Made by a program: the position numbers and the translations under genes. From contig NZ_JALPTB010000022.1 of NCBI RefSeq assembly GCF_023218075.1, positions 1 through 64,000 on the forward strand: a stretch of 64,000 nucleotides of DNA. Reading direction: 5' to 3'. Shown one piece after another: positions 1-64,000 of the stretch. A model generated the notes under the pieces. It saw only the letters and a program-made list of their open reading frames with translations. It did not search any database and was not told the origin of the DNA. Numbering within the stretch: the first letter of the stretch is position 1; each line of letters begins with the position of its first letter. This DNA is from Rhodococcus sp. HM1. Lineage in GTDB: Bacteria > Actinomycetota > Actinomycetes > Mycobacteriales > Mycobacteriaceae.

Positions 1-13
1 GTATAAGAGACAG
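1..13. other. Sequencing adapter remnant (Tn5 mosaic end)
   Basis: The first 13 bases, GTATAAGAGACAG, equal the last 13 bases of the 19-bp Tn5 mosaic end used in tagmentation libraries. They interrupt the reading frame of the first gene exactly at the edge of the window. This is library sequence, not genome, and it marks the window start as a contig end. Confidence 0.93.
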
Positions 14-889
14 AGGCGGTGGCGGCGCCGGTGCCTGGGACTGCGGGCGCGGCACCGGAGCGGCGGCCCCGGGTGTCCGGGTTTCGGCTTCCGTGCGCGG
101 CGTGGGGCTCGCGACCGCGGACTCCGCCGGCGGCGCGGGTGCCGGCTGCCGCGGTCCCGCTCCGATCGGCACCGGCAGCAGGTCGCCGGTCGAGATGTCG
201 ACGACCGTCAGCTGCGGCACCGAGGTCGCGGCGGGCTGCACGACGAACAATCGCTTCGGATCCAGTCCCTCCCAGCCGTCGCCCGTCAGTTCCGGGGCCG
301 GTGTCAGCACGGGGGCCGTCAACGGTGTGCCGCGTGCACACCGCACTTTCGGGGTGCCGCGATCGTCGACGAGCACGACCGTGCCCGCCTCGAGTACCGA
401 CTGCACGGGGACGACGGTGCCGCTGCGGTACTCGTGCACGGTGACGCGGGTGTCGGCCCGCAGCAGCACCGGTGTCAGCTTGCGGACGTATTCGCGGGCG
501 TCGGTGACCTTCAGGACGCCGAGCCACGCCTCGATCTTCGCGGGATCCTGCTCGAGGCTGTCGACGAGTTCCTGCCGGTCGCACAGTTCGCGCTCGAGGC
601 TGCCGCCGTAGAGCGCGGGGCGGTCCCCGGCGACCGCGGCGGTGCGGTCGTCGGTCACGGCCACCGGATCGCCGGTGCCCTCGACATCCTCGTCGTCGGG
701 TTCCGGCACCACGACCGGGACCTGGGCCGGCAGCAGCAGTCCGGTCCAGGGGTACTGGTCCTGTGCGGTCGCGATCTCGAGTCGCACCGGTTCGGTTCGC
801 TCGGAACCACCCGACGAACATCCACTCACCACGAGCGCGATCAGAACGAGCACCAATCCGAATCCGCGCGCAGCGGCATCGGTGGCCAC
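14..889 (-). CDS. DUF6777 lipoprotein, 3' end missing
   Basis: My translation gives a membrane stretch followed by a lipobox (VVSGC), so the mature protein should be lipid-anchored on the outer face of the membrane. The middle part (LYGGS, a Cys-Asp pair, KLTPVLLRADTRVT, then QSVLEAGTVVLVDD and RCARGTPL) has the pattern of DUF6777, an actinobacterial family of unknown function. The last part is rich in Pro and Ala and runs into the adapter, so the C-terminus is lost. I chose GTG at 889 because a TAGGAT -10 hexamer (901 to 896) lies 6 nt before it with no ribosome site, as expected for a leaderless message. GTG at 895 is the other in-frame choice. It lies downstream of the epoxide hydrolase gene on the same strand but appears to have its own promoter. 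Confidence 0.72.
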
Positions 890-895
890 CCGCAC

Positions 896-901
896 ATCCT
901 A
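896..901 (-). promoter_or_regulatory. -10 element of the DUF6777 gene
   Basis: TAGGAT on the minus strand, six nucleotides before the GTG at 889. It fits the TANNNT actinobacterial -10 pattern and places the transcript start at or next to the start codon. Confidence 0.5.
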
Positions 902-937
902 GGACGGGTTACAAATGCGATCGGTGGATTTGCGGAT

Positions 938-1939
938 TCACCGGAACGGGGTGTCGGGCGATATGTCCTGTGTGGAGAACACCTCCGCCACGAAGTCCAC
1001 GAGCAGTTCGTCGACCCGGCGCGCGCGTTCCATCTGCACGAAGTGACCGGCGCCGTCGAGCAGGTGAACGCCCCTGAGGTCCGGCACCGTCTGCCGCATC
1101 CGCTCCAGCGCGTGCGGTCCGGACATGGTGATGACGGGGTCGTTCGCGCCGGCGACGAACAACGTCGGCACCTCGAGCAGAGCCGGTTCACTTCCCGCCA
1201 CCGCCTCCCAGTTGGCGTCGTAGGCGCGATACCAGGACAGGCCGCCTCCGAATCCGGTTCTCGCGAACACCCTCGCGTAGTGGTCGAGTTCGTCCTCGCT
1301 CAGCCAGTCCCAGGGCAGGTCCGGCGCCTCGGGCAGCACGTCGAGGTAGCCGTTTCCGTCCGACGGGTGCTGCCAGATGTCCAGGTACCGGTATCGGCCG
1401 GACAGCGCGTGGAACAGCCGCTGCAGGAACTCGCGGGGCCGCGCGTCGAGTTCGTGTTCCGCGACCCCCGGGTCCTGGAAGTAGTGCAGGTGCAGGAAGT
1501 GCCGGCGGGCCATCGCCGCGTACAGCTCGGTGGGCCGCGCGGGCAGCGGGTCCGGCGCGTACGGCACGGCGAGCAGGACCAGCCCGGCGACGCGGCTGCG
1601 GTGGCGGAGCGCGGCGGTCCACGTCGCGGGTGCCCCGAAGTCGTGCCCGACCAGAACGGCCCGTTCGATGCCGAGTGCGTCGAGTAGGCCGACGAGACGA
1701 TCCGCGACCACGGCGTTGGTGAACTCGTCGATCGAGGTCGGCCGGTCGGTTCCGCCGTAGCCGGGCATGTCCGGCGCGATGGCCCGGTAACCGGCGGCGG
1801 CGAGTGCGCTCACCTGGTGCCGATAGCTGTATCCGAGACCGGGGAATCCGTGGCACAGCACGACGGCGGGCCGACCGGCGTCACCGGCTTCGGCAATGTT
1901 CCACGTGAAACCATCGACCTCGACGACGACGTTGCGCAT
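938..1939 (-). CDS. Epoxide hydrolase, alpha/beta fold
   Basis: 333 aa, the usual length for soluble epoxide hydrolases. The oxyanion-hole motif HGFPG is near residue 30. The nucleophile elbow is VGHDFGA with Asp at residue 100, so the enzyme works through an ester-forming Asp rather than Ser. A cap-domain tyrosine occurs in HYFQDPG and another in SWYRA, the two ring-opening tyrosines expected in the family. The acid is in GANDPV and the catalytic His in GAGHFVQ. The start overlaps the stop of the isomerase gene by one base (TGATG), so the two are translationally coupled and under the KstR-type operator further upstream. Substrate is unknown; the context suggests a sterol- or lipid-derived epoxide. 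The stretch encoding residues 10-15 contains a parS-like sequence. Confidence 0.85.
   Translation of the reverse strand: MRNVVVEVDGFTWNIAEAGDAGRPAVVLCHGFPGLGYSYRHQVSALAAAGYRAIAPDMPGYGGTDRPTSIDEFTNAVVADRLVGLLDALGIERAVLVGHDFGAPATWTAALRHRSRVAGLVLLAVPYAPDPLPARPTELYAAMARRHFLHLHYFQDPGVAEHELDARPREFLQRLFHALSGRYRYLDIWQHPSDGNGYLDVLPEAPDLPWDWLSEDELDHYARVFARTGFGGGLSWYRAYDANWEAVAGSEPALLEVPTLFVAGANDPVITMSGPHALERMRQTVPDLRGVHLLDGAGHFVQMERARRVDELLVDFVAEVFSTQDISPDTPFR
1897..1912. promoter_or_regulatory. parS-like site inside the epoxide hydrolase gene
   Basis: TGTTCCACGTGAAACC matches the ParB site TGTTTCACGTGAAACA at 14 of 16 positions and keeps the central CCACGTGAAAC core. It lies about 35 kb from the nearest member of the parS cluster. 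Chance occurrence in 64 kb with two or fewer mismatches is roughly 0.02 under even base use (my estimate), but the site is in coding DNA and may be coincidental. Confidence 0.45.
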
Positions 1940-2322
1940 CAGGACGCGGGCACCGTGACCATGTCGTCCTGGTTCCAGTACGCCTTCATCGAGGTGATCT
2001 TCGCGTCGTCGTCGAAGGTCATGACGTCCACGACCTCCATCACGAGGTCCTGCTCGCCGAGGTGCGTGGTGAGGCGGAACAGGAACGCGGCGTTGTTCGC
2101 GGCGATCTTGAGGGTGAGCAGTTCACCGGTCTGCGCGAGCGGCTCGATGACGCCGTAGAACTCGCGCAGCGCCTCCTCGGTGGTGCGCGGTTCGGTGCCG
2201 ACCGGGTCCTCGACGGTCGCGCCCGGCGCGTACAGGGCCAGGACATCGTCGGTCGTGCCCTTCGCGACCGAGCGGATGTAGTTCTCGACGGTCTCGCGGA
2301 TCGCGTCGGTGGTCGGTGCCAT
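1939..2322 (-). CDS. Ketosteroid isomerase-like (SnoaL/NTF2 fold) protein
   Basis: 127 aa, the length of bacterial delta5-3-ketosteroid isomerases. The residues in the positions of the classical triad are all present: Tyr15 in ENYIRS, Asp39 in VEDPVGT, and Asp99 in VVDVMTF (compare Tyr14, Asp38, Asp99 in the Comamonas enzyme). This supports a true steroid or steroid-like isomerase rather than a generic NTF2-fold protein. A strong ribosome site (GAGGAGG, 2327-2333) precedes the ATG. The epoxide hydrolase gene overlaps its stop by one base. A perfect KstR-type palindrome sits 15 bp upstream of the start codon, which predicts derepression during sterol breakdown. The substrate is inferred, not shown. 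Confidence 0.8.
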   Translation of the reverse strand: MAPTTDAIRETVENYIRSVAKGTTDDVLALYAPGATVEDPVGTEPRTTEEALREFYGVIEPLAQTGELLTLKIAANNAAFLFRLTTHLGEQDLVMEVVDVMTFDDDAKITSMKAYWNQDDMVTVPAS

Positions 2323-2337
2323 GAAAGCCTCCTCGAA

Positions 2338-2351
2338 TAGAACATGTTCTA
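2338..2351. promoter_or_regulatory. KstR-type operator
   Basis: TAGAACATGTTCTA is a perfect 14-bp palindrome and fits the published KstR motif TnnAACnnGTTnnA exactly. KstR is the TetR-family repressor of sterol catabolism in mycobacteria and rhodococci. The site is just upstream of the ribosome site of the isomerase gene and overlaps the expected -10 region. Confidence 0.75.
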
Positions 2352-2478
2352 GATCAGGAGACTAGTGTCACCGGAGCCCGCAGACCAGGTCCCGCAGCGA
2401 ATCGGCTCCGCCCCGGCGCGCGGGATGCTTGGCTGACACGAACTGGATGACGCTGCAGGTGCGCCGAGAGGAGTCTTC

Positions 2479-3294
2479 ATGAGCGAGACGGCCGCGTTCA
2501 CCCTCGACGGTCACGGCGGAACCCTGGCCGGACGCCGCTGGCCGGCCGAGAACCCGCGCTATGTCGTGTTGCTGTGCCACGGCTACGGCGAGCACTCCGG
2601 ACGGTACGAGTACGTCGCGACCCGGTTCGCCGCCGACGGCGCCACGGTCTACGCGATCGACCACGTCGGGCACGGACTCAGCGACGGCGAGCGGGTCCTC
2701 GTCGAGGACTTCGAGAAGGTCGTCGACGACTTCCACCTGCTCGATCTGACCGCGCGGCGCGAGAATCCCGGCCTGCCCGTCGTGCTCGTCGGGCATTCGA
2801 TGGGCGGGATGATCGCCGCGCGCTACGCCCAGCGATACGGCGACAGCCTCGCCGCGGTCGTCCTGTCCGCGCCGGTGCTCGGCACCTGGGCCGCGGTCGA
2901 CGCCCTGCTCGCCGCCGACGAGATTCCCGACACGCCCATCGACCCGGACACGCTCTCCCGCGACCCGGCGGTGGGCCGCGCCTACGTCGCCGACCCCCTC
3001 GTGTGGCACGGCCCGTTCAAACGGCCCACGGTGCAGGCACTGAAGAACTGCCTCGACACCATCTCCGCGGCCGGTCCCGTTGATTCGGTTCCGGTGCTGT
3101 GGCTGCACGGCTCCGACGACGGCCTGGTTCCGATCGAGGGCACCGTGCAGGGCTGGGGGACGTACTCCGGTGCGCAGGCACGGTCCGGCACGTACACCGG
3201 TGCGCGCCACGAGATCTTCAACGAGACCAACCGCGACGAGGTCCTCGGGGACGTGCTCGACTTCGTGAACAGCGTTCTGCCGGAACGGAACTGA
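2479..3294 (+). CDS. Monoacylglycerol lipase
   Basis: 271 aa serine hydrolase of the Rv0183/monoglyceride lipase type. HGYGEHSGRY (residues 34-43) is the family-typical oxyanion segment, GHSMGG near residue 108 carries the Ser nucleophile, GSDDG carries the Asp and ARHEIFNE the His. It should release glycerol and fatty acid from monoacylglycerols. Its ATG follows a GAGAGGAG ribosome site at 2466-2473. It is divergent from the KSI gene and convergent with leuS. The last codons form the left arm of a 16-bp hairpin, so terminator and coding end overlap. Confidence 0.9.
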   Translation: MSETAAFTLDGHGGTLAGRRWPAENPRYVVLLCHGYGEHSGRYEYVATRFAADGATVYAIDHVGHGLSDGERVLVEDFEKVVDDFHLLDLTARRENPGLPVVLVGHSMGGMIAARYAQRYGDSLAAVVLSAPVLGTWAAVDALLAADEIPDTPIDPDTLSRDPAVGRAYVADPLVWHGPFKRPTVQALKNCLDTISAAGPVDSVPVLWLHGSDDGLVPIEGTVQGWGTYSGAQARSGTYTGARHEIFNETNRDEVLGDVLDFVNSVLPERN

Positions 3295-3310
3295 TCCGGC
3301 AGAACGCTGT
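3269..3310. terminator. Bidirectional hairpin between lipase gene and leuS
   Basis: A perfect 16-bp inverted repeat (3269-3284 and 3295-3310) with a 10-nt loop. The left arm is inside the last codons of the lipase gene and the stop codon lies in the loop. It serves both convergent genes. Confidence 0.75.
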
Positions 3311-3327
3311 CACCCGGAATCGGTGGG

Positions 3328-6177
3328 TCAGCGCACCACGTTGATCATCTTGCCGGGCACCACGATCACCTTGCGGGGCGCGGCACCGGCGAGCAGCTCG
3401 ACGATCTTCTCGTCCGCCAGCGCCGCCGCCTCGATCGCGTCGGGCTTCGCATCGGCGGGCACCGTGATGCGGCTGCGCACCTTGCCGTTGACCTGGATCG
3501 GGTACTCGACGCTGTCCTCGACGAGCCACTTCTCGTCGGCGACGGGGAACGGACCGTGCGCGAGCGACTCGGTGTGCCCGAGCCGCGACCACAGTTCCTC
3601 CGCGAGGTGCGGCGCCACCGGCGCGAGCATCGACACGAGCGGCTCGACCGCGGTCCGCGGCGCGCCGTCCGGGTACGTCTTGGTGAGGTGGTTGGTGTAC
3701 TCGATGAGCTTCGCGATCGCGGTGTTGTCCCGGAGGTTCGCGTAGTCGTCGGACACACCCGCGATGGTGCGGTTCAGCGCACGCAGCGTGTCCTCGGCCG
3801 GCTCGACGGCGGTGACGCGCACCGCGCCGGTCTCCTCGTCGATCGCGGCGCGCCACACGCGCTGCAGGAAGCGGTGGGCACCGACGACGTCCTTGGTCGC
3901 CCACGGGCGGGACTGGTCGAGCGGACCCATCGACATCTCGTACACGCGCAGCGTGTCGGCACCGTAGTCGTCGCAGATCTCGTCCGGCGCAACGGAATTC
4001 TTCAGGGACTTGCCCATCTTCCCGTACTCGCGGTTGACCCGCTCGCCGTTGTGGAAGTACTCGCCGTCGCGCTCGTCGACCTCGTCGGCGGGAACGTAGA
4101 CGCCGCGCGAGTCGGTGTAGGCGTACGCCTGGATGTAGCCCTGGTTGAACAGGCGGCGATACGGCTCCGAGGACGTGACGTAGCCGAGGTCGAACAGCAC
4201 CTTGTGCCAGAACCGCGCGTACAGCAGGTGCAGCACGGCGTGCTCGACACCGCCGACGTACAGATCCACACCGCCCGGGTCGTTCGGGCCGTGAATCTCC
4301 GGCCGCGGACCGGTCCAGTACGCCTCGTTCTCCTTGGCGCAGAACTCGTCCGGGTTCGTCGGGTCGATGTAGCGCAGCTGGTACCACGAGCTGCCCGCCC
4401 ACTGCGGCATGACGTTCGTGTCGCGGGTGTAGCGCTGCAGGCCGTCGCCGAGATCGAGGTCCACCTCGACCCACTCGGTCGCCTTCGCGAGCGGCGGCGA
4501 CGGCTCCGAGTCGGCGTCGTCCGGGTCGAACGACACCGGCGCGTAGTCCTTCACATCCGGAAGCTCAACGGGCAGCATCGATTCCGGCAGCGGGTGCGGG
4601 CGTCCGTCGGCGGAGTACACGATCGGGAAGGGCTCGCCCCAGTAGCGCTGACGCGCGAACAGCCAGTCGCGCAGCTTGTACTGGATGGTGCCGGTGCCGG
4701 CACCCGATTCCTCGAGCTTCGCGACGATCGTCTTCTTCGCGTCCGCGACGGCGAGACCGTCGAGGTAGTCGGAGTTCACCAGCACACCGTCGCCGGTGTA
4801 CGCCTCGGCGGTGATGTCGCCGCCGGAGATGACCTCGCGGATCGGCAGGCCGAACGCGGTCGCGAACTCCCAGTCGCGCTGGTCGTGTCCGGGCACGGCC
4901 ATGATCGCGCCGGTGCCGTAGCCGGTGAGCACATAGTCCGCGATGAACACCGGCAGCTTCTCGCCGTTGACCGGGTTCACGGCGTACGCGCCGAGGAAGA
5001 CGCCCGTCTTCTCCTTGCTCTCCTGCCGCTCCAGATCGGACTTGGCGGCGATCGAGGCGCGGTAGCCGGCGACGGCCTCGGCCGGGGTGGCGGCGCCACC
5101 GGTCCAGCGCTCGTCGACGCCCTCGGGCCACGCGCCGCCGACGATCTCGTCGACCAGGGCATGCTCGGGCGCGAGCGTGACGTAGCTGGCGCCGAACAGG
5201 GTGTCGGGGCGGGTCGTGAAGACCTCGATCTCGGCGTCCTCGTGGCCGTCGACGGCGAACTTCACCTGGGCGCCGTGGCTGCGGCCGATCCAGTTGCGCT
5301 GCATCGTCTTGACCTTGTCCGGCCAGTCCAGGAACTCGAGATCGTCGATGAGACGGTCGGAGTACGCGGTGATGCGCATCATCCACTGCCGCAGGTTCTT
5401 CCGGAACACGGGGAAGTTGCCGCGCTCGGAGCGGCCCTCGGCGGTGACCTCCTCGTTCGCGAGTACGGTGCCCAGGCCGGGGCACCAGTTGACCAGCGAA
5501 TCCGAGCGGTACACCAGGCGGTAGGCGTCGAGCGCGTCCTGCTTCTCGGCGTCCGACAGCGCGGCCCAGTCGCGGCCGTCGTCGAGGGTGCGGGCACCGG
5601 ACTCGAGTTCGGACTCGAGTTCCGAGATGCGGCGGGCCTTTCCGGCCTCCGTGTCGTACCACGCGTTGTAGATGGTCAGGAAGATCCACTGCGTCCAGTG
5701 GTAGAAGTCCACGTCGGTGGTCGCGACGGCACGACGCTCGTCGTGGCCGAGGCCGAGACGGCGCAGCTGCCGCTTCATGTTCGCGATGTTCGCCTCGGTC
5801 GTGGTGCGCGGATGCGTGCCGGTCTGCACGGCGTACTGCTCGGCCGGCAGACCGAACGAGTCGTAACCGAGCGTGTGCAGGACGTTGTGGCCCAGCATGC
5901 GGTGGTAGCGCGCATAGACGTCGGTGGCGATGTAACCGAGCGGATGCCCGACGTGCAGGCCCGAACCGGACGGGTACGGGAACATGTCCTGCACGAACAG
6001 CTTGTCGGCGGGCACGTCGCCGGCCAGGGGGCCGACCGGGTTCGGCGCTTCGAACGTGCCGCGTTCGCGCCACAGCTCCTGCCAGCGCTGCTCGATCCGC
6101 CCGGCAAGCTCGGCGGTGTACCGATGCTGCGGGGTGGCGTCGGACGACGGAGTGGAAGTCTGATCAGGACGAGTCAC
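3328..6177 (-). CDS. leuS: Leucyl-tRNA synthetase
   Basis: 949 aa class I synthetase that charges tRNA-Leu. The HIGH-type signature is HVGH in the segment [12 protein letters not shown] near residue 75, and the KMSKS-type signature is KMGKS near residue 720. Between them lies the long CP1 editing insert, which removes mischarged isoleucine and norvaline. The C-terminal anticodon-binding part ends in VPGKMINVV. The start is GTG at 6177, without a clear ribosome site. I see no T-box leader in the 104-bp divergent gap to the SdpI-like gene. Confidence 0.97.
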
Positions 6178-6268
6178 GGCGGTCGCTATCTACTTGGCTG
6201 GCGTCTGTTACCTCCGACCAGGGTAGAACGTGGCCGAACCCGACCGGACCGGCGGCTGCGTCCGGCGG

Positions 6269-6274
6269 TATCCT
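6269..6274 (+). promoter_or_regulatory. -10 element of the SdpI-like gene
   Basis: TATCCT lies seven nucleotides before the GTG start and there is no ribosome site, which suggests a leaderless transcript. Confidence 0.5.
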
Positions 6275-6281
6275 GGTCGCC

Positions 6282-6686
6282 GTGTTGATCGTCGCCATCG
6301 TGCTGTTCGTACTCGCCCTCGCTGTCGGTGTCGTCGCCGTCGCCGGGCTCACCGGACGGCTCGGACGCAACCGTTGGGCAGGTGTCCGCACCGCGGACAC
6401 GCTGCGCGACGACGAGACGTTCGCCCTGGCCAACAAGGTCGCGGCCCCCAGCATCCTCGGTTCCGCCGTGCTGCTCGTCGCCGGTGGTGTCGCCGCGCTG
6501 ACGCTGCCGACCGTCGCCGGTGTCGTCGCCGTCGTCGTCACGATCGTGGCGGCGTTCGCCACGGCCGGGGCCGGCGGATCCATCGCGGCGCGGGTGGCCG
6601 CTGCCACCAAGCCCGAGGAGACCGAGGGCTGCGGCACCTCGTGCGGCGCGTGCAGCCTGCGCGGCGCGTGCGAGCCCACCGCCTGA
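6282..6686 (+). CDS. SdpI-family membrane protein with C-terminal cysteine cluster
   Basis: 134 aa with three hydrophobic segments (about residues 2-26, 58-77 and 80-98). The segment GRLGRNRWAGVRTADT followed by ANKVAAP is the signature of the SdpI domain, first known from the Bacillus immunity protein for the SdpC toxin. The C-terminus is unusual: four cysteines (CGTSCGACSLRGAC) within the last 20 residues, which could bind a metal or be redox active. The next gene encodes a DUF1648 protein, the other module found in full-length SdpI. No toxin gene is visible nearby, so an immunity role is not supported. Confidence 0.75.
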   Translation: MLIVAIVLFVLALAVGVVAVAGLTGRLGRNRWAGVRTADTLRDDETFALANKVAAPSILGSAVLLVAGGVAALTLPTVAGVVAVVVTIVAAFATAGAGGSIAARVAAATKPEETEGCGTSCGACSLRGACEPTA

Positions 6687-6746
6687 CGACGGTCGGCGCC
6701 TGACGACACACGTCTCGGGCACTCTCGCGGATCGTCCCGCAGTCCC

Positions 6747-6752
6747 TACTCT
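6747..6752 (+). promoter_or_regulatory. -10 element of the DUF1648 gene
   Basis: TACTCT lies six nucleotides before the GTG start at 6759, with no ribosome site in between. Confidence 0.45.
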
Positions 6753-6758
6753 GGGCCG

Positions 6759-7721
6759 GTGACGACCCGCCGCATCATCGATCCCGCCGGTGCACTGTTC
6801 GGCATCGCCCTTCCGATCGCCGCCGCCGTGGCCGCGGTGCTGGTCACCGCTGCGTGGGAACCTCGCCTGCCCGCCGCGATCGCGACGCACTGGTCCGGTC
6901 CGGACCCGGACGGGTTCTCCTCGCCGATGTCGAACGCGTGGACGATCGCCCTGGTCATCGTGCTGGTCGGTGGCGGTTGCAGCGCGATCGCGGCGCTCGC
7001 GCAGGCCATGCTGATGATGCGGCGGTACATGCTCGTCGTCGGGCTGGGCGTCACCGGACTGCTGGTGACCATCCACGTGACCATGCTGGCGGCGCAGCTG
7101 GACCTTTCCGACGCGGCGCAGGCGCAGCTGCCGATGTGGTCGATCGGCCTCGGCGTTCTGCTCGGTGTCGCGGTCGGGCTCGTCGGTGCCGCGCTGCTCC
7201 GGGACTACCGGGAGCGGGTCCCGGCGACCGCTGCCCCTGACGCGAAGCTCCCTCGCGGTCGCGTCGAGTTGCCGATCGTCGACCAGGTCGGGACCGGCAC
7301 CCGCACCACGGCCGTGCTGGCACTCGTGGTGCTGGGCCCGGCCGTGCTCGTGTGCTGGTCCGCCGGCTCCTGGTGGCCGCTCGCAATCTTCCTGCCGGTC
7401 GGGGTGCTGGTGCTGAGCCTGCTGCGGTTCCGGGTGACCGTCGACGAGGCCGGCGTGCGCGTGCGCAACCTCGGCATGACGGCGGTCGAATACGGCCTCG
7501 ACGAGATGATCGGTGCGAAGGTCACCGAGACCCGGCCGTTCGAGGACTGGGGCGGCTGGGGGCTGCGCGCCAAGGGCCGCGGCCGGTACGGACTGGTCAC
7601 CAACACGGGCCCGGCGCTGGTGTTCACCACCGCGGGCGGTCACGAGTTCACCGTGACCACGGAGCGGGCGCAGGAGATGGCCGGGGCGCTCAACAGCCTC
7701 GCCGACGCTCGCGTCCGCTGA
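6759..7721 (+). CDS. DUF1648-type integral membrane protein
   Basis: 320 aa. The N-terminal part matches DUF1648: a membrane helix, then LPAAIATHWSGPDPDGFSS, the conserved (I/T)HW-G-pDgf pattern. About six membrane segments follow (around residues 12-32, 60-85, 90-115, 130-148, 190-225), and a soluble C-terminal domain (about 235-320) that resembles PH-like membrane-associated modules. Function is unknown. It follows the SdpI-like gene by 72 bp but has its own likely promoter. Confidence 0.65.
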   Translation: MTTRRIIDPAGALFGIALPIAAAVAAVLVTAAWEPRLPAAIATHWSGPDPDGFSSPMSNAWTIALVIVLVGGGCSAIAALAQAMLMMRRYMLVVGLGVTGLLVTIHVTMLAAQLDLSDAAQAQLPMWSIGLGVLLGVAVGLVGAALLRDYRERVPATAAPDAKLPRGRVELPIVDQVGTGTRTTAVLALVVLGPAVLVCWSAGSWWPLAIFLPVGVLVLSLLRFRVTVDEAGVRVRNLGMTAVEYGLDEMIGAKVTETRPFEDWGGWGLRAKGRGRYGLVTNTGPALVFTTAGGHEFTVTTERAQEMAGALNSLADARVR

Positions 7722-7843
7722 ACTCCGCGCCGGAATCCCGAACCGGCCGAGCTACGGGAAACGGGGACATCGTACGGACCGGTCCGGTTCAATGGAATGC
7801 GAATTTCCATGGAGCACAATCGACCGGATGCCCGGAGGTTCCA

Positions 7844-9232
7844 GTGAGTCATCGGAGACGATCACACCCCGACGGGATACTCGCTCCCGCCTACACGACC
7901 CGCCTCGACACCGACCCGGTGCCCGCGTCGAAACTGCCTCAGGGATCGATGGAACCGGACGCGGTGTACCGGTTCATCCACGACGAGCTGATGCTCGACG
8001 GCAGTTCCCGGCTCAATCTCGCGACCTTCGTCACCACATGGATGGAGCCGGAGGCGGGCCGTCTCATGGCGGAGACCTTCGACAAGAACCTCATCGACAA
8101 GGACGAGTATCCGTCGACCGCGGCGATCGAGGAACGCTGTGTCGCAATGGTCGCGGACCTGTTCAACGCGCCGGGACTCACGGAGTTCGATCCGGCGTCG
8201 GCGACGGGTGTGTCGACTATCGGCTCGAGTGAGGCGGTGATGCTCGCCGGGCTCGCCCTCAAGTGGCGGTGGCGGCAACGTCACGAAGCGGCCGGCGGCG
8301 ATACCTCCCGTCCGAATCTTGTTCTGGGAAGCAATGTTCAGGTGGTGTGGGAGAAGTTCTGCCGCTACTTCGACGTGATACCCAAGTACCTTCCGATGGA
8401 ACCCGGGCGCTACTCGATCACGCCGGATCAGGTGCGAGAAGCCGTGGACGAGAACACGATCGGCGTCGTCGCGATCCTCGGCACCACGTACACCGGTGAG
8501 CTGGAACCGGTATCGGAGATCTCCGCGGTTCTCGACGAGGTCGCCGCGTCGGGTGGGCCGGACGTGCCGCTGCACGTCGACGCCGCGAGCGGCGGATTCG
8601 TGGTGCCCTTCCTGCGTCCGGAACTCGAATGGGACTTCCGGGTACCGCGCGTGGCGTCGATCAACGTCAGCGGCCACAAGTACGGCCTGACCTATCCGGG
8701 AATCGGATTCGTGGTGTGGCGCGACCAGGACGCGCTGCCCGAGGACCTGGTGTTCCGGGTCAACTATCTCGGCGGCGACATGCCGACGTTCACCCTGAAC
8801 TTCTCACGCCCCGGCAACCAGATCGTCGGCCAGTACTACAACTTCCTGCGCCTCGGCCGCTCCGGCTACCAGCGGATCATGGAAACGCTCCGCACGACGG
8901 CGGTCCGGTTGGCGCGGGGGATCTCCGAGATCGAGGGCATGAACGTCATCACGGACGGCAGCGCCATCCCGGTCATCTCCTTCGAACTGACCGACGATCC
9001 GGGCTTCACGGTCTTCGACATCTCACACGAACTGCGTGCCCGCGGATGGCAGGTGCCGGCATACACGATGCCCGCGGACGCCGAGGACGTCGCGGTGCTG
9101 CGGATCGTCGTCCGTGAGGGATTCAGCGCCGATCTGGCCCGGATGCTGCACACGGACCTCGTCGAGGTGTGCGACGAGCTGCGTAAGAGCGGAATCGGAA
9201 AGCATTCGACGGAAAAGCATTTCGCTCACTGA
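7844..9232 (+). CDS. gadB: Glutamate decarboxylase
   Basis: 462 aa PLP enzyme converting glutamate to GABA and CO2, which consumes a cytosolic proton. The PLP lysine is in SINVSGHKYG at about residue 279, and HVDAASGG is the preceding cofactor-contacting segment. Length and the start pattern (PDGILAPAYTTR) fit bacterial GadB. The C-terminal tail is rich in His and Lys, as in the pH-gating tail of the E. coli enzyme. I chose GTG 7844 because GGAGG lies at 7834-7838. The frame stays open upstream but that part resembles no protein. No gadC antiporter is adjacent, so a role in acid resistance is open. Confidence 0.93.
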   Translation: MSHRRRSHPDGILAPAYTTRLDTDPVPASKLPQGSMEPDAVYRFIHDELMLDGSSRLNLATFVTTWMEPEAGRLMAETFDKNLIDKDEYPSTAAIEERCVAMVADLFNAPGLTEFDPASATGVSTIGSSEAVMLAGLALKWRWRQRHEAAGGDTSRPNLVLGSNVQVVWEKFCRYFDVIPKYLPMEPGRYSITPDQVREAVDENTIGVVAILGTTYTGELEPVSEISAVLDEVAASGGPDVPLHVDAASGGFVVPFLRPELEWDFRVPRVASINVSGHKYGLTYPGIGFVVWRDQDALPEDLVFRVNYLGGDMPTFTLNFSRPGNQIVGQYYNFLRLGRSGYQRIMETLRTTAVRLARGISEIEGMNVITDGSAIPVISFELTDDPGFTVFDISHELRARGWQVPAYTMPADAEDVAVLRIVVREGFSADLARMLHTDLVEVCDELRKSGIGKHSTEKHFAH

Positions 9233-9234
9233 GC

Positions 9235-9276
9235 GGTGTGCCTTTGTGGCGGCTGGGACCGCCACAAAGGCACACC
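9235..9276. terminator. Bidirectional terminator between gadB and yqgE
   Basis: A perfect 18-bp inverted repeat (9235-9252 and 9259-9276) with a 6-nt loop, starting two bases after the gadB stop and ending just before the convergent yqgE stop. There is no long T tract, which is common in actinobacteria. Confidence 0.85.
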
Positions 9277-9292
9277 GGGGCCGAAGGCCCAC

Positions 9293-9901
9293 CTAGTTGC
9301 GTTCGACCTCGATGGGGTGCGTCGCGAGCAGGGCGAGCGGCAGAGGCTGGCGGCGCAGGACGCGGGCCCACAGGTCCAGGCGGGCCGGGGCGAGAAGGTC
9401 CTGCGGCAGTGCCGACAGGACCATCCAGTCGCGGTTCCTCAATTCCCCCTCGAGCTGGCCGGCGCTCCAGCCGGCATAGCCCGCGAAGATCCGGACGCCT
9501 TCGACGACGGGTCCGACGACCTGCGGGTCGGTGTCGAGATCGATCATGACGACACGTCCGTCGACGCGGCGCACTCCGGGGATTCCGTCGGCGGAGGTGC
9601 CGATTCGGAGGGTGCCGAGGCACAGCGCGGAGTCGCGCCGGACCGGGCCGCCGACGAACAGGGCCTTCGGTTCGGCGGAGACCGGTACCCACTGGGGCAG
9701 GACCGCCCCGACGGCGGTGTCGCTCAGGCGGTTGAGTACGACACCGAAACTGCCCGATTCGTTGTGTTCGATGATGTAGACGACGGTGCGGCGGAAGGTG
9801 GGTTCGACGAGGTCGGTGGCCGACACCAGCAGGCTCCCGGCCCGCACGTTCGGCGTTGTTGCTGCCGTTCGGTCCTCGGGTTCGTCCTGGTGTTGCGCCA
9901 C
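9293..9901 (-). CDS. YqgE/AlgH family protein (UPF0301)
   Basis: 202 aa. The segments AGSLLVSATDLVEPTFRRTV, IIEHNESGSFGVVLNR and FVGGPVRRDSALCL are the family signatures. The biochemical role is unknown; AlgH was named for effects on alginate in Pseudomonas but the family is widespread. In mycobacteria the homologue (Rv0038) is far from this position. An N-terminal stretch of about 20 hydrophilic residues is variable. Confidence 0.9.
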   Translation of the reverse strand: MAQHQDEPEDRTAATTPNVRAGSLLVSATDLVEPTFRRTVVYIIEHNESGSFGVVLNRLSDTAVGAVLPQWVPVSAEPKALFVGGPVRRDSALCLGTLRIGTSADGIPGVRRVDGRVVMIDLDTDPQVVGPVVEGVRIFAGYAGWSAGQLEGELRNRDWMVLSALPQDLLAPARLDLWARVLRRQPLPLALLATHPIEVERN

Positions 9902-9947
9902 TCGGACATCATCCCACTGTCGCCACCCGGACGCCCGTAAGCCCCGC

Positions 9948-10664
9948 TCACGATTTTGGCGGTGCGGCCGTGAGACCGACCGTCTCGGCGAGGACCGTGA
10001 GATGGTGCTCGAAGAGGTCGTCGGGGGCGGCGAAGGTGTTCTCGCCGTATTGCCCGAACACCTCGAAACTCACCGCCCCGAACAGCGAGGACCACAGCAG
10101 AATGCCGCGGGCCAGGGCCGCGTCGGGGAGATCGGTGCCCGTTTCGCTGCGGATCCGGTCGAGGTCGGCGTGCAGGCTGCCGGGAATCCCGTCCGGCTCG
10201 GGCAGTCGCAGCGTGCCGTCCGCGTAGGCGCTGGTGAGAATCTCGACGAGCCGGGTCACGACGCGGGTGCCGGGTTCGGTGGTGCGCTCGGCCGGCGCGC
10301 GGTAACCGGGCACGGGACTGCCGAACAGCAGGGCGTAGCGGGCGGGCTCGCGCAGCGCCCACCGGCGGACCGCGCGGGCGAGGGCGCGGAAGCGTTCGGG
10401 CGCGTCGTGCGGGTCGACGACCACGACGGCGTTGTCGACGGCGTTGCCGAGTTCCTCGTAGGCGTCCACGACGAGCAGGGTGAGCAGTTCGTCGCGGTTG
10501 GCGACGTAGCGGTAGACGGCGGACGACACCACGCCGAGGTCGCGTGCGACGGCACGCAGCGACAGCGCGGCGGCGCCGTGCACGGCGAGGTGTTCGCGTC
10601 CGATGCGCAGGATGTCGGCCATCGTCTGCGCCCGGGCCCGGGCGCGGGGAGTCGTTGCTGCCAT
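9948..10664 (-). CDS. TetR-family repressor
   Basis: 238 aa. The N-terminal HTH is visible at residues 15-60 (ILRIGREHLAVHGAAALSLR, then VARDLGVVSSAVYRYVANRDELL). The C-terminal part (ALREPARYALLFGSPVPGY) is typical of the WHG-type ligand domain. I chose ATG 10664; the frame is open further upstream but that would run through the operators. It is divergent from an NAD(P)-dependent oxidoreductase gene, and the gap contains repeated palindromes that it probably binds, so it likely represses that gene and itself. The ligand is unknown. Confidence 0.85.
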   Translation of the reverse strand: MAATTPRARARAQTMADILRIGREHLAVHGAAALSLRAVARDLGVVSSAVYRYVANRDELLTLLVVDAYEELGNAVDNAVVVVDPHDAPERFRALARAVRRWALREPARYALLFGSPVPGYRAPAERTTEPGTRVVTRLVEILTSAYADGTLRLPEPDGIPGSLHADLDRIRSETGTDLPDAALARGILLWSSLFGAVSFEVFGQYGENTFAAPDDLFEHHLTVLAETVGLTAAPPKS

Positions 10665-10686
10665 GCCGTCGAGCCTGCCCTCATCC

Positions 10687-10772
10687 GTGAGCACTGTCAA
10701 CAAAAGTGAGCACTGCTCTTGACAGTGCCCGTTCGGAAGCGCATGCTCGATGCAAACGAGAGCAGTGCTCAC
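10687..10772. promoter_or_regulatory. TetR operators and promoter of the oxidoreductase gene
   Basis: Two copies of the palindrome GAGCA-N-TGCTC lie at 10708-10718 and 10760-10770, and an imperfect third at 10689-10699. The decamer GTGAGCACTG occurs at 10687, at 10706 and inverted at 10763. Between the two good palindromes is a promoter: TTGACA (10719-10724), 17 bp, CATGCT (10742-10747). A repressor bound to both would block it. Confidence 0.7.
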
Positions 10773-10795
10773 ATTTCGATGCAGAGGAGAACACC

Positions 10796-11740
10796 ATGTC
10801 GAATCTCCAGGTCGTGTGCGGCGCCGGACCCATCGGCTGGACCGTGGCCCGGCAACTCGCCGACAGCGGCCGGCGCGTCCGCGTCCTCACCCGCTCCGGC
10901 AGCGGACCGGACCATCCGCTCGTCGAACGCGTCCGCACCGACGTCTCCGATCCGGACGCGCTCGCCGCCGCGTTCGGCGACGACACCGTCACCGCCGTCC
11001 ACATGTGCATCCACGGCTCCGCCTACAGCGCCGAGGCGTGGGAACGCGAACTCCCGGCCGCCGAACGCACCGTCCTCGACGCGGCAGGGAAGGCCGGGGC
11101 CGTCGTGGTCTTCCCGGAGAGCCTCTACTCCTACAGCGAGCCCGGCCGGGTCATGCGCGAGGACTCCCCGCGCAACGCCACGACCGGCAAGCGCGGCGTT
11201 CGTACCCGTCTGCTCGCCGCACGCGCCGCGCACAGCACCCCCACGGTCAGCGTCGTCGCGTCCGACTACTTCGGCCCGCGCGCCCTGAACGCCCATGCCG
11301 GCGAACGCATGGTCCCCACAATCCTCGCGGGACGCACCCCTCGGGTGCTCGGCTCGGCCGACGTCCCGCACTCGTTCACCTACGTGCCGGACCTGGCCGC
11401 CGCGATGATCGCCGCCGCCGACACCCCCGCCGTGTGGAACACCGTGGTGCACGCACCCACCGCACCGGCCGTCACGCAGCGCGAAATGGTTGCCGCGTTC
11501 GCGACCGCCGCGGGCGTGCCGGTACCGAAGGTCGGCACCATCCCCGCGTGGGTGCTGCGCGGCGGCGCCCTGGTCAACCGCGACGCACGCGAGCTCGCGG
11601 AGATGCTCTACCAGTTCACCGATCCGTTCGTCATGGACTCGAACCGCAGCGAGGAGGCACTCGGCGTGACGGCCACACCGCTGCCGGTGGCCGCCGCCGA
11701 AACCGTGCGGTGGTGGCGCGAGCACCGGGCGGCGGCCTGA
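10796..11740 (+). CDS. NAD(P)-dependent oxidoreductase/epimerase-like protein
   Basis: 314 aa. The N-terminal dinucleotide site is VVCGAGPIGWTVARQLADSG, a GxGxxG Rossmann motif of the atypical extended SDR type. HSFTYVPDLAAAM around residue 195 is the family segment after the substrate pocket. The catalytic Tyr is not obvious: SLYSYSE near residue 117 is the nearest candidate and lacks a YxxxK pattern, so it may be an atypical reductase (NmrA-like). It is controlled by the divergent TetR gene. The start is set by AGAGGAGA at 10783-10790. Confidence 0.75.
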   Translation: MSNLQVVCGAGPIGWTVARQLADSGRRVRVLTRSGSGPDHPLVERVRTDVSDPDALAAAFGDDTVTAVHMCIHGSAYSAEAWERELPAAERTVLDAAGKAGAVVVFPESLYSYSEPGRVMREDSPRNATTGKRGVRTRLLAARAAHSTPTVSVVASDYFGPRALNAHAGERMVPTILAGRTPRVLGSADVPHSFTYVPDLAAAMIAAADTPAVWNTVVHAPTAPAVTQREMVAAFATAAGVPVPKVGTIPAWVLRGGALVNRDARELAEMLYQFTDPFVMDSNRSEEALGVTATPLPVAAAETVRWWREHRAAA

Positions 11741-11767
11741 CGTTCCCACCGCCTCTCCGGCGGGGGA

Positions 11768-11773
11768 TAGTGT
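11768..11773 (+). promoter_or_regulatory. -10 element of the MFS gene
   Basis: TAGTGT lies six nucleotides before the GTG start at 11780. Confidence 0.45.
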
Positions 11774-11779
11774 CGGGTC

Positions 11780-13057
11780 GTGCAGGAGTCGAAGCGGCAG
11801 GCATGGCGATCCACAGCGACGGCTCTCCGTCACTCACCGGACCTCGCCCGGCTCACCACCGTCCGCTTCGCGAGCCAGTTCGGTGACGGACTGTTCCAGG
11901 CCGCGCTCGGCGGGGCGATCCTGTTCAACCCCGAACGGCACGCCGATCCGGCCGCCATCGCCGCCGGGTTCGCGGTTCTGCTGCTGCCGTACTCGGTCGT
12001 CGGACCGTTCGCCGGTGCGCTGCTCGACCGCTGGGACCGGCGCCTCGTGCTGCTGTGGGCCAACATGCTGCGCGGCGCATTCATCCTCTCCGCGGCCGCG
12101 GTGCTGCTCACCGGCGGGGGAGAGACCGCTCTCCTCCTGCTGGCGCTCGCCGCCGTCGGCGTGAGCCGGTTCGTGCTCGCCGGGGTATCCGCGTCGCTAC
12201 CGCACACCGTGGCCCAATCCTGGCTCGTACCGGTCAATTCCGTGCTCGCGACCGTCGGATCGGGGGTGTCGGCCGCGGGTGCCGCGGTCGCGGTGAGCAC
12301 CATCGGGATCGTCGGCGCGGGCGACACGGGATCGGGAATCGCGGTCGCGCTGGGAGCGTCCGGATCGGTGATCGCGGCGGTCGCCGCCGGCGGCTTCCCG
12401 CGGCACGGTCTCGGTCCGGACGAGATCCTGCCGCGCAGCGCCGTGCGATCCGTCCTCGACGGACTGCACACCGGCGCCGTCGCAGTCTGGCAGGCACCCG
12501 GCGTCACCGTCGCGATGATCGGAATCGGCACCCACCGCATCGTTTTCGGCATCGACACCCTGATCATGGTTCTGGTGTTGCGCGAGGGCGGGAACGGCTC
12601 CGCGGCCGAAGGGCTCACCGGGTTCGGGGTCGCGGTCGCCGCGACCGCGACGGGCATGCTCGTGGCCGCGATCGTCACCCCGATCCTCCTGCCCCGGGCG
12701 GGACGGCCGCGCACGATCACCGGCGCACTGCTGACGGCCGCGATCGTGCAACTGCTGTTCGTCACGCTCCTCACCCAGACGGCGCTGCTCGTCGCCGCGT
12801 TCCTCCTCGGTCTCGCCGGGCAGGTCGTCAAGCTCTCGGGTGACGCCGCGATGCAGATCGAGATCGACGACGCCCGGCGCGGCCAGGTCTTCGCGCTCCA
12901 GGACACCGTGTTCAACATCGCCTTCCTCGCCGCGATCGCCGCGGCCGCCGTCTTCGTCGCACCCGACGGACGCTCGCCCGCCCTCGCCGTCGCGGGTGTC
13001 GGGATCTATCTGGCCGGACTCGCCGGGGTCCTCGCCGTGCGCCGCCTCCGGATGTGA
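11780..13057 (+). CDS. Major facilitator superfamily transporter
   Basis: 425 aa with about 12 membrane helices. The loop between helices 2 and 3, GALLDRWDRRLVLLWANML, is the degenerate MFS motif A (G-x-DRxxRR). A similar polar stretch (DARRGQVFALQDTVFN) is found in the second half. It resembles MFS_1/MFS_3 drug or metabolite exporters; substrate unknown. The start is likely GTG 11780 of a leaderless message, giving an N-terminal cytosolic stretch of about 30 residues. Confidence 0.8.
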   Translation: MQESKRQAWRSTATALRHSPDLARLTTVRFASQFGDGLFQAALGGAILFNPERHADPAAIAAGFAVLLLPYSVVGPFAGALLDRWDRRLVLLWANMLRGAFILSAAAVLLTGGGETALLLLALAAVGVSRFVLAGVSASLPHTVAQSWLVPVNSVLATVGSGVSAAGAAVAVSTIGIVGAGDTGSGIAVALGASGSVIAAVAAGGFPRHGLGPDEILPRSAVRSVLDGLHTGAVAVWQAPGVTVAMIGIGTHRIVFGIDTLIMVLVLREGGNGSAAEGLTGFGVAVAATATGMLVAAIVTPILLPRAGRPRTITGALLTAAIVQLLFVTLLTQTALLVAAFLLGLAGQVVKLSGDAAMQIEIDDARRGQVFALQDTVFNIAFLAAIAAAAVFVAPDGRSPALAVAGVGIYLAGLAGVLAVRRLRM

Positions 13058-13121
13058 ACGGGTCCGATTTGTTAGGTTCTCCTGGTTCAGCACTCGAGTG
13101 CAGTTCCGTCAGGAGGCGCCC

Positions 13122-14627
13122 ATGTCCCGTCGCGCGGTGCTCACGTCGCTGGCACTCGTCTCGCTGACGCTGCCGCTTCTCGCGGTGCCCGCGAGCGCCG
13201 AGGGCGCAGCTCCGGTGAACTCGTGCGGGGAGACCGGTTTCGATCCGGCCGCCGAGAAGCCCGGATCCGGCGCGCCGCCGATCGAGATTCCGCGCGTCCT
13301 GGAACTGCCGGTGCCGTACCCGGAGTTCGTGCAGGTCGAGGTGCCGGGGGCCGCCCCGGACACCACGCGGGTACCGCAGGCACCGCTGCCGGCGGATCCG
13401 TGCGCGGACCCGTGCCCGGAGACCCTGCCGGAACCGGACAGCCCGATCGGCGGCTCGAGCGGCTCCAGCGGCTCGAGCGGATCCAGCAGCGGGTCCTCCT
13501 TCCTCCCGCGCATCGAGATCGATCCGCAGCCCGAGACGATCCCCATCCCGGTTCCCGGTGGCGAGGCGCCGCCGCCGCAGCCGGCGCCGGATCCGGTCGC
13601 CCCGCCGGTCGAGCCCGGGGCGGCCGTCGCACGCCTGAACGCACCCGAAGTGGGCGAGGTTTCCCTGGTGTCGCAGTTGACCGGTCACGGCTCCGAGAAC
13701 CGCACCGACTCGCGCTGGCAGGTCGACGGCACCGATCTCGGGATCTTCTGGGAATCGGCGCCCGGTGAGGTGGCCGTCGCGTTCGGCGACACCTTCGGCC
13801 ACGAATGGGAGCCCCCGGGTGGTGCGGGCGGTGACTGGCGCAGCAACGTCCTCGCCTTCAGCACCGACACCGACCTGTCCGACGGCATGACCATCGATTC
13901 GATGGTCCAGGACAGCCCCTGCCACGCCGCCGAGATCCTCGATTCGCGGCACGTGCACAACTACGAGACCACCGTCATCCCCACGTCGGGATTCGCCATC
14001 GGTGACCGGCAGTACCTCAGCTACATGTCCGTGCGGCGGTGGAGCAAGATCCCCGGCATGTGGTACACGAACCTGGGCGGCATCGCCTGGTCCGACGACC
14101 ACGGGCAGACGTGGACGAAGGACCAGCACGCCCGGTGGGACAACTTCTTCGGCGTCGGCCGGTTCCAGGTCGCGACGATGGTGCCGCAGGGCGATCACGT
14201 CTACATGTTCGGTACCCCCAACGGGCGCATCGGCACCGTCGGGCTCGCCCGGGTTCCCACCGCCGAGGTCCTGAACCCGACCGCGTACCAGTACTGGGTC
14301 GCCGGCGAATGGATGCCTGCTGCAGAACATGTCGCGACGCCGCTGTTCGCGGGCGTCGCGTCCGAACTGTCGGTGCGTTACGACGACGAGCACGACCGCT
14401 GGCAGATGAGCTACCTCGACCCGGTCGCGGGAAGCATCGTGCTGCGCCAGGCCACCGTCGCGCAGGGGGAGTGGTCCGACCCGTCCGTGTTGGTCCGCAC
14501 CTCCGACTACCCGAAGGCCTACGGCGGATTCATCCACCCGTGGTCGAGCGGTGACGACCTGTACTTCACGATGTCGGAGTGGGACAGCTACAACGTCTAC
14601 CTCATGCGCGCCCACGTCGGCGGGTGA
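13122..14627 (+). CDS. Secreted DUF4185 protein, candidate endo-D-arabinanase (GH183 type)
   Basis: 501 aa. A signal peptide ends near AVPASA-EG (about residue 26). A Pro-rich region with a Gly-Ser linker (GGSSGSSGSSGSSSGSS, about residues 108-125) leads to the catalytic-like domain from about residue 175 to the end. That domain fits DUF4185, a beta-propeller family. As I recall, some members were recently shown to be endo-D-arabinanases that cut mycobacterial arabinan (GH183). Two aspartates 18 residues apart (TDLG and FGDTFG) match the spacing I recall for the catalytic pair. Rhodococcus has arabinogalactan, so a wall-remodelling role is plausible. AGGAGG at 13111-13116 sets the start. It is convergent with modC. 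Confidence 0.78.
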   Translation: MSRRAVLTSLALVSLTLPLLAVPASAEGAAPVNSCGETGFDPAAEKPGSGAPPIEIPRVLELPVPYPEFVQVEVPGAAPDTTRVPQAPLPADPCADPCPETLPEPDSPIGGSSGSSGSSGSSSGSSFLPRIEIDPQPETIPIPVPGGEAPPPQPAPDPVAPPVEPGAAVARLNAPEVGEVSLVSQLTGHGSENRTDSRWQVDGTDLGIFWESAPGEVAVAFGDTFGHEWEPPGGAGGDWRSNVLAFSTDTDLSDGMTIDSMVQDSPCHAAEILDSRHVHNYETTVIPTSGFAIGDRQYLSYMSVRRWSKIPGMWYTNLGGIAWSDDHGQTWTKDQHARWDNFFGVGRFQVATMVPQGDHVYMFGTPNGRIGTVGLARVPTAEVLNPTAYQYWVAGEWMPAAEHVATPLFAGVASELSVRYDDEHDRWQMSYLDPVAGSIVLRQATVAQGEWSDPSVLVRTSDYPKAYGGFIHPWSSGDDLYFTMSEWDSYNVYLMRAHVGG

Positions 14628-14639
14628 CGGGAAGCGTCG

Positions 14640-15698
14640 TCACGCGGAGCGGTGAATGCCGATCTCGGTGGCTTTGACGACGAACCACACCTGAGCACCG
14701 GGTTCGAGGGCCAGGTCCGCGACCGCGGCGGCGGTGATCTCGGCGGCGAGACCGGTGCCGGCGGCACGGACCAGCACCGTGGCTCCGCGCGCCTCGAGAT
14801 CACCGACGGTGACCCGGAAACTGTTGCGGGGACTTCCGTGCGGTTCCTCGGCATACACCGCCACCGCGACGGGTGAGAACACCGCGACCGCGCGGTCGCC
14901 GGGCCGGCACCCCTCGTCGACGGTGCCGTGGACGGGACCGAACTCGGTGTCGAGACCGTCGGCTGCGACGGTGCCCGCGACCAGGTTGACACCGGCGATG
15001 CGCGCCGCGAACGCGCTCCGGGGTCGGGTGAGAACCTCACGCACCGAACCTGTTTCGACGACGCGGCCATCGTCGATCACTGCGACCCGGTCGGCCAGCG
15101 CCAGCACGTCGAGCGGGTCGTGGGTGACCACGAGTGCGGTGCGGTCCTGGTCGCGCAGGATGCGCCGCAACAACGAGCGGATCGCGGGAGCGGCGGTGAC
15201 GTCGAGCGCCGACATCGGTTCGTCGAGCATCAGCAGGTGCGGCTGTGCAGCGAGTGCACGGGCGATCGCGACGCGCTGGGCCTGACCGCCCGACAACTCG
15301 CGCGGCCGGCGATCCGCGAACTCCGTGGCATCGACGGCCCCGAGCCAGCGCATCGCCTCGCGGTGGGCCCGCCGCCGGCGCGTGCCGGTGCTGCGCGGCG
15401 CGAAGGCCACGTTCGCGATCGCCGTGAGATGGGGGAACAGCAACGGTTCCTGCGCCAACATGGCCACGGACCTGCGGTGCGGCGGCACGTCGACGCCGGC
15501 TTCGGTGTCGGTGAGGACGCGGTCGCCGAGGGTGATGCGCCCGGTGTCAGGGCGCAACAACCCGGCAACCAGGTTCAGCAGCGTCGATTTCCCGGCACCG
15601 TTGGGTCCGAGAACCGCGAGTACACAACCGGATTCGACGTCGACGCTCAGGCCGACGTTGCGCGCCGCGATCCGGGCCTCGAGGTGCAGGGCGCTCAC
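14640..15698 (-). CDS. modC: Molybdate ABC transporter ATPase
   Basis: 352 aa. Walker A is GPNGAGKST (about residue 32), the ABC signature is LSGGQAQR, Walker B is LLMLDEP and the switch His is in VVTHD. The C-terminal part (about 290-350: [20 protein letters not shown]) is a TOBE/Mop-like oxyanion-binding domain, which separates ModC from other importers. The GTG start overlaps the modB stop by 4 bp (GTGA). The open frame continues upstream through modB in another phase and is not coding. Confidence 0.9.
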
Positions 15699-16495
15699 AG
15701 TGCACCTGCGATGCGTCGTCCCCGCGCGGCGACCACGATCGCGACCGCGACGAGCACGAGCAGCAGCGAGAGGGCCACCGCCGCATCGGGATCGGTCTCG
15801 CGCTGCAGGTAGATCTCCAGCGGCAGGGTGCGGGTGACACCCTGCAGGCTGCCCGCGAACGTGATGGTCGCACCGAACTCGCCGAGCGCGCGAGCGAACG
15901 CGAGGACCGCGCCGGACACGAGGCCCGGGAGCACGAGTGGCAGGGTGACGCGCCGGAACACGGTGGTGGGTCGCGCACCCAGGGTCGCGGCGACGGCCTC
16001 GTAGCGACGGCCCGCGGTACGCAGGGCACCTTCGAGGCTCATTACGAGGAACGGGAGAGCGACGAACGTCTGGGCGAGCACGACGGCGGTGGTGGAGAAC
16101 GCGATCCGGAGACCGAACGCCTCGAAGTATTCGCCGAGCAGCCCACGACGGCCGAACGTGTAGAGCAGGGCGATACCGCCGACCACCGGCGGCAGCACGA
16201 GCGGCAGCAACACCAGCGACCGCAGGACCGGGATGATCCGAAACGTGCTGCGCGCCAGGACCGCTGCCATCGGAACCCCGAACAGCACACACAGAACGGT
16301 GCTGGCGGTCGCGGTGCGCAGACTGAGCGCCAGCGCCTGTAGCGACGCCTCGGAGGTGACGAGTTCGGGGAACCGCGACCAGTCGACGGTCAGCACCATC
16401 GACACCAGTGGCAGGATGACGAACACGCCCCCGACGGCCGCCGGCAGATAGATCCACCCCGGCAGGCCCGCCCGGCTTTCCGGCCTCGAGGTCAC
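15695..16495 (-). CDS. modB: Molybdate ABC transporter permease
   Basis: 266 aa with about six membrane helices. The EAA loop is present as [26 protein letters not shown], and [12 protein letters not shown] is the segment typical of ModB. It forms the membrane channel through which ModC drives molybdate import. The GTG start overlaps the modA stop by 4 bp. Confidence 0.92.
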
Positions 16496-17277
16496 GGCGC
16501 TCCGAAACCGGCTTCCGCGAAGACCGTCCGCGCGTCGTCGCCGGTGACGAACTCGAGGAACTTCGACGCCAGCTGCGGATTCTGCGATTCCTCGAGCAGC
16601 GCGATCGGGTAGGTGTTCACGGCGTCGGCGGATTCCGGAAACGGCACCGCGGTGACCTTGTCGCCCGCGTTCGTGGCGTCGGTGACGTAGACGAGTCCGG
16701 CGTCGGCCTGACCGGAGGTCACCTTGCCGAGCACGTCGGTCACCGACGATTCCTCGCTGACCGGTTGGATGTCGACCCCTGTCTGGGTTTCGATCCTGCT
16801 CGTCGCAGTGCCGCACGGTACCTGCGGTGCACACACGACGACCTTCAGGCCCGGGCGGGTCAGATCCGCGAACGACGTGATGCCCTGGGGGTTTCCGGGT
16901 TCGGTGACGATGGTGAGGGTGTTGGTCGCGAAGTTCACCGGGTCCCCCGAGACCACACCGACTTCGGCCGCCTTGTCCATGTTCGCGGTGTCGGCGGAGG
17001 CGAACACGTCGGCGGGTGCGCCCTGGGTGATCTGCGCGACCAGGTCGGACGATCCCGCGAAGTTGAATTCGACGGTGCTGCCCGGGTGGGCGCTTTCGAA
17101 CTGTGTGCCGAGTTGGGTGAATGTCGCCTTCAGCGAGGCCGCGGCGAACACCGTGATCGTCTCGGCGCTCTCCGGGGTGGATGCGGTCGTCTCCGACGCC
17201 GAGTCGTCACTCGTGCCGCACGCAGCCAGTGTCAGCACGGTACCGATCAGGGCGGCAACGATTCTCGCGCGCCTCAC
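16492..17277 (-). CDS. modA: Molybdate-binding lipoprotein
   Basis: 261 aa. A lipoprotein signal ends in LTLAAC at about residue 18. [12 protein letters not shown] and [13 protein letters not shown] are the ModA oxyanion-binding segments, and [12 protein letters not shown] near the C-terminus is also typical. It captures molybdate (or tungstate) outside the membrane for ModBC. GTG 17277 follows GGAGG by 7 nt and overlaps the stop of the regulator gene by 4 bp. Confidence 0.92.
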
Positions 17278-17678
17278 GACATCCCTCCGGGGGTTTCGAC
17301 GATGACGGTGGTCGCCTTGACGACGGCCACCCCGATGCTGCCCGGTTCGAGGCCGAGTTCGTTCACCGCTTCGGTGCTCATGAGCGAGACGACGCGGTGC
17401 GGGCCGCACTGCATCTCGACCTGGGCCATGACCGTGTCCGCGACGACGCGGGTGACGATGCCGACGAACCGGTTGCGGGCCGAACTGCCGACGCCGAGCA
17501 GATCCGGGGCGGCGTCCGCCTGATGCCGCACGAATTCGGCCAGGACCTTGCCGTCGACGACCTTGCGCCCGGATTCGTCCCTGCTCGCCTCGAGCACACC
17601 CTGGTCGATCCAGCGGCGGACGGTGTCGTCGCTGACCCCGAGCAGCGCCGCGGCATCGCGGATCCGGAGGACCGTCAC
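17274..17678 (-). CDS. HTH-TOBE molybdate-responsive regulator
   Basis: 134 aa in two modules. Residues 1-60 are an excisionase/MerR-like HTH (LRIRDAAALLGVSDDTVRRWIDQGVL). Residues 65-132 are a Mop/TOBE domain (ARNRFVGIVTRVVADTVMAQVEMQCGPHRVVSLMS) that binds molybdate. This is a compact, ModE-like sensor found in actinobacteria. It is the first gene of a four-gene run in which every junction overlaps by 4 bp (regulator, modA, modB, modC). It probably senses molybdate and controls this operon, perhaps also the nitrate reductase gene just upstream. Confidence 0.85.
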   Translation of the reverse strand: MTVLRIRDAAALLGVSDDTVRRWIDQGVLEASRDESGRKVVDGKVLAEFVRHQADAAPDLLGVGSSARNRFVGIVTRVVADTVMAQVEMQCGPHRVVSLMSTEAVNELGLEPGSIGVAVVKATTVIVETPGGMS

Positions 17679-17718
17679 CGTCGACTCCGATCCGCACCTG
17701 CCCGAAACACGAGCTCAT

Positions 17719-17743
17719 TGATCCGCATATACGTCACGGATCA
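17719..17743. promoter_or_regulatory. Candidate operator of the molybdate operon
   Basis: An inverted repeat TGATCCG-N11-CGGATCA lies 41-65 bp upstream of the regulator start. ATATAC occurs twice in direct orientation (17728 and 17749). It is not a classical ModE box. Assignment to the HTH-TOBE protein is inference from position. Confidence 0.4.
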
Positions 17744-17781
17744 GAGGATATACCCGTGGATGCGACCACGGTGGATTCCGC

Positions 17782-20700
17782 TCAGTACACGTCGCGGACG
17801 TAGCGCTTCTCGGAGGCCAGCTTGTCGACGAACGCGTCGGCGGCATCGGCGTCGAGACGGCCGTGGGTCTGCACGACCTCGCGCAGCGTCGCGTCCACGT
17901 CCTTGGCCATGCGGCTCGCGTCACCGCACACGTAGAAGTGCGCGCCGTCCTGCAGCCACTTCCACAACCGGGCACCGTGCTCCCGCATGCGGTCCTGCAC
18001 GTACACCTTCTGCCGCTGATCGCGGGAGAAGGCCAGATCGAGGTTCGTCAGGAAACCGTCGGAGTGCATCGATTCGATCTCGTCGCGGTACAGGTAGTCG
18101 GTGTCCGAGCGCTGATCGCCGAAGAACAGCCAGTTCGCGCCGGTGTGCCCGAGTTCGCGCCGGTCGTGCAGGAACGCGCGGAACGGGGCGATGCCGGTTC
18201 CCGGCCCGACCATGATCATCGGGGTGTCCGAGGCGGGGGGCGGACGGAAATGCGGGCTGCGCTGCACGAAGATCGGGATGTCGACGCCCTTGCTGTGGTC
18301 GGCGAGGAAACTCGAGCACACACCGGCGCGTTCGTGCCCTTCGTATGCGTACCGCACCACCGAGACGGTCAGTTGGACCTCGCGAGGATCGGTCCTGGGA
18401 CTCGACGAGATCGAGTACATGCGCGGCTGCAGCCGGGTGAGGATGGGCATCCACTCCTCGATCGGGGCCTTGAAGGGGAACTCCGAGATCACGTCCATCG
18501 CCTGCTTGCCGTACAGCCACTGCTGCAGTTCGATCTTGTTGCCGGGACGGAGCAGCTTGCCCAGTTCCGCACTGTCGCTCTGCTTCTGGACGAAACGCAG
18601 AAGGTCCTTCGTCACGCGGGTGATGTCGAGGAATCGGGTGGCGGCCTCGCGCAACGGGATCGTCGGCATGTCGCCGAGTTCGATCGGCGATTCCGGGTCG
18701 AGCGCGGTCACCTGAAGCCACTCGTCGACCGTGCCCGGGCCGTTCGTCGGCATCACGCCGAGGGCGTCACCGGCCTCGTATTCGAATGCCGGGTCGTAGA
18801 GTTCGAATCCGAACTGCCGCACGTCCTTCGACGATCCCGGACCGCTGAGCGGCACGTTGCGGATCAGCCGGGTCACGAGCGGGGACTTGCGGGTGAACAC
18901 GGGTTCGCGCACCGCGACCGGCGCGCCGCCCGAGATGCTTCCCGACGTCCCTGTTCCCCGGAACATCTCCTCGACGCCGTTGAGCCACGCGAAAGCGGCG
19001 TCCTGGTAGTCGGGTTCGCAGTCCACGCGCTCGGTCAGCCGGGTCGCGTCGAGTTCGGCGAGCCGCTCGTCGATCCGGCGACCGTGCCCGCAGAAGTCGT
19101 CGTAGTTGGAATCACCGAAAGCGAGCACCGCATAACGTGTTCCGGGAAGCTTCGGCGCGTCCTCCCGGCTCAGCGCCTTCCAGAACGCGCTTCCGTTGTC
19201 CGGCGCGTCACCGTCGCCGAACGTGCTGGTGATGACGAGCAGATCCTCGATCTCTGCGAGCGAGGCGACGTCCATGTCGTTCATCCCCATCAGGGTCACG
19301 GCCCGGCCGGCCGCCCGGAGACGGTCCACGCACAGCTGCGCGAACTCCTCGGCATTGCCCGTCTGCGAGGCCCAGGCGACGACGATCGCGGAGGACGAAT
19401 CTTCCTCCAGCACCGTGGAATTCGAGTACCGCACCGCGACGGGAGCGTGCGAGAACAGGCCCGCGAGCAGCCCGTCGAGCCACACCCGCTTGGCGGCCGG
19501 GAACGGCGCGGACTCCGGAAGCACCGGCACCACCTCGGCCGGCGCGTTGCGCAGTCCGGCGAGCAGCCCGGCCAGATAGAGCTGCTCGTTGCCGTCGAAG
19601 ACCGGTACGGCCTGTTCGTCGATTCCGAGGGCCGCGGCGAGACGATCCACGGCCGGTGCCGTCTGCACCTCGGGCTTCTCCGGTTCGGGAGCCGAGGCGA
19701 CCTTCGTCAGCGACACCGCGCACACCTTGAACTCGGGTTGCTGCGAGGCCTGGTCGATCGCGTCGTTGGTCACCGCGTTGATCGCGAGGTATTCGCCGTA
19801 GATGTCGTTCCAGTGGAACGGCGCGAACACCGTACCGGGCAGCACCCGGTCGGTGACCACGGCGGGCAGTACGGCCCGGCCGCGACGCGACGCGATCTCC
19901 ACCCGATCGCCGTCGACGATCGAATACTGCTGCGCATCAACGGGATTGATCTCGACGAACGGATTCGGATTCAGCTTCTCGAGCTTGGCGACCTTCCCGG
20001 TCTTGGTCAAGGTGTGCCATTGGTGCTGCACACGCCCGGTGTTCAGGACGACGGGGTAGTCGTCGTCGGGCATCTCGGCGGGCAGCATGTGCGGGCGCGG
20101 GAAGAACACCGCCCGCCCGTTGTCGGTCGCGAACGCCAGGCGCGGCACCGAGCCGTCCTCCCGGACGACCAGCGATCGGCTGTTCCCGTCGTTGAGATAG
20201 CGGATGGGGTTGCGGTCGCTGTCGGCGTTCGGCGGGCAGGGCCACTGCACGGGCGTGTTGCGCAGCTGCTCGTAGGTGACGCCGCGCAGGTCGTACCCGG
20301 TGCGCGGATTCCAGAAGGCCTTGAGTTCCTCGAAGATCTCCTCGGCACTCGAGTACGTGAAAGCCTCGGCGTAACCCATCTCGCACGCGACCCGCGCGAT
20401 GATCTCCCAGTCCGGCATGGCCTCGCCGACCGGATCGACGGCCTGCTGCAGGAGGGTCAGGTTCCGTTCCGAGTTCACCGCGACGTACTCGGATTCGGCC
20501 CACAGGGCACCGGGAAGCAGGAGGTCGGCATACGCGTTGGTCTCGGTTTCGAGGAACACGTCCTGTGTGACGACCAGTTCGGCTTTCTCGAGACCCTCGA
20601 GAACGGTTTTCCGGTTCGCGACGCTGGCAACGGGATTGGTGCAGATGATCCAGCACGCCTTGATCTCACCGGCCGCCATCTTCTCGAACATGTCCACGGT

Positions 20701-21870
20701 GCCGCCACCGACGGTGGTGCTCAGCGTGCCGCGCGGAACGTTCCAGACATCCTCGACGAACTCCCGATCGGCCTCCGCGAGCACGGTTCGCTGCCCCGGA
20801 AGACCCGGCCCCATGTAGCCCATCTCGCGTCCGCCCATGGCATTCGGCTGGCCGGTCAGCGAGAACGGGCCGCTGCCGGTCCGGCAGATCGCGCCCGTCG
20901 CGAGGTGCAGGTTGCAGATGGCGTTGGTGTTCCAGGTGCCGTGAGTGCTCTGGTTCAGCCCCATGGTCCAGCAACTCATCCAGTTGCCGGCCTCTCCGAT
21001 CCACTGCGCGGCGGTGCGCAGATCCGCCTCGGGGATCCCGGTGATCTGCGAGACCGTCGCGGGCGGGTAGTCGGCGAGGAAATCGGGCATCGCGTCCCAG
21101 CCGTCGGTGAACTCGGCGACGAACTGCTCGTCGACGTGCCCGTTCTCGACGATCAGGTGCAGCAACCCGTTGAGGAGAGCCAGGTCGGTGCCCGGCTTGA
21201 TCTGCAGGAACAGATCCGCCTTCTCCGCGGTCGCACTGCGCCGCGGATCGACGACGATGAGCTTCGCGCCGGCCTTGGCGCGGTCCATCATGCGCAGGAA
21301 GAGGATGGGATGGCAGTCGGCCATGTTCGAGCCGGTCACGAAGAACACGTCGGCGTGGTCGAAGTCCTCGTACGAACCGGGCGGACCGTCCGAGCCGAGG
21401 GACTGCTTGTAGCCGGTGCCGGCACTGGCCATGCACAGCCGCGAGTTCGATTCGATGCGGTTGGTGCCGATGAACCCCTTGGCGAGCTTGTTCGCCAGGT
21501 ACTGCGCCTCGAGGGACATCTGGCCGGACACGTACAGCGACACCGCGTCGGGGCCGTGCGTGTCGACGATGCTCCGCAGACGCCGCGCGGTCTCGGTGAT
21601 CGCCGCCGCGACCGGAACGGGCACGGGGTCGGCGCCGCGTTCGCCGCGGCGGTATGCGGTCTCGAGCCGGCCACCGGCGGCCAGCATCTCGGCGCTGGTG
21701 GCGCCCTTCGTGCACAGCCGGCCGAAGTTGGTGGGGTGGTCCTTGTCGCCGTACGCCTTCAGGACACGGCGTGTGCCCGTCACGGCGTCGGTCTCGACGT
21801 CGAGCACCATGCCGCAGCCGACACCGCAGTAGGAGCAGGCAGTCTTGACCGTCGTGATGTCGCCCCGCAT
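17782..21870 (-). CDS. Assimilatory nitrate reductase fused to a CysJ-like flavoprotein
   Basis: 1362 aa. The N-terminal part is a molybdopterin nitrate reductase of the NasA/NarB type: a [4Fe-4S] site with Cys12, Cys15, Cys19 and Cys53, and the likely Mo-ligating Cys146 in NSRLCMASA. The dinucleotide-binding domain follows to about residue 720. From about 825 comes a flavodoxin domain ([12 protein letters not shown]), then FAD binding ([18 protein letters not shown]) and NADPH binding ([37 protein letters not shown]), ending in VRDVY as CysJ does. One chain can therefore pass electrons NADPH-FAD-FMN-FeS-Mo to nitrate. I start at ATG 21870, which has GAGGGCGG before it and puts the Fe-S motif at the normal distance. 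The molybdate operon lies 103 bp downstream. No nitrite reductase gene is in the window. Confidence 0.93.
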
Positions 21871-21963
21871 TGCACCGCCCTCGAGTGAACAGGCCGTCCG
21901 ATTCCGGCCGCGTTCCATGCTGCTGATGCGGTGTTGCGGGGGCATTAACAGGGATGAGTCCCC

Positions 21964-21981
21964 CGTGACATCTGGCTCACG
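21964..21981. promoter_or_regulatory. Palindrome upstream of the nitrate reductase gene
   Basis: CGTGA-N8-TCACG, about 95-110 bp before the start codon. The half-sites look like Crp/GlxR half-sites but the spacer is 8 instead of 6. I could not find a convincing GlnR box in the same region. Role uncertain. Confidence 0.3.
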
Positions 21982-22026
21982 AAATCAGGGGGGACCGGGT
22001 GAGGTACCCGAAACAGTCCCGAACTG

Positions 22027-22126
22027 TCACGATTGTCCGGCTCGGCCGGAGTCACGATTGTCCGGCTCGGCCGGAGTCACGATTGTCCGGCTCGGCCGGA
22101 GTCGCGACCGCCCGGCTCAGCCGGCG
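22027..22126. repeat. 25-bp tandem repeat reaching into the 3' end of pcnA
   Basis: Three identical 25-bp units (22027-22051, 22052-22076, 22077-22101) and a fourth diverged unit (22102-22126) that contains the pcnA stop codon (22117-22119). Each good unit holds the small hairpin CCGGC-TCG-GCCGG. The spacer units look like copies of the coding end. Confidence 0.9.
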
Positions 22127-23571
22127 GTCTGCTCCGCCCACCACCGCCGCAACTCGGCCTCCGCCTCGTCGGGCCCGAGCGGACCGCGGTCCAGGCGCAG
22201 TTCCTTGAGGTAGTTCCAGGCCTTGCCGACCTGCGGACCGGACGGAATCCCGAGGATCTCCATGATCGCGTTCCCGTCGAGGTCGGGACGGACTCTGGCC
22301 ATGTCCTCCTTCTCCGCCAGCGCGACGATCCGCTTCTCGAGGTCGTCGTAGGTCGCCTGCAACGCGGCCGCGCGACGCTTGTTGCGTGTCGTGCAGTCCG
22401 CGCGCACCAGCTTGTGCAGCCGCGGCAGCAGATGCCCGGCGTCGTGCACGTACCGGCGCACCGCCGAGTCCGTCCACTGCCCCTTGCCGTAGCCGTGGAA
22501 CCGCAGGTGCAGGTAGACGAGCTGCCCGACGTCCTCGACCATCTGCTTCGAATACTTCAGGGCCTTCATGCGCTTGCGCACGAGCTTCGCGCCGACCACC
22601 TCGTGGTGGTGGAAGCTGACCCCGCCTCCCGGCTCGTTGCGCTTGGTGCCGGGCTTGCCGATGTCGTGGAGCAGCGCCGCCCAGCGCAGCACCGGGTCCG
22701 GGTCGCCGTCCTCGAGGTCGATGGCCTGCCGCAGCACCGTCAGCGAATGCCAGTAGACGTCCTTGTGCTGGTGGTGCTCGTCGATCTCGAGTTTCATCGC
22801 GGGGATCTCCGGAAGCACCCGGTCCGCGAGTCCGGTCTCCACCATGCACTCGATGCCGTCGACCGGGTAGTCGCCGAGAATCAGCTTGTCGAGTTCGGCC
22901 TGCACCCGCTCGGGGCTGATACGCAGGATCTCGTCGGCCATCTGCTCGATCGCCGTGTGCACCCGTTCGGTGAGGGTGAAGCCGAGTTGCGAGACGAACC
23001 GGGCCGCGCGCAGCATCCTCAGCGGATCGTCGTGGAACGAGTCCTGCGGCAACGCCGGCGTGTCCAGGACCCCGGCGAGCAGCGACTCCATTCCGCCGAG
23101 GGGGTCGACGAATTCCCCGACGCCGTCGGGTCCGATGCGCACCGCCATCGCGTTGACGGTGAAGTCCCGGCGGACGAGGTCGTCCTCGAGTCGCGTGCCG
23201 TACTCGACGATGGGATGCCGGGAGACGCGGTCGTACGCGTCGGTCCGGAACGTGGTGATCTCGATCTGCTCGACACCCTTGACGGCGCTGACCGTCCCGA
23301 AATCGATGCCGGTGTCCCACTGGTGATCGACGAATCCGTGGAGCAGTTCCTGGACCCGGGTGGGATGCGCATCGGTGGTGAAGTCGAGGTCGGTACCGAG
23401 ACGGCCGAGCAGGGCGTCGCGGACGCTGCCACCCACCAGGTACAGCTCGTGGCCGGCGGCGGCGAAACGCTCACCGAGCGGCGCCAGCACGTCGGACAGG
23501 GCACGCAGCGTGACATCGGCGCCGGCCAGCAACCGGGTGCGCCGATCGGCATCTGCGGAGGGAGAGTTCAC
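22117..23571 (-). CDS. pcnA: CCA tRNA nucleotidyltransferase
   Basis: 484 aa. [12 protein letters not shown] is the nucleotidyltransferase motif and [10 protein letters not shown] carries the two metal-binding aspartates. [17 protein letters not shown] is the HD motif of the C-terminal phosphohydrolase domain found in actinobacterial members. The enzyme adds or repairs the CCA end of tRNAs; the two tRNAs in this window lack an encoded CCA, consistent with need for it. I prefer GTG 23571; the frame is open up to GTG 23622 but the added residues resemble nothing. The gene is divergent from mutT4, as in M. tuberculosis. Confidence 0.92.
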
Positions 23572-23633
23572 GTCTTCGAACCTTACCGAGGCGGGCAAAC
23601 GCGTGGTTCGGCCGGCAGCCACCTCACGCCAAC

Positions 23634-23639
23634 TACTAT
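23634..23639 (+). promoter_or_regulatory. -10 element of the mutT4 operon
   Basis: TACTAT lies seven nucleotides before the GTG at 23647, with no ribosome site: a likely leaderless start for the mutT4-DUF6049-murJ operon. Confidence 0.55.
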
Positions 23640-23646
23640 CGACAAG

Positions 23647-24261
23647 GTGTCGCCCGCCGAACGTGCCAACCGGAACCGCCGCAGCTCGCGGCGGCGTGGC
23701 GGCAGCGGCGGATCAGCCGTCCGCTCGGGGGCGAACCCCGTCAAATCCACGGCGAATCCCGCCAAACCCCAGTTGAGGACGGTGCGCGAGACGTCGGCCG
23801 GGGGACTGGTCGTCGACGGGCTCGGTGGACCCCCCGAGCAGCTGTGCGCTGCGCTGATCGGCCGGACCGACCGGCGCGGCCGGCTGCTGTGGTCGCTGCC
23901 GAAGGGGCACATCGAGAAGGGTGAGACCGCCGAGGAAACGGCCATGCGCGAGGTCCACGAGGAGACGGGCATCCGCGGCAAGGTCCTCGCCGAGCTCGGC
24001 AGTATCGACTACTGGTTCGTCACCGAAGGCCGCCGCGTGCACAAGACCGTGCATCACTATCTGCTCCGCTACCTCGGTGGCGAACTGTCCGACGCGGACA
24101 TCGAGGTCACCGAGGTCGCGTGGGTGCCCCTGACCGAGCTGCGGTCGCGGCTCGCCTATGCCGACGAACGCAAACTCGCCGACGTCGCGGATCAACTGAT
24201 CGCCGAGATGACCTCCGCATGGCGGTTCGGCACCGGCGGACCGGAGGCCCGTCTCGGATGA
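23647..24261 (+). CDS. mutT4: Nudix hydrolase, MutT4-like
   Basis: 204 aa. The Nudix box is complete: [23 protein letters not shown] is the Gx5Ex7REUxEExGU pattern at about residues 97-119. The N-terminus (about 45 residues) is basic and Ser/Arg-rich, probably disordered. Position between pcnA and the DUF6049 gene equals Rv3908. Substrate is not settled; the family hydrolyses nucleoside diphosphate derivatives. The frame is open far upstream through pcnA antisense, which is not coding. Confidence 0.88.
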
Positions 24262-26609
24262 CCCTGATGATGCACCGGGCCGGTGCTGCGGTGCTTGTCG
24301 TGCTCGCACTCGTGTTCGCGACGATCGGCGGCACCGTGATCCTCGGGACGCTCGGCGGAGCGACCGCCCGCGCCGATACCGAGTCCTCCCGATTCCTGGA
24401 ACTGCTCATCGACGAAGTCACCCCGTCCGTCGTGACCGACGGCAGCGAACCGGTGGTGAAGGTGTCCGGGACCGTGCGCAACATCGGCGACCGGGACGTC
24501 TCGGACATCGCCGTGCGGTTGCAGCGCGCACCGATGGTCGCCGATACGACCGAACTGCGCACCTCCCTCACCCTCGACCAGAGCGGCTACGACACGGTCG
24601 GCGAATTCGAAGCGGTCGACGACCTGCTCGAACAGGGCGAGGAAGAACACTTCAGCCTGGAGATGCCGCTGCGCTCGGCGGCCGAACCGTCGCTCGGCAT
24701 CGACACGCCCGGCGTGTATCCGCTGTTGGTGAACGTCAACGGCACCCCCGAGTACGGCGGGGAGGCGCGGCTCGACGACGCCCGGTTCCTGCTCCCGGTC
24801 CTCGCGGTGCCCGAGGACGGCGAGGACCTTCCGCCGGTGTCTCCGACGCAGGGCGATCCCGCCGTCGTGACGATGCTGTGGCCGCTGGCCGACGAGCCGC
24901 GGCTCGCGGCGGGGGTGGCGGGATCCGTCACCGACCCGGTGCGGTTGGTCGACGACGAACTGGCCACGTCCCTCGCGTCCGGCGGCCGCCTCGACGGTCT
25001 GCTGAGAGCCGCGGAATCGGTCGCAGGCGCCGACCAGGGCCGGCTCCGTGGGGCCCTGTGCCTGGCGATCGACCCGGACCTGCTGGTGACCGTGACGAAC
25101 ATGACACGGGGCTACCTCGTCGTCGACGACCCGGCCGATCCGCTGGGTGACGCGAGCGACGGCGCAGGCACCGAGGCGGCGATCGACTGGCTGGGCCGGC
25201 TGCGCGCCCTCGCATCGTCGACGTGCACCGTCGCGGTGCCGTTCGCCCAGGTCGATCCGGTCGCGCTGGCCGATGTCGCCGCGGCGTCGCCCGCGGGTGA
25301 CACGCTCGCCGCGGCGGGGCTCACCGCGCCCGCCGACATCGTCGACACCATCCTCGGCGTCACGTCGATGCGGGGCGTCGTGTGGCCGGATTCCGGTGTC
25401 CTCACCGAGAAGGCCGGGCTGCTGCTGGCCCAGGACGGCCCGGTGACCACCCTCCTCGCCGACAGCGGGATCGACACCTCCTCGGCCGCACCGCCCGTCA
25501 CGCGCGTCTCGGGCGTGGACGGACTCACCGCCGCACTCTTCGACAGCTCGGCCGCCGCGGCGCTCGCCGCCGTCGGGGACCGCCCGTCGACGCCGTCCTT
25601 CGTGCCCGAGTCCGCGCGCTACGAACTCGGGGAGGATTCGGGGACCGCTCGCCTGCAGGACGCGCTGGGCGCGCTGGCGTGGCCGGCGCTGAACGGATCG
25701 GACGCGAACGGGTGGGAGGACGGCACGGCGAACCGTTCCGTGCTGTTCGCGCCGCCGCAGACGTGGACCCCGACCGAGGACGAGGCCACCGACATGCTGT
25801 CGCTGCTCGAGACCCTCATCCGGGCGGGGCTCGCGGTGCCGCGTCCGTTCGAGCAGGTCGTCGGGGCCGCGGCGGCGACCGTGAACGCCCCGGATACCGT
25901 GCTGCTGTCGTACCCGGAGCAGGCGATCGTCGACGGTGCATCGAACGTGGTGGTGGGGCACGCCGCCGAACAGGCCGGGCGACTCGACGCGCTGCAACTC
26001 GCGCTGGTCGAGGACCCGCAGGCCCAGCTCACCCCGCAGATGTTCATGGCTCCGCTGCGCGAGGACCTGCTGCGGTCGATGAGCCTGGCCGGTCGCCGGG
26101 GACCTGATCCGGGAGCGGCCGAACACGCCGCCTACACGCGGTCGAGGGCCGTCAGCGACGCCGTGGACGGGATGTTCGCGGGCGTGACGGTCCTCTCACC
26201 CGGCGGTGTCTACACGCTGACCTCGGAGCAGAGTCCCCTAGTCTTGGTCGCGCGCAACGATCTGCCCGTGGGCATCACCGTGCGGTTGCACGTGGACGCG
26301 CCCCCGGAGATGGAGATCACCGACATCGGGCCGACCCAGCTGCCGCCGCGCGGGAGCCGCACTCTCACGGTGCCCACGCAGATCAGCGACTCGCGGAAGC
26401 TCGGTGTGGAGTTCGCGCTCACCACCGAGTCCGGTTTGTCTCTCGGCACGCCGACGAGTGTGACGGTACGTTCCAATGCGTACGGCCAGATCCTCGCCAT
26501 CGTCACCGGCTGTGCGGGGGCGCTCCTGCTGTTCCTTGCAGGGCGGCGACTCCTGCACCGGTTCCGCGGTGAACCGGATCCAGCCGACGAAGGGTACGAG
26601 AAGCGATGA
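24258..26609 (+). CDS. DUF6049 membrane-anchored extracellular protein
   Basis: 783 aa, the counterpart of Rv3909. An N-terminal signal or anchor (about residues 5-38) is followed by a large exported domain that starts with an Ig-like segment ([25 protein letters not shown]) and ends with another beta domain. A C-terminal helix (about 743-765, [18 protein letters not shown]) anchors it. The start overlaps the mutT4 stop (ATGA) and its own stop overlaps the murJ start (ATGA), so three products are coupled. Its fixed place next to murJ suggests a part in envelope assembly, but function is unknown. Confidence 0.88.
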
Positions 26610-29600
26610 CCGGGAACCCGACCCGCGACGGTCGCGCGGCGCCCATGCCCGGCGGCGCGTCGGCCGAGGCAGAGGCCGTGTCGACCCGAGCTGTGTCGAC
26701 CCGAGCTGTGTCGACCGAGGCCGTGCCGGCAGGGTCCGTGTCGGCCGAGGCCGAGGATTCCGGCGCCGCCTCCGAGTCCGCCGTTTCCGAGTCACGGAAG
26801 ACCTCCGGCCTGCTCGCCGCATCCGGCTCCATCGCGATCGCGACACTGATGAGCCGCATCACCGGGTTCTTCAAGCAGGTCCTGCTGCTGACTCTGCTCG
26901 GTGCGGGTGTCGCGAGTTCGTTCACGGTCGCGAACCAGATCCCCAACATGATCTCGGAGCTGGTGCTGGGCGCCGTGCTCACCTCGATCGTCGTGCCGGT
27001 GCTGGTCCGCGCGGAACGGGAGGACCCGGACGGGGGTGCGGCCTTCGTCCGTCGTCTGTTCACGATGTCGCTGACGGTCCTGGCCGTCGCCGCGTTGTTC
27101 GCGACCGCCTCGGCCTCGTTCCTGGTGACCCGGTTCTTCCTCGACGCGGACGGCGAGGTCTCGACCACGCTGACGACGGCACTGACCTATCTGCTGTTGC
27201 CGGCGATCCTGTTCTACGGCCTTTCCGCGCTGCTCACGGCGATCCTGAACACGCGGCAGGTGTTCAAACCGGGCGCCTGGGCGCCGGTGCTCAACAACCT
27301 AGTCGTGCTCGTGGTGCTGGTCCTGTACTTCGTGCTGCCCGGCGAGATCACGCTCGATCCGGTGCGGATGAGCGATCCGAAGCTGCTTCTGCTCGGCATC
27401 GGTGTCACGCTCGGTGTCGTCACCCAGGCACTGTCGCTGGTGCCGGCGCTGCGGCGCGAGAAGATCAGCCTGAAGCCGCTGTGGGGCCTGGACGACCGGC
27501 TGCGGCAGTTCGGCGGCATGGCCGCCGCGATCGTGCTGTACGTGCTGATCAGCCAGGCGGGAACGGTCTTCGCCACCCACATCTCCTCCGGTGCCGACGA
27601 GGCCGGTCCGGCGATCTACAACAACGCGTGGGCCCTGCTGCAGCTGCCGTACGGCGTGCTCGGCGTGACGCTGCTGACCGCGATCATGCCGCGGCTCAGC
27701 CGCAACGCCGCCGACGACAACACCCCGGCCGTCGTCGACGACCTGTCCGTCGCGACGCGTCTGACGATGATCGCGCTGATCCCGATCGTCACGTTCTTCA
27801 CGATCGCCGGACCTCAGATCGGCACCGCCCTGTACGGGTACGGCAGCTTCGGCTCCGGGAACGCCGACCTGCTCGGGCAGGCGGTGAGCTGGTCGGCGTT
27901 CACGCTGATCCCGTATTCGCTGGTCCTGATCCACCTGCGGGTGTTCTACGCGCGCCAGCAGGCGTGGACGCCGACGTGGATCATCCTGGGGATCACGGCC
28001 GTCAAGGTCGTCCTGTCGGCTCTCGCACCGGCCCTGGCCAGCGACAACGAGCACGTGGTGCTGCTGCTCGGTGTCGCCACCGGCATCGCGTTCACGGCCG
28101 GCGCGTGCATCGGCGGCTTCCTGCTGCATCGGACGCTCGGCAATCTGCAGATGTCGAACGTCGGCCGCACCGTCTGGAACGTGGTGATCGCGTCCGCCGC
28201 GGCCGCTGCGGCGATCCTGCTCGCGGACCGGTTGCTGCAGCTCGACGCGTTGAGCGAGCGTTTCGGCGGCATCGGATCGATCGTCCGGGTGGGAATCACC
28301 GGGGTGCTGATGATCCTCGTCGCGCTGACGGTGATGTGGGTGCTCAAGGTGCCCGAGGTGCTCGCGATCGTCGCCGCGGTCCGGCGCAAGGTCGAGGCGC
28401 TGCGCGGTCGCGGCGCCCCCGAGGTCCCCGAGATCCCCGAGGCGGACCCGACCCGGGCGCTGCCGACGAATCCCCCGGCCGCGCCCCGCCGCCGCTACCC
28501 GGAGAGCGATGCCGAGAAGACCGTCGTACTGCCGCGCCTCGATTACCTCTCGTACGGCGGTTCCCCGTACGACGCGATCACAGAAGTCATCCCTGTCATC
28601 CGGGACCGACCTGGGGAACTCGATGCTCAGCAGCACCTCCCGTACCCTGGTCACCAGCAGGTTCGGCCCACGCGGTACGGGTTGCAGCGGTTCCCGGGCC
28701 CGAGCGGTGCCCGTTTCCGCGCGCCAGGTGGACGAGTCGAAGAAGAAGGAGTCAGGGTGAGCGACGACCACGCTGCCGGCAAGTCCACGATCGATGCTGC
28801 CGTCCCCCCGGAGGCGAACGCTGCACCGGCGGACGAGTCCGTCGCGGCGAAGAACGCGCAGGCCACGCCGGCGGAGGGTGTCGCGAAGCCGAACCCGTCG
28901 ACCGACCGGGTCCAGCCCCCCGCGCCGAAGAGCGCCGCCCGTCCGAAACGCGACCCCAACTACGACACCGGGGTCATCCCGATCGGGTCGCCGCAGCTTC
29001 CCCCGCTGCGGGTCTCCGGTTCGGCACCGCGGGCGCCGATGCGTGGACCAGAGCTCATTCCGGGTGCCTCGGTCGCCGGTGGCCGCTATCGACTGCTCGC
29101 CCCGCACGGCGGTGCCCGTGGGCTGCGGTTCTGGCAGGCCCAGGATGTCAAGCTCGACCGCGAGGTGGCGCTGACGTTCGTCGACGCCGAGCAGCAGTCC
29201 GCGAACGTCACGGGCCCCGACGGACCGCAGGCCATCCTGTCCCGCACGCTGCGTCTCGGCCGGATCAGCTCGCCGGGTCTGGCCCGCGTCCTCGACGTGG
29301 TCCGCGGCAGCTCGGGCGGCATCGTCGTCTCCGAGTGGACGCCGGGCCGGTCGCTGCGGGAGATGTCCGGGACCGAGCCGTCCCCGATCGGCGCCGCCCG
29401 TGCCGTGCGCGCACTCGCCGCGGCCGCGGAGGCCGCCCACCGCGCCGGCAGCGCCCTGTCGATCGACCATCCCGACCGCATCCGCATCAGCGTCGCCGGC
29501 GACGCGGTCCTCGCGTTCCCCGCCACGTTCGCCGACTCCGACGCGGTGTCCGACGTGCGCGGCCTCGGCGCCGGCCTGTACGGGCTGATCACCGGCAGGT

Positions 29601-30574
29601 GGCCGCTGCCCGACGTGGCGGCGCCGGGAGCCTCCGCACCGGCGGGCGGGACCATCGGCGGCATGGCGCCGGCCGACCACGGTGCCGACGGCGCGCTCGT
29701 CGAACCGCGCGCGTTGCGGCCCGAGGTGCCCTTCGAGATCTCCGCGGTCGCGGTGCGGGCGCTGCAGAACGACGGCGGGATCCGGACCGCGGCGACCGTG
29801 CAGCACATCCTCGACCAGGCTTCGGTCGTCGACCAGAAGACGGACATGATCCCGGCGTTGCGACTGGGGCAGCGGGCGGCCGCCGAGGCACACGCACTCT
29901 CCGATCCGGAAGCGCTCGCCGAGAAGAAGAAGCGCTCCGAGCGGATGCTCATGGCGCTCGTCGGACTGGGCATCACGACCGTGGTGCTGCTCGCGCTGAT
30001 CGGCTGGTGGATCGCGAATCTGCTGGCCGGCGGCAGCTCCGACGAACCGCTCACGAGTCAGGAGTTCGGGCTCACTCCGACCGCGGAGACGCCCGCCCCC
30101 GAAGCGGCGGCACCGGCGGAGGAACCGGCCCCGGCCGGCCCGGTCTCGGCGACCTCGGTCGAGGTGTTCTCGCCGCAGGGCACTCCGGACTCGCCTGCGA
30201 CGGCGTCCCTTGCCATCGACGGTGATCCCGGCACACAGTGGAGCACCGACGCGTACTTCGATCCGTTCCCGTCGCTCAAGAACGGCGTCGGCCTGATGTT
30301 CGGTCTCGCCGATCCGGTAGCGCTGCAATCGGTCTCGGTCACCACGGACGATCCTGGCACCGTCGTCCAAATTCGCAGTGCGCCTTCGGATCAGGCGTCG
30401 CTGGATCAGACGCAGGTGATCGGTTCGGCCACTCTGGGTTCCGGTACCACGGAAATCCCGATCAGCGCGGAGGGCAGGACGTCGAACGTGCTGCTGTGGA
30501 TCACCGACCTCGCCACCAGCGGCGGCAGCAACAAGAGCACGATCGCCGAGGTCACCTTCACCGCAAGCGAATAA
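26606..30574 (+). CDS. murJ: Lipid II flippase MurJ with pseudokinase and C-terminal domains
   Basis: 1322 aa, the Rv3910 type. After a disordered start of about 65 residues comes the MurJ/MviN core (about 68-590, beginning LLAASGSIAIATLMSRITGFF) with about 14 helices; it flips lipid II to the outer face. A cytosolic linker leads to a kinase-like domain (about 820-1090, GGRYRLLAPHGG). The usual VAxK lysine is missing (EVALTFVD), as expected of the pseudokinase that recruits FhaA when phosphorylated in mycobacteria. One helix (about 1112-1142) follows and then an extracellular discoidin-like domain (1185-1322). The start carries a 15-bp tandem repeat (26678-26722). Confidence 0.95.
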   Translation: MTGNPTRDGRAAPMPGGASAEAEAVSTRAVSTRAVSTEAVPAGSVSAEAEDSGAASESAVSESRKTSGLLAASGSIAIATLMSRITGFFKQVLLLTLLGAGVASSFTVANQIPNMISELVLGAVLTSIVVPVLVRAEREDPDGGAAFVRRLFTMSLTVLAVAALFATASASFLVTRFFLDADGEVSTTLTTALTYLLLPAILFYGLSALLTAILNTRQVFKPGAWAPVLNNLVVLVVLVLYFVLPGEITLDPVRMSDPKLLLLGIGVTLGVVTQALSLVPALRREKISLKPLWGLDDRLRQFGGMAAAIVLYVLISQAGTVFATHISSGADEAGPAIYNNAWALLQLPYGVLGVTLLTAIMPRLSRNAADDNTPAVVDDLSVATRLTMIALIPIVTFFTIAGPQIGTALYGYGSFGSGNADLLGQAVSWSAFTLIPYSLVLIHLRVFYARQQAWTPTWIILGITAVKVVLSALAPALASDNEHVVLLLGVATGIAFTAGACIGGFLLHRTLGNLQMSNVGRTVWNVVIASAAAAAAILLADRLLQLDALSERFGGIGSIVRVGITGVLMILVALTVMWVLKVPEVLAIVAAVRRKVEALRGRGAPEVPEIPEADPTRALPTNPPAAPRRRYPESDAEKTVVLPRLDYLSYGGSPYDAITEVIPVIRDRPGELDAQQHLPYPGHQQVRPTRYGLQRFPGPSGARFRAPGGRVEEEGVRVSDDHAAGKSTIDAAVPPEANAAPADESVAAKNAQATPAEGVAKPNPSTDRVQPPAPKSAARPKRDPNYDTGVIPIGSPQLPPLRVSGSAPRAPMRGPELIPGASVAGGRYRLLAPHGGARGLRFWQAQDVKLDREVALTFVDAEQQSANVTGPDGPQAILSRTLRLGRISSPGLARVLDVVRGSSGGIVVSEWTPGRSLREMSGTEPSPIGAARAVRALAAAAEAAHRAGSALSIDHPDRIRISVAGDAVLAFPATFADSDAVSDVRGLGAGLYGLITGRWPLPDVAAPGASAPAGGTIGGMAPADHGADGALVEPRALRPEVPFEISAVAVRALQNDGGIRTAATVQHILDQASVVDQKTDMIPALRLGQRAAAEAHALSDPEALAEKKKRSERMLMALVGLGITTVVLLALIGWWIANLLAGGSSDEPLTSQEFGLTPTAETPAPEAAAPAEEPAPAGPVSATSVEVFSPQGTPDSPATASLAIDGDPGTQWSTDAYFDPFPSLKNGVGLMFGLADPVALQSVSVTTDDPGTVVQIRSAPSDQASLDQTQVIGSATLGSGTTEIPISAEGRTSNVLLWITDLATSGGSNKSTIAEVTFTASE
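26678..26722 (+). repeat. 15-bp tandem repeat in the murJ start
   Basis: Two identical 15-bp units (26678-26692, 26693-26707) and a diverged third (26708-26722). They encode VSTRA, VSTRA, VSTEA in the disordered N-terminus. In-frame, so copy number can vary without breaking the gene. Confidence 0.85.
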
Positions 30575-30611
30575 CCGCTTCGCTCACCGCAGATTCCGCG
30601 GGCGGATCGGA

Positions 30612-30617
30612 TACCAT
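30612..30617 (+). promoter_or_regulatory. -10 element of sigM
   Basis: TACCAT lies six nucleotides before the GTG at 30624. It gives sigM a promoter of its own, separate from the murJ operon. Confidence 0.45.
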
Positions 30618-30623
30618 CCGCGC

Positions 30624-31205
30624 GTGCGAATTTTCGGGGGGATCGCAAAAATCGCCGTGTCCGATGCCGAGTTACTGGCAGCGCATGCGGCCGGGGACGA
30701 CCAGGCGTTCGCAACACTGCTGCGCCGACACTACGACCATCTGTGGAAAGTCGCCCGGCGAACGAGTTATTCGCCGGAGGACGCGGCGGATGCACTGCAG
30801 GAGGCACTGTTGTCGGCGCACCGCACCGCCTCGTCGTTCCGGGCGGACGCGGCGGTCCGGAGCTGGCTGCACACGATCGTCGTGAATGCGTGTCTCGATC
30901 GCATCCGCCGGAACCGGGCCCGGCCCACGGTTCCTCTCTATCTCGAGGACGGGGACGAACCGAGAACCGAACGCAACCACATTGCCGAGGTCGAGACCGC
31001 ACTCGATGTGGAGGCCGCTCTCGAGGCTCTTCCCGACGATCAGCGGGTCGCGGTGGTCACGGTCGACATCGAGGGGTACTCGATTCGGGAGGCGGCCCGG
31101 CGCCTCGGTGTCCCGGAGGGCACCGTGAAGAGCCGCTGCGCACGCGGACGCTACAAATTGGCAGTGCTTCTGGGCGATCTGCGGGACCCGGGGAACCGAA
31201 CCTGA
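30624..31205 (+). CDS. sigM: ECF sigma factor SigM
   Basis: 193 aa. Region 2 (LLRRHYDHLWKVARRTSYSPEDAADALQEALL, with the DAxDxxQE-type core) binds the -10 element, and region 4 (IREAARRLGVPEGTVKSRCARGR) the -35 element. The partner is the anti-sigma gene 55 bp downstream, as in M. tuberculosis, where SigM acts on late-phase and ESX-related genes. GTG 30624 fits a leaderless start; GTG 30657 (VSDAELLAAHAAGD) is a strong alternative by alignment. Confidence 0.92.
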   Translation: MRIFGGIAKIAVSDAELLAAHAAGDDQAFATLLRRHYDHLWKVARRTSYSPEDAADALQEALLSAHRTASSFRADAAVRSWLHTIVVNACLDRIRRNRARPTVPLYLEDGDEPRTERNHIAEVETALDVEAALEALPDDQRVAVVTVDIEGYSIREAARRLGVPEGTVKSRCARGRYKLAVLLGDLRDPGNRT

Positions 31206-31260
31206 GTCCGGACCGTCTAATTGTCTCGAGAGGGCACCGAGCCGCCGAGGAGGACTTCGC

Positions 31261-31956
31261 ATGAACGAGGACGAACTGCTGCGTCCGCCGTACCCTGCGG
31301 ACCTGCTCGCCGACCTTCACGCAGGCGCGCTCGACGAGGAGGTTGCCGAGCGTCTGTGGCCGCTGGTGCGCGAGGACTCCGACGCCATGGCCGTTCTCGA
31401 CGCCCTCGACGCCGTGCAGGAGCGCCTGCGCGGGCTCGCGGATCCGGACGCGCCCGGCGAGCCGATGCCGGCCGAGGTGGCGATGCGGCTGGACGACGCG
31501 GTCCTCGGCGCCGTCCGGGCCCACCGGCGTCGTCGTCGCATGTTCGCGGGTGCGGTGGTCGGTGCTGCCGCGGCCGTCGTCGCGGTGGTCGCGGTCGTGG
31601 TCGTCGGGGGAGTGGGTTTCCCGGGCCCGGATTCCTCGACCGAGGGACCGGTCACGCCGATCGCCGAGGGCCCGGACGACGCCGCGGCACTCGAACCGGA
31701 CACCCTGCGCAGCCTGGTCGGTTCCACCGATCTCGGGCCGCTGTCCGACGACCGCGCGCTCGCCGATTGCCTGGCCGCGAACGGCATCGACCCCGCGGGT
31801 CCGGTGCTCGGGTCCAGGACGATCGAGTACGGCGACCGGGACGCGGTCGTGCTGCTGGTGCCGGGCGGGGTCCCGCCGCAGCTCACCGCCGTGGTCGTCG
31901 GAACAGGTTGCGACGCAACACATCCCGAAACGCTGTACGTGACCTCGATCGGGTGA
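31261..31956 (+). CDS. rsmA: Anti-sigma-M factor
   Basis: 231 aa, positioned as Rv3912. The cytosolic N-terminal part (about 1-95, PPYPADLLADLHAGALDEEVAERLWPLV) binds the sigma factor, one membrane helix follows (about 98-120, FAGAVVGAAAAVVAVVAVVVV), and an extracellular domain completes the chain. The N-terminal part has no HxxxCxxC zinc motif, so release is probably by proteolysis or an extracellular signal rather than thiol oxidation. The name is used here for the anti-sigma factor, not the rRNA methylase. Confidence 0.88.
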   Translation: MNEDELLRPPYPADLLADLHAGALDEEVAERLWPLVREDSDAMAVLDALDAVQERLRGLADPDAPGEPMPAEVAMRLDDAVLGAVRAHRRRRRMFAGAVVGAAAAVVAVVAVVVVGGVGFPGPDSSTEGPVTPIAEGPDDAAALEPDTLRSLVGSTDLGPLSDDRALADCLAANGIDPAGPVLGSRTIEYGDRDAVVLLVPGGVPPQLTAVVVGTGCDATHPETLYVTSIG

Positions 31957-31965
31957 GGTCGGGGG

Positions 31966-32520
31966 TCAGCGATCCGCCACGGGCAGCAGCAGTTCCAGGA
32001 TCCGGGCCCGCAGCGCGGGCGTGTCGTCCTCCGCGGCGATGAGGCTGCTGAACAACGCGGAGCCCGCGGCCATCACGAGAACGGCGAGCGCATCGAGGGG
32101 GTCCCGGTCGGTACCGTCGGAGAACAACGCGGTACTCGGGCCACTGAAGGTGCGCCACAACGTATTCCGCAGATCTTCGTGGTCGCGGAGTGCGGTGAGC
32201 AGTCCGGGGAGCGCGGCCCGCACGTCCGGGCGGGAGAACAGTTCGGCGCTGCCGGTGACCACCCATTCGATCCATCCGCGCCGATCGATGCCGTCGTACG
32301 GTTCGAGATCCGGCGCGGAACCGAGCAGTGCGTCGAGCACGAGATGTTCCTTGCTCGGCCAGCGGCGGGTCAGGGCGGCGCGGCCGACGCCGGCGCGGGC
32401 GGCGATGCCCCGCATGCTCAGACGTTCCCAGCCGACCTCGACCAGCATTTCTCGGGTCACGGCCAGGACTTCGGCGTCGATTCGGGGTTCGCGGGGGCGT
32501 CCGGGTGCGGCCAGCGACAT
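31966..32520 (-). CDS. TetR-family repressor next to the OYE gene
   Basis: 184 aa. The HTH is at about residues 12-55 (VLAVTREMLVEVGWERLSMR, then IAARAGVGRAALTRRWPSKEHLV). The C-terminal part is the ligand domain. ATG 32520 gives the normal distance to the HTH; longer versions would read through the operator. It faces an Old-Yellow-Enzyme gene across a 97-bp gap with a GCGATG palindrome, so it probably represses that gene. This pair is inserted between the anti-sigma gene and trxB, which are adjacent in mycobacteria. Confidence 0.85.
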   Translation of the reverse strand: MSLAAPGRPREPRIDAEVLAVTREMLVEVGWERLSMRGIAARAGVGRAALTRRWPSKEHLVLDALLGSAPDLEPYDGIDRRGWIEWVVTGSAELFSRPDVRAALPGLLTALRDHEDLRNTLWRTFSGPSTALFSDGTDRDPLDALAVLVMAAGSALFSSLIAAEDDTPALRARILELLLPVADR

Positions 32521-32541
32521 ACAGGTTGTATCTTTCCGTAT

Positions 32542-32576
32542 GCGATGTGATCCAGACCATCGCGCAGGGCTATAGT
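32542..32576. promoter_or_regulatory. TetR operator candidate and OYE promoter
   Basis: GCGATG-N10-CATCGC (32542-32563) is an interrupted palindrome that covers the -35 region. TATAGT at 32571-32576 is a good -10 for the oxidoreductase gene. Binding there would block initiation. Confidence 0.6.
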
Positions 32577-32617
32577 TGAACGGCAATTACGATACCACTG
32601 GCATCGAAAGTAGGGCC

Positions 32618-33817
32618 ATGTCTCCGTCGCGACCCCAAGTGTTCGAACCGGCTCGACTCGGACCACTCACGCTCCGTAACCGCATCGTCAAGGCGGCCAC
32701 CTTCGAAGGGGTCATGCCGCTCGGCGCGATCACCGACGAACTCGTCGAATTCCACGCCGAGGTGGCTCGCGGGGGCACGGCGCTGACCACCGTCGCCTAC
32801 TGCTCGGTCTCCCCGGGAGGTCGCGTCCATCGCGACACCGTCGTCCTCGACCGCGAGAGCATCCCCGGACTGCGCCGCCTCACCGACGCCGTGCACGCCG
32901 AAGGCGGCCTCGCCTCCGCCCAGGTCGGCCACGCGGGCCTCGTCGCCAACCAGATCTCCAACGGCACCAAATCGCTTGCCCCGTCCACCCGCATCAGCGC
33001 GCCCGGAATGGGCCTGGTCCGCGGGGCCTCCCTCGAACAGCTCGACCGTGTCGTCGAGGACTACGAGAACGCCGCCCGCAACGCCGTCGAGGCCGGCTTC
33101 GACGCCGTCGAGGTGCACCTCGGGCACAACTATCTGCTCAGCTCGTTCATGAGCCCCAACCTCAACAAGCGCACCGACCGTTACGGGGGATCCCTCGAGA
33201 AGCGCAGCGCGTACCCGCGCCGCGTGCTCGAAGCCGTGCGCAAGGCCGTCGGGGACAAGGTCGCGGTCATCGCGAAGTTCAACATGACCGACGGCGTCCC
33301 CCAGGGCCTGTGGCTCGACGAGTCGCTGCCCATCGCCAAGATGATCGAAGCCGACGGCCACATCGACGCGATGGAACTGACCGGCGGCAGCTCGCTGCTC
33401 AACGGCATGTACTTCTTCCGCGGCGAGGTCCCGCTGAAGGAGTTCGTGGCCTCGCAGCCGAAGATCGTGGGCTGGGGTCTCAAGTTCTACGGTCCCAAGA
33501 TCTTCCCGACCTACCCCTTCGAGGAAGGCTTCTTCCTGAAGGAAGCGCGCCAGTTCCGCTCCGAACTGAAACTGCCGATCATCCTGCTCGGCGGCATCAA
33601 CCGGCTCGACACCATCGAGAACGCCCTCGAGGAGGGATTCGACTTCGTCGCGATGGGCCGGGCACTGCTGCGCGACCCCGACGTCGTCAACAAGTTCCGG
33701 GACAAGAAGGCCGACGAAGGTCTGTGCATCCACTGCAACAAGTGCATGCCGACCATCTACTCCGGCACCCACTGCGTGATCCGCGAAGCGCTCCGCGAGG
33801 CACCCCAGACGGTCTGA
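32618..33817 (+). CDS. NADH:flavin oxidoreductase (Old Yellow Enzyme family)
   Basis: 399 aa from ATG 32618. A TIM-barrel FMN enzyme: [21 protein letters not shown] opens the barrel, [12 protein letters not shown] is the flavin-contacting segment, [29 protein letters not shown] is the diagnostic central motif (His and Asn region and RTDxYGGS), and [10 protein letters not shown] binds the FMN phosphate. Such enzymes reduce activated C=C bonds. The C-terminus has a cysteine group CIHCNKC followed by another Cys in GTHC, recalling the Fe-S site of dienoyl-CoA reductases, although no second NAD domain follows. It is controlled by the divergent TetR. Confidence 0.85.
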
Positions 33818-33828
33818 TCCGTTTCCGC

Positions 33829-33904
33829 GACACCGCTGCCACTGCCCGCCTGCGGACGGAGGCAGCGGTGTCACTGCACGGTGGCAGCGGTGTCTCTGCA
33901 CGGT
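33829..33904. repeat. Hairpin and 22-bp direct repeat after the OYE gene
   Basis: GACACCGCTGCC (33829-33840) pairs with GGCAGCGGTGTC (33861-33872), a 12-bp stem that can end OYE transcription. The right arm is part of a 22-bp unit repeated in tandem (33861-33882 and 33883-33904, one mismatch), so two alternative stems can form. Confidence 0.75.
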
Positions 33905-33987
33905 GGGGGAGGGGAGTGGTTCCGCCCCGGCAGCGGACGACGAACGGGCCCGAACGGACAGAGTGTGGTGTGACGCACGGCGCGGGC

Positions 33988-34014
33988 GGAACAACACCCT
34001 TTACCCTGGTGTTG
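33988..34014 (+). promoter_or_regulatory. SigH/SigR-type promoter of trxB
   Basis: GGAAC (33988-33992), exactly 18 bp, then GTTG (34011-34014). This fits the SigR/SigH consensus GGAAY-N18-GTT known from thioredoxin genes of Streptomyces and M. tuberculosis. The same DNA is a 9-bp inverted repeat (AACAACACC and GGTGTTGTT, 33990-33998 and 34008-34016). Confidence 0.75.
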
Positions 34015-34079
34015 TTTCTTTCGTTGCTGCACACCGACGCGCATCGCACCACCAGTCACAGACGAACCGGAAGGCCCGA

Positions 34080-35048
34080 ATGACCACTCCGCCCACGATT
34101 CACGACCTCATCATCGTCGGTTCGGGACCGGCCGGATATACGGCCGCGGTGTACGCAGCCCGCGCCGAACTCGCGCCCCTCGTCTTCGAAGGCACCCAGT
34201 TCGGTGGCTCCCTCATGACCACGACCGAGGTCGAGAACTTCCCCGGTTTCAAGGACGGCATCATGGGCCCCGAGCTCATGGAGCAGATGCGTGAGCAGGC
34301 GCTGCGCTTCGGCGCCGACATCCGCACCGAGGACGTCGACGAACTGGACGTCACGGGTCCGGTCAAGACGGTCGTCGCGAACGGTGAGACCTACCAGGCC
34401 CGCGCGATCATCCTGGCGATGGGCGCGGAGCCGCGCTACCTCGGCGTCCCGGGCGAGGAGCGGCTGCTCGGCCGCGGCGTCAGTGCGTGCGCAACCTGCG
34501 ACGGCTTCTTCTTCCGCGACCAGGACATCGCCGTGGTCGGCGGCGGGGACTCCGCCATGGAGGAGGCCACCTTCCTCACCCGCTTCGCGCGCAGCGTCAC
34601 GCTGATCCACCGCCGCGACGAGTTCCGCGCGTCGAAGATCATGCTCGAGCGTGCCCGCGCCAACGAGAAGATCCGCTTCGTCACCAACGCGCAGGTCGTC
34701 GAGGTGCAGGGCGAGAACAGCGTCACCAACCTCGTCCTCGAGGACACCGTGACCGGCGAGCGCAGCGACCTGGCCGTCACGGGCCTGTTCGTCGCGGTCG
34801 GACACGACCCGCGCAGCTCCCTCGTCGCCGGTCAGGTCGACCGCGACGCCGCCGGCTACGTGCTCGTGCAGTCGCCGACCACGGCCACGTCCGTCCCGGG
34901 CGTGTTCGCCGCCGGCGACCTCGTCGACCGCACCTACCGGCAGGCCATCACCGCGGCCGGCACCGGCTGCTCCGCGTCCATCGACGCCGAGCGCTGGCTC
35001 GCCGAGCATGCGGCCGCCGACCTGTCCACAGCCTCGGCAGAGGCCTGA
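34080..35048 (+). CDS. trxB: Thioredoxin reductase
   Basis: 322 aa flavoprotein. FAD binding: [17 protein letters not shown]. The redox-active pair is CATC ([10 protein letters not shown], about residue 138). NADPH binding: [13 protein letters not shown], with HRRDEFRAS for the phosphate. It reduces the thioredoxin encoded downstream. CCGGAAGG at 34067-34074 sets the ATG. The last codons are part of a 24-bp tandem repeat that extends into the trxB-trxA spacer. The SigH-type promoter upstream predicts induction by thiol oxidation. Confidence 0.96.
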
Positions 35049-35120
35049 TCGACAGCCTCGGCAGAGGCCTGATCGACAGCCTCGGCAGAGGCCTGATCGA
35101 CAGCCTCGGCAGAGGCCTGA
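35029..35120 (+). repeat. 24-bp tandem repeat copying the trxB coding end
   Basis: Three identical 24-bp units (35029-35052, 35053-35076, 35077-35100) and a 20-bp partial unit (35101-35120). The first unit holds the last codons and stop of trxB; because 24 is a multiple of 3, every later unit carries the same in-frame stop. Each has the hairpin GCCTC-GGCA-GAGGC. Confidence 0.93.
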
Positions 35121-35158
35121 CACCCCCGCTTCGCCCATCCGAATTTCTAGGAGACATC

Positions 35159-35482
35159 GTGGCCAACACCATCACCATCACCGATTCCTCGTTCGTCGAG
35201 GACGTTCTGCAGTCCGAGAAGCCGGTCCTCGTCGATTTCTGGGCCACCTGGTGCGGTCCGTGCAAGATGGTCGCCCCGGTCCTCGAGGAGATCGCCGGTG
35301 AGCACAGCGACAAGCTGACCGTCGCGAAGCTCGACATCGACGCGAACCCCACCTCGGCCCAGGACTACAAGGTGATGTCGATTCCCACGATGATCCTGTT
35401 CTCCGGTGGCAAGCCGGTGAAGACGATCGTCGGCGCCAAGGGCAAGGCGGCGCTTCTGCGCGACCTGGGTGACGTTCTGTAG
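35159..35482 (+). CDS. trxA: Thioredoxin
   Basis: 107 aa with the active site WATWCGPCKM at about residue 32 and the cis-Pro in MSIPTMILF. It is the reduced-thiol donor for reductases and repair enzymes; counterpart of Rv3914 (trxC). GTG 35159 follows TAGGAG by 5 nt. It shares the SigH-type promoter with trxB, but the repeat array between them may change their relative expression. Confidence 0.95.
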   Translation: MANTITITDSSFVEDVLQSEKPVLVDFWATWCGPCKMVAPVLEEIAGEHSDKLTVAKLDIDANPTSAQDYKVMSIPTMILFSGGKPVKTIVGAKGKAALLRDLGDVL

Positions 35483-35632
35483 TAGCGTCCCACCGATCGA
35501 CGCCCGGCGAAGGACACAACACCTTCGCCACGGATGCGCCCGGATTTCTCCTGTTCCGGGCGCATCTGCGACAATCGAGCGATGCGGCCTGCCCTGCGGG
35601 CACCATCAGGTCAGCACGGAAAGGCCCGAGAC

Positions 35633-36808
35633 ATGCACCGACTGCGTCACGGCGACCACGGCCCCGCTGTCGCCGAGATCCGCAGCACTCTTGCCGGTTT
35701 GGGCTTCCTCCACGACGCCACCGCTTCGCGGGACTGGGTCGGCTCCGACGTCGTCTTCGACCGTGAACTCGACGGTGCCGTGCGCGCCTTCCAGCAGCAG
35801 CGGGGGCTGCTCGTCGACGGGATCGTCGGCCCCGCGACCTATCGGTCGCTGAAGGAGGCGTCGTACCGGCTCGGCGCCCGCACACTCATCTACCAACTGT
35901 CGGCTCCGCTGTACGGGGACGACGTTGCCGCGCTGCAGACCCGTCTGCAGGACCTCGGGTTCTACGTGGACCGGGTAGACGGCTACTTCGGGCCCCGCAC
36001 CCACGAGGCGCTCAGTTCCTTCCAGCGGGAGATCGGCCTCGCCTCGGACGGCATCTGCGGCCCGGAGACACTGCGCGCGCTGGAACTGCTCGGCACCCGC
36101 GTCTCCGGTGGTTCACCGCACGCGATCAGCGAAGAGGAAATCGTCCGCCGCTCCGGCCCGCAACTCAGCGGCAAGCGGATCGTGATCGATCCCGGTCTCG
36201 GCGGCAAGGATCACGGCGTGATCGTGCGCAGCCGCCACGGTGTGATCTCCGAGGCGGACATCCTGTGGGACCTCGCCCGCAGGTTGGAAGGGCGGATGGC
36301 CGCCACCGGCATGGAGACGTTCCTGTCGCGGCCGTACCACGCGAACCCGACGGACATCGAACGCGCCGGCACCTCGAATGCGTTCGGCGCGGACCTGATG
36401 ATCTCGCTGCGGTGCGATTCGAGCCCCAACCCGGCGGCGCGCGGCATCGCCAGCTTCCACTACGGCAACGCGCACGGCTCGGAGTCGATGATCGGTCAGG
36501 TCCTCACCGGCTACATCCAGCGTGAGATCGTCGCCCGCACCTCGCTGCAGGACTGCCGCAGCCACGGCCGCACGTGGGACCTGCTGCGACTGACCAACAT
36601 GCCCACGGTGCAGATCGACCTCGGTTACCTCACCAACTCGCAGGACGCGGCGCTGCTTTCGGATCCCCGATCGCGCGACGTCATCGCCGAGGCGATCCTC
36701 ATCGCCGTCAAGCGTCTGTATCTGCTCGGACAGGACGACCAGCCGACGGGCACCTACACGTTCGCCGAGTTGCTCGCCGAGGAACTGTCGATCACCGAGA
36801 CCCGCTGA
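35633..36808 (+). CDS. cwlM: CwlM, inactive amidase that regulates peptidoglycan precursor synthesis
   Basis: 391 aa. Two peptidoglycan-binding repeats lead (about 10-75 and 85-155, each with a G-P-T/R-Y/H-AL pattern), then an amidase_3-like domain (about 178-365). The zinc ligands are altered: DPGHGG of active enzymes is DPGLGG here, and the usual SLH is SLRCD. In mycobacteria CwlM is cytosolic and, once phosphorylated, activates MurA; loss of the zinc site fits that role. The C-terminal tail (GTYTFAELLAEELS) is conserved. An earlier ATG at 35582 would also be in frame and sits 6 nt after GACAAT, so a leaderless longer form is possible. Confidence 0.92.
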   Translation: MHRLRHGDHGPAVAEIRSTLAGLGFLHDATASRDWVGSDVVFDRELDGAVRAFQQQRGLLVDGIVGPATYRSLKEASYRLGARTLIYQLSAPLYGDDVAALQTRLQDLGFYVDRVDGYFGPRTHEALSSFQREIGLASDGICGPETLRALELLGTRVSGGSPHAISEEEIVRRSGPQLSGKRIVIDPGLGGKDHGVIVRSRHGVISEADILWDLARRLEGRMAATGMETFLSRPYHANPTDIERAGTSNAFGADLMISLRCDSSPNPAARGIASFHYGNAHGSESMIGQVLTGYIQREIVARTSLQDCRSHGRTWDLLRLTNMPTVQIDLGYLTNSQDAALLSDPRSRDVIAEAILIAVKRLYLLGQDDQPTGTYTFAELLAEELSITETR

Positions 36809-36829
36809 GCGCGGTCCGCCCCGAACACG

Positions 36830-36864
36830 AAACACCCCGCCGGCCTCGGGCCGGCGGGGTGTTT
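36830..36864. terminator. Bidirectional terminator between cwlM and the GNAT gene
   Basis: A perfect 16-bp stem (36830-36845 and 36849-36864) with a 3-nt loop, between convergent genes. Its last base is the first base of a parS site. Confidence 0.92.
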
Positions 36865-36879
36865 GTTTCACGTGAAACA
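36864..36879. promoter_or_regulatory. parS: parS site 1
   Basis: TGTTTCACGTGAAACA, the full ParB-binding consensus, directly after the terminator hairpin. Confidence 0.96.
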
Positions 36880-36890
36880 GTGCGTTCGCG

Positions 36891-37586
36891 TCAGCGCGCT
36901 CCGACCGGGGTGCGGGACCCGTCGAGTTCCGCGATGGTGATCGACGCGGCCTCGATCAGCCGGTCGAGCGCGGCCTCGACCTCTTCCTTCCACCCGTGAT
37001 CCCGATTCAGTTCGAGGCGAAGCCGGGGGAAGCGCGGGTGCGGGGCAACCACCTCGAAGCCCATGTCCTCCAGAAAATCGGCGGGGATCATGCACTCGAG
37101 GGGGGAGCAGTCGAGTGCCGCCGTCGCCGTCGGCACCCCGCTGTTCTGCTCGGCATCGTCGGTGGCCCGGATCCCGAACGCTTCCAGGGCGCGCACATTG
37201 CGCCGGACCAGATCGTCGACGACCGCGCGGATCAGTTGACTGCCCAGATCCAGGTCGTCGGCGTACGGCTCGATCCGCATGCTCGTCAGCAGGATCGCGT
37301 CGGCGCTGACCGGCGAGGTCGGGAACAGCTGCGCGCGCGGAACCATGTTGGGCGGAGCATAGAACGCGCAGCCGGCCGGTTTGTCGTCGACCGTCGCGAG
37401 CTGCGCGCACGAACCCCACTGCAGCATGACCATCGACAGCCACGCTTCCTTTTCGAACTCCGGATCGCAGAAATCGCGCGCACCGCGGACCGCCCCCGGA
37501 TCCATCTCCCAGAACACACAGCGCCGCGCGTGCGTCGGCAACTGGTCGATTCCACTCAGCGTGAGTGATGTGACTCGAGTCGACAC
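36891..37586 (-). CDS. GNAT-family acetyltransferase
   Basis: 231 aa, the counterpart of Rv3916c beside parB. AILLTSMRIEPYADDLDLGSQLIRAVVDDLVRRN (about residues 96-129) is the beta4-alpha3 acetyl-CoA-binding region, with LGSQL in place of the usual Q/RxxGxG/A. The C-terminal part FLEDMGFEVVAPHPRFPRLRLEL is the family's last strand pair. The acceptor is unknown. It reads toward cwlM and ends before the shared terminator. Confidence 0.82.
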   Translation of the reverse strand: MSTRVTSLTLSGIDQLPTHARRCVFWEMDPGAVRGARDFCDPEFEKEAWLSMVMLQWGSCAQLATVDDKPAGCAFYAPPNMVPRAQLFPTSPVSADAILLTSMRIEPYADDLDLGSQLIRAVVDDLVRRNVRALEAFGIRATDDAEQNSGVPTATAALDCSPLECMIPADFLEDMGFEVVAPHPRFPRLRLELNRDHGWKEEVEAALDRLIEAASITIAELDGSRTPVGAR

Positions 37587-37643
37587 CGGTCTACTTCGCC
37601 TCCACGTCCGTATTCTCGACTGTCGTCCTGCATGGGCGGCCCG

Positions 37644-38801
37644 TCAAGAAGGATCGACCTGGGACTCCATCATCGTCACGATGCGCTGCAGATCGTCGAC
37701 CGATCCGAACTCGACGACGATCTTGCCTTTGCGCTTGCCGAGGCTCACGGTGACGCGGGTGTCGAAGGAGTTCGACAGCCGCTCCGCGACATCCTGCAGA
37801 CCGGGCATCTGGATCGGCTTGCGACGCTGCGGCGCGGCGGTGGGACCGTCACCGCGGTTCGCGAGCATCACCGCCTCCTCGGTGGCACGCACCGACATGC
37901 CCTCCGCGACGATGCGGGCCGCCAGGGCCTCCTGAGCGTCGGCACCGGCCTCCAGAGACAACAGCGCCCGCGCGTGCCCGGCGGACAGGACTCCGGCGGC
38001 GACCCGGCGCTGCACCGCGACCGGAAGCTTGAGGAGACGGATCATGTTGGTCACGACGGGCCGCGACCGTCCGATGCGCGACGCCAGTTCCTCGTGGGTC
38101 ACCTCGAACTCTTCGAGCAGCTGCTGGTACGCGGCGGCTTCCTCGAGCGGGTTGAGCTGGACGCGGTGGATGTTCTCGAGCAGCGCGTCGCGCAGCAGCG
38201 CGTCGTCGTCGGTGTCGCGGACGATGGCCGGGACCGTTTCCAGGCCGACCTCCTGGCAGGCCCGCCAGCGGCGCTCGCCCATGACGAGCTGGAAGCGGTC
38301 GCCCTCCGTGCGGCGGACCACGATGGGCTGCATGAGCCCGAATTCGCGGATCGAATGGACCAGCTCGGCGAGGGCCTCCTCGTCGAACACCTGACGCGGC
38401 TGCTTCGGGTTGGCCTCGATCCGGTCGATCGGCACCTCGACGTACACCGCTCCGGTGGGGGAGGGGAGGGGCTGCTCCGTCGAAGCAGTCGCCGGGGACG
38501 CAGCGGGGGTGGTTCCGTCGCCGATGATCACGTCGGCGGCGGCGGATCCGAGGCCGCTCGACGGGATCGTCATGCCGGACACACCGCTCGCCTTACGCGC
38601 CGCAGCGGTCTTGCCGGTGGTGTTGTTCTTGCTCGGCGCGTTCCCGGCGGGAGCCGGCGCAGAGGGAGCGGGTACCGTCGGTGCCGTCGCGGTCCCGGTT
38701 CCGGCAGGAGCCGTCGCGGGTACCGGAGGTGCTTCGACCGGCCCGGTCGGGATGAGCGCCGCCAGACCCCGTCCGAGACCTCCCTTGCGTGTCGCGCTCA
38801 T
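37644..38801 (-). CDS. parB: Chromosome partitioning protein ParB
   Basis: 385 aa. An N-terminal ParA-activating segment ([13 protein letters not shown], about residues 6-18) is followed by an Ala/Pro-rich linker. The CTPase/DNA-clamp domain ([41 protein letters not shown]) comes next. The HTH ([27 protein letters not shown]) recognises parS. A C-terminal dimerisation domain ends the chain (about 330-385). It loads at the parS sites listed here and spreads. The start overlaps the parA stop (ATGA). Confidence 0.96.
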
Positions 38802-39769
38802 TCGTTCCCCTGATTCTTGTCGTGACCTCGCGCCGCCAGTTCGCGCCCGGCGTCGAGATAGCTCATCGCACCGCGCGAACCTGGATCGTAGTCGAGCACG
38901 GTCATTCCGTACCCGGGAGCTTCGGAAACCTTCACGCTGCGGGGAATGACGGACCGCAGGACCGCGTCCCCGAAGTGGGCTCGCACTTCGGCCGCGACCT
39001 GATCCGCGAGCTTGGTGCGACCGTCGTACATGGTCAGCAGCACGGTCGAGACGTGCAGTTCCGGGTTGAGATGCGACTGGACGAGTTCGATGTTGCGGAG
39101 CAACTGACCGACGCCCTCGAGGGCGTAGTACTCGCACTGGATGGGGATGAGCACTTCCTTCGCCGCGACGAGCGCGTTGACGGTCAGCAGACCCAGCGAC
39201 GGCGGGCAGTCGATGATGATGTAGTCGTAGTCGCGATCGCCGAGAGCAGCGGCGGTCAGCGCGTTCTTCAGCCGGTTCTCGCGGGCGACCATCGAGACCA
39301 GTTCGATCTCCGCACCGGCCAGGTCGATGGTCGCGGGAATGCAGAACAGCCTCTCGCTGTGCGGGCTCTGCTGGACCGCCTCGGACGCCTTCACCTCACC
39401 GAGCAGCACCTCGTAGCTCGACGCGACCCCCGAGTAGTGGGGGACACCGAGCGCGGTGCTGGCGTTGCCCTGCGGATCGAGATCGACGACGAGCACCGTC
39501 AGCCCCTGGACCGCGAGCGCGGCGGCGAGGTTCACGGTCGACGTGGTCTTGCCGACGCCGCCCTTCTGATTCGCGACGGTGAAGATCCGTCGTTCGGTCG
39601 GCTTCGGCAGAGAGTCTGCGGCGCTCGGGTGGAGGACCTGGCTCGCGCGATGGGCTGCGGCCCCGATCGGAGTGTCCGCCGCGGAGATTCCGTCGAACGG
39701 CACCGGGAAGAATTCGTCGTCGATAGCTTCGGTTTCACGTGAAACAGCAGACTCGGATCCACCCGACAT
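38798..39769 (-). CDS. parA: Chromosome partitioning ATPase ParA
   Basis: 323 aa. The deviant Walker A motif is [14 protein letters not shown] (about residue 70), Walker A' is [13 protein letters not shown] and Walker B is [11 protein letters not shown]. It moves the ParB-bound origin toward the pole; in this group it acts with Wag31. ATG 39769 follows AGGAGC. Codons 8-13 (AVSRET) are read from a parS site, so partition protein and site overlap. Confidence 0.95.
39731..39746. promoter_or_regulatory. parS: parS site 2, inside the parA start
   Basis: GGTTTCACGTGAAACA, 15 of 16 consensus bases, within parA codons. Confidence 0.92.
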
Positions 39770-39954
39770 TGAACGCTCCTTTATCGTCGACCCGCACCCG
39801 GGACGGTCGGCGTTGACGTGGTTGAGGCACGAGATTGCACATCTCGATGCGACGCCCGAGGTCCGTCGAACCACCGCCGTCGCATTGGTCCCCTCTTTTC
39901 GTTCAGTATTCCATCCCGCATTCTAGGGCCACACGGTGACACTGCCGACTTTTC

Positions 39955-39970
39955 TGTTTCACGTGAAACA
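39955..39970. promoter_or_regulatory. parS: parS site 3
   Basis: TGTTTCACGTGAAACA, full consensus, in the parA-rsmG gap. Confidence 0.96.
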
Positions 39971-39987
39971 TGGCGGGGCCACACCTG

Positions 39988-40003
39988 TGTTTCACGTGAA
40001 ACA
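39988..40003. promoter_or_regulatory. parS: parS site 4
   Basis: TGTTTCACGTGAAACA, full consensus. Its centre is 33 bp from that of site 3, about three helical turns, so both face the same side of the DNA. Confidence 0.96.
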
Positions 40004-40079
40004 CGACACTCCGAGAGTTGTCGCCGAGGTGCCCGTCACCGCTTCACTGCGGGCGGATAGGACCATCCAGCGAAAGTCT

Positions 40080-40345
40080 CTTTGCGGGAACAACTTTCGA
40101 CAGATATCTAGCCAAATCTATTGGCTTTCAAAGATTTCTGTATACGACCATGTCGATCGGGCTTCGGGGGCCCCGACATTGCCGTCACAGTGACGAAATG
40201 GAATCGATCTCCGAGTACCACCCCGCACGCGGCCGATTTCGTCTCATTCGGCGTTCCGAAGTCGTCCCGGAAGATCTCGAGAGAATTACTCGAGCTCGAG
40301 ATGCTCGAGGGACTCGAGGTTTTCTCGTATGTGTCGAACCTCGAG
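40080..40345. other. Non-coding parA-rsmG spacer: AT-rich patch and CTCGAG cluster
   Basis: The spacer 39770-40447 has no gene I can support. Besides parS sites it holds an AT-rich patch at about 40080-40150 with two nested inverted repeats (AGCCAA/TTGGCT at 40110-40126; AAATCT/AGATTT at 40114-40137). Six copies of CTCGAG lie within 70 bp at 40276, 40289, 40295, 40304, 40313 and 40340. No known protein explains the cluster. Confidence 0.7.
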
Positions 40346-40386
40346 TTCGGTAGCAACACGAACCACAGGAATTCGTGGCACGAAAA

Positions 40387-40422
40387 GACCCCTCCGCCAC
40401 CCGGTGGGGTAGGGGAGGGGTC
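40387..40422 (-). terminator. rsmG terminator
   Basis: A 9-bp stem (GACCCCTCC, 40387-40395, with GGAGGGGTC, 40414-40422) read on the minus strand and followed by TTTT, 25 bp after the rsmG stop. A parS-like site lies between gene and hairpin. Confidence 0.8.
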
Positions 40423-40424
40423 GA

Positions 40425-40440
40425 TGTTTCACGTGGAACG
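40425..40440. promoter_or_regulatory. parS: parS site 5, diverged
   Basis: TGTTTCACGTGGAACG, 14 of 16 consensus bases, between the rsmG stop and its terminator. Confidence 0.75.
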
Positions 40441-40447
40441 TGCGCGT

Positions 40448-41128
40448 CTATTTCTTCTTGCGCCGCCGCGGTTGGCGTGCCATCCGTTCGGCCTTCACCA
40501 CGATGGTGGGTGTCTCCAGCAATCCGACGCCGCACTCGAGCACCTCGAGATGGCCGGCACCGAGTCGTTCGAGTTCGTCCCGATCGCGTTCGATTTCATC
40601 GGCAGCGGAGCTTCCCTTGAGCGCGAGCATCCGGCCTCCCACCCGGATCAGGGGCAGCGACCACTTGGCGAGTTTCGCGAGGGGGGCGACCGCACGGGAC
40701 GTGACGACGTCCGCGCCACCCGCCTCCTGCAGAACCCCGGGCTGTTCGGCGCGCCCGCGCACGACCAGAACGTTCTCGAGTCCGTGTGTTTCGACGAACT
40801 CCGCGAGGTAGACGGAGCGACGCAGCAGCGGTTCCACGAGCGTGATGCGCAGATCCGGACGCGCGATCGCAAGCGGAATGCCGGGGAGTCCGGCCCCGCT
40901 GCCGACATCGACGACGCTCTCGTCCTTCTCGATGAGCTCACCGAGCACCGCGCAGTTGAGCAGGTGCCGGTCCCACAACCGCGGGACTTCACGGGGTCCG
41001 ATGAGACCCCGTTCGACGCCGTCGGTCGACAAGGACCGGTGGTATTCCTGGGCGAGAGCGAACCGCTCGCCGAATACCTGATGCGCGACCTCGAGGACGC
41101 GTTCCTCGTCATGTTCCACGTGAAACAT
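40448..41128 (-). CDS. rsmG: 16S rRNA (guanine-527-N7)-methyltransferase
   Basis: 226 aa. The SAM-binding motif is [17 protein letters not shown] (about residue 73), and [24 protein letters not shown] is family-typical. It methylates G527 of 16S rRNA; loss gives low-level streptomycin resistance. The C-terminus is a run of Arg and Lys. I start at ATG 41128 (MFHVEH), which is read from a parS site and has GGGAGAGG before it; ATG 41146 would add six residues. Confidence 0.94.
41112..41127. promoter_or_regulatory. parS: parS site 6, in the rsmG start
   Basis: TGTTCCACGTGAAACA, 15 of 16 consensus bases. On the minus strand it is read as codons 1-6 of rsmG (MFHVEH). Confidence 0.92.
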
Positions 41129-41175
41129 CCTCTCCCTACCGCCCATTGCCCCGGAACACCGGGGTCACACACGAA

Positions 41176-41210
41176 CGGAGGGGCCCGACGTGACCGTCGG
41201 TGCCCCTCCG
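41176..41210 (-). terminator. Hairpin between jag and rsmG
   Basis: CGGAGGGGC (41176-41184) pairs with GCCCCTCCG (41202-41210), and inside it CCGAC (41185-41189) pairs with GTCGG (41196-41200), with one unpaired T at 41201. It likely ends the rpmH-rnpA-yidD-yidC-jag transcript, at least in part. Confidence 0.7.
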
Positions 41211-41240
41211 CTGTCGATTCTCACCGAATGCCGGTGGCGC

Positions 41241-41789
41241 TCAGTCCTTGATGACGACGACGCGACGCTGCGGCTCGGCGCCTTCGCTCTCGCTGGACAC
41301 CCCGGGGATCTTGGCCACGGCGTCGTGCACGATCTTGCGTTCGAACGGCGTCATCGGTGCGAGCGACTCGCGCTCACCGGTCTCGAGGACGCGCTTCGCG
41401 GCGGCCGTGCCGAGCTCGGTCAGCTCCGCACGCTTGCCCGCACGCCAACCGGCGATGTCGAGCATCAGCTTGCTGCGTTCACCGGTGGCCTGCTGCACCG
41501 CCAGCCGGGTCAGTTCCTGCAGCGCGTCGAGCACCTCGCCCTGCCGGCCGACGAGCTTCGTCAGGTCGGCGCCGCCGTCGATGCTCACGACCGCGCGATC
41601 GCCCTCGACATCGAGGTCGATGTCACCGTCGAAGTCGAGCACGTCGAGAAGCTGTTCGAGGTAGTCGCCGGCGATTTCGCCTTCCTCGACCAGGTAGTCG
41701 TCGTCCTCGGTGTCGAGGTCCGCGTCGAGCTTCGCGGAATCGGCCGTCACGTCGATGTCCTCCTGTGCCTTGTCCAGGTCACTGGCCAT
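41241..41789 (-). CDS. jag: Jag/KhpB-like RNA-binding protein
   Basis: 182 aa. An acidic N-terminus (about 45 residues) is followed by a KH-type domain (LDVEGDRAVVSIDGGADLTKLVGRQGEVLDALQELTRL, with GRQG in the GxxG position) and an R3H domain (ELGTAAAKRVLETGERESLAPMTPFERKIVHDAV). It binds RNA and, in other bacteria, affects cell elongation and division. It lies 22 bp after yidC in the conserved order. Confidence 0.92.
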   Translation of the reverse strand: MASDLDKAQEDIDVTADSAKLDADLDTEDDDYLVEEGEIAGDYLEQLLDVLDFDGDIDLDVEGDRAVVSIDGGADLTKLVGRQGEVLDALQELTRLAVQQATGERSKLMLDIAGWRAGKRAELTELGTAAAKRVLETGERESLAPMTPFERKIVHDAVAKIPGVSSESEGAEPQRRVVVIKD

Positions 41790-41811
41790 GGTTCGCCCTC
41801 TTCTACTTCGG

Positions 41812-42897
41812 TCAGCGCCGCTTGCGCTTGGAGTTCTTGGAGCCGCCCTGCTTCTTCGCCGTCGGGGACCCGGATCCGCCCGCGGGCTTCTCCGGTTCGT
41901 CGCTCACAGGCTTCTCGAGAGACAGTTCGTTCTCGTCGCTTCCAGGATTGTCGGCGATGGCGGGGTTCGCGCCCTTTTTCTTCGCACGATCCGGCCGAGC
42001 GCCCGGTTTCGGCGCGTTCTCGTTGCGACGCGCGACCGCAGCCGCCTTCTTCTCGGCTTCCTCCTGGTCGATCTTGCGGAAGACGAGGTGCTGCTGGCAG
42101 TAGGTCCAGATGTTGTTGCTCACCCAGTAGATTAGGATTGCGATCGGCAGGAACGGGCCACCGACGAGTACACCGAGCGGGAAGACGTACAGCGCCAGCT
42201 TGTTCATGATCGCGGCCTGCGGGTTCGCAGCAGCCTGGGCGCTCTGCCGCGCAACCGACGCGCGGGAGTTGAAGTGCGTGGCGATACCGGCGATGACCAT
42301 GAGCGGGATCGCGACCGCAGCGATCTGCCAACGGGTGGGGATACCACCGAACGGTGCGAACGCTTCGAGCGAGGCCATCGGCTGGGTGATCCACGCGGAG
42401 ATGGGGGCGCCGAACAGGCGAGCGCTCAAGAAGGACTGCACGTCCTCCGGGCTGAACGCGTAGTTACCGATCTGCGCGTTGGTCACCGGGTCCAGACCGA
42501 GCTGCCCCACACCGGTACCCGTGCGGTTGAAGGACCGCAGCACGTGGAACAGACCGATGAACACCGGCACCTGCAGCAGGACCGGCAGGCAGCCCATCAG
42601 CGGGTTGAAGCCGTGCTCCTTCTGGAGCTTCTGCATCTCGAGCGCCTGCCGCTGGCGATCGTTGGCGTACTTCTTCTGCAGCGCCTTGATCTGCGGCTGC
42701 AGCTCCTGCATCTGCCGCGTCGTGCGGACCTGCTTGACGAACGGCTTGTACAGGATCGCCCGCAGCGTGAACACGAGGAACGCCACGGACAAGGCCCATG
42801 CGACACCACTGTCCGGACCGAGGAAGGGGATGGCGCCGAAAATTTTGTGCCAGAACCACAGGATCCAGGACACGGGATAGTAGATGAAGTCGAGCAC
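41812..42897 (-). CDS. yidC: Membrane protein insertase YidC
   Basis: 361 aa. The five-helix YidC/Oxa1 core begins near residue 30; [55 protein letters not shown] is the diagnostic segment. [17 protein letters not shown] closes the core. The C-terminal tail (about 285-361) is basic and suited to ribosome contact. As in other Gram-positive members, the large first extracytoplasmic domain of E. coli is absent. Confidence 0.96.
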
Positions 42898-42954
42898 GGC
42901 TCTGTGTACTCCTCTGGTCGTCCATGATCGCCACCCACGGCGTCGGTCTCAGGT

Positions 42955-43242
42955 CTACGCTCGCCCGTCCAGAACTCGGCCGGGCGAGCGGGGCCGACGT
43001 TCGGGCACCGGATCCCACCCACCAGGGTGCCAGGGCGCACACTTGAGCAGTCGCACGATCGCCAGACAAGATCCGACGACGACTCCTCGCGTGCGCAACG
43101 CCTCGACGGCGTATTCGCTGCACGTGGGAGTGAATCTGCAGGTCGGCATCCGTGTCGGCGACACGTACGTGCGGTACAGCTCGATGCAGAAGATCAGTGC
43201 CCGGGCCGGCGCCGAGCGGATCTTCGACCAGGCGGCAGTCAT
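42955..43242 (-). CDS. yidD: YidD membrane-insertion factor
   Basis: 95 aa. The family pattern is YRTYVSPTRMPTCRFTPTCSEYAVEAL followed by LLKCAPWHPGGWDPVP, with three conserved cysteines. It helps YidC insert proteins. The ATG overlaps the rnpA stop by 4 bp. Confidence 0.94.
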   Translation of the reverse strand: MTAAWSKIRSAPARALIFCIELYRTYVSPTRMPTCRFTPTCSEYAVEALRTRGVVVGSCLAIVRLLKCAPWHPGGWDPVPERRPRSPGRVLDGRA

Positions 43243-43616
43243 GCCGACTGCCCCGAGTCCGCGAACAGGCCGAGCTTGGTGAGACCCGAACGGACCTGAC
43301 GCTCGAGATCGCGGGAGGTCGCGGTGGCCGCACCGGGCAGAGCACGAAGGACGATGTCGGCGTCGGACGGAACATCGTTCACGATGCCGGCGCAGATATG
43401 ACGAAGCCGGCGGGCGACTCGATGTCGAATCACCGCCGGCCCGACAGCCTTGCTCACGACCAGCCCGAAACGCGGGCCGTCGCTGTTCACCACGAACTCG
43501 GACCGATCCCTCTCGATCGCATGTACGACGAGATCGCGCCGACCTTGCCGGCGCCCGTGGCGGACTGTCTCGGAGAAGTCCGCGCGACGGCGCAGGCGGT
43601 GCGGCTCAGGCAGCAC
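43239..43616 (-). CDS. rnpA: RNase P protein component
   Basis: 125 aa. RFGLVVSKAVGPAVIRHRVARRLRHICA contains the conserved RNR-type RNA-binding segment, here with HRVARRLRH. It is the protein cofactor of the RNase P ribozyme that makes tRNA 5' ends; the RNA gene is not in the window. Confidence 0.94.
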   Translation of the reverse strand: MLPEPHRLRRRADFSETVRHGRRQGRRDLVVHAIERDRSEFVVNSDGPRFGLVVSKAVGPAVIRHRVARRLRHICAGIVNDVPSDADIVLRALPGAATATSRDLERQVRSGLTKLGLFADSGQSA

Positions 43617-43637
43617 CCCGAGCTCCCGTTACCGGGA

Positions 43638-43781
43638 TCAGGCGGTGAGGGAGGCGCGGCCCTTGCGGCGACGCGCCGACACGATCGCGCGACCCGCACG
43701 GGTGCGCATCCGGAGACGGAAGCCGTGAACGCGCGCGCGGCGGCGATTGTTCGGCTGGAACGTCCGCTTGCCCTTGGCCAC
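43638..43781 (-). CDS. rpmH: Ribosomal protein L34
   Basis: 47 aa. [44 protein letters not shown] is the full L34 pattern. The start is GTG 43781; a longer open frame continues upstream but adds nothing related to L34. First gene of the leftward rpmH-rnpA-yidD-yidC-jag run, which points away from oriC. Confidence 0.97.
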
Positions 43782-44014
43782 GGTCGACACTCCTCGAAGT
43801 TCTGTGACGCCCGCAGGCGTCAGCGGTCTAACATTTTCGGAAATCGCATGACCCGTACCGAACGCGGCTGTGCAGCGACGCAGCACGGATCCGTCACTGC
43901 CGTATGAGTGACTGTTCGAGGCTACTCGGAGCGGGGTGCGAAATCAAACCGCGCCACCTCGGCGGACGCAACCCGACACGCCGCCTGCCTGCGGTTCCCC
44001 ATGTCACGCAATGC

Positions 44015-44030
44015 ATGTGACGACGGTCAC
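44015..44030. promoter_or_regulatory. Crp/GlxR-like site upstream of dnaA
   Basis: TGTGA-CGACGG-TCACC fits TGTGA-N6-TCACA with one mismatch. Its distance to dnaA is about 400 bp and to rpmH about 235 bp, so the regulated gene is unclear. Confidence 0.45.
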
Positions 44031-44096
44031 CTGCGGTGTAGGCTCCCCTCATGGCTTCGCAGGGGACGAAGGTTCACGCGCACCACCGACTGTTGT

Positions 44097-44168
44097 CGCT
44101 GCCGGGTCACCGGCGATGTGCGCTGCCGGGTCACCGGCGATGTGTGCTGCCGTGCCACCGGCGATGTG
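44097..44168. repeat. 24-bp tandem repeat in the rpmH-dnaA spacer
   Basis: Two identical 24-bp units (44097-44120, 44121-44144) and a third with about three changes (44145-44168). Each has CCGG-GTCA-CCGG or a close form. Confidence 0.9.
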
Positions 44169-44365
44169 CCCGCCCGCCGGTTTCGTGCCTCACTCGAGAA
44201 CGACCCTGACCGAAGCGGTAAGCCGCGGTCCCACGGGGTTCATCGACAGGGGTGACTCGACCCCGGCGCCGATCGGGCGTCATCCGGACCCGCCGGTTCA
44301 CTCGAACAGATCGTTCACCAGCGCCCTGCGACCTCCGCGACCCGCAGCAGGGCGTGACACGATGC

Positions 44366-44385
44366 TTGTCCACACCTGTGGATAA
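44366..44385. promoter_or_regulatory. Pair of DnaA boxes before dnaA
   Basis: TTGTCCACA (44366-44374) and, inverted, TGTGGATAA (44377-44385, reverse of TTATCCACA). They face each other with 2 bp between. Both are consensus boxes and lie 43-62 bp before the start, where they could autoregulate dnaA. Confidence 0.88.
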
Positions 44386-44427
44386 TTGTGTGGAAACTCG
44401 AACCCAGGAACTGTGGAGGACAGCTAC

Positions 44428-46032
44428 GTGACCGACGAGCCGAACGCGCTGGCCGATGTGTGGTCGGACGTCGTCGCCGAACTCACCGCCGACGGCGGTG
44501 CGCTGACCAAAGGCCAGAAAGCATGGCTTGCGCTGGTCAAACCGCTGACCCTCGCACAGGGATTCGCCCTGCTCTCGGTCCCGTCGTCGTTCGCGCAGGA
44601 GGCCATCGAGCGGGATCTGCGCGAGCCGATCCTGCGCTCGCTCAACCGTAATCTGGGCCATCGTGTGGAAGGCCTCGGCGTGCGGATCGAAGCGACCGAG
44701 GAGACCGGCGACCCCGGCGAGGACCCGTACGCGGTCCCGCGCGACACCCTGCCCCTGGAGGGGCTGCCGCTCGATGCCCGGCCGGCCGAGCCCCGCACCC
44801 GCAAGCCCAGCCCACGCGACATGGCTCAGCCCTTCCGGCACCGTCGTCTGTCGTCCCTCGACCACGAGGTGCTCGAGGTGGAGGCCGGCGAACTCGAGGA
44901 GGTCGACGACGATCGGGAGGCCATCACCGCCGTCCGCGAGTCGTGGCCGTCGTATTTCACCCAGCCGCCCGCCCCGAGCGCACCGGCGCCGTCGGGCGGT
45001 AGCAGCAGCCTCAACGCCAAGTACACCTTCGACACGTTCGTCATCGGCGCGTCGAACCGGTTCGCCCACGCCGCGGCGGTCGCGATCGCGGAGGCACCAG
45101 CCCGCGCCTACAACCCCTTGTTCATCTGGGGTGCGTCGGGCCTGGGGAAGACCCACCTGCTGCACGCCGCCGGCCACTACGCGCAGCGGCTGTTCCCGGG
45201 CATGCGGGTCAAGTACGTCTCCACCGAAGAGTTCACGAACGACTTCATCAACAGCCTTCGTGACGACCGCAAGGTGGCATTCAAGAAGCGCTACCGCGAG
45301 ACCGACATTCTGCTGGTCGACGACATCCAGTTCATCGAGGGCAAGGAAGGTATCCAGGAGGAGTTCTTCCACACCTTCAACACCCTCCACAACGCGAACA
45401 AGCAGATCGTCGTGTCCTCGGACCGTCCGCCGAAGCAGCTCGCGACCCTCGAGGAGCGGCTGCGCACGCGGTTCGAATGGGGCCTGATCACCGACGTGCA
45501 GCCGCCGGAACTCGAGACCCGCATCGCGATTCTCAGCAAGAAGGCCCGGATGGACCGGCTGGATGTCCCGCACGACGTACTCGAGCTGATCGCCAGCCGG
45601 ATCGAACGCAACATCCGGGAACTCGAGGGTGCCCTCATCCGTGTGACGGCGTTCGCGTCGCTGAACCGGCAGCCGCTGGATCTCACCCTCGCCGAGGTCG
45701 TGTTGCGCGATCTCATCCCGGACTCGACGGCTCTCGAGATCAACTCGGCCACGATCATGGCCGTGACCGCGGAGTACTTCGGTACGTCGATCGACGACCT
45801 GTGCGGCCCCGGCAAGGCACGGCCACTGGCACAGGCACGGCAGATCGCCATGTATCTGTGCCGGGAGCTGACGGACCTGTCGTTGCCCAAGATCGGGCAG
45901 ACGTTCGGCCGCGACCACACGACAGTCATGTACGCGGACAAGAAGATTCGCAAGGAGATGACCGAGCGGCGCAAGGTCTACGACCAGGTGCAGGAGCTCA
46001 CGGCACGCATCAAGCAGCGGTCCAAGCGCTGA
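44428..46032 (+). CDS. dnaA: Chromosomal replication initiator DnaA
   Basis: 534 aa. Domain I is about residues 1-85, domain II is a variable linker to about 190. Domain III is AAA+: Walker [14 protein letters not shown] (about 234), Walker [13 protein letters not shown], sensor [11 protein letters not shown], and an Arg finger in LRTRFEWGL. Domain IV carries the box-binding HTH with [17 protein letters not shown] 44428 follows TGGAGGA. DnaA binds the boxes on both sides of its gene and opens the AT-rich segment before dnaN. Confidence 0.98.
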
Positions 46033-46050
46033 CGGAGACACTCACATCGA

Positions 46051-46080
46051 ACGGGTCCGGACTCTCGAGTCCGGGCCCGT
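46051..46080. terminator. dnaA terminator
   Basis: A 14-bp stem with one mismatch (46051-46064 and 46067-46080) and a two-base tip, followed by TTTCGTT, 18 bp after the dnaA stop. The tip of the hairpin is a CTCGAG. Confidence 0.85.
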
Positions 46081-46444
46081 TTTCGTTCGTCCACAGTCCG
46101 TGCACAGGCTCTGCACACCTGTGAGGTATCCCGAATCTCGAGATCGGAAAACATCCTCACACCTGTGGACTAGCATGTGCAGAACGCGGAATCTCTGTGG
46201 ACGAACGGTGCACCGATCGTGGATAGTCTCGAGATGTTCACATTCATCCTCGAGTAGTCCTCGAGTTCATCCTCGAGTCATCCACCCCGTCGGACCGCGC
46301 GTCACCAGCGTAGACGGTCGTTACTCCACAGATTCCACACCCCCTATTACTGCTTTTGAGTTTCTTTCAAGAAAAACTCTTTGAAAACAGGGGGTGTGGA
46401 GCACTCGAGTCCACAGGCCTCTCGAGAGCGCCGACTCGCTCGAG
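46064..46444. repeat. CTCGAG cluster in oriC
   Basis: Nine copies of the palindrome CTCGAG, starting at 46064, 46137, 46228, 46249, 46260, 46272, 46404, 46421 and 46439. Three of them (46249-46277) are spaced 11-12 bp, one helical turn. Even base use predicts about 0.1 copies. Confidence 0.85.
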
Positions 46445-46601
46445 CCCTCGGCTTTCCAAGCCGCAGTCGAAGGCATACCGTGGAGCGACGTCCCCGATGC
46501 CACCTTTCGGTGTCGGGGCCCTGTGTCAGACTTCTAAGGACTTGGCAGCCCCCCGACGTGCACTGGAGCACGTCAGCTCGGACGAGAGGATCCACCGGCA
46601 G
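46081..46601. other. oriC: Origin of replication, oriC
   Basis: The dnaA-dnaN gap. DnaA-box-like nonamers with 8 of 9 matches occur at 46087-46095 (TCGTCCACA), 46164-46172 (inverted TAGTCCACA) and 46196-46204 (inverted TCGTCCACA). Weaker ones are at 46218, 46278, 46322 and 46407. Boxes in both orientations are followed by an AT-rich segment (46346-46388) near dnaN. Position and content match the known oriC of the group. The stretch 46450-46601 is the dnaN leader with small hairpins (for example GACGTGC/GCACGTC, 46555-46574). Confidence 0.9.
46334..46400. other. AT-rich unwinding candidate framed by an inverted repeat
   Basis: TCCACACCCCCT (46334-46345) and AGGGGGTGTGGA (46389-46400) are a perfect 12-bp inverted repeat. 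Between them are 43 bp with only 12 G or C (28 percent) in a genome near two-thirds GC. Inside, GAGTTT and AAACTC-like halves can also pair. Confidence 0.75.
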
Positions 46602-47786
46602 ATGGAGCTTGGAACCATGAAGTTTCGTGTTGCTCGCGAGGACTTCGCCGACTCTGTCGCTTGGGTGGCTCGCAGCCTCCCGTCGCGTCCTCCGGTCCCG
46701 GTCCTCGGCGGGGTACTGCTCGCGGCCGACGAGCAGGGCCTGACCGTCTCCGGTTTCGACTACGAGGTCTCCGCGCAGGTGCACGTCTCGGCCGAGGTGA
46801 TCACGCCCGGTCAGGTGCTGGTGTCCGGCAAGCTGCTCGCGGACATCACCCGCGCGCTGCCGAACAAGCCCGTCGACGTCGTGCTCGACGGCACCCGCGT
46901 GCTCATCAACTGCGGCAGCGCGAAGTTCTCGCTGCCGACGATGCCCGTCGAGGACTACCCGCAGCTGCCGGAGCTGCCGCAGCAGACCGGGTCGCTGCCC
47001 GTCGACGTGTTCTCCGAAGCGATCAGTCAGGTCGCGGTCGCGGCCGGCAAGGACGACACGCTGCCGATGCTCACCGGCATCCGCGTCGAGATCGACGGCA
47101 CCGACATGGTCCTCGCGGCCACGGACCGGTTCCGTCTCGCGGTGCGCAAGGTCGAGTGGATGCCCACCGCGGAATCCACCAGCTCGGCGGTGCTGGTTCC
47201 CGCCAAGACTCTCTCCGAGGCGGCAAAAACCGTTGGTGGTTCCGGTAATTCGCCCGTCCAGCTCGCGCTGGGCAGCGGATCCGCGGTCGGTGCGGACGGG
47301 CTCCTGGGCATCGTCGCCGACGGCCGCCGCACCACCACGCGCCTGCTCGACGCCGAATTCCCCAAGTTCCGTCAGCTGCTGCCGACCGAGCACACCGCGA
47401 TGGCGACCGTCGAGATCGCGCCGCTCGTCGACGCGATCAAGCGTGTCGCGCTGGTCGCCGAGCGCGGTGCCCAGGTGCGACTCGAGTTCGCCGACGGTGG
47501 CCTGCTGCTGTCGGCCGGTGGCGACGACGCCGGCCGGGCCGAGGAATCGCTGCCGGCCGAGTTCTACGGCGAGCCGCTCGTGATCGCGTTCAACCCCGGC
47601 TACCTGCTCGACGGGCTCGGTTCGCTGCACACCGAGAAGGTCTCGTTCGGCTTCACCACGTCGAGCCGTCCGGCGGTGCTGCGCCCGGCTCTCGACGAGG
47701 AGCCGGAGCCGGACGCGTCGGGCACCTTCGCCGCGCCGGAGAGCGACTACACGTACCTGCTGATGCCCGTGCGTCTGCCGGGCTGA
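46602..47786 (+). CDS. dnaN: DNA polymerase III sliding clamp
   Basis: 394 aa. The three clamp repeats are present; the ends are close to mycobacterial DnaN ([60 protein letters not shown], and [10 protein letters not shown] at the C-terminus). It encircles DNA and tethers polymerase. I give ATG 46602 (MELGTMKF); ATG 46617 (MKFRVARE) with GGAG at 46604 is almost as likely. Confidence 0.97.
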
Positions 47787-47811
47787 CCGGCACGGACGAG
47801 GTGAGCGGCCC

Positions 47812-49029
47812 GTGTACGTTCGCACCTTCTCACTGCGCGACTTCCGGTCCTGGGACGCCGTCTCGGTGGACCTGGTTCCGGGGCCGACGGTGCTGCTCGG
47901 GCGCAACGGCCACGGCAAGACCAACATGCTCGAGGCGCTGGGTTACCTCTCGACCCTGACCTCGCATCGCGTGTCCGGCGATGCGCCGCTGCTCCGCGCC
48001 GGCACGTCACGGGCGCTGGTGAGCGCACACGTCGTCAACGCCGGCCGCGAACTGGCCCTGGACGTCGAGATCAACGACGGCAAGAGCAACCGCGCCCGGA
48101 TCAACCAGTCGCCGACGCGGCGGCCCCGGGAGATCCTCGGAATCCTCCGGACCGTGCTGTTCGCCCCGGAGGACCTGTCGCTGGTCCGCGGCGATCCCGG
48201 CGATCGCCGGCGCTTCCTCGACGAACTACTCACAACCCGTACCCCCAGGCTGGGGGGCGTTCGTGCCGACTACGACAAGGTGCTGCGGCAGCGGTCGGCG
48301 CTGTTGAAGACCGCCGGCGGTGCCCTGCGCCGGGGTGCCCGCTCGGCGGACGGTGCCGGGGCCCTGGCGACGCTGGACGTGTGGGACGGGCACCTGGCGT
48401 CGCACGGTGCCGAACTACTTGCGGCGCGTATCGCGCTGCTGCACGATCTGGCGCCGCACGTGGTCGCCGCGTACCGCTCGATCGCCCCGGAGTCGCGACC
48501 GGCGCTGCTGCGCTATCGCAGCAGTCTCGGCGACGCCCTTCCCCCGGAGTTCGCGGACCCGGCGCGCCGCCCCGAACCCGGGGACCGCGCGACGATCGAG
48601 GCGGCGGTCGTCGCGGCGCTGGCCGCCGCCCGGACCCGGGAGATCGAGCGGGGCGTCTGCCTGGTGGGTCCGCACCGCGACGAACTCGAGTTGGTGCTGG
48701 GTGATCAGCCGGCGAAAGGCTATGCCAGCCATGGGGAATCGTGGTCGTATGCGCTGGCGTTGCGGCTCGGTGCGTTCGAGTTGCTGCGGTCCGACGGCAC
48801 CGATCCGGTGCTCATGCTCGACGACGTGTTCGCGGAGCTGGACCGGCGGCGGCGTACCGCGCTCGCGGCGGTCGCGGCGTCGGCCGAGCAGGTGCTGATC
48901 ACCGCGGCGGTCCCGGAGGACGTGCCGTCCGAGCTTGCGGGGACCCGGTTCTCGGTGCGCGCCGAGGACACCGAGCGGGGCCGGTTGTCGGTGCTGACCC
49001 GAACCGAGGTCGAGGAGGTGCGGCCGTGA
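47812..49029 (+). CDS. recF: Recombination mediator RecF
   Basis: 405 aa SMC-like ATPase. Walker A is [14 protein letters not shown] (about residue 30), the signature region is near [15 protein letters not shown] and Walker B is [13 protein letters not shown]. It loads RecA at gaps with RecO and RecR. GTG 47812 is the only suited start; dnaN ends 25 bp earlier. The stop overlaps the dciA start by 4 bp (GTGA). Confidence 0.96.
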
Positions 49030-49592
49030 ACGACGAGAACGGAAGCGTTTCTCCACATCATCCACAGGATGATCCACAGGAACCGTTGCGGGGCATCGAT
49101 CTTGCGCGTCGTGCTCTCGAGGAGGCTCGAGCGGCCGCTAAGGCCAGCGGCAAGTCCGTCGGGCAGGGGCGTGCGTCGCGGGGACCGGTGCGGCCGCGTC
49201 GTCGTCGGCGTGGATGGTCCGGGCCCGGCCCCGACGAGCGCGATCCGCAGCCGTTCGGTGCGCTCGTGAACGCCCTGGCGAAGCAGCGCGGATGGTCCGG
49301 TCACGTGTCGGAGGGCACGGTGCTGGGCAGCTGGGCGCGTGTGGTGGGCGACGACATCGCCGCGCACGCATCCCCGACGACGTTGCGCGAGGGCGTGCTG
49401 CACGTGTCCGCGGAGTCGACGGCGTGGGCGACGCAGCTGCGGATGATGCAGGCGCAGATCCTCGCGAAGATCGCCGCGGCGGTCGGGCACGGGGTGGTCA
49501 AGGAACTGCGGATCACCGGTCCGACGGCGCCGAGCTGGCGCAAGGGCGAGCGGCACATCCGCGGTCGCGGACCGCGCGACACGTACGGCTGA
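49026..49592 (+). CDS. dciA: DUF721/DciA-type helicase loader
   Basis: 188 aa, the counterpart of Rv0004. A basic, disordered N-terminal half ([23 protein letters not shown]) leads to the DUF721 domain (about 85-175, with [21 protein letters not shown] and [17 protein letters not shown]). DciA proteins help load the DnaB helicase in bacteria without DnaC. The start overlaps recF. Two DnaA-box-like nonamers lie in its first codons (49058-49066 TCATCCACA, 49070-49078 TGATCCACA). Confidence 0.9.
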
Positions 49593-49735
49593 GCCGCAAC
49601 CGTAGATTTATCTATAACCGAGTGTTACGTTAAATTCGCCCCGGCCGGAAAGGGTCTCGCACGGCCATCGGCGGATCGCTGGAAAGTGTTGTTGTTCAAC
49701 GGTTTTCGTCGCTTCCTGTCACTCGGGAGGTTTCT

Positions 49736-50626
49736 GTGTCCACACTCACCGTCACCCGCGACTCGATCCGTCTCGAGGTCGTCGTCGAGGGGAATCCGCA
49801 CGGCCCGACGCTCGTGCTCGTGCACGGCTGGCCCGACACGCACGCGCTGTGGGACCGCGTCGTGCCGCTGCTCACCGACGAATTCCGCGTCGTGCGCTAC
49901 GACAACCGCGGTGCCGGAGCCTCGAGTATTCCGCCGCGGGTGCGGGACTACCGGCTCAGGGAACTGGTCCGGGATCTGAACGCGGTCGTCGACGCGGTCG
50001 GCGGGGGACCGGTGCACCTGCTCGGCCACGACTGGGGTGCGGTGGTGTGCTGGGAGGCGGTGTGCGAGCCCGGCGCGGCCGGCCGCATCGCCTCCTACAC
50101 CTCGGTGTCCGGACCGAACCTGGACCATCTGGGGTTGTGGATGCGCAGGAGCCTGCGCTCGGGCCGATTCGCCGGCCCGCTCGCCCAGGCCGTCGCGTCC
50201 GCGTACACGCTGGCGTTCCAGCTCCCCGGGGTGCCGGTCCCCGTCCTGCGGTGGGTGCTCGCCCCGAACTGGGCGCGTTTCGTCGGCCTGTTCGACCGCG
50301 CCGATCCGTCCGTCGTGTCGCCGGCGCCCACCCTCGCCGACGACATGGTGCACGGCCTGAAGCTCTACCGCGCCAACATCCGGCGTCGGCTGGACTCGCC
50401 GCGGGAGCGCGTCACCGACGTGCCCGTTCAGCTCGTGCTGGCCGGCCGCGACCGGGCGGTGCGGCCCGTGGGATACGAGGACACCGAACGGTGGGTGTCG
50501 AACCTGCACCGGGAACGGCTCGATGCGGGACACTGGTCGCCGCGGACCCACCCCGGCGAGCTGGCCCGCCTGACCGGGAACTTCGTCCGGCAGACGGCCG
50601 AGCGGGAGTCTCCGCGGCAAATTTGA
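49736..50626 (+). CDS. Alpha/beta hydrolase resembling the EphD hydrolase domain
   Basis: 296 aa. HGWPDTHALWD is the oxyanion-hole motif, YDNRGAGASS follows, and LLGHDWGAVVCWEA is a nucleophile elbow with Asp, the epoxide hydrolase or haloalkane dehalogenase type. The acid is probably in LAGRDRAV and the base in DAGHWSP. RIASYTSVSGPNLDH is close to the N-terminal hydrolase half of mycobacterial EphD, but here no reductase half follows. GGGAGG at 49725-49730 sets the GTG start. The gene is inserted between dciA and gyrB, which are neighbours in mycobacteria. Confidence 0.8.
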   Translation: MSTLTVTRDSIRLEVVVEGNPHGPTLVLVHGWPDTHALWDRVVPLLTDEFRVVRYDNRGAGASSIPPRVRDYRLRELVRDLNAVVDAVGGGPVHLLGHDWGAVVCWEAVCEPGAAGRIASYTSVSGPNLDHLGLWMRRSLRSGRFAGPLAQAVASAYTLAFQLPGVPVPVLRWVLAPNWARFVGLFDRADPSVVSPAPTLADDMVHGLKLYRANIRRRLDSPRERVTDVPVQLVLAGRDRAVRPVGYEDTERWVSNLHRERLDAGHWSPRTHPGELARLTGNFVRQTAERESPRQI

Positions 50627-50643
50627 TGCGACGGGCCGCGTGA

Positions 50644-52821
<2,178 letters not shown>

Positions 52822-52831
52822 TGCCGGTGTG

Positions 52832-52879
52832 ACGGCAGGGCACGAGTTGTGTTGCAAATCACAGCTTTTGCCCTGCCGT
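52832..52879 (+). terminator. gyrB terminator
   Basis: ACGGCAGGGCA (52832-52842) pairs with TGCCCTGCCGT (52869-52879), then TTTTCG. The 26-nt loop is long. It separates gyrB from the conservon; the rest of the 330-bp gap (to 53151) holds the conservon promoter region, where TAAGGT at 53025-53030 is a possible -10. Confidence 0.8.
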
Positions 52880-53151
52880 TTTCGCGTGTCGGTGGCGCAC
52901 GCAATAGCGCGGGCACATTACCGGTGAGTACTATCTGCTGCGATCGTGTGTTCGCGATTGTCGATCGGGGGACGGCGGTGCCGGGGGAAATGGAAAGTTC
53001 TTCCGTATTCCCTGTATGTCCCGCTAAGGTGCCCTCACCCAGGAACGCCTCATTCGACTGCTTCCACGCGGTGCTTCGCGCCCGGTCGTCGGATCGGGTC
53101 GGGTGGAGTGCAGTGCAGAGTCGTGATCGGGGTGGAAGGAGAGCTTGATCC

Positions 53152-56100
53152 ATGAGTGACGATTCGCCGCCCCGGCAGCGGTGGTGGAACATCGAGGGGT
53201 GGGGTCTTCGCTGGAAGGTCACTGCAGTACTCGCCATTCCGGTAACGGTGGCGATGGTGCTCGGTGGTCTGCGTATCCAGGAAGAGCTCACCAACGCTGT
53301 TCACTTCTCGCAGGCTGCCGATCAGGTCGCGCACGTCCCTGATCTCGTCGACTTCGGTACCGCGCTCGGTACCCTCGCGGGTACCACCGCGGCGGGTCTG
53401 AGCACGCCGGAAGAAGTCGCTCGACTCGACGAAACACTCGAGCAGGTCCGCACCGTCGCGCTGAATCCGGAGCTCGATCCGGTCGTCGCGGCGGACCTCA
53501 CCCGCGTGCTGGCGAGCGCCGAAGCACTCCGTGACCAGATGAAGGCCGGCCAGGTTCCGATCGCCGACCTGAATCAGCGCACCACCGAAGTGCGAAGCGA
53601 CATGTCGAACATCGTGAGCGCGATCGTCGACCCGATCGAGGACGAAGAGGTGCTGCTCGAGGGCACCCGCCTCGTCGACGCGTGGGCCACCCAGCGTTAC
53701 CTGTTCGACCAGGTGATGGGCATCGTCTCGATCCTGCGGGATCCCGATCAGCCCGGCACGCAGCTGGTTTCCGCGTCCGGTGCCGAGCTCGCCATGCTCG
53801 AGACGCTCGCGCGTTCCTACCCGCTGGCCGACGGCCAGATCGAGGAACTGCGCACCGCGGTGAAGACCCGCTCCGACATGGTCGACGCTGCCGGCGACGG
53901 TCCGCTGCCACTGTTGAACCTGCGCACCTCGATGATGCGAAGCCTCGAGATCTACGGGTCGCTGATCGAGCAGGCCACCGAGGGCATCACCAGCACCGTC
54001 GAAGAGCGTGCCGCGGAAACCCGCTCGGCCGCACTGCGCGACACCGCGATCGTTCTCGCGACGCTGCTCGCCGCTCTCGTGCTCGCGCTGCTCGTGTCGC
54101 GGTCCCTCGTCGGACCGATCCGCCGGCTGCGTTACGGCGCACTCAAGGTCGCGCGTCAGGAACTGCCCGAAGCCGTCGACCGCATCAAGCTCGGCGACAA
54201 CATCGAGGACATCGAGTTCACCCGCGTTCCGGTGCACACCACCGAGGAGATCGGCCAGCTCGCCCGCGCCGTCGACGACATGCACGGGCAGGCACTGCGT
54301 CTCGCCGGTGAGCAGGCGCACCTCCGCCTCCAGATCAACGAGATGTTCGAGACGCTGGCCCGGCGAAGCAAGTCGCTCGTCGAGCAGCAGCTCGGCCTCA
54401 TCGAACGACTCGAGTTCGAGGAGAAGGACCCGAGCCGACTCGAGAGCCTCTTCCGTCTGGACCACCTCGCGGCCCGCATGCGCCGCAACGGCGACAACCT
54501 TCTGATTCTCTCCGGTACGCGGGTGCGTCGCGGTCACTCCGCGCCCGTCCAGCTCGGCGACATCCTCCGCGCGGCCATGTCCGAAGTCGAGGACTACCAG
54601 CGCGTTCAGATCGGTTCGACGCCGGACGGTGCCCTCAGCGGCGCCGTCGCGACCGACATCGTCCACCTGCTCGCCGAGCTCGTCGACAACTCGCTGCGCG
54701 CGTCGCCGCCGGACAGCAACGTCACGTTCAGCTTCGCTCGCGCCGTCGACGGTGGCCTGCTCGTCGAGATCGCCGACCGCGGTATCGGTATCCCCGCCGA
54801 GGAACTCGAAGCGATCAACCACCGCCTGTCGCAGGGCGGCGAGGTCGGTCCCGACTCGGCCCGCCACATGGGTCTGTTCGTGGTGTCGCGGCTCGCGGAC
54901 CGGCACGGTCTCACCGTGCGGTTGCGTCCGACCTTCGACACCGCACGCAACCCCGGTATCACTGCCAGCGTGCACATCCCGGACGTTCTGCTCGTCTCGC
55001 CGCTCGCGCTGTCCCACACCGGTCCGCAGCCCTGGCGCGGCACCGACATGCCGAACGATGCCCAGGAGCAGCCGGCATTGCCGCGCGTGGAGCGTGAGGT
55101 GGCGCAGCTTCCGGCCGCGACACAGCAGGATCGGCCGGGTTACCAGTCGGGCGAGATCCCGGAGGTGCCGCGTCAGGCCCGTCCCGAGATCTCGGGCGAG
55201 CTTCCGGTCACACCGGTCCAGCCCGTGTCCCAGCCTCAGTCGCTGCAGAAGCCGGAGCAGAACGGTCATCAGCTGCCGGAACGCAACGGCCACCACCGGG
55301 CGCCGAACGGCCGGCCGGTGGACGGTCTGCCGCAGCGTGAGCCGGGCGCGACTCCGGGTCTGCCGCAGCGTGAGCCGGGTGCGATCCCGGGTCTTCCGCG
55401 TCGCCAGCCCGGCGCGACCCCCGGTCTGCCGGTCCCGCAGTCGCCGGCTACGCCTCCGGCCGCGTCGACGCCGACGCCCCGGGTGCAGCCCGACGCTGCC
55501 GCGGCTCTGGCCTCCGCGCTTCCGTCGCGTCAGCGGCCTGCGGTCGAGTCGGATTCCGAACGCACGGTGGTCACGCCGAGCGTCGACTCCGGTCCGGTGC
55601 AGCGTCCGCAGGACGCAGGTACGGCACAGCGTCCGCAGGACGCAGGTACGGCACAGCGTCCGCAGGACGCAGGTACGGCACAGCGTCCGCAGGACGCAGG
55701 TACGGCACAGCGTCCGCAGGAGGGTGGTCTGCCGCAGCGTCAGCCGGGTGCCACTCCGGGCCTGCCGCAGCGTCACGCCCAGCAGCCCGCGCCCCAGCCC
55801 TCGACGTCACAGCCCTCGACGTCACAGCCCTCGACGTCACAGCCGGGTGCCTCGCAGTCGCCTGCTCCGCAGCGTCAGTCGCCCCCGCCGGGCCTGCCGC
55901 AGCGTCAGCCCGGTGCCACGCCCGGTCTGACTCCCGCTCCGGCAGGTTCCGGTGTGAGTGCTCCGGCGCCTTCCGAGCCGATCGCGCCGGTTGCACCGCT
56001 CGCGCCGGTCGGTGGACCCGTCACGGGTCTTCCGCAGCGTCAGCCGGGCTCGACTCCGGGTCTGCCGCAGCGTCACGCCCAGCAGCCGGCGCGGCGGCCC

Positions 56101-56811
56101 GAACCGGTCGCCGAAGCTCCGGTCGAGACGGCAACCCCGGCGCAGGTCAACGGCCTGCCGCAGCGTCAGCCGGCCTCGACTCCCGGTCTGCCGCAGCGTC
56201 AGCCGGGTGCCACCCCGGGCCTGCCGCAGCGGCCCGCGCAGTCGGATGCACCGCAGCCGGCCGCGACCGTCGGAGCCGCAGCTTCCGCTGCGCCCGTGCA
56301 GACTGCGCCGAGCATCGCCAACGGCGACTCGGTTTCGCCGCACAGTGAGGCCAGCCAGGCCGCACGGCACCGGTACCGGACGAACTCGGCGAAGACCGCC
56401 TCGTTCTTCCAGCCTCGGGGCGAAACCGGAGCCCTCCGCCGCCAGGCCGCAGCACCGCCGATCTTCAACGACGTGATGTCCGACTGGCTCGTCGACCCGA
56501 CCAGCCTGCCGGAGGATCGGCGCAAGCGGGAATGGACGTCGGCGGCCGATGCAGGATGGGAAGCAGCGCAGCGCGCGGCCGAGGTTCCTGTGGAGGACCA
56601 CACCACTGCAGGTCTGCCTCGTCGCGCCCCCGGTCACCGTCTGGTGCCGGGTGCGGTCGAACCCGTGGCACCCGTGGAACGGCCGACGATCCGACGGCGC
56701 GATCCGGAAGCCATCCGGGCGAACCTCAGCCGTCACCAGCAGGGTGTCCGCAACGGCCGGTCTACGGTGAACGCGACCACACGTGAGAACAACGAACAGG
56801 GAGTTCGATGA
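53152..56811 (+). CDS. Conservon sensor kinase (CvnA type) with a long Pro/Gln repeat tail
   Basis: 1219 aa. A first helix (about 20-41) and a second (about 299-321) enclose an extracellular all-helical sensor region of the nitrate/nitrite-sensing type. A HAMP-like segment follows, then [19 protein letters not shown] (candidate phospho-acceptor His, about 440) and a GHKL ATPase ([43 protein letters not shown]). From about 640 the chain is a disordered tail with about a dozen GLPQR-type 11-residue repeats and a 9-residue repeat (QRPQDAGTA). It ends in a conserved segment (about 1105-1219) starting [21 protein letters not shown] precedes the ATG. First gene of a five-gene unit placed between gyrB and gyrA. 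Confidence 0.85.
55600..55722 (+). repeat. 27-bp tandem repeat in the kinase tail
   Basis: Four identical 27-bp units (55600-55626, 55627-55653, 55654-55680, 55681-55707) and a 15-bp partial one. Each encodes QRPQDAGTA. Exact DNA identity suggests recent expansion and variation between strains. A shorter 18-bp repeat (STSQPS) lies near 55801-55845. Confidence 0.93.
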
Positions 56812-57224
56812 ATATTGACCACGGATCCGATGTAACTCGTCCTTTGGACTGGTTGGTATCGAACTTCGCGCGCGAGGTTCCCGGTGTTTCCCACGCCGTG
56901 CTCGTGTCCGCCGACGGCTTGCTCATGGCCGCCAGCGCACACCTTCCGGTCGACCGCGCCGAGCAGCTCGCTGCGGTGACGTCCGGTCTCGCCAGCCTGT
57001 CCAACGGTGTTTCGCAGCTCTTCGACGGCGGCGGCGTGCTGCAGTCCGTCGTGGAGATGCAGCACGGTTACCTGCTGCTCATGAGCGTCGGCGACGGCTC
57101 TCACCTGGCCGCCCTGACCGCCTCGGAATGCGACATCGGACAGGTCGGTTACGAGATGGCACTCCTGGTCGACCGCGTGGGAGCGTCGGTCGAGGCGACC
57201 CCGCGGGTCGGCCAGGGGTCCTGA
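56808..57224 (+). CDS. Roadblock/LC7 protein (CvnB type)
   Basis: 138 aa. [31 protein letters not shown] and the later [17 protein letters not shown] form the roadblock fold. In conservons this protein pairs with the small GTPase and acts as its regulator. Its ATG overlaps the kinase stop (ATGA). Confidence 0.9.
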
Positions 57225-57231
57225 CGTCGAG

Positions 57232-57612
57232 GTGGCCATGGAATCGCGCAAACCTGAGTCGGTGCCGGACCAACCCAGTCTGGTCCGCCCGTACTCGCTG
57301 ACTTCGGGGCGAACGAACCCCGCAGTCGAACTGGCGTTGGAGGCGTTGATCCAGGCGATCCCGGGCACCGACGATCGGGCCCGGGACCTGGACAACATCA
57401 ACGCCACCATTTTGGAGTTGTGCAAGGAGTCCCCGTCGGTAGCCGAGATCGCTGCTCGGGTGGGTGTGCCAATCGGGGTGGCACGCGTCCTCGTCGCGGA
57501 TCTCGTCGAGGCCGGACACGTCCAGATCTTGGCCACGCTCAAAGACGATTCGAGCGACGCGGAGCGTCGTGAGCTGATTGAAAGGGTCCTCAGTGGACTT
57601 CGCGAACTCTAA
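57232..57612 (+). CDS. DUF742 protein (CvnC type)
   Basis: 126 aa. LVRPYSLTSGRTNP is the DUF742 opening, and LCKESPSVAEIAARVGVPIGVARVLVADLVEAGHV looks like a winged helix. In conservons it belongs to the membrane-linked complex. GTG 57232 or ATG 57238 are possible starts. Its 3' end overlaps the GTPase gene by 20 bp. Confidence 0.88.
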   Translation: MAMESRKPESVPDQPSLVRPYSLTSGRTNPAVELALEALIQAIPGTDDRARDLDNINATILELCKESPSVAEIAARVGVPIGVARVLVADLVEAGHVQILATLKDDSSDAERRELIERVLSGLREL

Positions 57613-58180
57613 CGACCCCAAGCGGGTGACCTCGACCAAAATCGTGATCGCCGGCGGCTTCGGTGTCGGAAAGACCACGTTGGTGGGGGCAGTGTCGGAG
57701 ATCGTCCCGCTGCGCACGGAAGCCTTGGTGACCAACGCCAGCGACGGCGTGGACAACTTGAGCGCTACGCCCCAGAAGGCCACGACGACCGTCGCCATGG
57801 ACTTCGGTCGTATCAGCCTGGCCGAGGATCTCGTGCTGTACCTGTTCGGTACGCCGGGACAGCATCGGTTCTGGTTCATGTGGGACGACCTCATCCGCGG
57901 TGCCATCGGGGCGATCGTGCTGATCGACACCCGTCGCCTGGACGAGAGCTTCGCCGCCGTCGACTTCTTCGAGGCGCGGAACCTCCCGTTCATCGTCGCG
58001 ATCAACGAGTTCGACGATGCGCCTCGTTACCCCGTGGAGGACATCCGGCAGGCGCTGGCCGTCTCGGCGGAGGTCCCGATCGTCTCGATCGACGCCCGGG
58101 CCCGCGAATCGGCGAAGTCCGCTCTGGTGACCGTCACCGAATATGCACTGAGGAAGTTGCACCAGCCGGTGGCCCGGTAG
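57593..58180 (+). CDS. Small Ras-like GTPase (CvnD type)
   Basis: 195 aa. G1 is GGFGVGKTTLVGA (about residue 20), G3 is LFGTPGQHRF and G4 is NEFD instead of NKxD, as usual for this family. The switch I region carries TTVAMDFGRI. GTG 57593 has GAAAGG before it and aligns with the family; TTG 57578 would add five residues. It probably carries the conservon signal in its GTP form. Confidence 0.9.
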   Translation: MDFANSNDPKRVTSTKIVIAGGFGVGKTTLVGAVSEIVPLRTEALVTNASDGVDNLSATPQKATTTVAMDFGRISLAEDLVLYLFGTPGQHRFWFMWDDLIRGAIGAIVLIDTRRLDESFAAVDFFEARNLPFIVAINEFDDAPRYPVEDIRQALAVSAEVPIVSIDARARESAKSALVTVTEYALRKLHQPVAR

Positions 58181-58989
58181 TGGACGCCGACATCCAGCTC
58201 TTCTCGATGGGGGCATGGGTGGTGGTCCTGGCGTTCGCGACGTCGTCGATCGGTCTGCTGGTCGGCCTCGTGAGCGCCAGGAAGGCACGATTCGCCACCA
58301 CCGATCGGCAAGGGCTGTTGTGGATGCTGCTGGCGGCCGCGTGCGCGGGGGGAGTGGGGACGTGGCTCGCCCTGCTTCTCGCCGTCGCGGGATTCGGGGT
58401 CACCGACAGCATCGTGCGCCACGATCTGGTGACCATCGCGTTCTCGCTGGCGGTGGCGCTGGTGAGCTCGTTCGTCGCGCTGGTCGTCTCGATCAGCCGC
58501 GACGGGCATTCACCCGGCCGGTTGCTCGCCGGTGGGGTGCTGTTCGGCGCCGGGATCTGCGTGGTGTTCCTGTCCCTCATGTGGTCCGTGCGGCTGCAGG
58601 GCACGTTCACCTTCGACACCCCGTTCGTCATCGCGACCGCGGCGGTGTCGCTGGTCGTGGCGTTCTCCTTCCTGTGGCTCGTGGAGGTCGCGGACCGCAC
58701 GCTCCTGCGCATCTGTGGAAGTGTCGTGACGGGCGCGGCCGTCCTCGGTGTCTACTTCCTCGGGATGGCGTCGGTGGAGGTGACACCGGACTCCTCGATC
58801 GCGATGCCCGGTGGGATCGAGCTCTTCTCGGTGTTGTTCGCGGTGTTCGTCGTGGGCACGGTGGTCATCACCCTGCCCATCGTGCTGACCCTCATGGACC
58901 CGGATCGTGTTGCGGCGCAACTCGAACGGGAAGTCGATCAGTGGGTCGCCGAACAGGGCGGAAACGACGAGGGCGCGCGGCTCGGTTAG
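58180..58989 (+). CDS. MHYT-like membrane protein lacking the motif histidines
   Basis: 269 aa with about seven membrane helices and a short charged C-terminal tail. Helix order and flanks match MHYT sensor domains of actinobacteria (opening FSMGAWVVVLAFATSSIG; then GGVGTWLALLLAVAGFGV where MHYT proteins have GGIGIWxMHFxxM). The three MH(Y/F)xxM motifs are replaced (LALLLA, VFLSLM, VYFLGM), so the proposed metal or gas ligands are gone. The GTG overlaps the GTPase stop by one base (TAGTG), so it belongs to the conservon operon. The downstream spacer has a weak hairpin (GAAGGA/TCCTTC, 59041-59060) before the gyrA promoter region. Confidence 0.65.
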   Translation: MDADIQLFSMGAWVVVLAFATSSIGLLVGLVSARKARFATTDRQGLLWMLLAAACAGGVGTWLALLLAVAGFGVTDSIVRHDLVTIAFSLAVALVSSFVALVVSISRDGHSPGRLLAGGVLFGAGICVVFLSLMWSVRLQGTFTFDTPFVIATAAVSLVVAFSFLWLVEVADRTLLRICGSVVTGAAVLGVYFLGMASVEVTPDSSIAMPGGIELFSVLFAVFVVGTVVITLPIVLTLMDPDRVAAQLEREVDQWVAEQGGNDEGARLG

Positions 58990-59161
58990 ACCGGTCCCGG
59001 CCCTCCCCGCCGGCACGACCGTCCTGTGTGCAACGTGATGGAAGGAAAGTGCCGTCCTTCTGGGTGTTCGCTGACCTGCACCTATAGACTCGGGTGGTTG
59101 CGAGACGTCCACCGGGCGACGGTTCCGGGTAGACGTTCGAGCCGAGTAGAAGAAGGAGCTC

Positions 59162-61666
59162 ATGACCGACACCACGTTGCCGCCGGAGGGGCCGGGGCAC
59201 GACCGCATCGAGCCCGTCGACATCCAGCAGGAGATGCAGAGCAGCTACATCGATTACGCGATGAGCGTGATCGTGGGCCGCGCGCTGCCCGATGTGCGCG
59301 ACGGCCTCAAGCCGGTGCATCGCCGCGTCCTGTACGCCATGTACGACAACGGTTTCCGCCCGGACCGCGGTTACGTGAAGTCGGCCCGCGCCGTTGCCGA
59401 GACGATGGGCAACTACCACCCGCACGGCGACTCCTCCATCTACGACGCGCTCGTGCGTCTCGCCCAGCCGTGGTCGATGCGGTACCCGCTCGTCGACGGT
59501 CAGGGCAACTTCGGTTCCCCCGGCAACGACGGTGCCGCCGCGATGCGGTACACCGAGTGCCGCCTCACGCCGCTCGCGATGGAGATGCTGCGCGAAATCG
59601 ACCACGAGACGGTCGATTTCCAGCCGAACTACGACGGCCGCACGCAGGAACCGACGGTTCTCCCCAGCCGTATCCCCAACCTGTTGATCAACGGGTCCAA
59701 CGGCATCGCCGTCGGTATGGCGACGAACATTCCGCCGCACAACCTCAACGAGGTCGCCGAGGCGATCTACTGGGCGCTCGAGAACTTCGAGGCGGACGAG
59801 CAGACCACACTCGCGGCCGTGATGGAACGCATCAAGGGCCCGGACTTCCCCACGGCGGGTCTGATCGTGGGCAGCCAGGGCATCCACGACGCGTACACCA
59901 CCGGTCGCGGTTCGGTGCGGATGCGCGCGGTCGTCGAGATCGAGGAGGACGCCAAGGGGCGCACCACGATCGTCGTCACCGAACTGCCGTACCAGGTGAA
60001 CCCGGACAACCTGATCACGTCCATCGCGACGCAGGTCCGGGACGGCAAGATCGCCGGCATCTCCGAGATCCACGACGAGTCCTCCGATCGCGTCGGTATG
60101 CGCATCGTGATCACGGTCCGCCGCGACGCGGTCGCGAAGGTCGTGCTCAACAACCTGTACAAGCACACGCAGCTGCAGACCAGCTTCGGCTGCAACATGC
60201 TCTCGATCGTCGACGGGGTGCCGCGCACACTGCGCCTCGACCAGATGATCCGGTACTACGTCAACCACCAGATCGAGGTCATCGTCCGCAGGACCCGGTA
60301 CCTGCTGCGCAAGGCCGAGGAACGTGCCCACATCCTGCGCGGCCTGGTCAAGGCGCTCGATGCGCTCGACGAGGTCATCGCCCTCATCCGTCGTTCGCAG
60401 ACGGTCGACATCGCCCGCACGGGCCTGATGGACCTGCTCACAGTCGACGAGATCCAGGCCGACGCGATCCTCGCGATGCAGTTGCGCCGCCTCGCCGCCC
60501 TCGAGCGTCAGAAGATCATCGACGAACTGGCCGAGATCGAGCGCGAGATCGACGACTACAAGGACATCCTGGCGAAGCCGGAACGGCAGCGCGCGATCGT
60601 CCGTGACGAGCTGAAGGAAGTCGTCGACAAGTACGGCGACGAGCGGCGCACCAAGATCATCGCGTCCGACGGCGAGGTGTCCGACGAGGATCTCATCGCC
60701 CGCGAGGACGTCGTCGTCACGATCACCGAGACCGGCTACGCCAAGCGGACGAAGACCGATCTGTACCGGTCGCAGAAGCGCGGCGGCAAGGGTGTCAAGG
60801 GCGCCGAGCTCAAGCAGGACGACATCGTGAAGAACTTCTTCGTGACGTCGACGCACGACTGGCTGCTGTTCTTCACCACCAAGGGCCGCGTCTACCGGGC
60901 CAAGGCGTACGAGCTGCCCGAGGCCAACCGCACCGCGCGCGGCCAGCACGTCGCGAACCTGCTGGCGTTCCAGCCGGACGAGCGGATCCAGGGCGTGATC
61001 CGGATCAAGTCGTACGAGGATGCGCCGTACCTGGTGCTCGCCACCCGCAACGGCCTGGTCAAGAAGTCGCGGCTCGCGGACTTCGACTCCAACCGGTCCG
61101 GCGGCATCGTCGCGATCAACCTGCGCGACGAGGACGAACTCGTCGGTGCGGTGCTGTGCTCCGCCGACGACGACCTGCTGCTCGTGTCGGAGCAGGGCCA
61201 GTCGATCCGGTTCTCGGCGACGGACGAGGCGCTGCGGCCGATGGGCCGCGCGACGTCCGGTGTGCAGGGCATGCGGTTCAACGGCGACGACAAGCTGCTG
61301 TCCCTCAACGTGGTCCGCGAGGGAACGTATCTGCTGGTCGCGACGTCCGGTGGCTACTCCAAGCGCACGCCGATGGAGGACTACCCGGTCCAGGGCCGTG
61401 GCGGTAAGGGTGTCTTGACGATCCAGTACGACCGCAAGCGTGGCACCCTGGTCGGAGCGCTCATCGTGGACGATGACGACGAGCTCTACGCGATCACCTC
61501 CGGTGGTGGGGTCATCCGTACCGCCGCCAAGCAGGTGCGCAAGGCCGGCCGCCAGACGAAGGGCGTCCGGTTGATGAACCTGGCCGAGGGCGACACGTTG
61601 CTGGCGATCGCACGCAACGCCGATGAGCCCGAGGAGGGCGCCACATCAGATGCGAAGGAGTCGTAA
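59162..61666 (+). CDS. gyrA: DNA gyrase subunit A
   Basis: 834 aa. The catalytic Tyr130 lies in [10 protein letters not shown]. The quinolone region reads [14 protein letters not shown], with Ser91 and Asp95 in the positions of E. coli Ser83 and Asp87. The GyrA box QKRGGKG, needed for DNA wrapping, is near residue 539. The C-terminal beta-pinwheel is complete. The AAGAAGGAG ribosome site precedes the ATG. TATAGA at 59083-59088 may be the -10 of its own promoter after the conservon. Confidence 0.98.
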
Positions 61667-62890
61667 GTGAGCACTCCCCAAGGACCGAACGGTGCCGACA
61701 AGGGGTCGCCGGCACCGAAGGGGCCTAATGGGCAGGAGACGGCGAATGCGCCGGTGAAGCCGGACGCAGCGAAGCCGTCGTCGGCAGAGGCTCCGTCGGC
61801 CGCATCGGCTCCGGCGGCTCCGAAGTCGCCCGACGCTCCGAAGGCCCCCGCAGGCCCGGCGGCCCAGGCTGCGGCGAAGCCGGAACCGTCCGAGCCGTCG
61901 GATCCGCCCCCGACCGGTGCCGACAAGCCCGCTACGGGTGCCGACAAGCCGGCCGCCGGTGCCGACAAGCCTGCGGCGGGCGCTGCGGACAAGCCCGCAC
62001 CGAATCCGACCGCACAGACGACACCGACCGTCCGTCGGGCCGCGGACAAGGGCGTGAACCCCGCGCAGTCCGGCGCCCAGCGCCCGGCTGCCGCCGGTCA
62101 GGTCCCGCCGTGGCAGCGGGGACAGCAGACCCCGGCCGCGCACCAGAACACTCCGCAGACGAACCTGCCGGGTCGTGGTCAGGGCGTCGACCGGGCGGTC
62201 ACCGGGAACGCTGCTCCGCAGCGCGCCTCGGCCCAGCCCGCCAGCGCACGGCCGCAGAGTGCCCCGACGCCTCCGACACGGCCCGTCGTGACCGGTACCG
62301 CGGCGGCGTCGCTGACCGGCGGTGCGGATCGGACGTCCGTCAAGGCCAAGTCGGCGATCATCGACGGGCCGACGCGGCACATCGAACGTAAGGACCTCGC
62401 GAAGGACCTGCCGGACCTGTCGACGGTGAAGCACCCGCTTCCGGCTTCGGCACCGGGGGCCGGGGAGGCCTCTGCGGGCGCTCCCGCCGCGTCGTCCGCC
62501 ACGGATGTGACCGCGGCGGTGCCGATGGCCGGGGAGCCGCTGCGCGCGACCGTTCAGGTCCGTCGCATCGATCCGTGGTCGATGCTCAAGATTTCCTCCG
62601 TGATTTCCCTCTCACTCTTCTTCGTGTGGATGGTCGCGGTGGGTCTGCTCTACGGCATCCTCGCCGGCATGGGCGTGTGGGAGCGCCTGAACAGCGCTTT
62701 CACCGACATCGTGTCCGAATCCGGTAGTGGGGGCCTGATCAGCGCAGGTCAGGTCTTCGGCTACGCCACGGTGATCGGCCTGGCCAACACGATCCTGCTG
62801 ACGGCCATGGCGACGCTCGGGGCGTTCATCTACAACCTCTGCACCGATCTGGTCGGCGGTGTGCAGGTCACTCTCGCTGACCCCGACTGA
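61667..62890 (+). CDS. DUF3566 membrane protein
   Basis: 407 aa, the counterpart of Rv0007. About 290 residues of low-complexity Ala/Pro/Lys sequence (with GADKPA-type repeats) precede the DUF3566 domain (about 292-405: ATVQVRRIDPWSMLKISSVISLSLFFVWMVAVGLLYGILAGMGVW, then a second helix GYATVIGLANTILLTAMATLGAFIYNL). The GTG start directly follows the gyrA stop, so it is co-translated with gyrA. Function unknown; in mycobacteria it is linked to cell-envelope and polar growth proteins. Confidence 0.9.
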   Translation: MSTPQGPNGADKGSPAPKGPNGQETANAPVKPDAAKPSSAEAPSAASAPAAPKSPDAPKAPAGPAAQAAAKPEPSEPSDPPPTGADKPATGADKPAAGADKPAAGAADKPAPNPTAQTTPTVRRAADKGVNPAQSGAQRPAAAGQVPPWQRGQQTPAAHQNTPQTNLPGRGQGVDRAVTGNAAPQRASAQPASARPQSAPTPPTRPVVTGTAAASLTGGADRTSVKAKSAIIDGPTRHIERKDLAKDLPDLSTVKHPLPASAPGAGEASAGAPAASSATDVTAAVPMAGEPLRATVQVRRIDPWSMLKISSVISLSLFFVWMVAVGLLYGILAGMGVWERLNSAFTDIVSESGSGGLISAGQVFGYATVIGLANTILLTAMATLGAFIYNLCTDLVGGVQVTLADPD

Positions 62891-62905
62891 CCTGGGAAAA
62901 CGCTG

Positions 62906-62944
62906 CCCCGCCGAACCGATTTTGTCGTTCGTGGTTCGGTGGGG
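62906..62944 (+). terminator. Terminator after the gyrA operon
   Basis: CCCCGCCGAACC (62906-62917) pairs with GGTTCGGTGGGG (62933-62944) with one G-U pair, 16 bp after the DUF3566 stop. The same DNA holds the tRNA-Ile promoter. Confidence 0.8.
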
Positions 62945-62950
62945 TAGTGT
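62922..62950 (+). promoter_or_regulatory. tRNA-Ile promoter inside the terminator
   Basis: TTGTCG (62922-62927), exactly 17 bp, TAGTGT (62945-62950). The -35 lies in the hairpin loop and the spacer in its right arm. Transcription should start near 62957, 9 nt before the tRNA. Confidence 0.65.
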
Positions 62951-62965
62951 TCCGAATCGGTTCGA

Positions 62966-63039
62966 GGGCCTATAGCTCAGGCGGTTAGAGCGCTTCGCTG
63001 ATAACGAAGAGGTCGGAGGTTCAAGTCCTCCTAGGCCCA
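62966..63039 (+). tRNA. ileT: tRNA-Ile (GAT)
   Basis: 74 nt. The acceptor stem GGGCCTA pairs with TAGGCCC, discriminator A at 63039. The anticodon loop CTGATAA has GAT at 63000-63002, and the T arm is GGAGGTTCAAGTCCTCC. CCA is not encoded. Position after gyrA is as in mycobacteria. Confidence 0.97.
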
Positions 63040-63065
63040 CTCCCCGTGCCGGAAGGGCAGCCAGC

Positions 63066-63167
63066 ATGAAGGTTCTCGCATTCGTGGGAGCTGCAGTGCT
63101 GGTGGCCATCGGAATCGCTCGGATGCTTCGGAGCGAAGACGAATGGCACGAGGTCACCAGCCGCTGA
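63066..63167 (+). CDS. DLW-39-type micro-protein between the tRNAs
   Basis: 33 aa. One hydrophobic helix (MKVLAFVGAAVLVAIGIARM) is followed by a short charged tail with DEWHEV in the place of the DLW motif. Short proteins of this kind (DLW-39 family) are annotated between tRNA-Ile and tRNA-Ala in many actinobacteria. GGAAGG at 63050-63055 supports translation. It is too short for standard gene callers and its function is unknown. Confidence 0.7.
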   Translation: MKVLAFVGAAVLVAIGIARMLRSEDEWHEVTSR

Positions 63168-63175
63168 CGGCGGAC

Positions 63176-63248
63176 GGGGCCTTAGCTCAGTTGGTAGAGC
63201 GCTGCCTTTGCAAGGCAGATGTCAGGAGTTCGAATCTCCTAGGCTCCA
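63176..63248 (+). tRNA. alaT: tRNA-Ala (TGC)
   Basis: 73 nt. GGGGCCT pairs with AGGCTCC, which includes the G3-U70 pair that marks alanine tRNAs. The anticodon TGC is at 63209-63211 within TTTGCAA; discriminator A is at 63248. CCA is not encoded. Confidence 0.97.
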
Positions 63249-63284
63249 CAATAGAAAACACAGTCTCCACAATCGAAGACACAG
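63244..63284 (+). repeat. Near-repeat starting in the tRNA-Ala 3' end
   Basis: A unit of about 20 bp that begins with the last bases of the tRNA (63244-63263) recurs once, 21 bp later (63265-63284), with two changes. Confidence 0.75.
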
Positions 63285-63287
63285 CAG

Positions 63288-63319
63288 AGGGCGCTTTCCC
63301 GGATCAGGGAAGGCGCCCT
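63288..63319. terminator. Terminator between tRNA-Ala and the pirin gene
   Basis: A 13-bp stem with one G-U pair (63288-63300 and 63307-63319), a 6-nt loop and a short T run. It can serve both convergent transcripts. Confidence 0.85.
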
Positions 63320-63334
63320 TTCTGCTTGTGGCCC

Positions 63335-64000
63335 CTACAGCGGATTCCGGCGCGGACGCAGCTGCGCGTTCGGCAACGCGGGCGCGGGCAGCCTCGCGAC
63401 CTTCCCCTGATAACCCTCGACCCGGCCGAACCGATCGGATTCGCTCTCCCAGGCGTCGCGGAAACGGACGATCTCCTCGTGGCTGCGGCCCACGAAGTTC
63501 CACCACATGACGATCTCCTCGCCGAACGGGGTGCCGCCGAGCAGCACGACCCGGGCGGGGGAGTCGGTGAGGTTCGTGAGCGTCAGCGCCGTCAGGCCGG
63601 TGCCCACGTAGCCGAGCGTGCCGCGCGACAGCTCCGTGCGGGCGAGACGGACGGTGCCGGTGTCGACGAGGACACCGTGCTCGAAGGACGCGTCGACGTC
63701 GAGGTGCAGTTCGGCGTTCGCGTCGAGGGTGATCTCGGCGCCGAGCAGCGGCGTGAACGTCTCCACCGGCGACGTGCTGCCCGCGAGAGAGCCCAGGAAG
63801 ACCTTCGCGGAACCGCCGTCGAGGTAGGTGGTCGCGGGCGCGTGGTGCTGGAAGTTGCGGGGTGCGTCGCGGGCGCTGTCCGGCAGCGCGACCCATAGCT
63901 GGACACCGTGCAGCGTCGTGGTGTCCGGGGTGGACACCTCGGAATGGCAGATGCCGTGGCCACCGGTCATCAGGTTGACCTCGCCGGGCCGGACGAACGC
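63335..64000 (-). CDS. Pirin-family protein, 5' end outside the window
   Basis: At least 221 aa visible. The upstream-most part reads FVRPGEVNLMTGGHGICHSE, where pirins have RPGxVNxMTAGxGIxHSE, with His and Glu of the metal site. A Met at 63970 is inside this motif, so the gene does not start there and continues beyond the right edge. HGVQLWVALP is the second pirin signature, and the C-terminal cupin has TPFGEEIVMWWNFV. Pirins bind iron and some act as quercetinases; substrate is unknown here. Confidence 0.9.
   Translation of the reverse strand, partial: AFVRPGEVNLMTGGHGICHSEVSTPDTTTLHGVQLWVALPDSARDAPRNFQHHAPATTYLDGGSAKVFLGSLAGSTSPVETFTPLLGAEITLDANAELHLDVDASFEHGVLVDTGTVRLARTELSRGTLGYVGTGLTALTLTNLTDSPARVVLLGGTPFGEEIVMWWNFVGRSHEEIVRFRDAWESESDRFGRVEGYQGKVARLPAPALPNAQLRPRRNPL

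Follow-up and report, generated by a model that had tools for sequence, protein, structure and literature searches.

The gyrB–gyrA interval of Rhodococcus

We will start with the locus itself, which lies in a window of 64,000 nucleotides from Rhodococcus sp. HM1 (GCF_023218075.1, contig NZ_JALPTB010000022.1, positions 1-64,000, forward strand). Just downstream of dnaA, dnaN and recF, gyrB ends at 52821 and gyrA starts at 59162. The interval of 6,340 bp between them contains a full conservon, an actinobacterial G-protein system. The genes are:

50701..52821, + strand: gyrB, left flank (Pfam DNA_gyraseB, Toprim, HATPase_c; start codon provisional)
53152..56811, + strand: cvnA, sensor histidine-kinase-like protein (Pfam HAMP and HATPase_c)
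56808..57224, + strand: cvnB, roadblock/LC7 protein (Pfam Robl_LC7)
57232..57612, + strand: cvnC, DUF742 protein (Pfam DUF742; start GTG 57232 or ATG 57238)
57593..58180, + strand: cvnD, Ras-like small GTPase (Pfam ATP_bind_1; GTP_EFTU sub-threshold)
58180..58989, + strand: MHYT-family membrane protein, the accessory protein E (Pfam MHYT)
59162..61666, + strand: gyrA, right flank (its 5' end was exchanged together with the cassette in genomes G187 and G202)

The original prediction of a five-gene conservon at this place is borne out by the Pfam matches and the junctions: all genes are present in 53152-58989, in the order cvnA, cvnB, cvnC, cvnD, MHYT-family gene and all on the + strand, with the genes for CvnA, CvnB, CvnC and CvnD adjoining in the order of a conservon. 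The layout of a coupled operon is also found. cvnA overlaps cvnB (ATGA), cvnC overlaps cvnD (GTG 57593) and cvnD overlaps the MHYT gene by one base (TAGTG, GTG 58180); cvnB and cvnC are separated by 7 bp if cvnC starts at GTG 57232, or by 13 bp from ATG 57238.

Distribution among related genomes

The conservon is linked to gyrB and gyrA in this way in 19 of the 121 genomes of the family. These belong to four genera with 26 genomes, while none of the 95 genomes of the other 27 genera has it. The linked genomes are 7/7 in the window's own genus (g1), 6/6 in g69 (in G193 over two contigs), 4/6 in g70 and 2/7 in g57; these counts, and that of 70 unlinked DUF742 genes, were made by hand. In two genera the placement is found in some species and is cleanly absent in others. 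Among the matches listed, the linked loci that have names are from Rhodococcus. How widespread the placement might be was left open in the original prediction; the comparison of intervals across genera shows that the block is not fixed in all related genera.

In the other regions compared a short gyrB–gyrA interval of 28-230 bp is the rule. A separation of the two genes is not special in itself: by hand count, intervals of 1.5-25 kb are found in 7/7 genomes of g52, 5/7 of g53 (a sixth has gyrB and gyrA split over contigs) and 4/5 of g61. The genomes of these three genera have no DUF742 match over the cut-off.

Unlinked conservons of Nocardia, Aldersonia and Antrihabitans (L122, L123, L157, L160, L114, L168, L156) belong to the same 30-row clade as the window conservon, with support 100/100. 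One of them, L122, has 16 LPxR motifs, like the LPxR-bearing CvnA of the window. They differ from the window in that the surrounding DNA compared has no gyrase gene, and no MHYT gene was found in them with the window protein as query.

Proteins of the conservon

CvnA has two transmembrane segments (from a hydropathy count only), an outer segment of about 257 aa, a HAMP domain, His438, a HATPase domain and a C-terminal tail with 14 LPxR motifs. Residues 1-315 have no Pfam match. His438 is conserved in 69/69 aligned CvnA rows and is probably the counterpart of H183 in CvnA8. The features of a conservon CvnA are found, namely transmembrane segments, HAMP, HATPase, the conserved phospho-acceptor histidine and LPxR in the C-terminal extension, the last being described as a conservon feature in the available part of PMC4316618. 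The cvnB product is the sole Robl_LC7 match in the genome. CvnD carries the motifs GGFGVGKT, FGTPGQ and NEFD and is 82-100% identical to 17 other linked copies aligned; a PDB sequence search with its profile gave no match at 1e-6.

The Streptomyces conservons, as presented in the part of PMC13343842 available, consist of CvnA-D with either the P450 protein CvnE or the GAF protein CvnF. They have in common with the window the four core genes and the invariant kinase histidine, and also the LPxR motif in the CvnA tail (available part of PMC4316618). The window differs from them (same part of PMC13343842) by its MHYT-family membrane accessory, by the outer kinase segment with no Pfam match and by its location at gyrase. 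The presence of an accessory gene together with a CvnA that has an outer segment is contrary to the pattern given there for CvnE and CvnF.

Protein E matches Pfam MHYT with 25.6 bits (curated cut-off 21), and its structure model has eight helices with a mean pLDDT of 93.1. Of its 38 relatives, 37 also belong to the MHYT family. A weak PDB profile match to METTL21A (E 0.013) was judged to be due to chance. Protein E shares the Pfam family with MHYT domain proteins such as CoxC, but in comparison with the available description of these (PMC11347149) it lacks the motif histidines and is not fused to an output domain. The motif positions read ALLLAV, VFLSLM and VYFLGM, so that 0/3 histidines are kept, and the motif table shows no MHYT-type Met/His ligand motifs in the three transmembrane segments. 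Since the copper-ligand histidines have been lost, the protein probably has a structural role or senses something else.

The loss of these histidines, together with the lack of the MHYT gene in 6/19 linked genomes, could also mean that the gene is a passenger outside the signalling unit. We consider this improbable: the gene overlaps cvnD by one base, MHYT genes are also found 3' of cvnD in conservons well away from the gyrase locus, and 11 of 18 aligned MHYT sequences from such conservons keep all three motif histidines. Protein E suggests that, besides P450 and GAF proteins, conservons have a third kind of accessory, the MHYT proteins.

Control regions

Three features are found in the gaps which flank the operon:

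52833..52878, + strand: hairpin after gyrB and upstream of cvnA (fold and covariation), with a CRP-like palindrome inside, TGTGTTGCAAATCACA, at 52848-52863
52998..53061, + strand: block upstream of cvnA, candidate promoter region (conserved within the own genus, alignment of 7 loci)
59072..59090, + strand: putative gyrA promoter core, TGACCTGCACCTATAGACT (conserved)

The original prediction had a terminator on each side of the conservon. On the left, the region 52822-52900 folds with a z of -4.62 and 0/200 shuffles are equally stable. Across 15 loci 228/285 pair cells of the hairpin agree in register, and at most 148 when the arms are slid; this ungapped, centred count was made after RNAalifold on a gapped MAFFT alignment had given only a weak consensus, with gaps within the arms. 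On the right no terminator could be sustained, as the gap between the MHYT gene and gyrA (58990-59068, z +0.08) is no more structured than its shuffles. A simple terminator scan gave four terminator-like sites against 3.0 expected, with none in either the gyrB–cvnA or the MHYT–gyrA gap.

The consensus of CRP/GlxR-type operators is TGTGA-N6-TCACA, from which the palindrome in the hairpin has one mismatch. With at most one mismatch it is present in 6/7 copies of g1, 5/5 of g69 and 2/2 of g57, and also in G142, so that the hairpin carries it in three of the four linked genera. It was found in 0/5 linked copies of the g70 type and in 0/72 other rows. These are hand counts from a survey with homology-based starts, in which the start of L122 is wrong and some rows are one genome taken twice. 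Exact sites number 12 in the whole genome, against 1 for the reversed control; in the window alone the palindrome is not beyond chance. A CRP-type protein may bind it, and the block 52998..53061 may be the cvnA promoter region.

The promoter role of the gyrA block is suggested by its TATAGACT element, its position and its conservation. The block is present in the window and in 18/18 linked loci, one of them with a one-base insertion, and it is missing (at least 5 mismatches) in 26 of the 27 compared regions without the cassette, the exception being G142. It travels with the conservon cassette. Although no promoter was picked up in a scan for the sigma-70 consensus, conservation supports well the gyrA promoter candidate that had been proposed. 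The proposal that gyrase supply is insulated from the conservon stands for the hairpin, with which the left side looks insulated, and for the gyrA promoter, but not for a right-hand terminator. With a promoter of its own for gyrA and an upstream control region of its own for the operon, gyrase supply would not have to rely on transcripts that run through the conservon.

History of the placement

In G187 and G202 the gyrase sequences group with their own genus (100/99), while the conservon is nested in g69 (100/99). The change occurs within gyrA. In G187 the informative sites 12-120 are donor-like in 7/7 cases and afterwards recipient-like in 25/26; in G202 sites 12-51 are donor-like in 6/6 and afterwards recipient-like in 27/27. 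Alignment effects are possible at the last ten informative sites (787-806), which are close to where the shorter sequences end; when these sites are left out, the recipient-like counts are 15/16 and 17/17. In these species gyrB is thus native, while the conservon and the gyrA start, over 51-120 bp, are like those of another genus, which indicates import by homologous recombination. Judging from these two species, the placement has been spread by recombination at least once. A single old gain followed by losses explains the remaining genera equally well. The placement probably owes its persistence in large part to gyrB and gyrA, which offer good homology arms when the whole block is exchanged.

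Another possibility is that the gyrB–conservon–gyrA order is ancestral and has been lost repeatedly by exchange or deletion to a short interval, with no single gain and spread. The genome G142 agrees with it: in the gyrase tree it branches close to the root, apart from the other rows, and it keeps the gyrA block in a gap of 461 bp. Its conservon, elsewhere in the genome, is of the same clade, shares the hairpin and has the palindrome without a mismatch. The gyrase tree also requires at least five changes. However, G187 and G202 have gained the conservon by import and not by retention, short intervals are the rule elsewhere, and the deep branches of the tree are unresolved, with bootstrap not settled. 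We give an ancestral order an appreciable chance, though less than even. In the same tree G193, coded g69, groups with G195 and G208, coded g70, again with bootstrap not settled.

Signal path and relation to gyrase

At the level of sequence we take as established which parts the locus has, where they are placed and how patchily this placement is distributed, together with the covariation of the hairpin, the link of the gyrA block to the cassette and the breakpoints in two species. The reading that we favour, and hold to be fairly probable, is that the Rhodococcus gyrB–gyrA interval carries an actinobacterial G-protein system in the form of a cassette, with the following signal path. CvnA would sense an outside cue and autophosphorylate on His438, and would then shift the balance between CvnB, the GTPase activator, and CvnC, the exchange factor. 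CvnD would switch between its GDP and GTP forms and bind an effector, with the MHYT-family protein as membrane accessory. The operon would be controlled from the region upstream of it, and gyrA from a separate promoter. The GAP, GEF and kinase roles are those given to conservon proteins in the available parts of PMC13343842, PMC13015309 and PMC9769811.

Among the systems that have been studied, the nearest relative is the mfp conservon of mycobacteria, with gyrase as its output; it acts on gyrase through MfpA, according to the parts of PMC13015309 and PMC9769811 available. It has the homologous kinase, roadblock, DUF742 and GTPase genes in the same order (MfpE-D-C-B-A, single-copy type), and both conservons are inside one starred 56-row clade. 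The mfp conservon forms a separate starred clade, its fifth gene codes for a pentapeptide protein instead of an MHYT protein, and in six g2 genomes compared it is not between gyrB and gyrA. Orthology is rejected, since the trees place the conservon of the window apart from the mfp clade and a neighbouring mfpA is lacking. Directly after cvnD there is no mfpA-type gene; the genome has two MfpA-like genes on other contigs, 57% and 48% identical to mycobacterial-type MfpA.

It has to be considered whether the conservon might be a dedicated gyrase regulator, with gyrase as the target of CvnD-GTP, either directly or by way of a pentapeptide-repeat protein, and with a placement that reflects this function. 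The precedent of MfpB acting through MfpA (same parts of PMC13015309 and PMC9769811), the placement kept across four genera, the two MfpA-like genes and G147, where a conservon of the 30-row clade has an MfpA-like gene about 1.5 kb downstream of cvnD, would agree with such a role. It is unlikely, however, with the conservon outside the mfp clade, its nearest Nocardia and Aldersonia relatives away from gyrase in the DNA compared and a gyrA promoter that separates expression. The MfpA-like genes do not track the conservon either: they are absent in 4/7 genomes of the own genus, all of which have it, weak in a fifth, and present in G127, G195 and G208, whose gyrase locus has no conservon. An MfpA-like protein is therefore rejected as obligatory effector. 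Gyrase is a possible target of the conservon. It is a similarly doubtful idea that the link between G-protein and gyrase is older than mycobacterial MfpA, with a membrane-fed GTPase switch that would tune gyrase and be exchanged as one allele with the gyrA promoter and 5' end, keeping signal input and gyrA expression matched.

For the favoured reading of a signalling cassette, an essential gene pair serves as homology arms for the exchange of a whole signalling operon. In the open-licence literature we found no report of such an exchange, nor of MHYT as a conservon accessory. Conservon targets are known in few cases. Close relatives differ cleanly in the presence of the conservon at the gyrase locus, so that those with and without it, and with and without the dedicated gyrA promoter, form natural pairs which can be compared for signalling, gyrase expression and supercoiling.

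Genes between gyrB and gyrA

The original prediction placed a five-gene conservon between gyrB and gyrA, and it is borne out by gene order, strand, tight junctions and Pfam matches for all five genes. The neighbouring genes of the unit overlap or almost touch each other:

53152–56811, same strand as gyrB and gyrA: cvnA, with Pfam support
56808–57224, same strand as gyrB and gyrA: cvnB, with Pfam support (Robl_LC7)
57232–57612, same strand as gyrB and gyrA: cvnC, with Pfam support (DUF742)
57593–58180, same strand as gyrB and gyrA: cvnD, with Pfam support
58180–58989, same strand as gyrB and gyrA: MHYT-family gene (E), Pfam MHYT

The cvnB of the window is the only Robl_LC7 match in the genome. 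A second DUF742 gene is found on contig C32, with no match to cvnA, cvnB or cvnD within the surrounding 6 kb. This lone gene (L139, 1349–1981) has an N-terminal extension of about 95 amino acids, a feature shared by the lone DUF742 genes L140–L144. In the six genomes examined, from the own genus (g1) and genus g70, none of these genes has a cvnA, cvnB or cvnD match nearby. Upstream of gyrB we find dnaA, dnaN, recF, dciA and an alpha/beta-hydrolase gene; the latter (49736–50626) is placed between dciA and gyrB.

Distribution in the family

All family counts come from one draw of 121 genomes of the same family, in 31 genera. In 18 of them gyrA is preceded, at a distance of a few kb and on the same strand, by a DUF742 gene. 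A nineteenth genome, G193, has gyrB and DUF742 on one contig, cvnD and gyrA on another; gyrB, conservon and gyrA share a single contig in 17 of the 19. This linked state is found in 7/7 genomes of the own genus, 6/6 of g69, 4/6 of g70 and 2/7 of g57. It is absent from the 95 genomes of the remaining 27 genera, despite 70 DUF742 genes over the cut-off there, counted by hand. The comparison of intervals proposed with the prediction thus gives an arrangement which is not fixed in related genera (19/121 genomes). In a collection of named genomes it appears in 6 of the best 80 loci among the matches listed: Rhodococcus coprophilus, Rhodococcus sp. 105337, a Rhodococcus MAG, R. opacus, R. wratislaviensis and R. 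triatomae. The flanking DNA of the other 74, in some cases a short stretch, has no gyrase match.

In the family draw, many genomes of genera g52, g53 and g61 also have gyrB and gyrA 1.5–25 kb apart, with no DUF742 match over the cut-off. The gyrA match is split in two in nine genomes (G034, G043, G052, G088, G121, G143, G156, G173 and G189), always in a single open frame of about 1000–1340 codons, a pattern that would fit a possible intein.

Sequences flanking the conservon

A candidate promoter core upstream of gyrA, TGACCTGCACCTATAGACT, is found without mismatch in the window. Of 18 linked loci, 14 have the exact sequence, three have one mismatch and one (G187, genus g57) has a one-base insertion. 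It is also present with one mismatch in G142, a genome without the linked state, and the other 26 compared regions have at least five mismatches. The terminator predicted on this side is not supported: fold analysis of the window shows no RNA structure in the gap between the MHYT gene and gyrA.

After gyrB, upstream of cvnA, there is a hairpin whose arms vary by lineage while pairing is kept. In register, 228 of 285 pair cells (15 loci) are paired, against at most 148 when slid. Its flank arms (13 loci) have 136 of 182 paired, against 83 ± 8 and a maximum of 111 in 2000 deals. RNAalifold on a gapped alignment recovered little of it. The centre is TGTGA-N6-TCACA, which we take to be the CRP/GlxR consensus. 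In a survey that left out G193 and G179, it is found with at most one mismatch in 6/7 genomes of the own genus, 5/5 of g69 and 2/2 of g57, and in none of five g70-type rows or 72 rows of other conservons. It is exact at the G142 conservon. The match in the window taken alone is within chance expectation; across the genome there are 12 exact sites, against one for the reversed pattern.

Evolution of the locus

In 26 compared regions without the conservon, gyrB and gyrA are 28–230 bp apart. The spacing is 461 bp in G142; this genome retains the candidate gyrA promoter core, and its own conservon, from the same clade, is located elsewhere. In one conservon tree a branch with support 77 separates the 19 linked rows from the rest; a second conservon tree needs two changes of the linked state and is compatible with a single origin. 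On the gyrase tree, no fewer than five changes are required.

The clearest case is that of the g57 genomes G187 and G202. Their gyrase groups with their own genus (support 100/99), their conservons are nested inside g69 (support 100/99). The gyrB of G187 is 94–100% identical to conservon-free G171 and 76–98% to the g69 genome G162. Its gyrA starts with 97% identity to G162, against 85% to G171, and further on the relation is reversed. Informative gyrA sites give a single donor/recipient switch in each genome: in G187 sites 12–120 are donor-like (7/7) and from 129 recipient-like (25/26), in G202 sites 12–51 are donor-like (6/6) and from 120 recipient-like (27/27); the last ten sites may be alignment effects, and without them the recipient-like counts are 15/16 and 17/17. 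Such a pattern would be expected from homologous recombination in which the gyrase genes serve as arms. In the other linked genera, either one gain followed by spread or ancestry with loss may apply. The placement at the gyrase locus is real, unusual and mobile, while the signalling unit itself belongs to a known kind.

Proteins of the conservon

CvnA has hydrophobic segments near 22–40 and 298–316, with an outer segment in between. The latter matches no Pfam family in a scan which detects NIT in a conservon of another type. All 69 rows compared share His438, and the tail carries 14 LPxR motifs (12–16 in the own genus, 3–8 in the ten other linked loci counted). Aligned with 17 other linked copies, CvnD shows 82–100% identity.

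Protein E is modelled confidently with eight helices (mean pLDDT 93.1). Copper binding through motif residues is proposed for MHYT domains, with CoxC presented as a copper-dependent CO sensor, in the account of PMC11347149. Of the three motif histidines, the MHYT copy adjacent to cvnD retains none or one in genomes of the own genus and of g69; the number in g70 is 0, 2 or 3 (three of four examined). All three are present in the eight tandem copies which occupy second or third place in the own genus. The window has at this locus the degenerate first copy only. Because the proposed copper-binding histidines are lost, E is probably not a CoxC-like copper-dependent sensor. Between cvnD and gyrA, loci L090–L095 of the six other genomes of the own genus have further MHYT genes in tandem, one or two in number, whose motifs are intact; the window genome does not have them here.

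Relation to other conservons

PMC13343842 describes conservons as G-protein systems of actinobacteria; some of them have a P450 or GAF accessory, paired with a kinase without an outer sensor. Unlike those, the MHYT accessory of the window accompanies a kinase with an outer segment. The mfp conservon is described as acting on gyrase through MfpA (PMC13015309, PMC9769811). The system of the window is a conservon, yet it is outside the mfp clade and has no mfpA after its GTPase gene. Within the scope of PMC13015309, mfpA is reported in Mycobacteriaceae only. A search of 22 genomes from the four linked genera gives MfpA-like matches (50–62% identity over at least 170 amino acids) in 17, none adjoining the gyrase-locus conservon. 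In the own genus, G165, G181, G209 and G221 have no such match although the conservon is present, and G196, also with the conservon, has a sole match of 31%. An action of the window conservon on gyrase is a reasonable idea, but rather improbable.

The window genome has two MfpA-like pentapeptide genes away from the conservon, C203:155610–156143 (L266) and C181:2451–2990 (L267), which are 57% and 48% identical to mycobacterial-type MfpA. In seven of nine loci examined the MfpA-like gene has a common neighbour, a putative FolD. A conservon belonging to the clade of the window's is present in genome G147 (L265, 2418–5847, minus strand); about 1.5 kb downstream of its cvnD, beyond a lipoprotein-like ORF, there is an MfpA-like gene.
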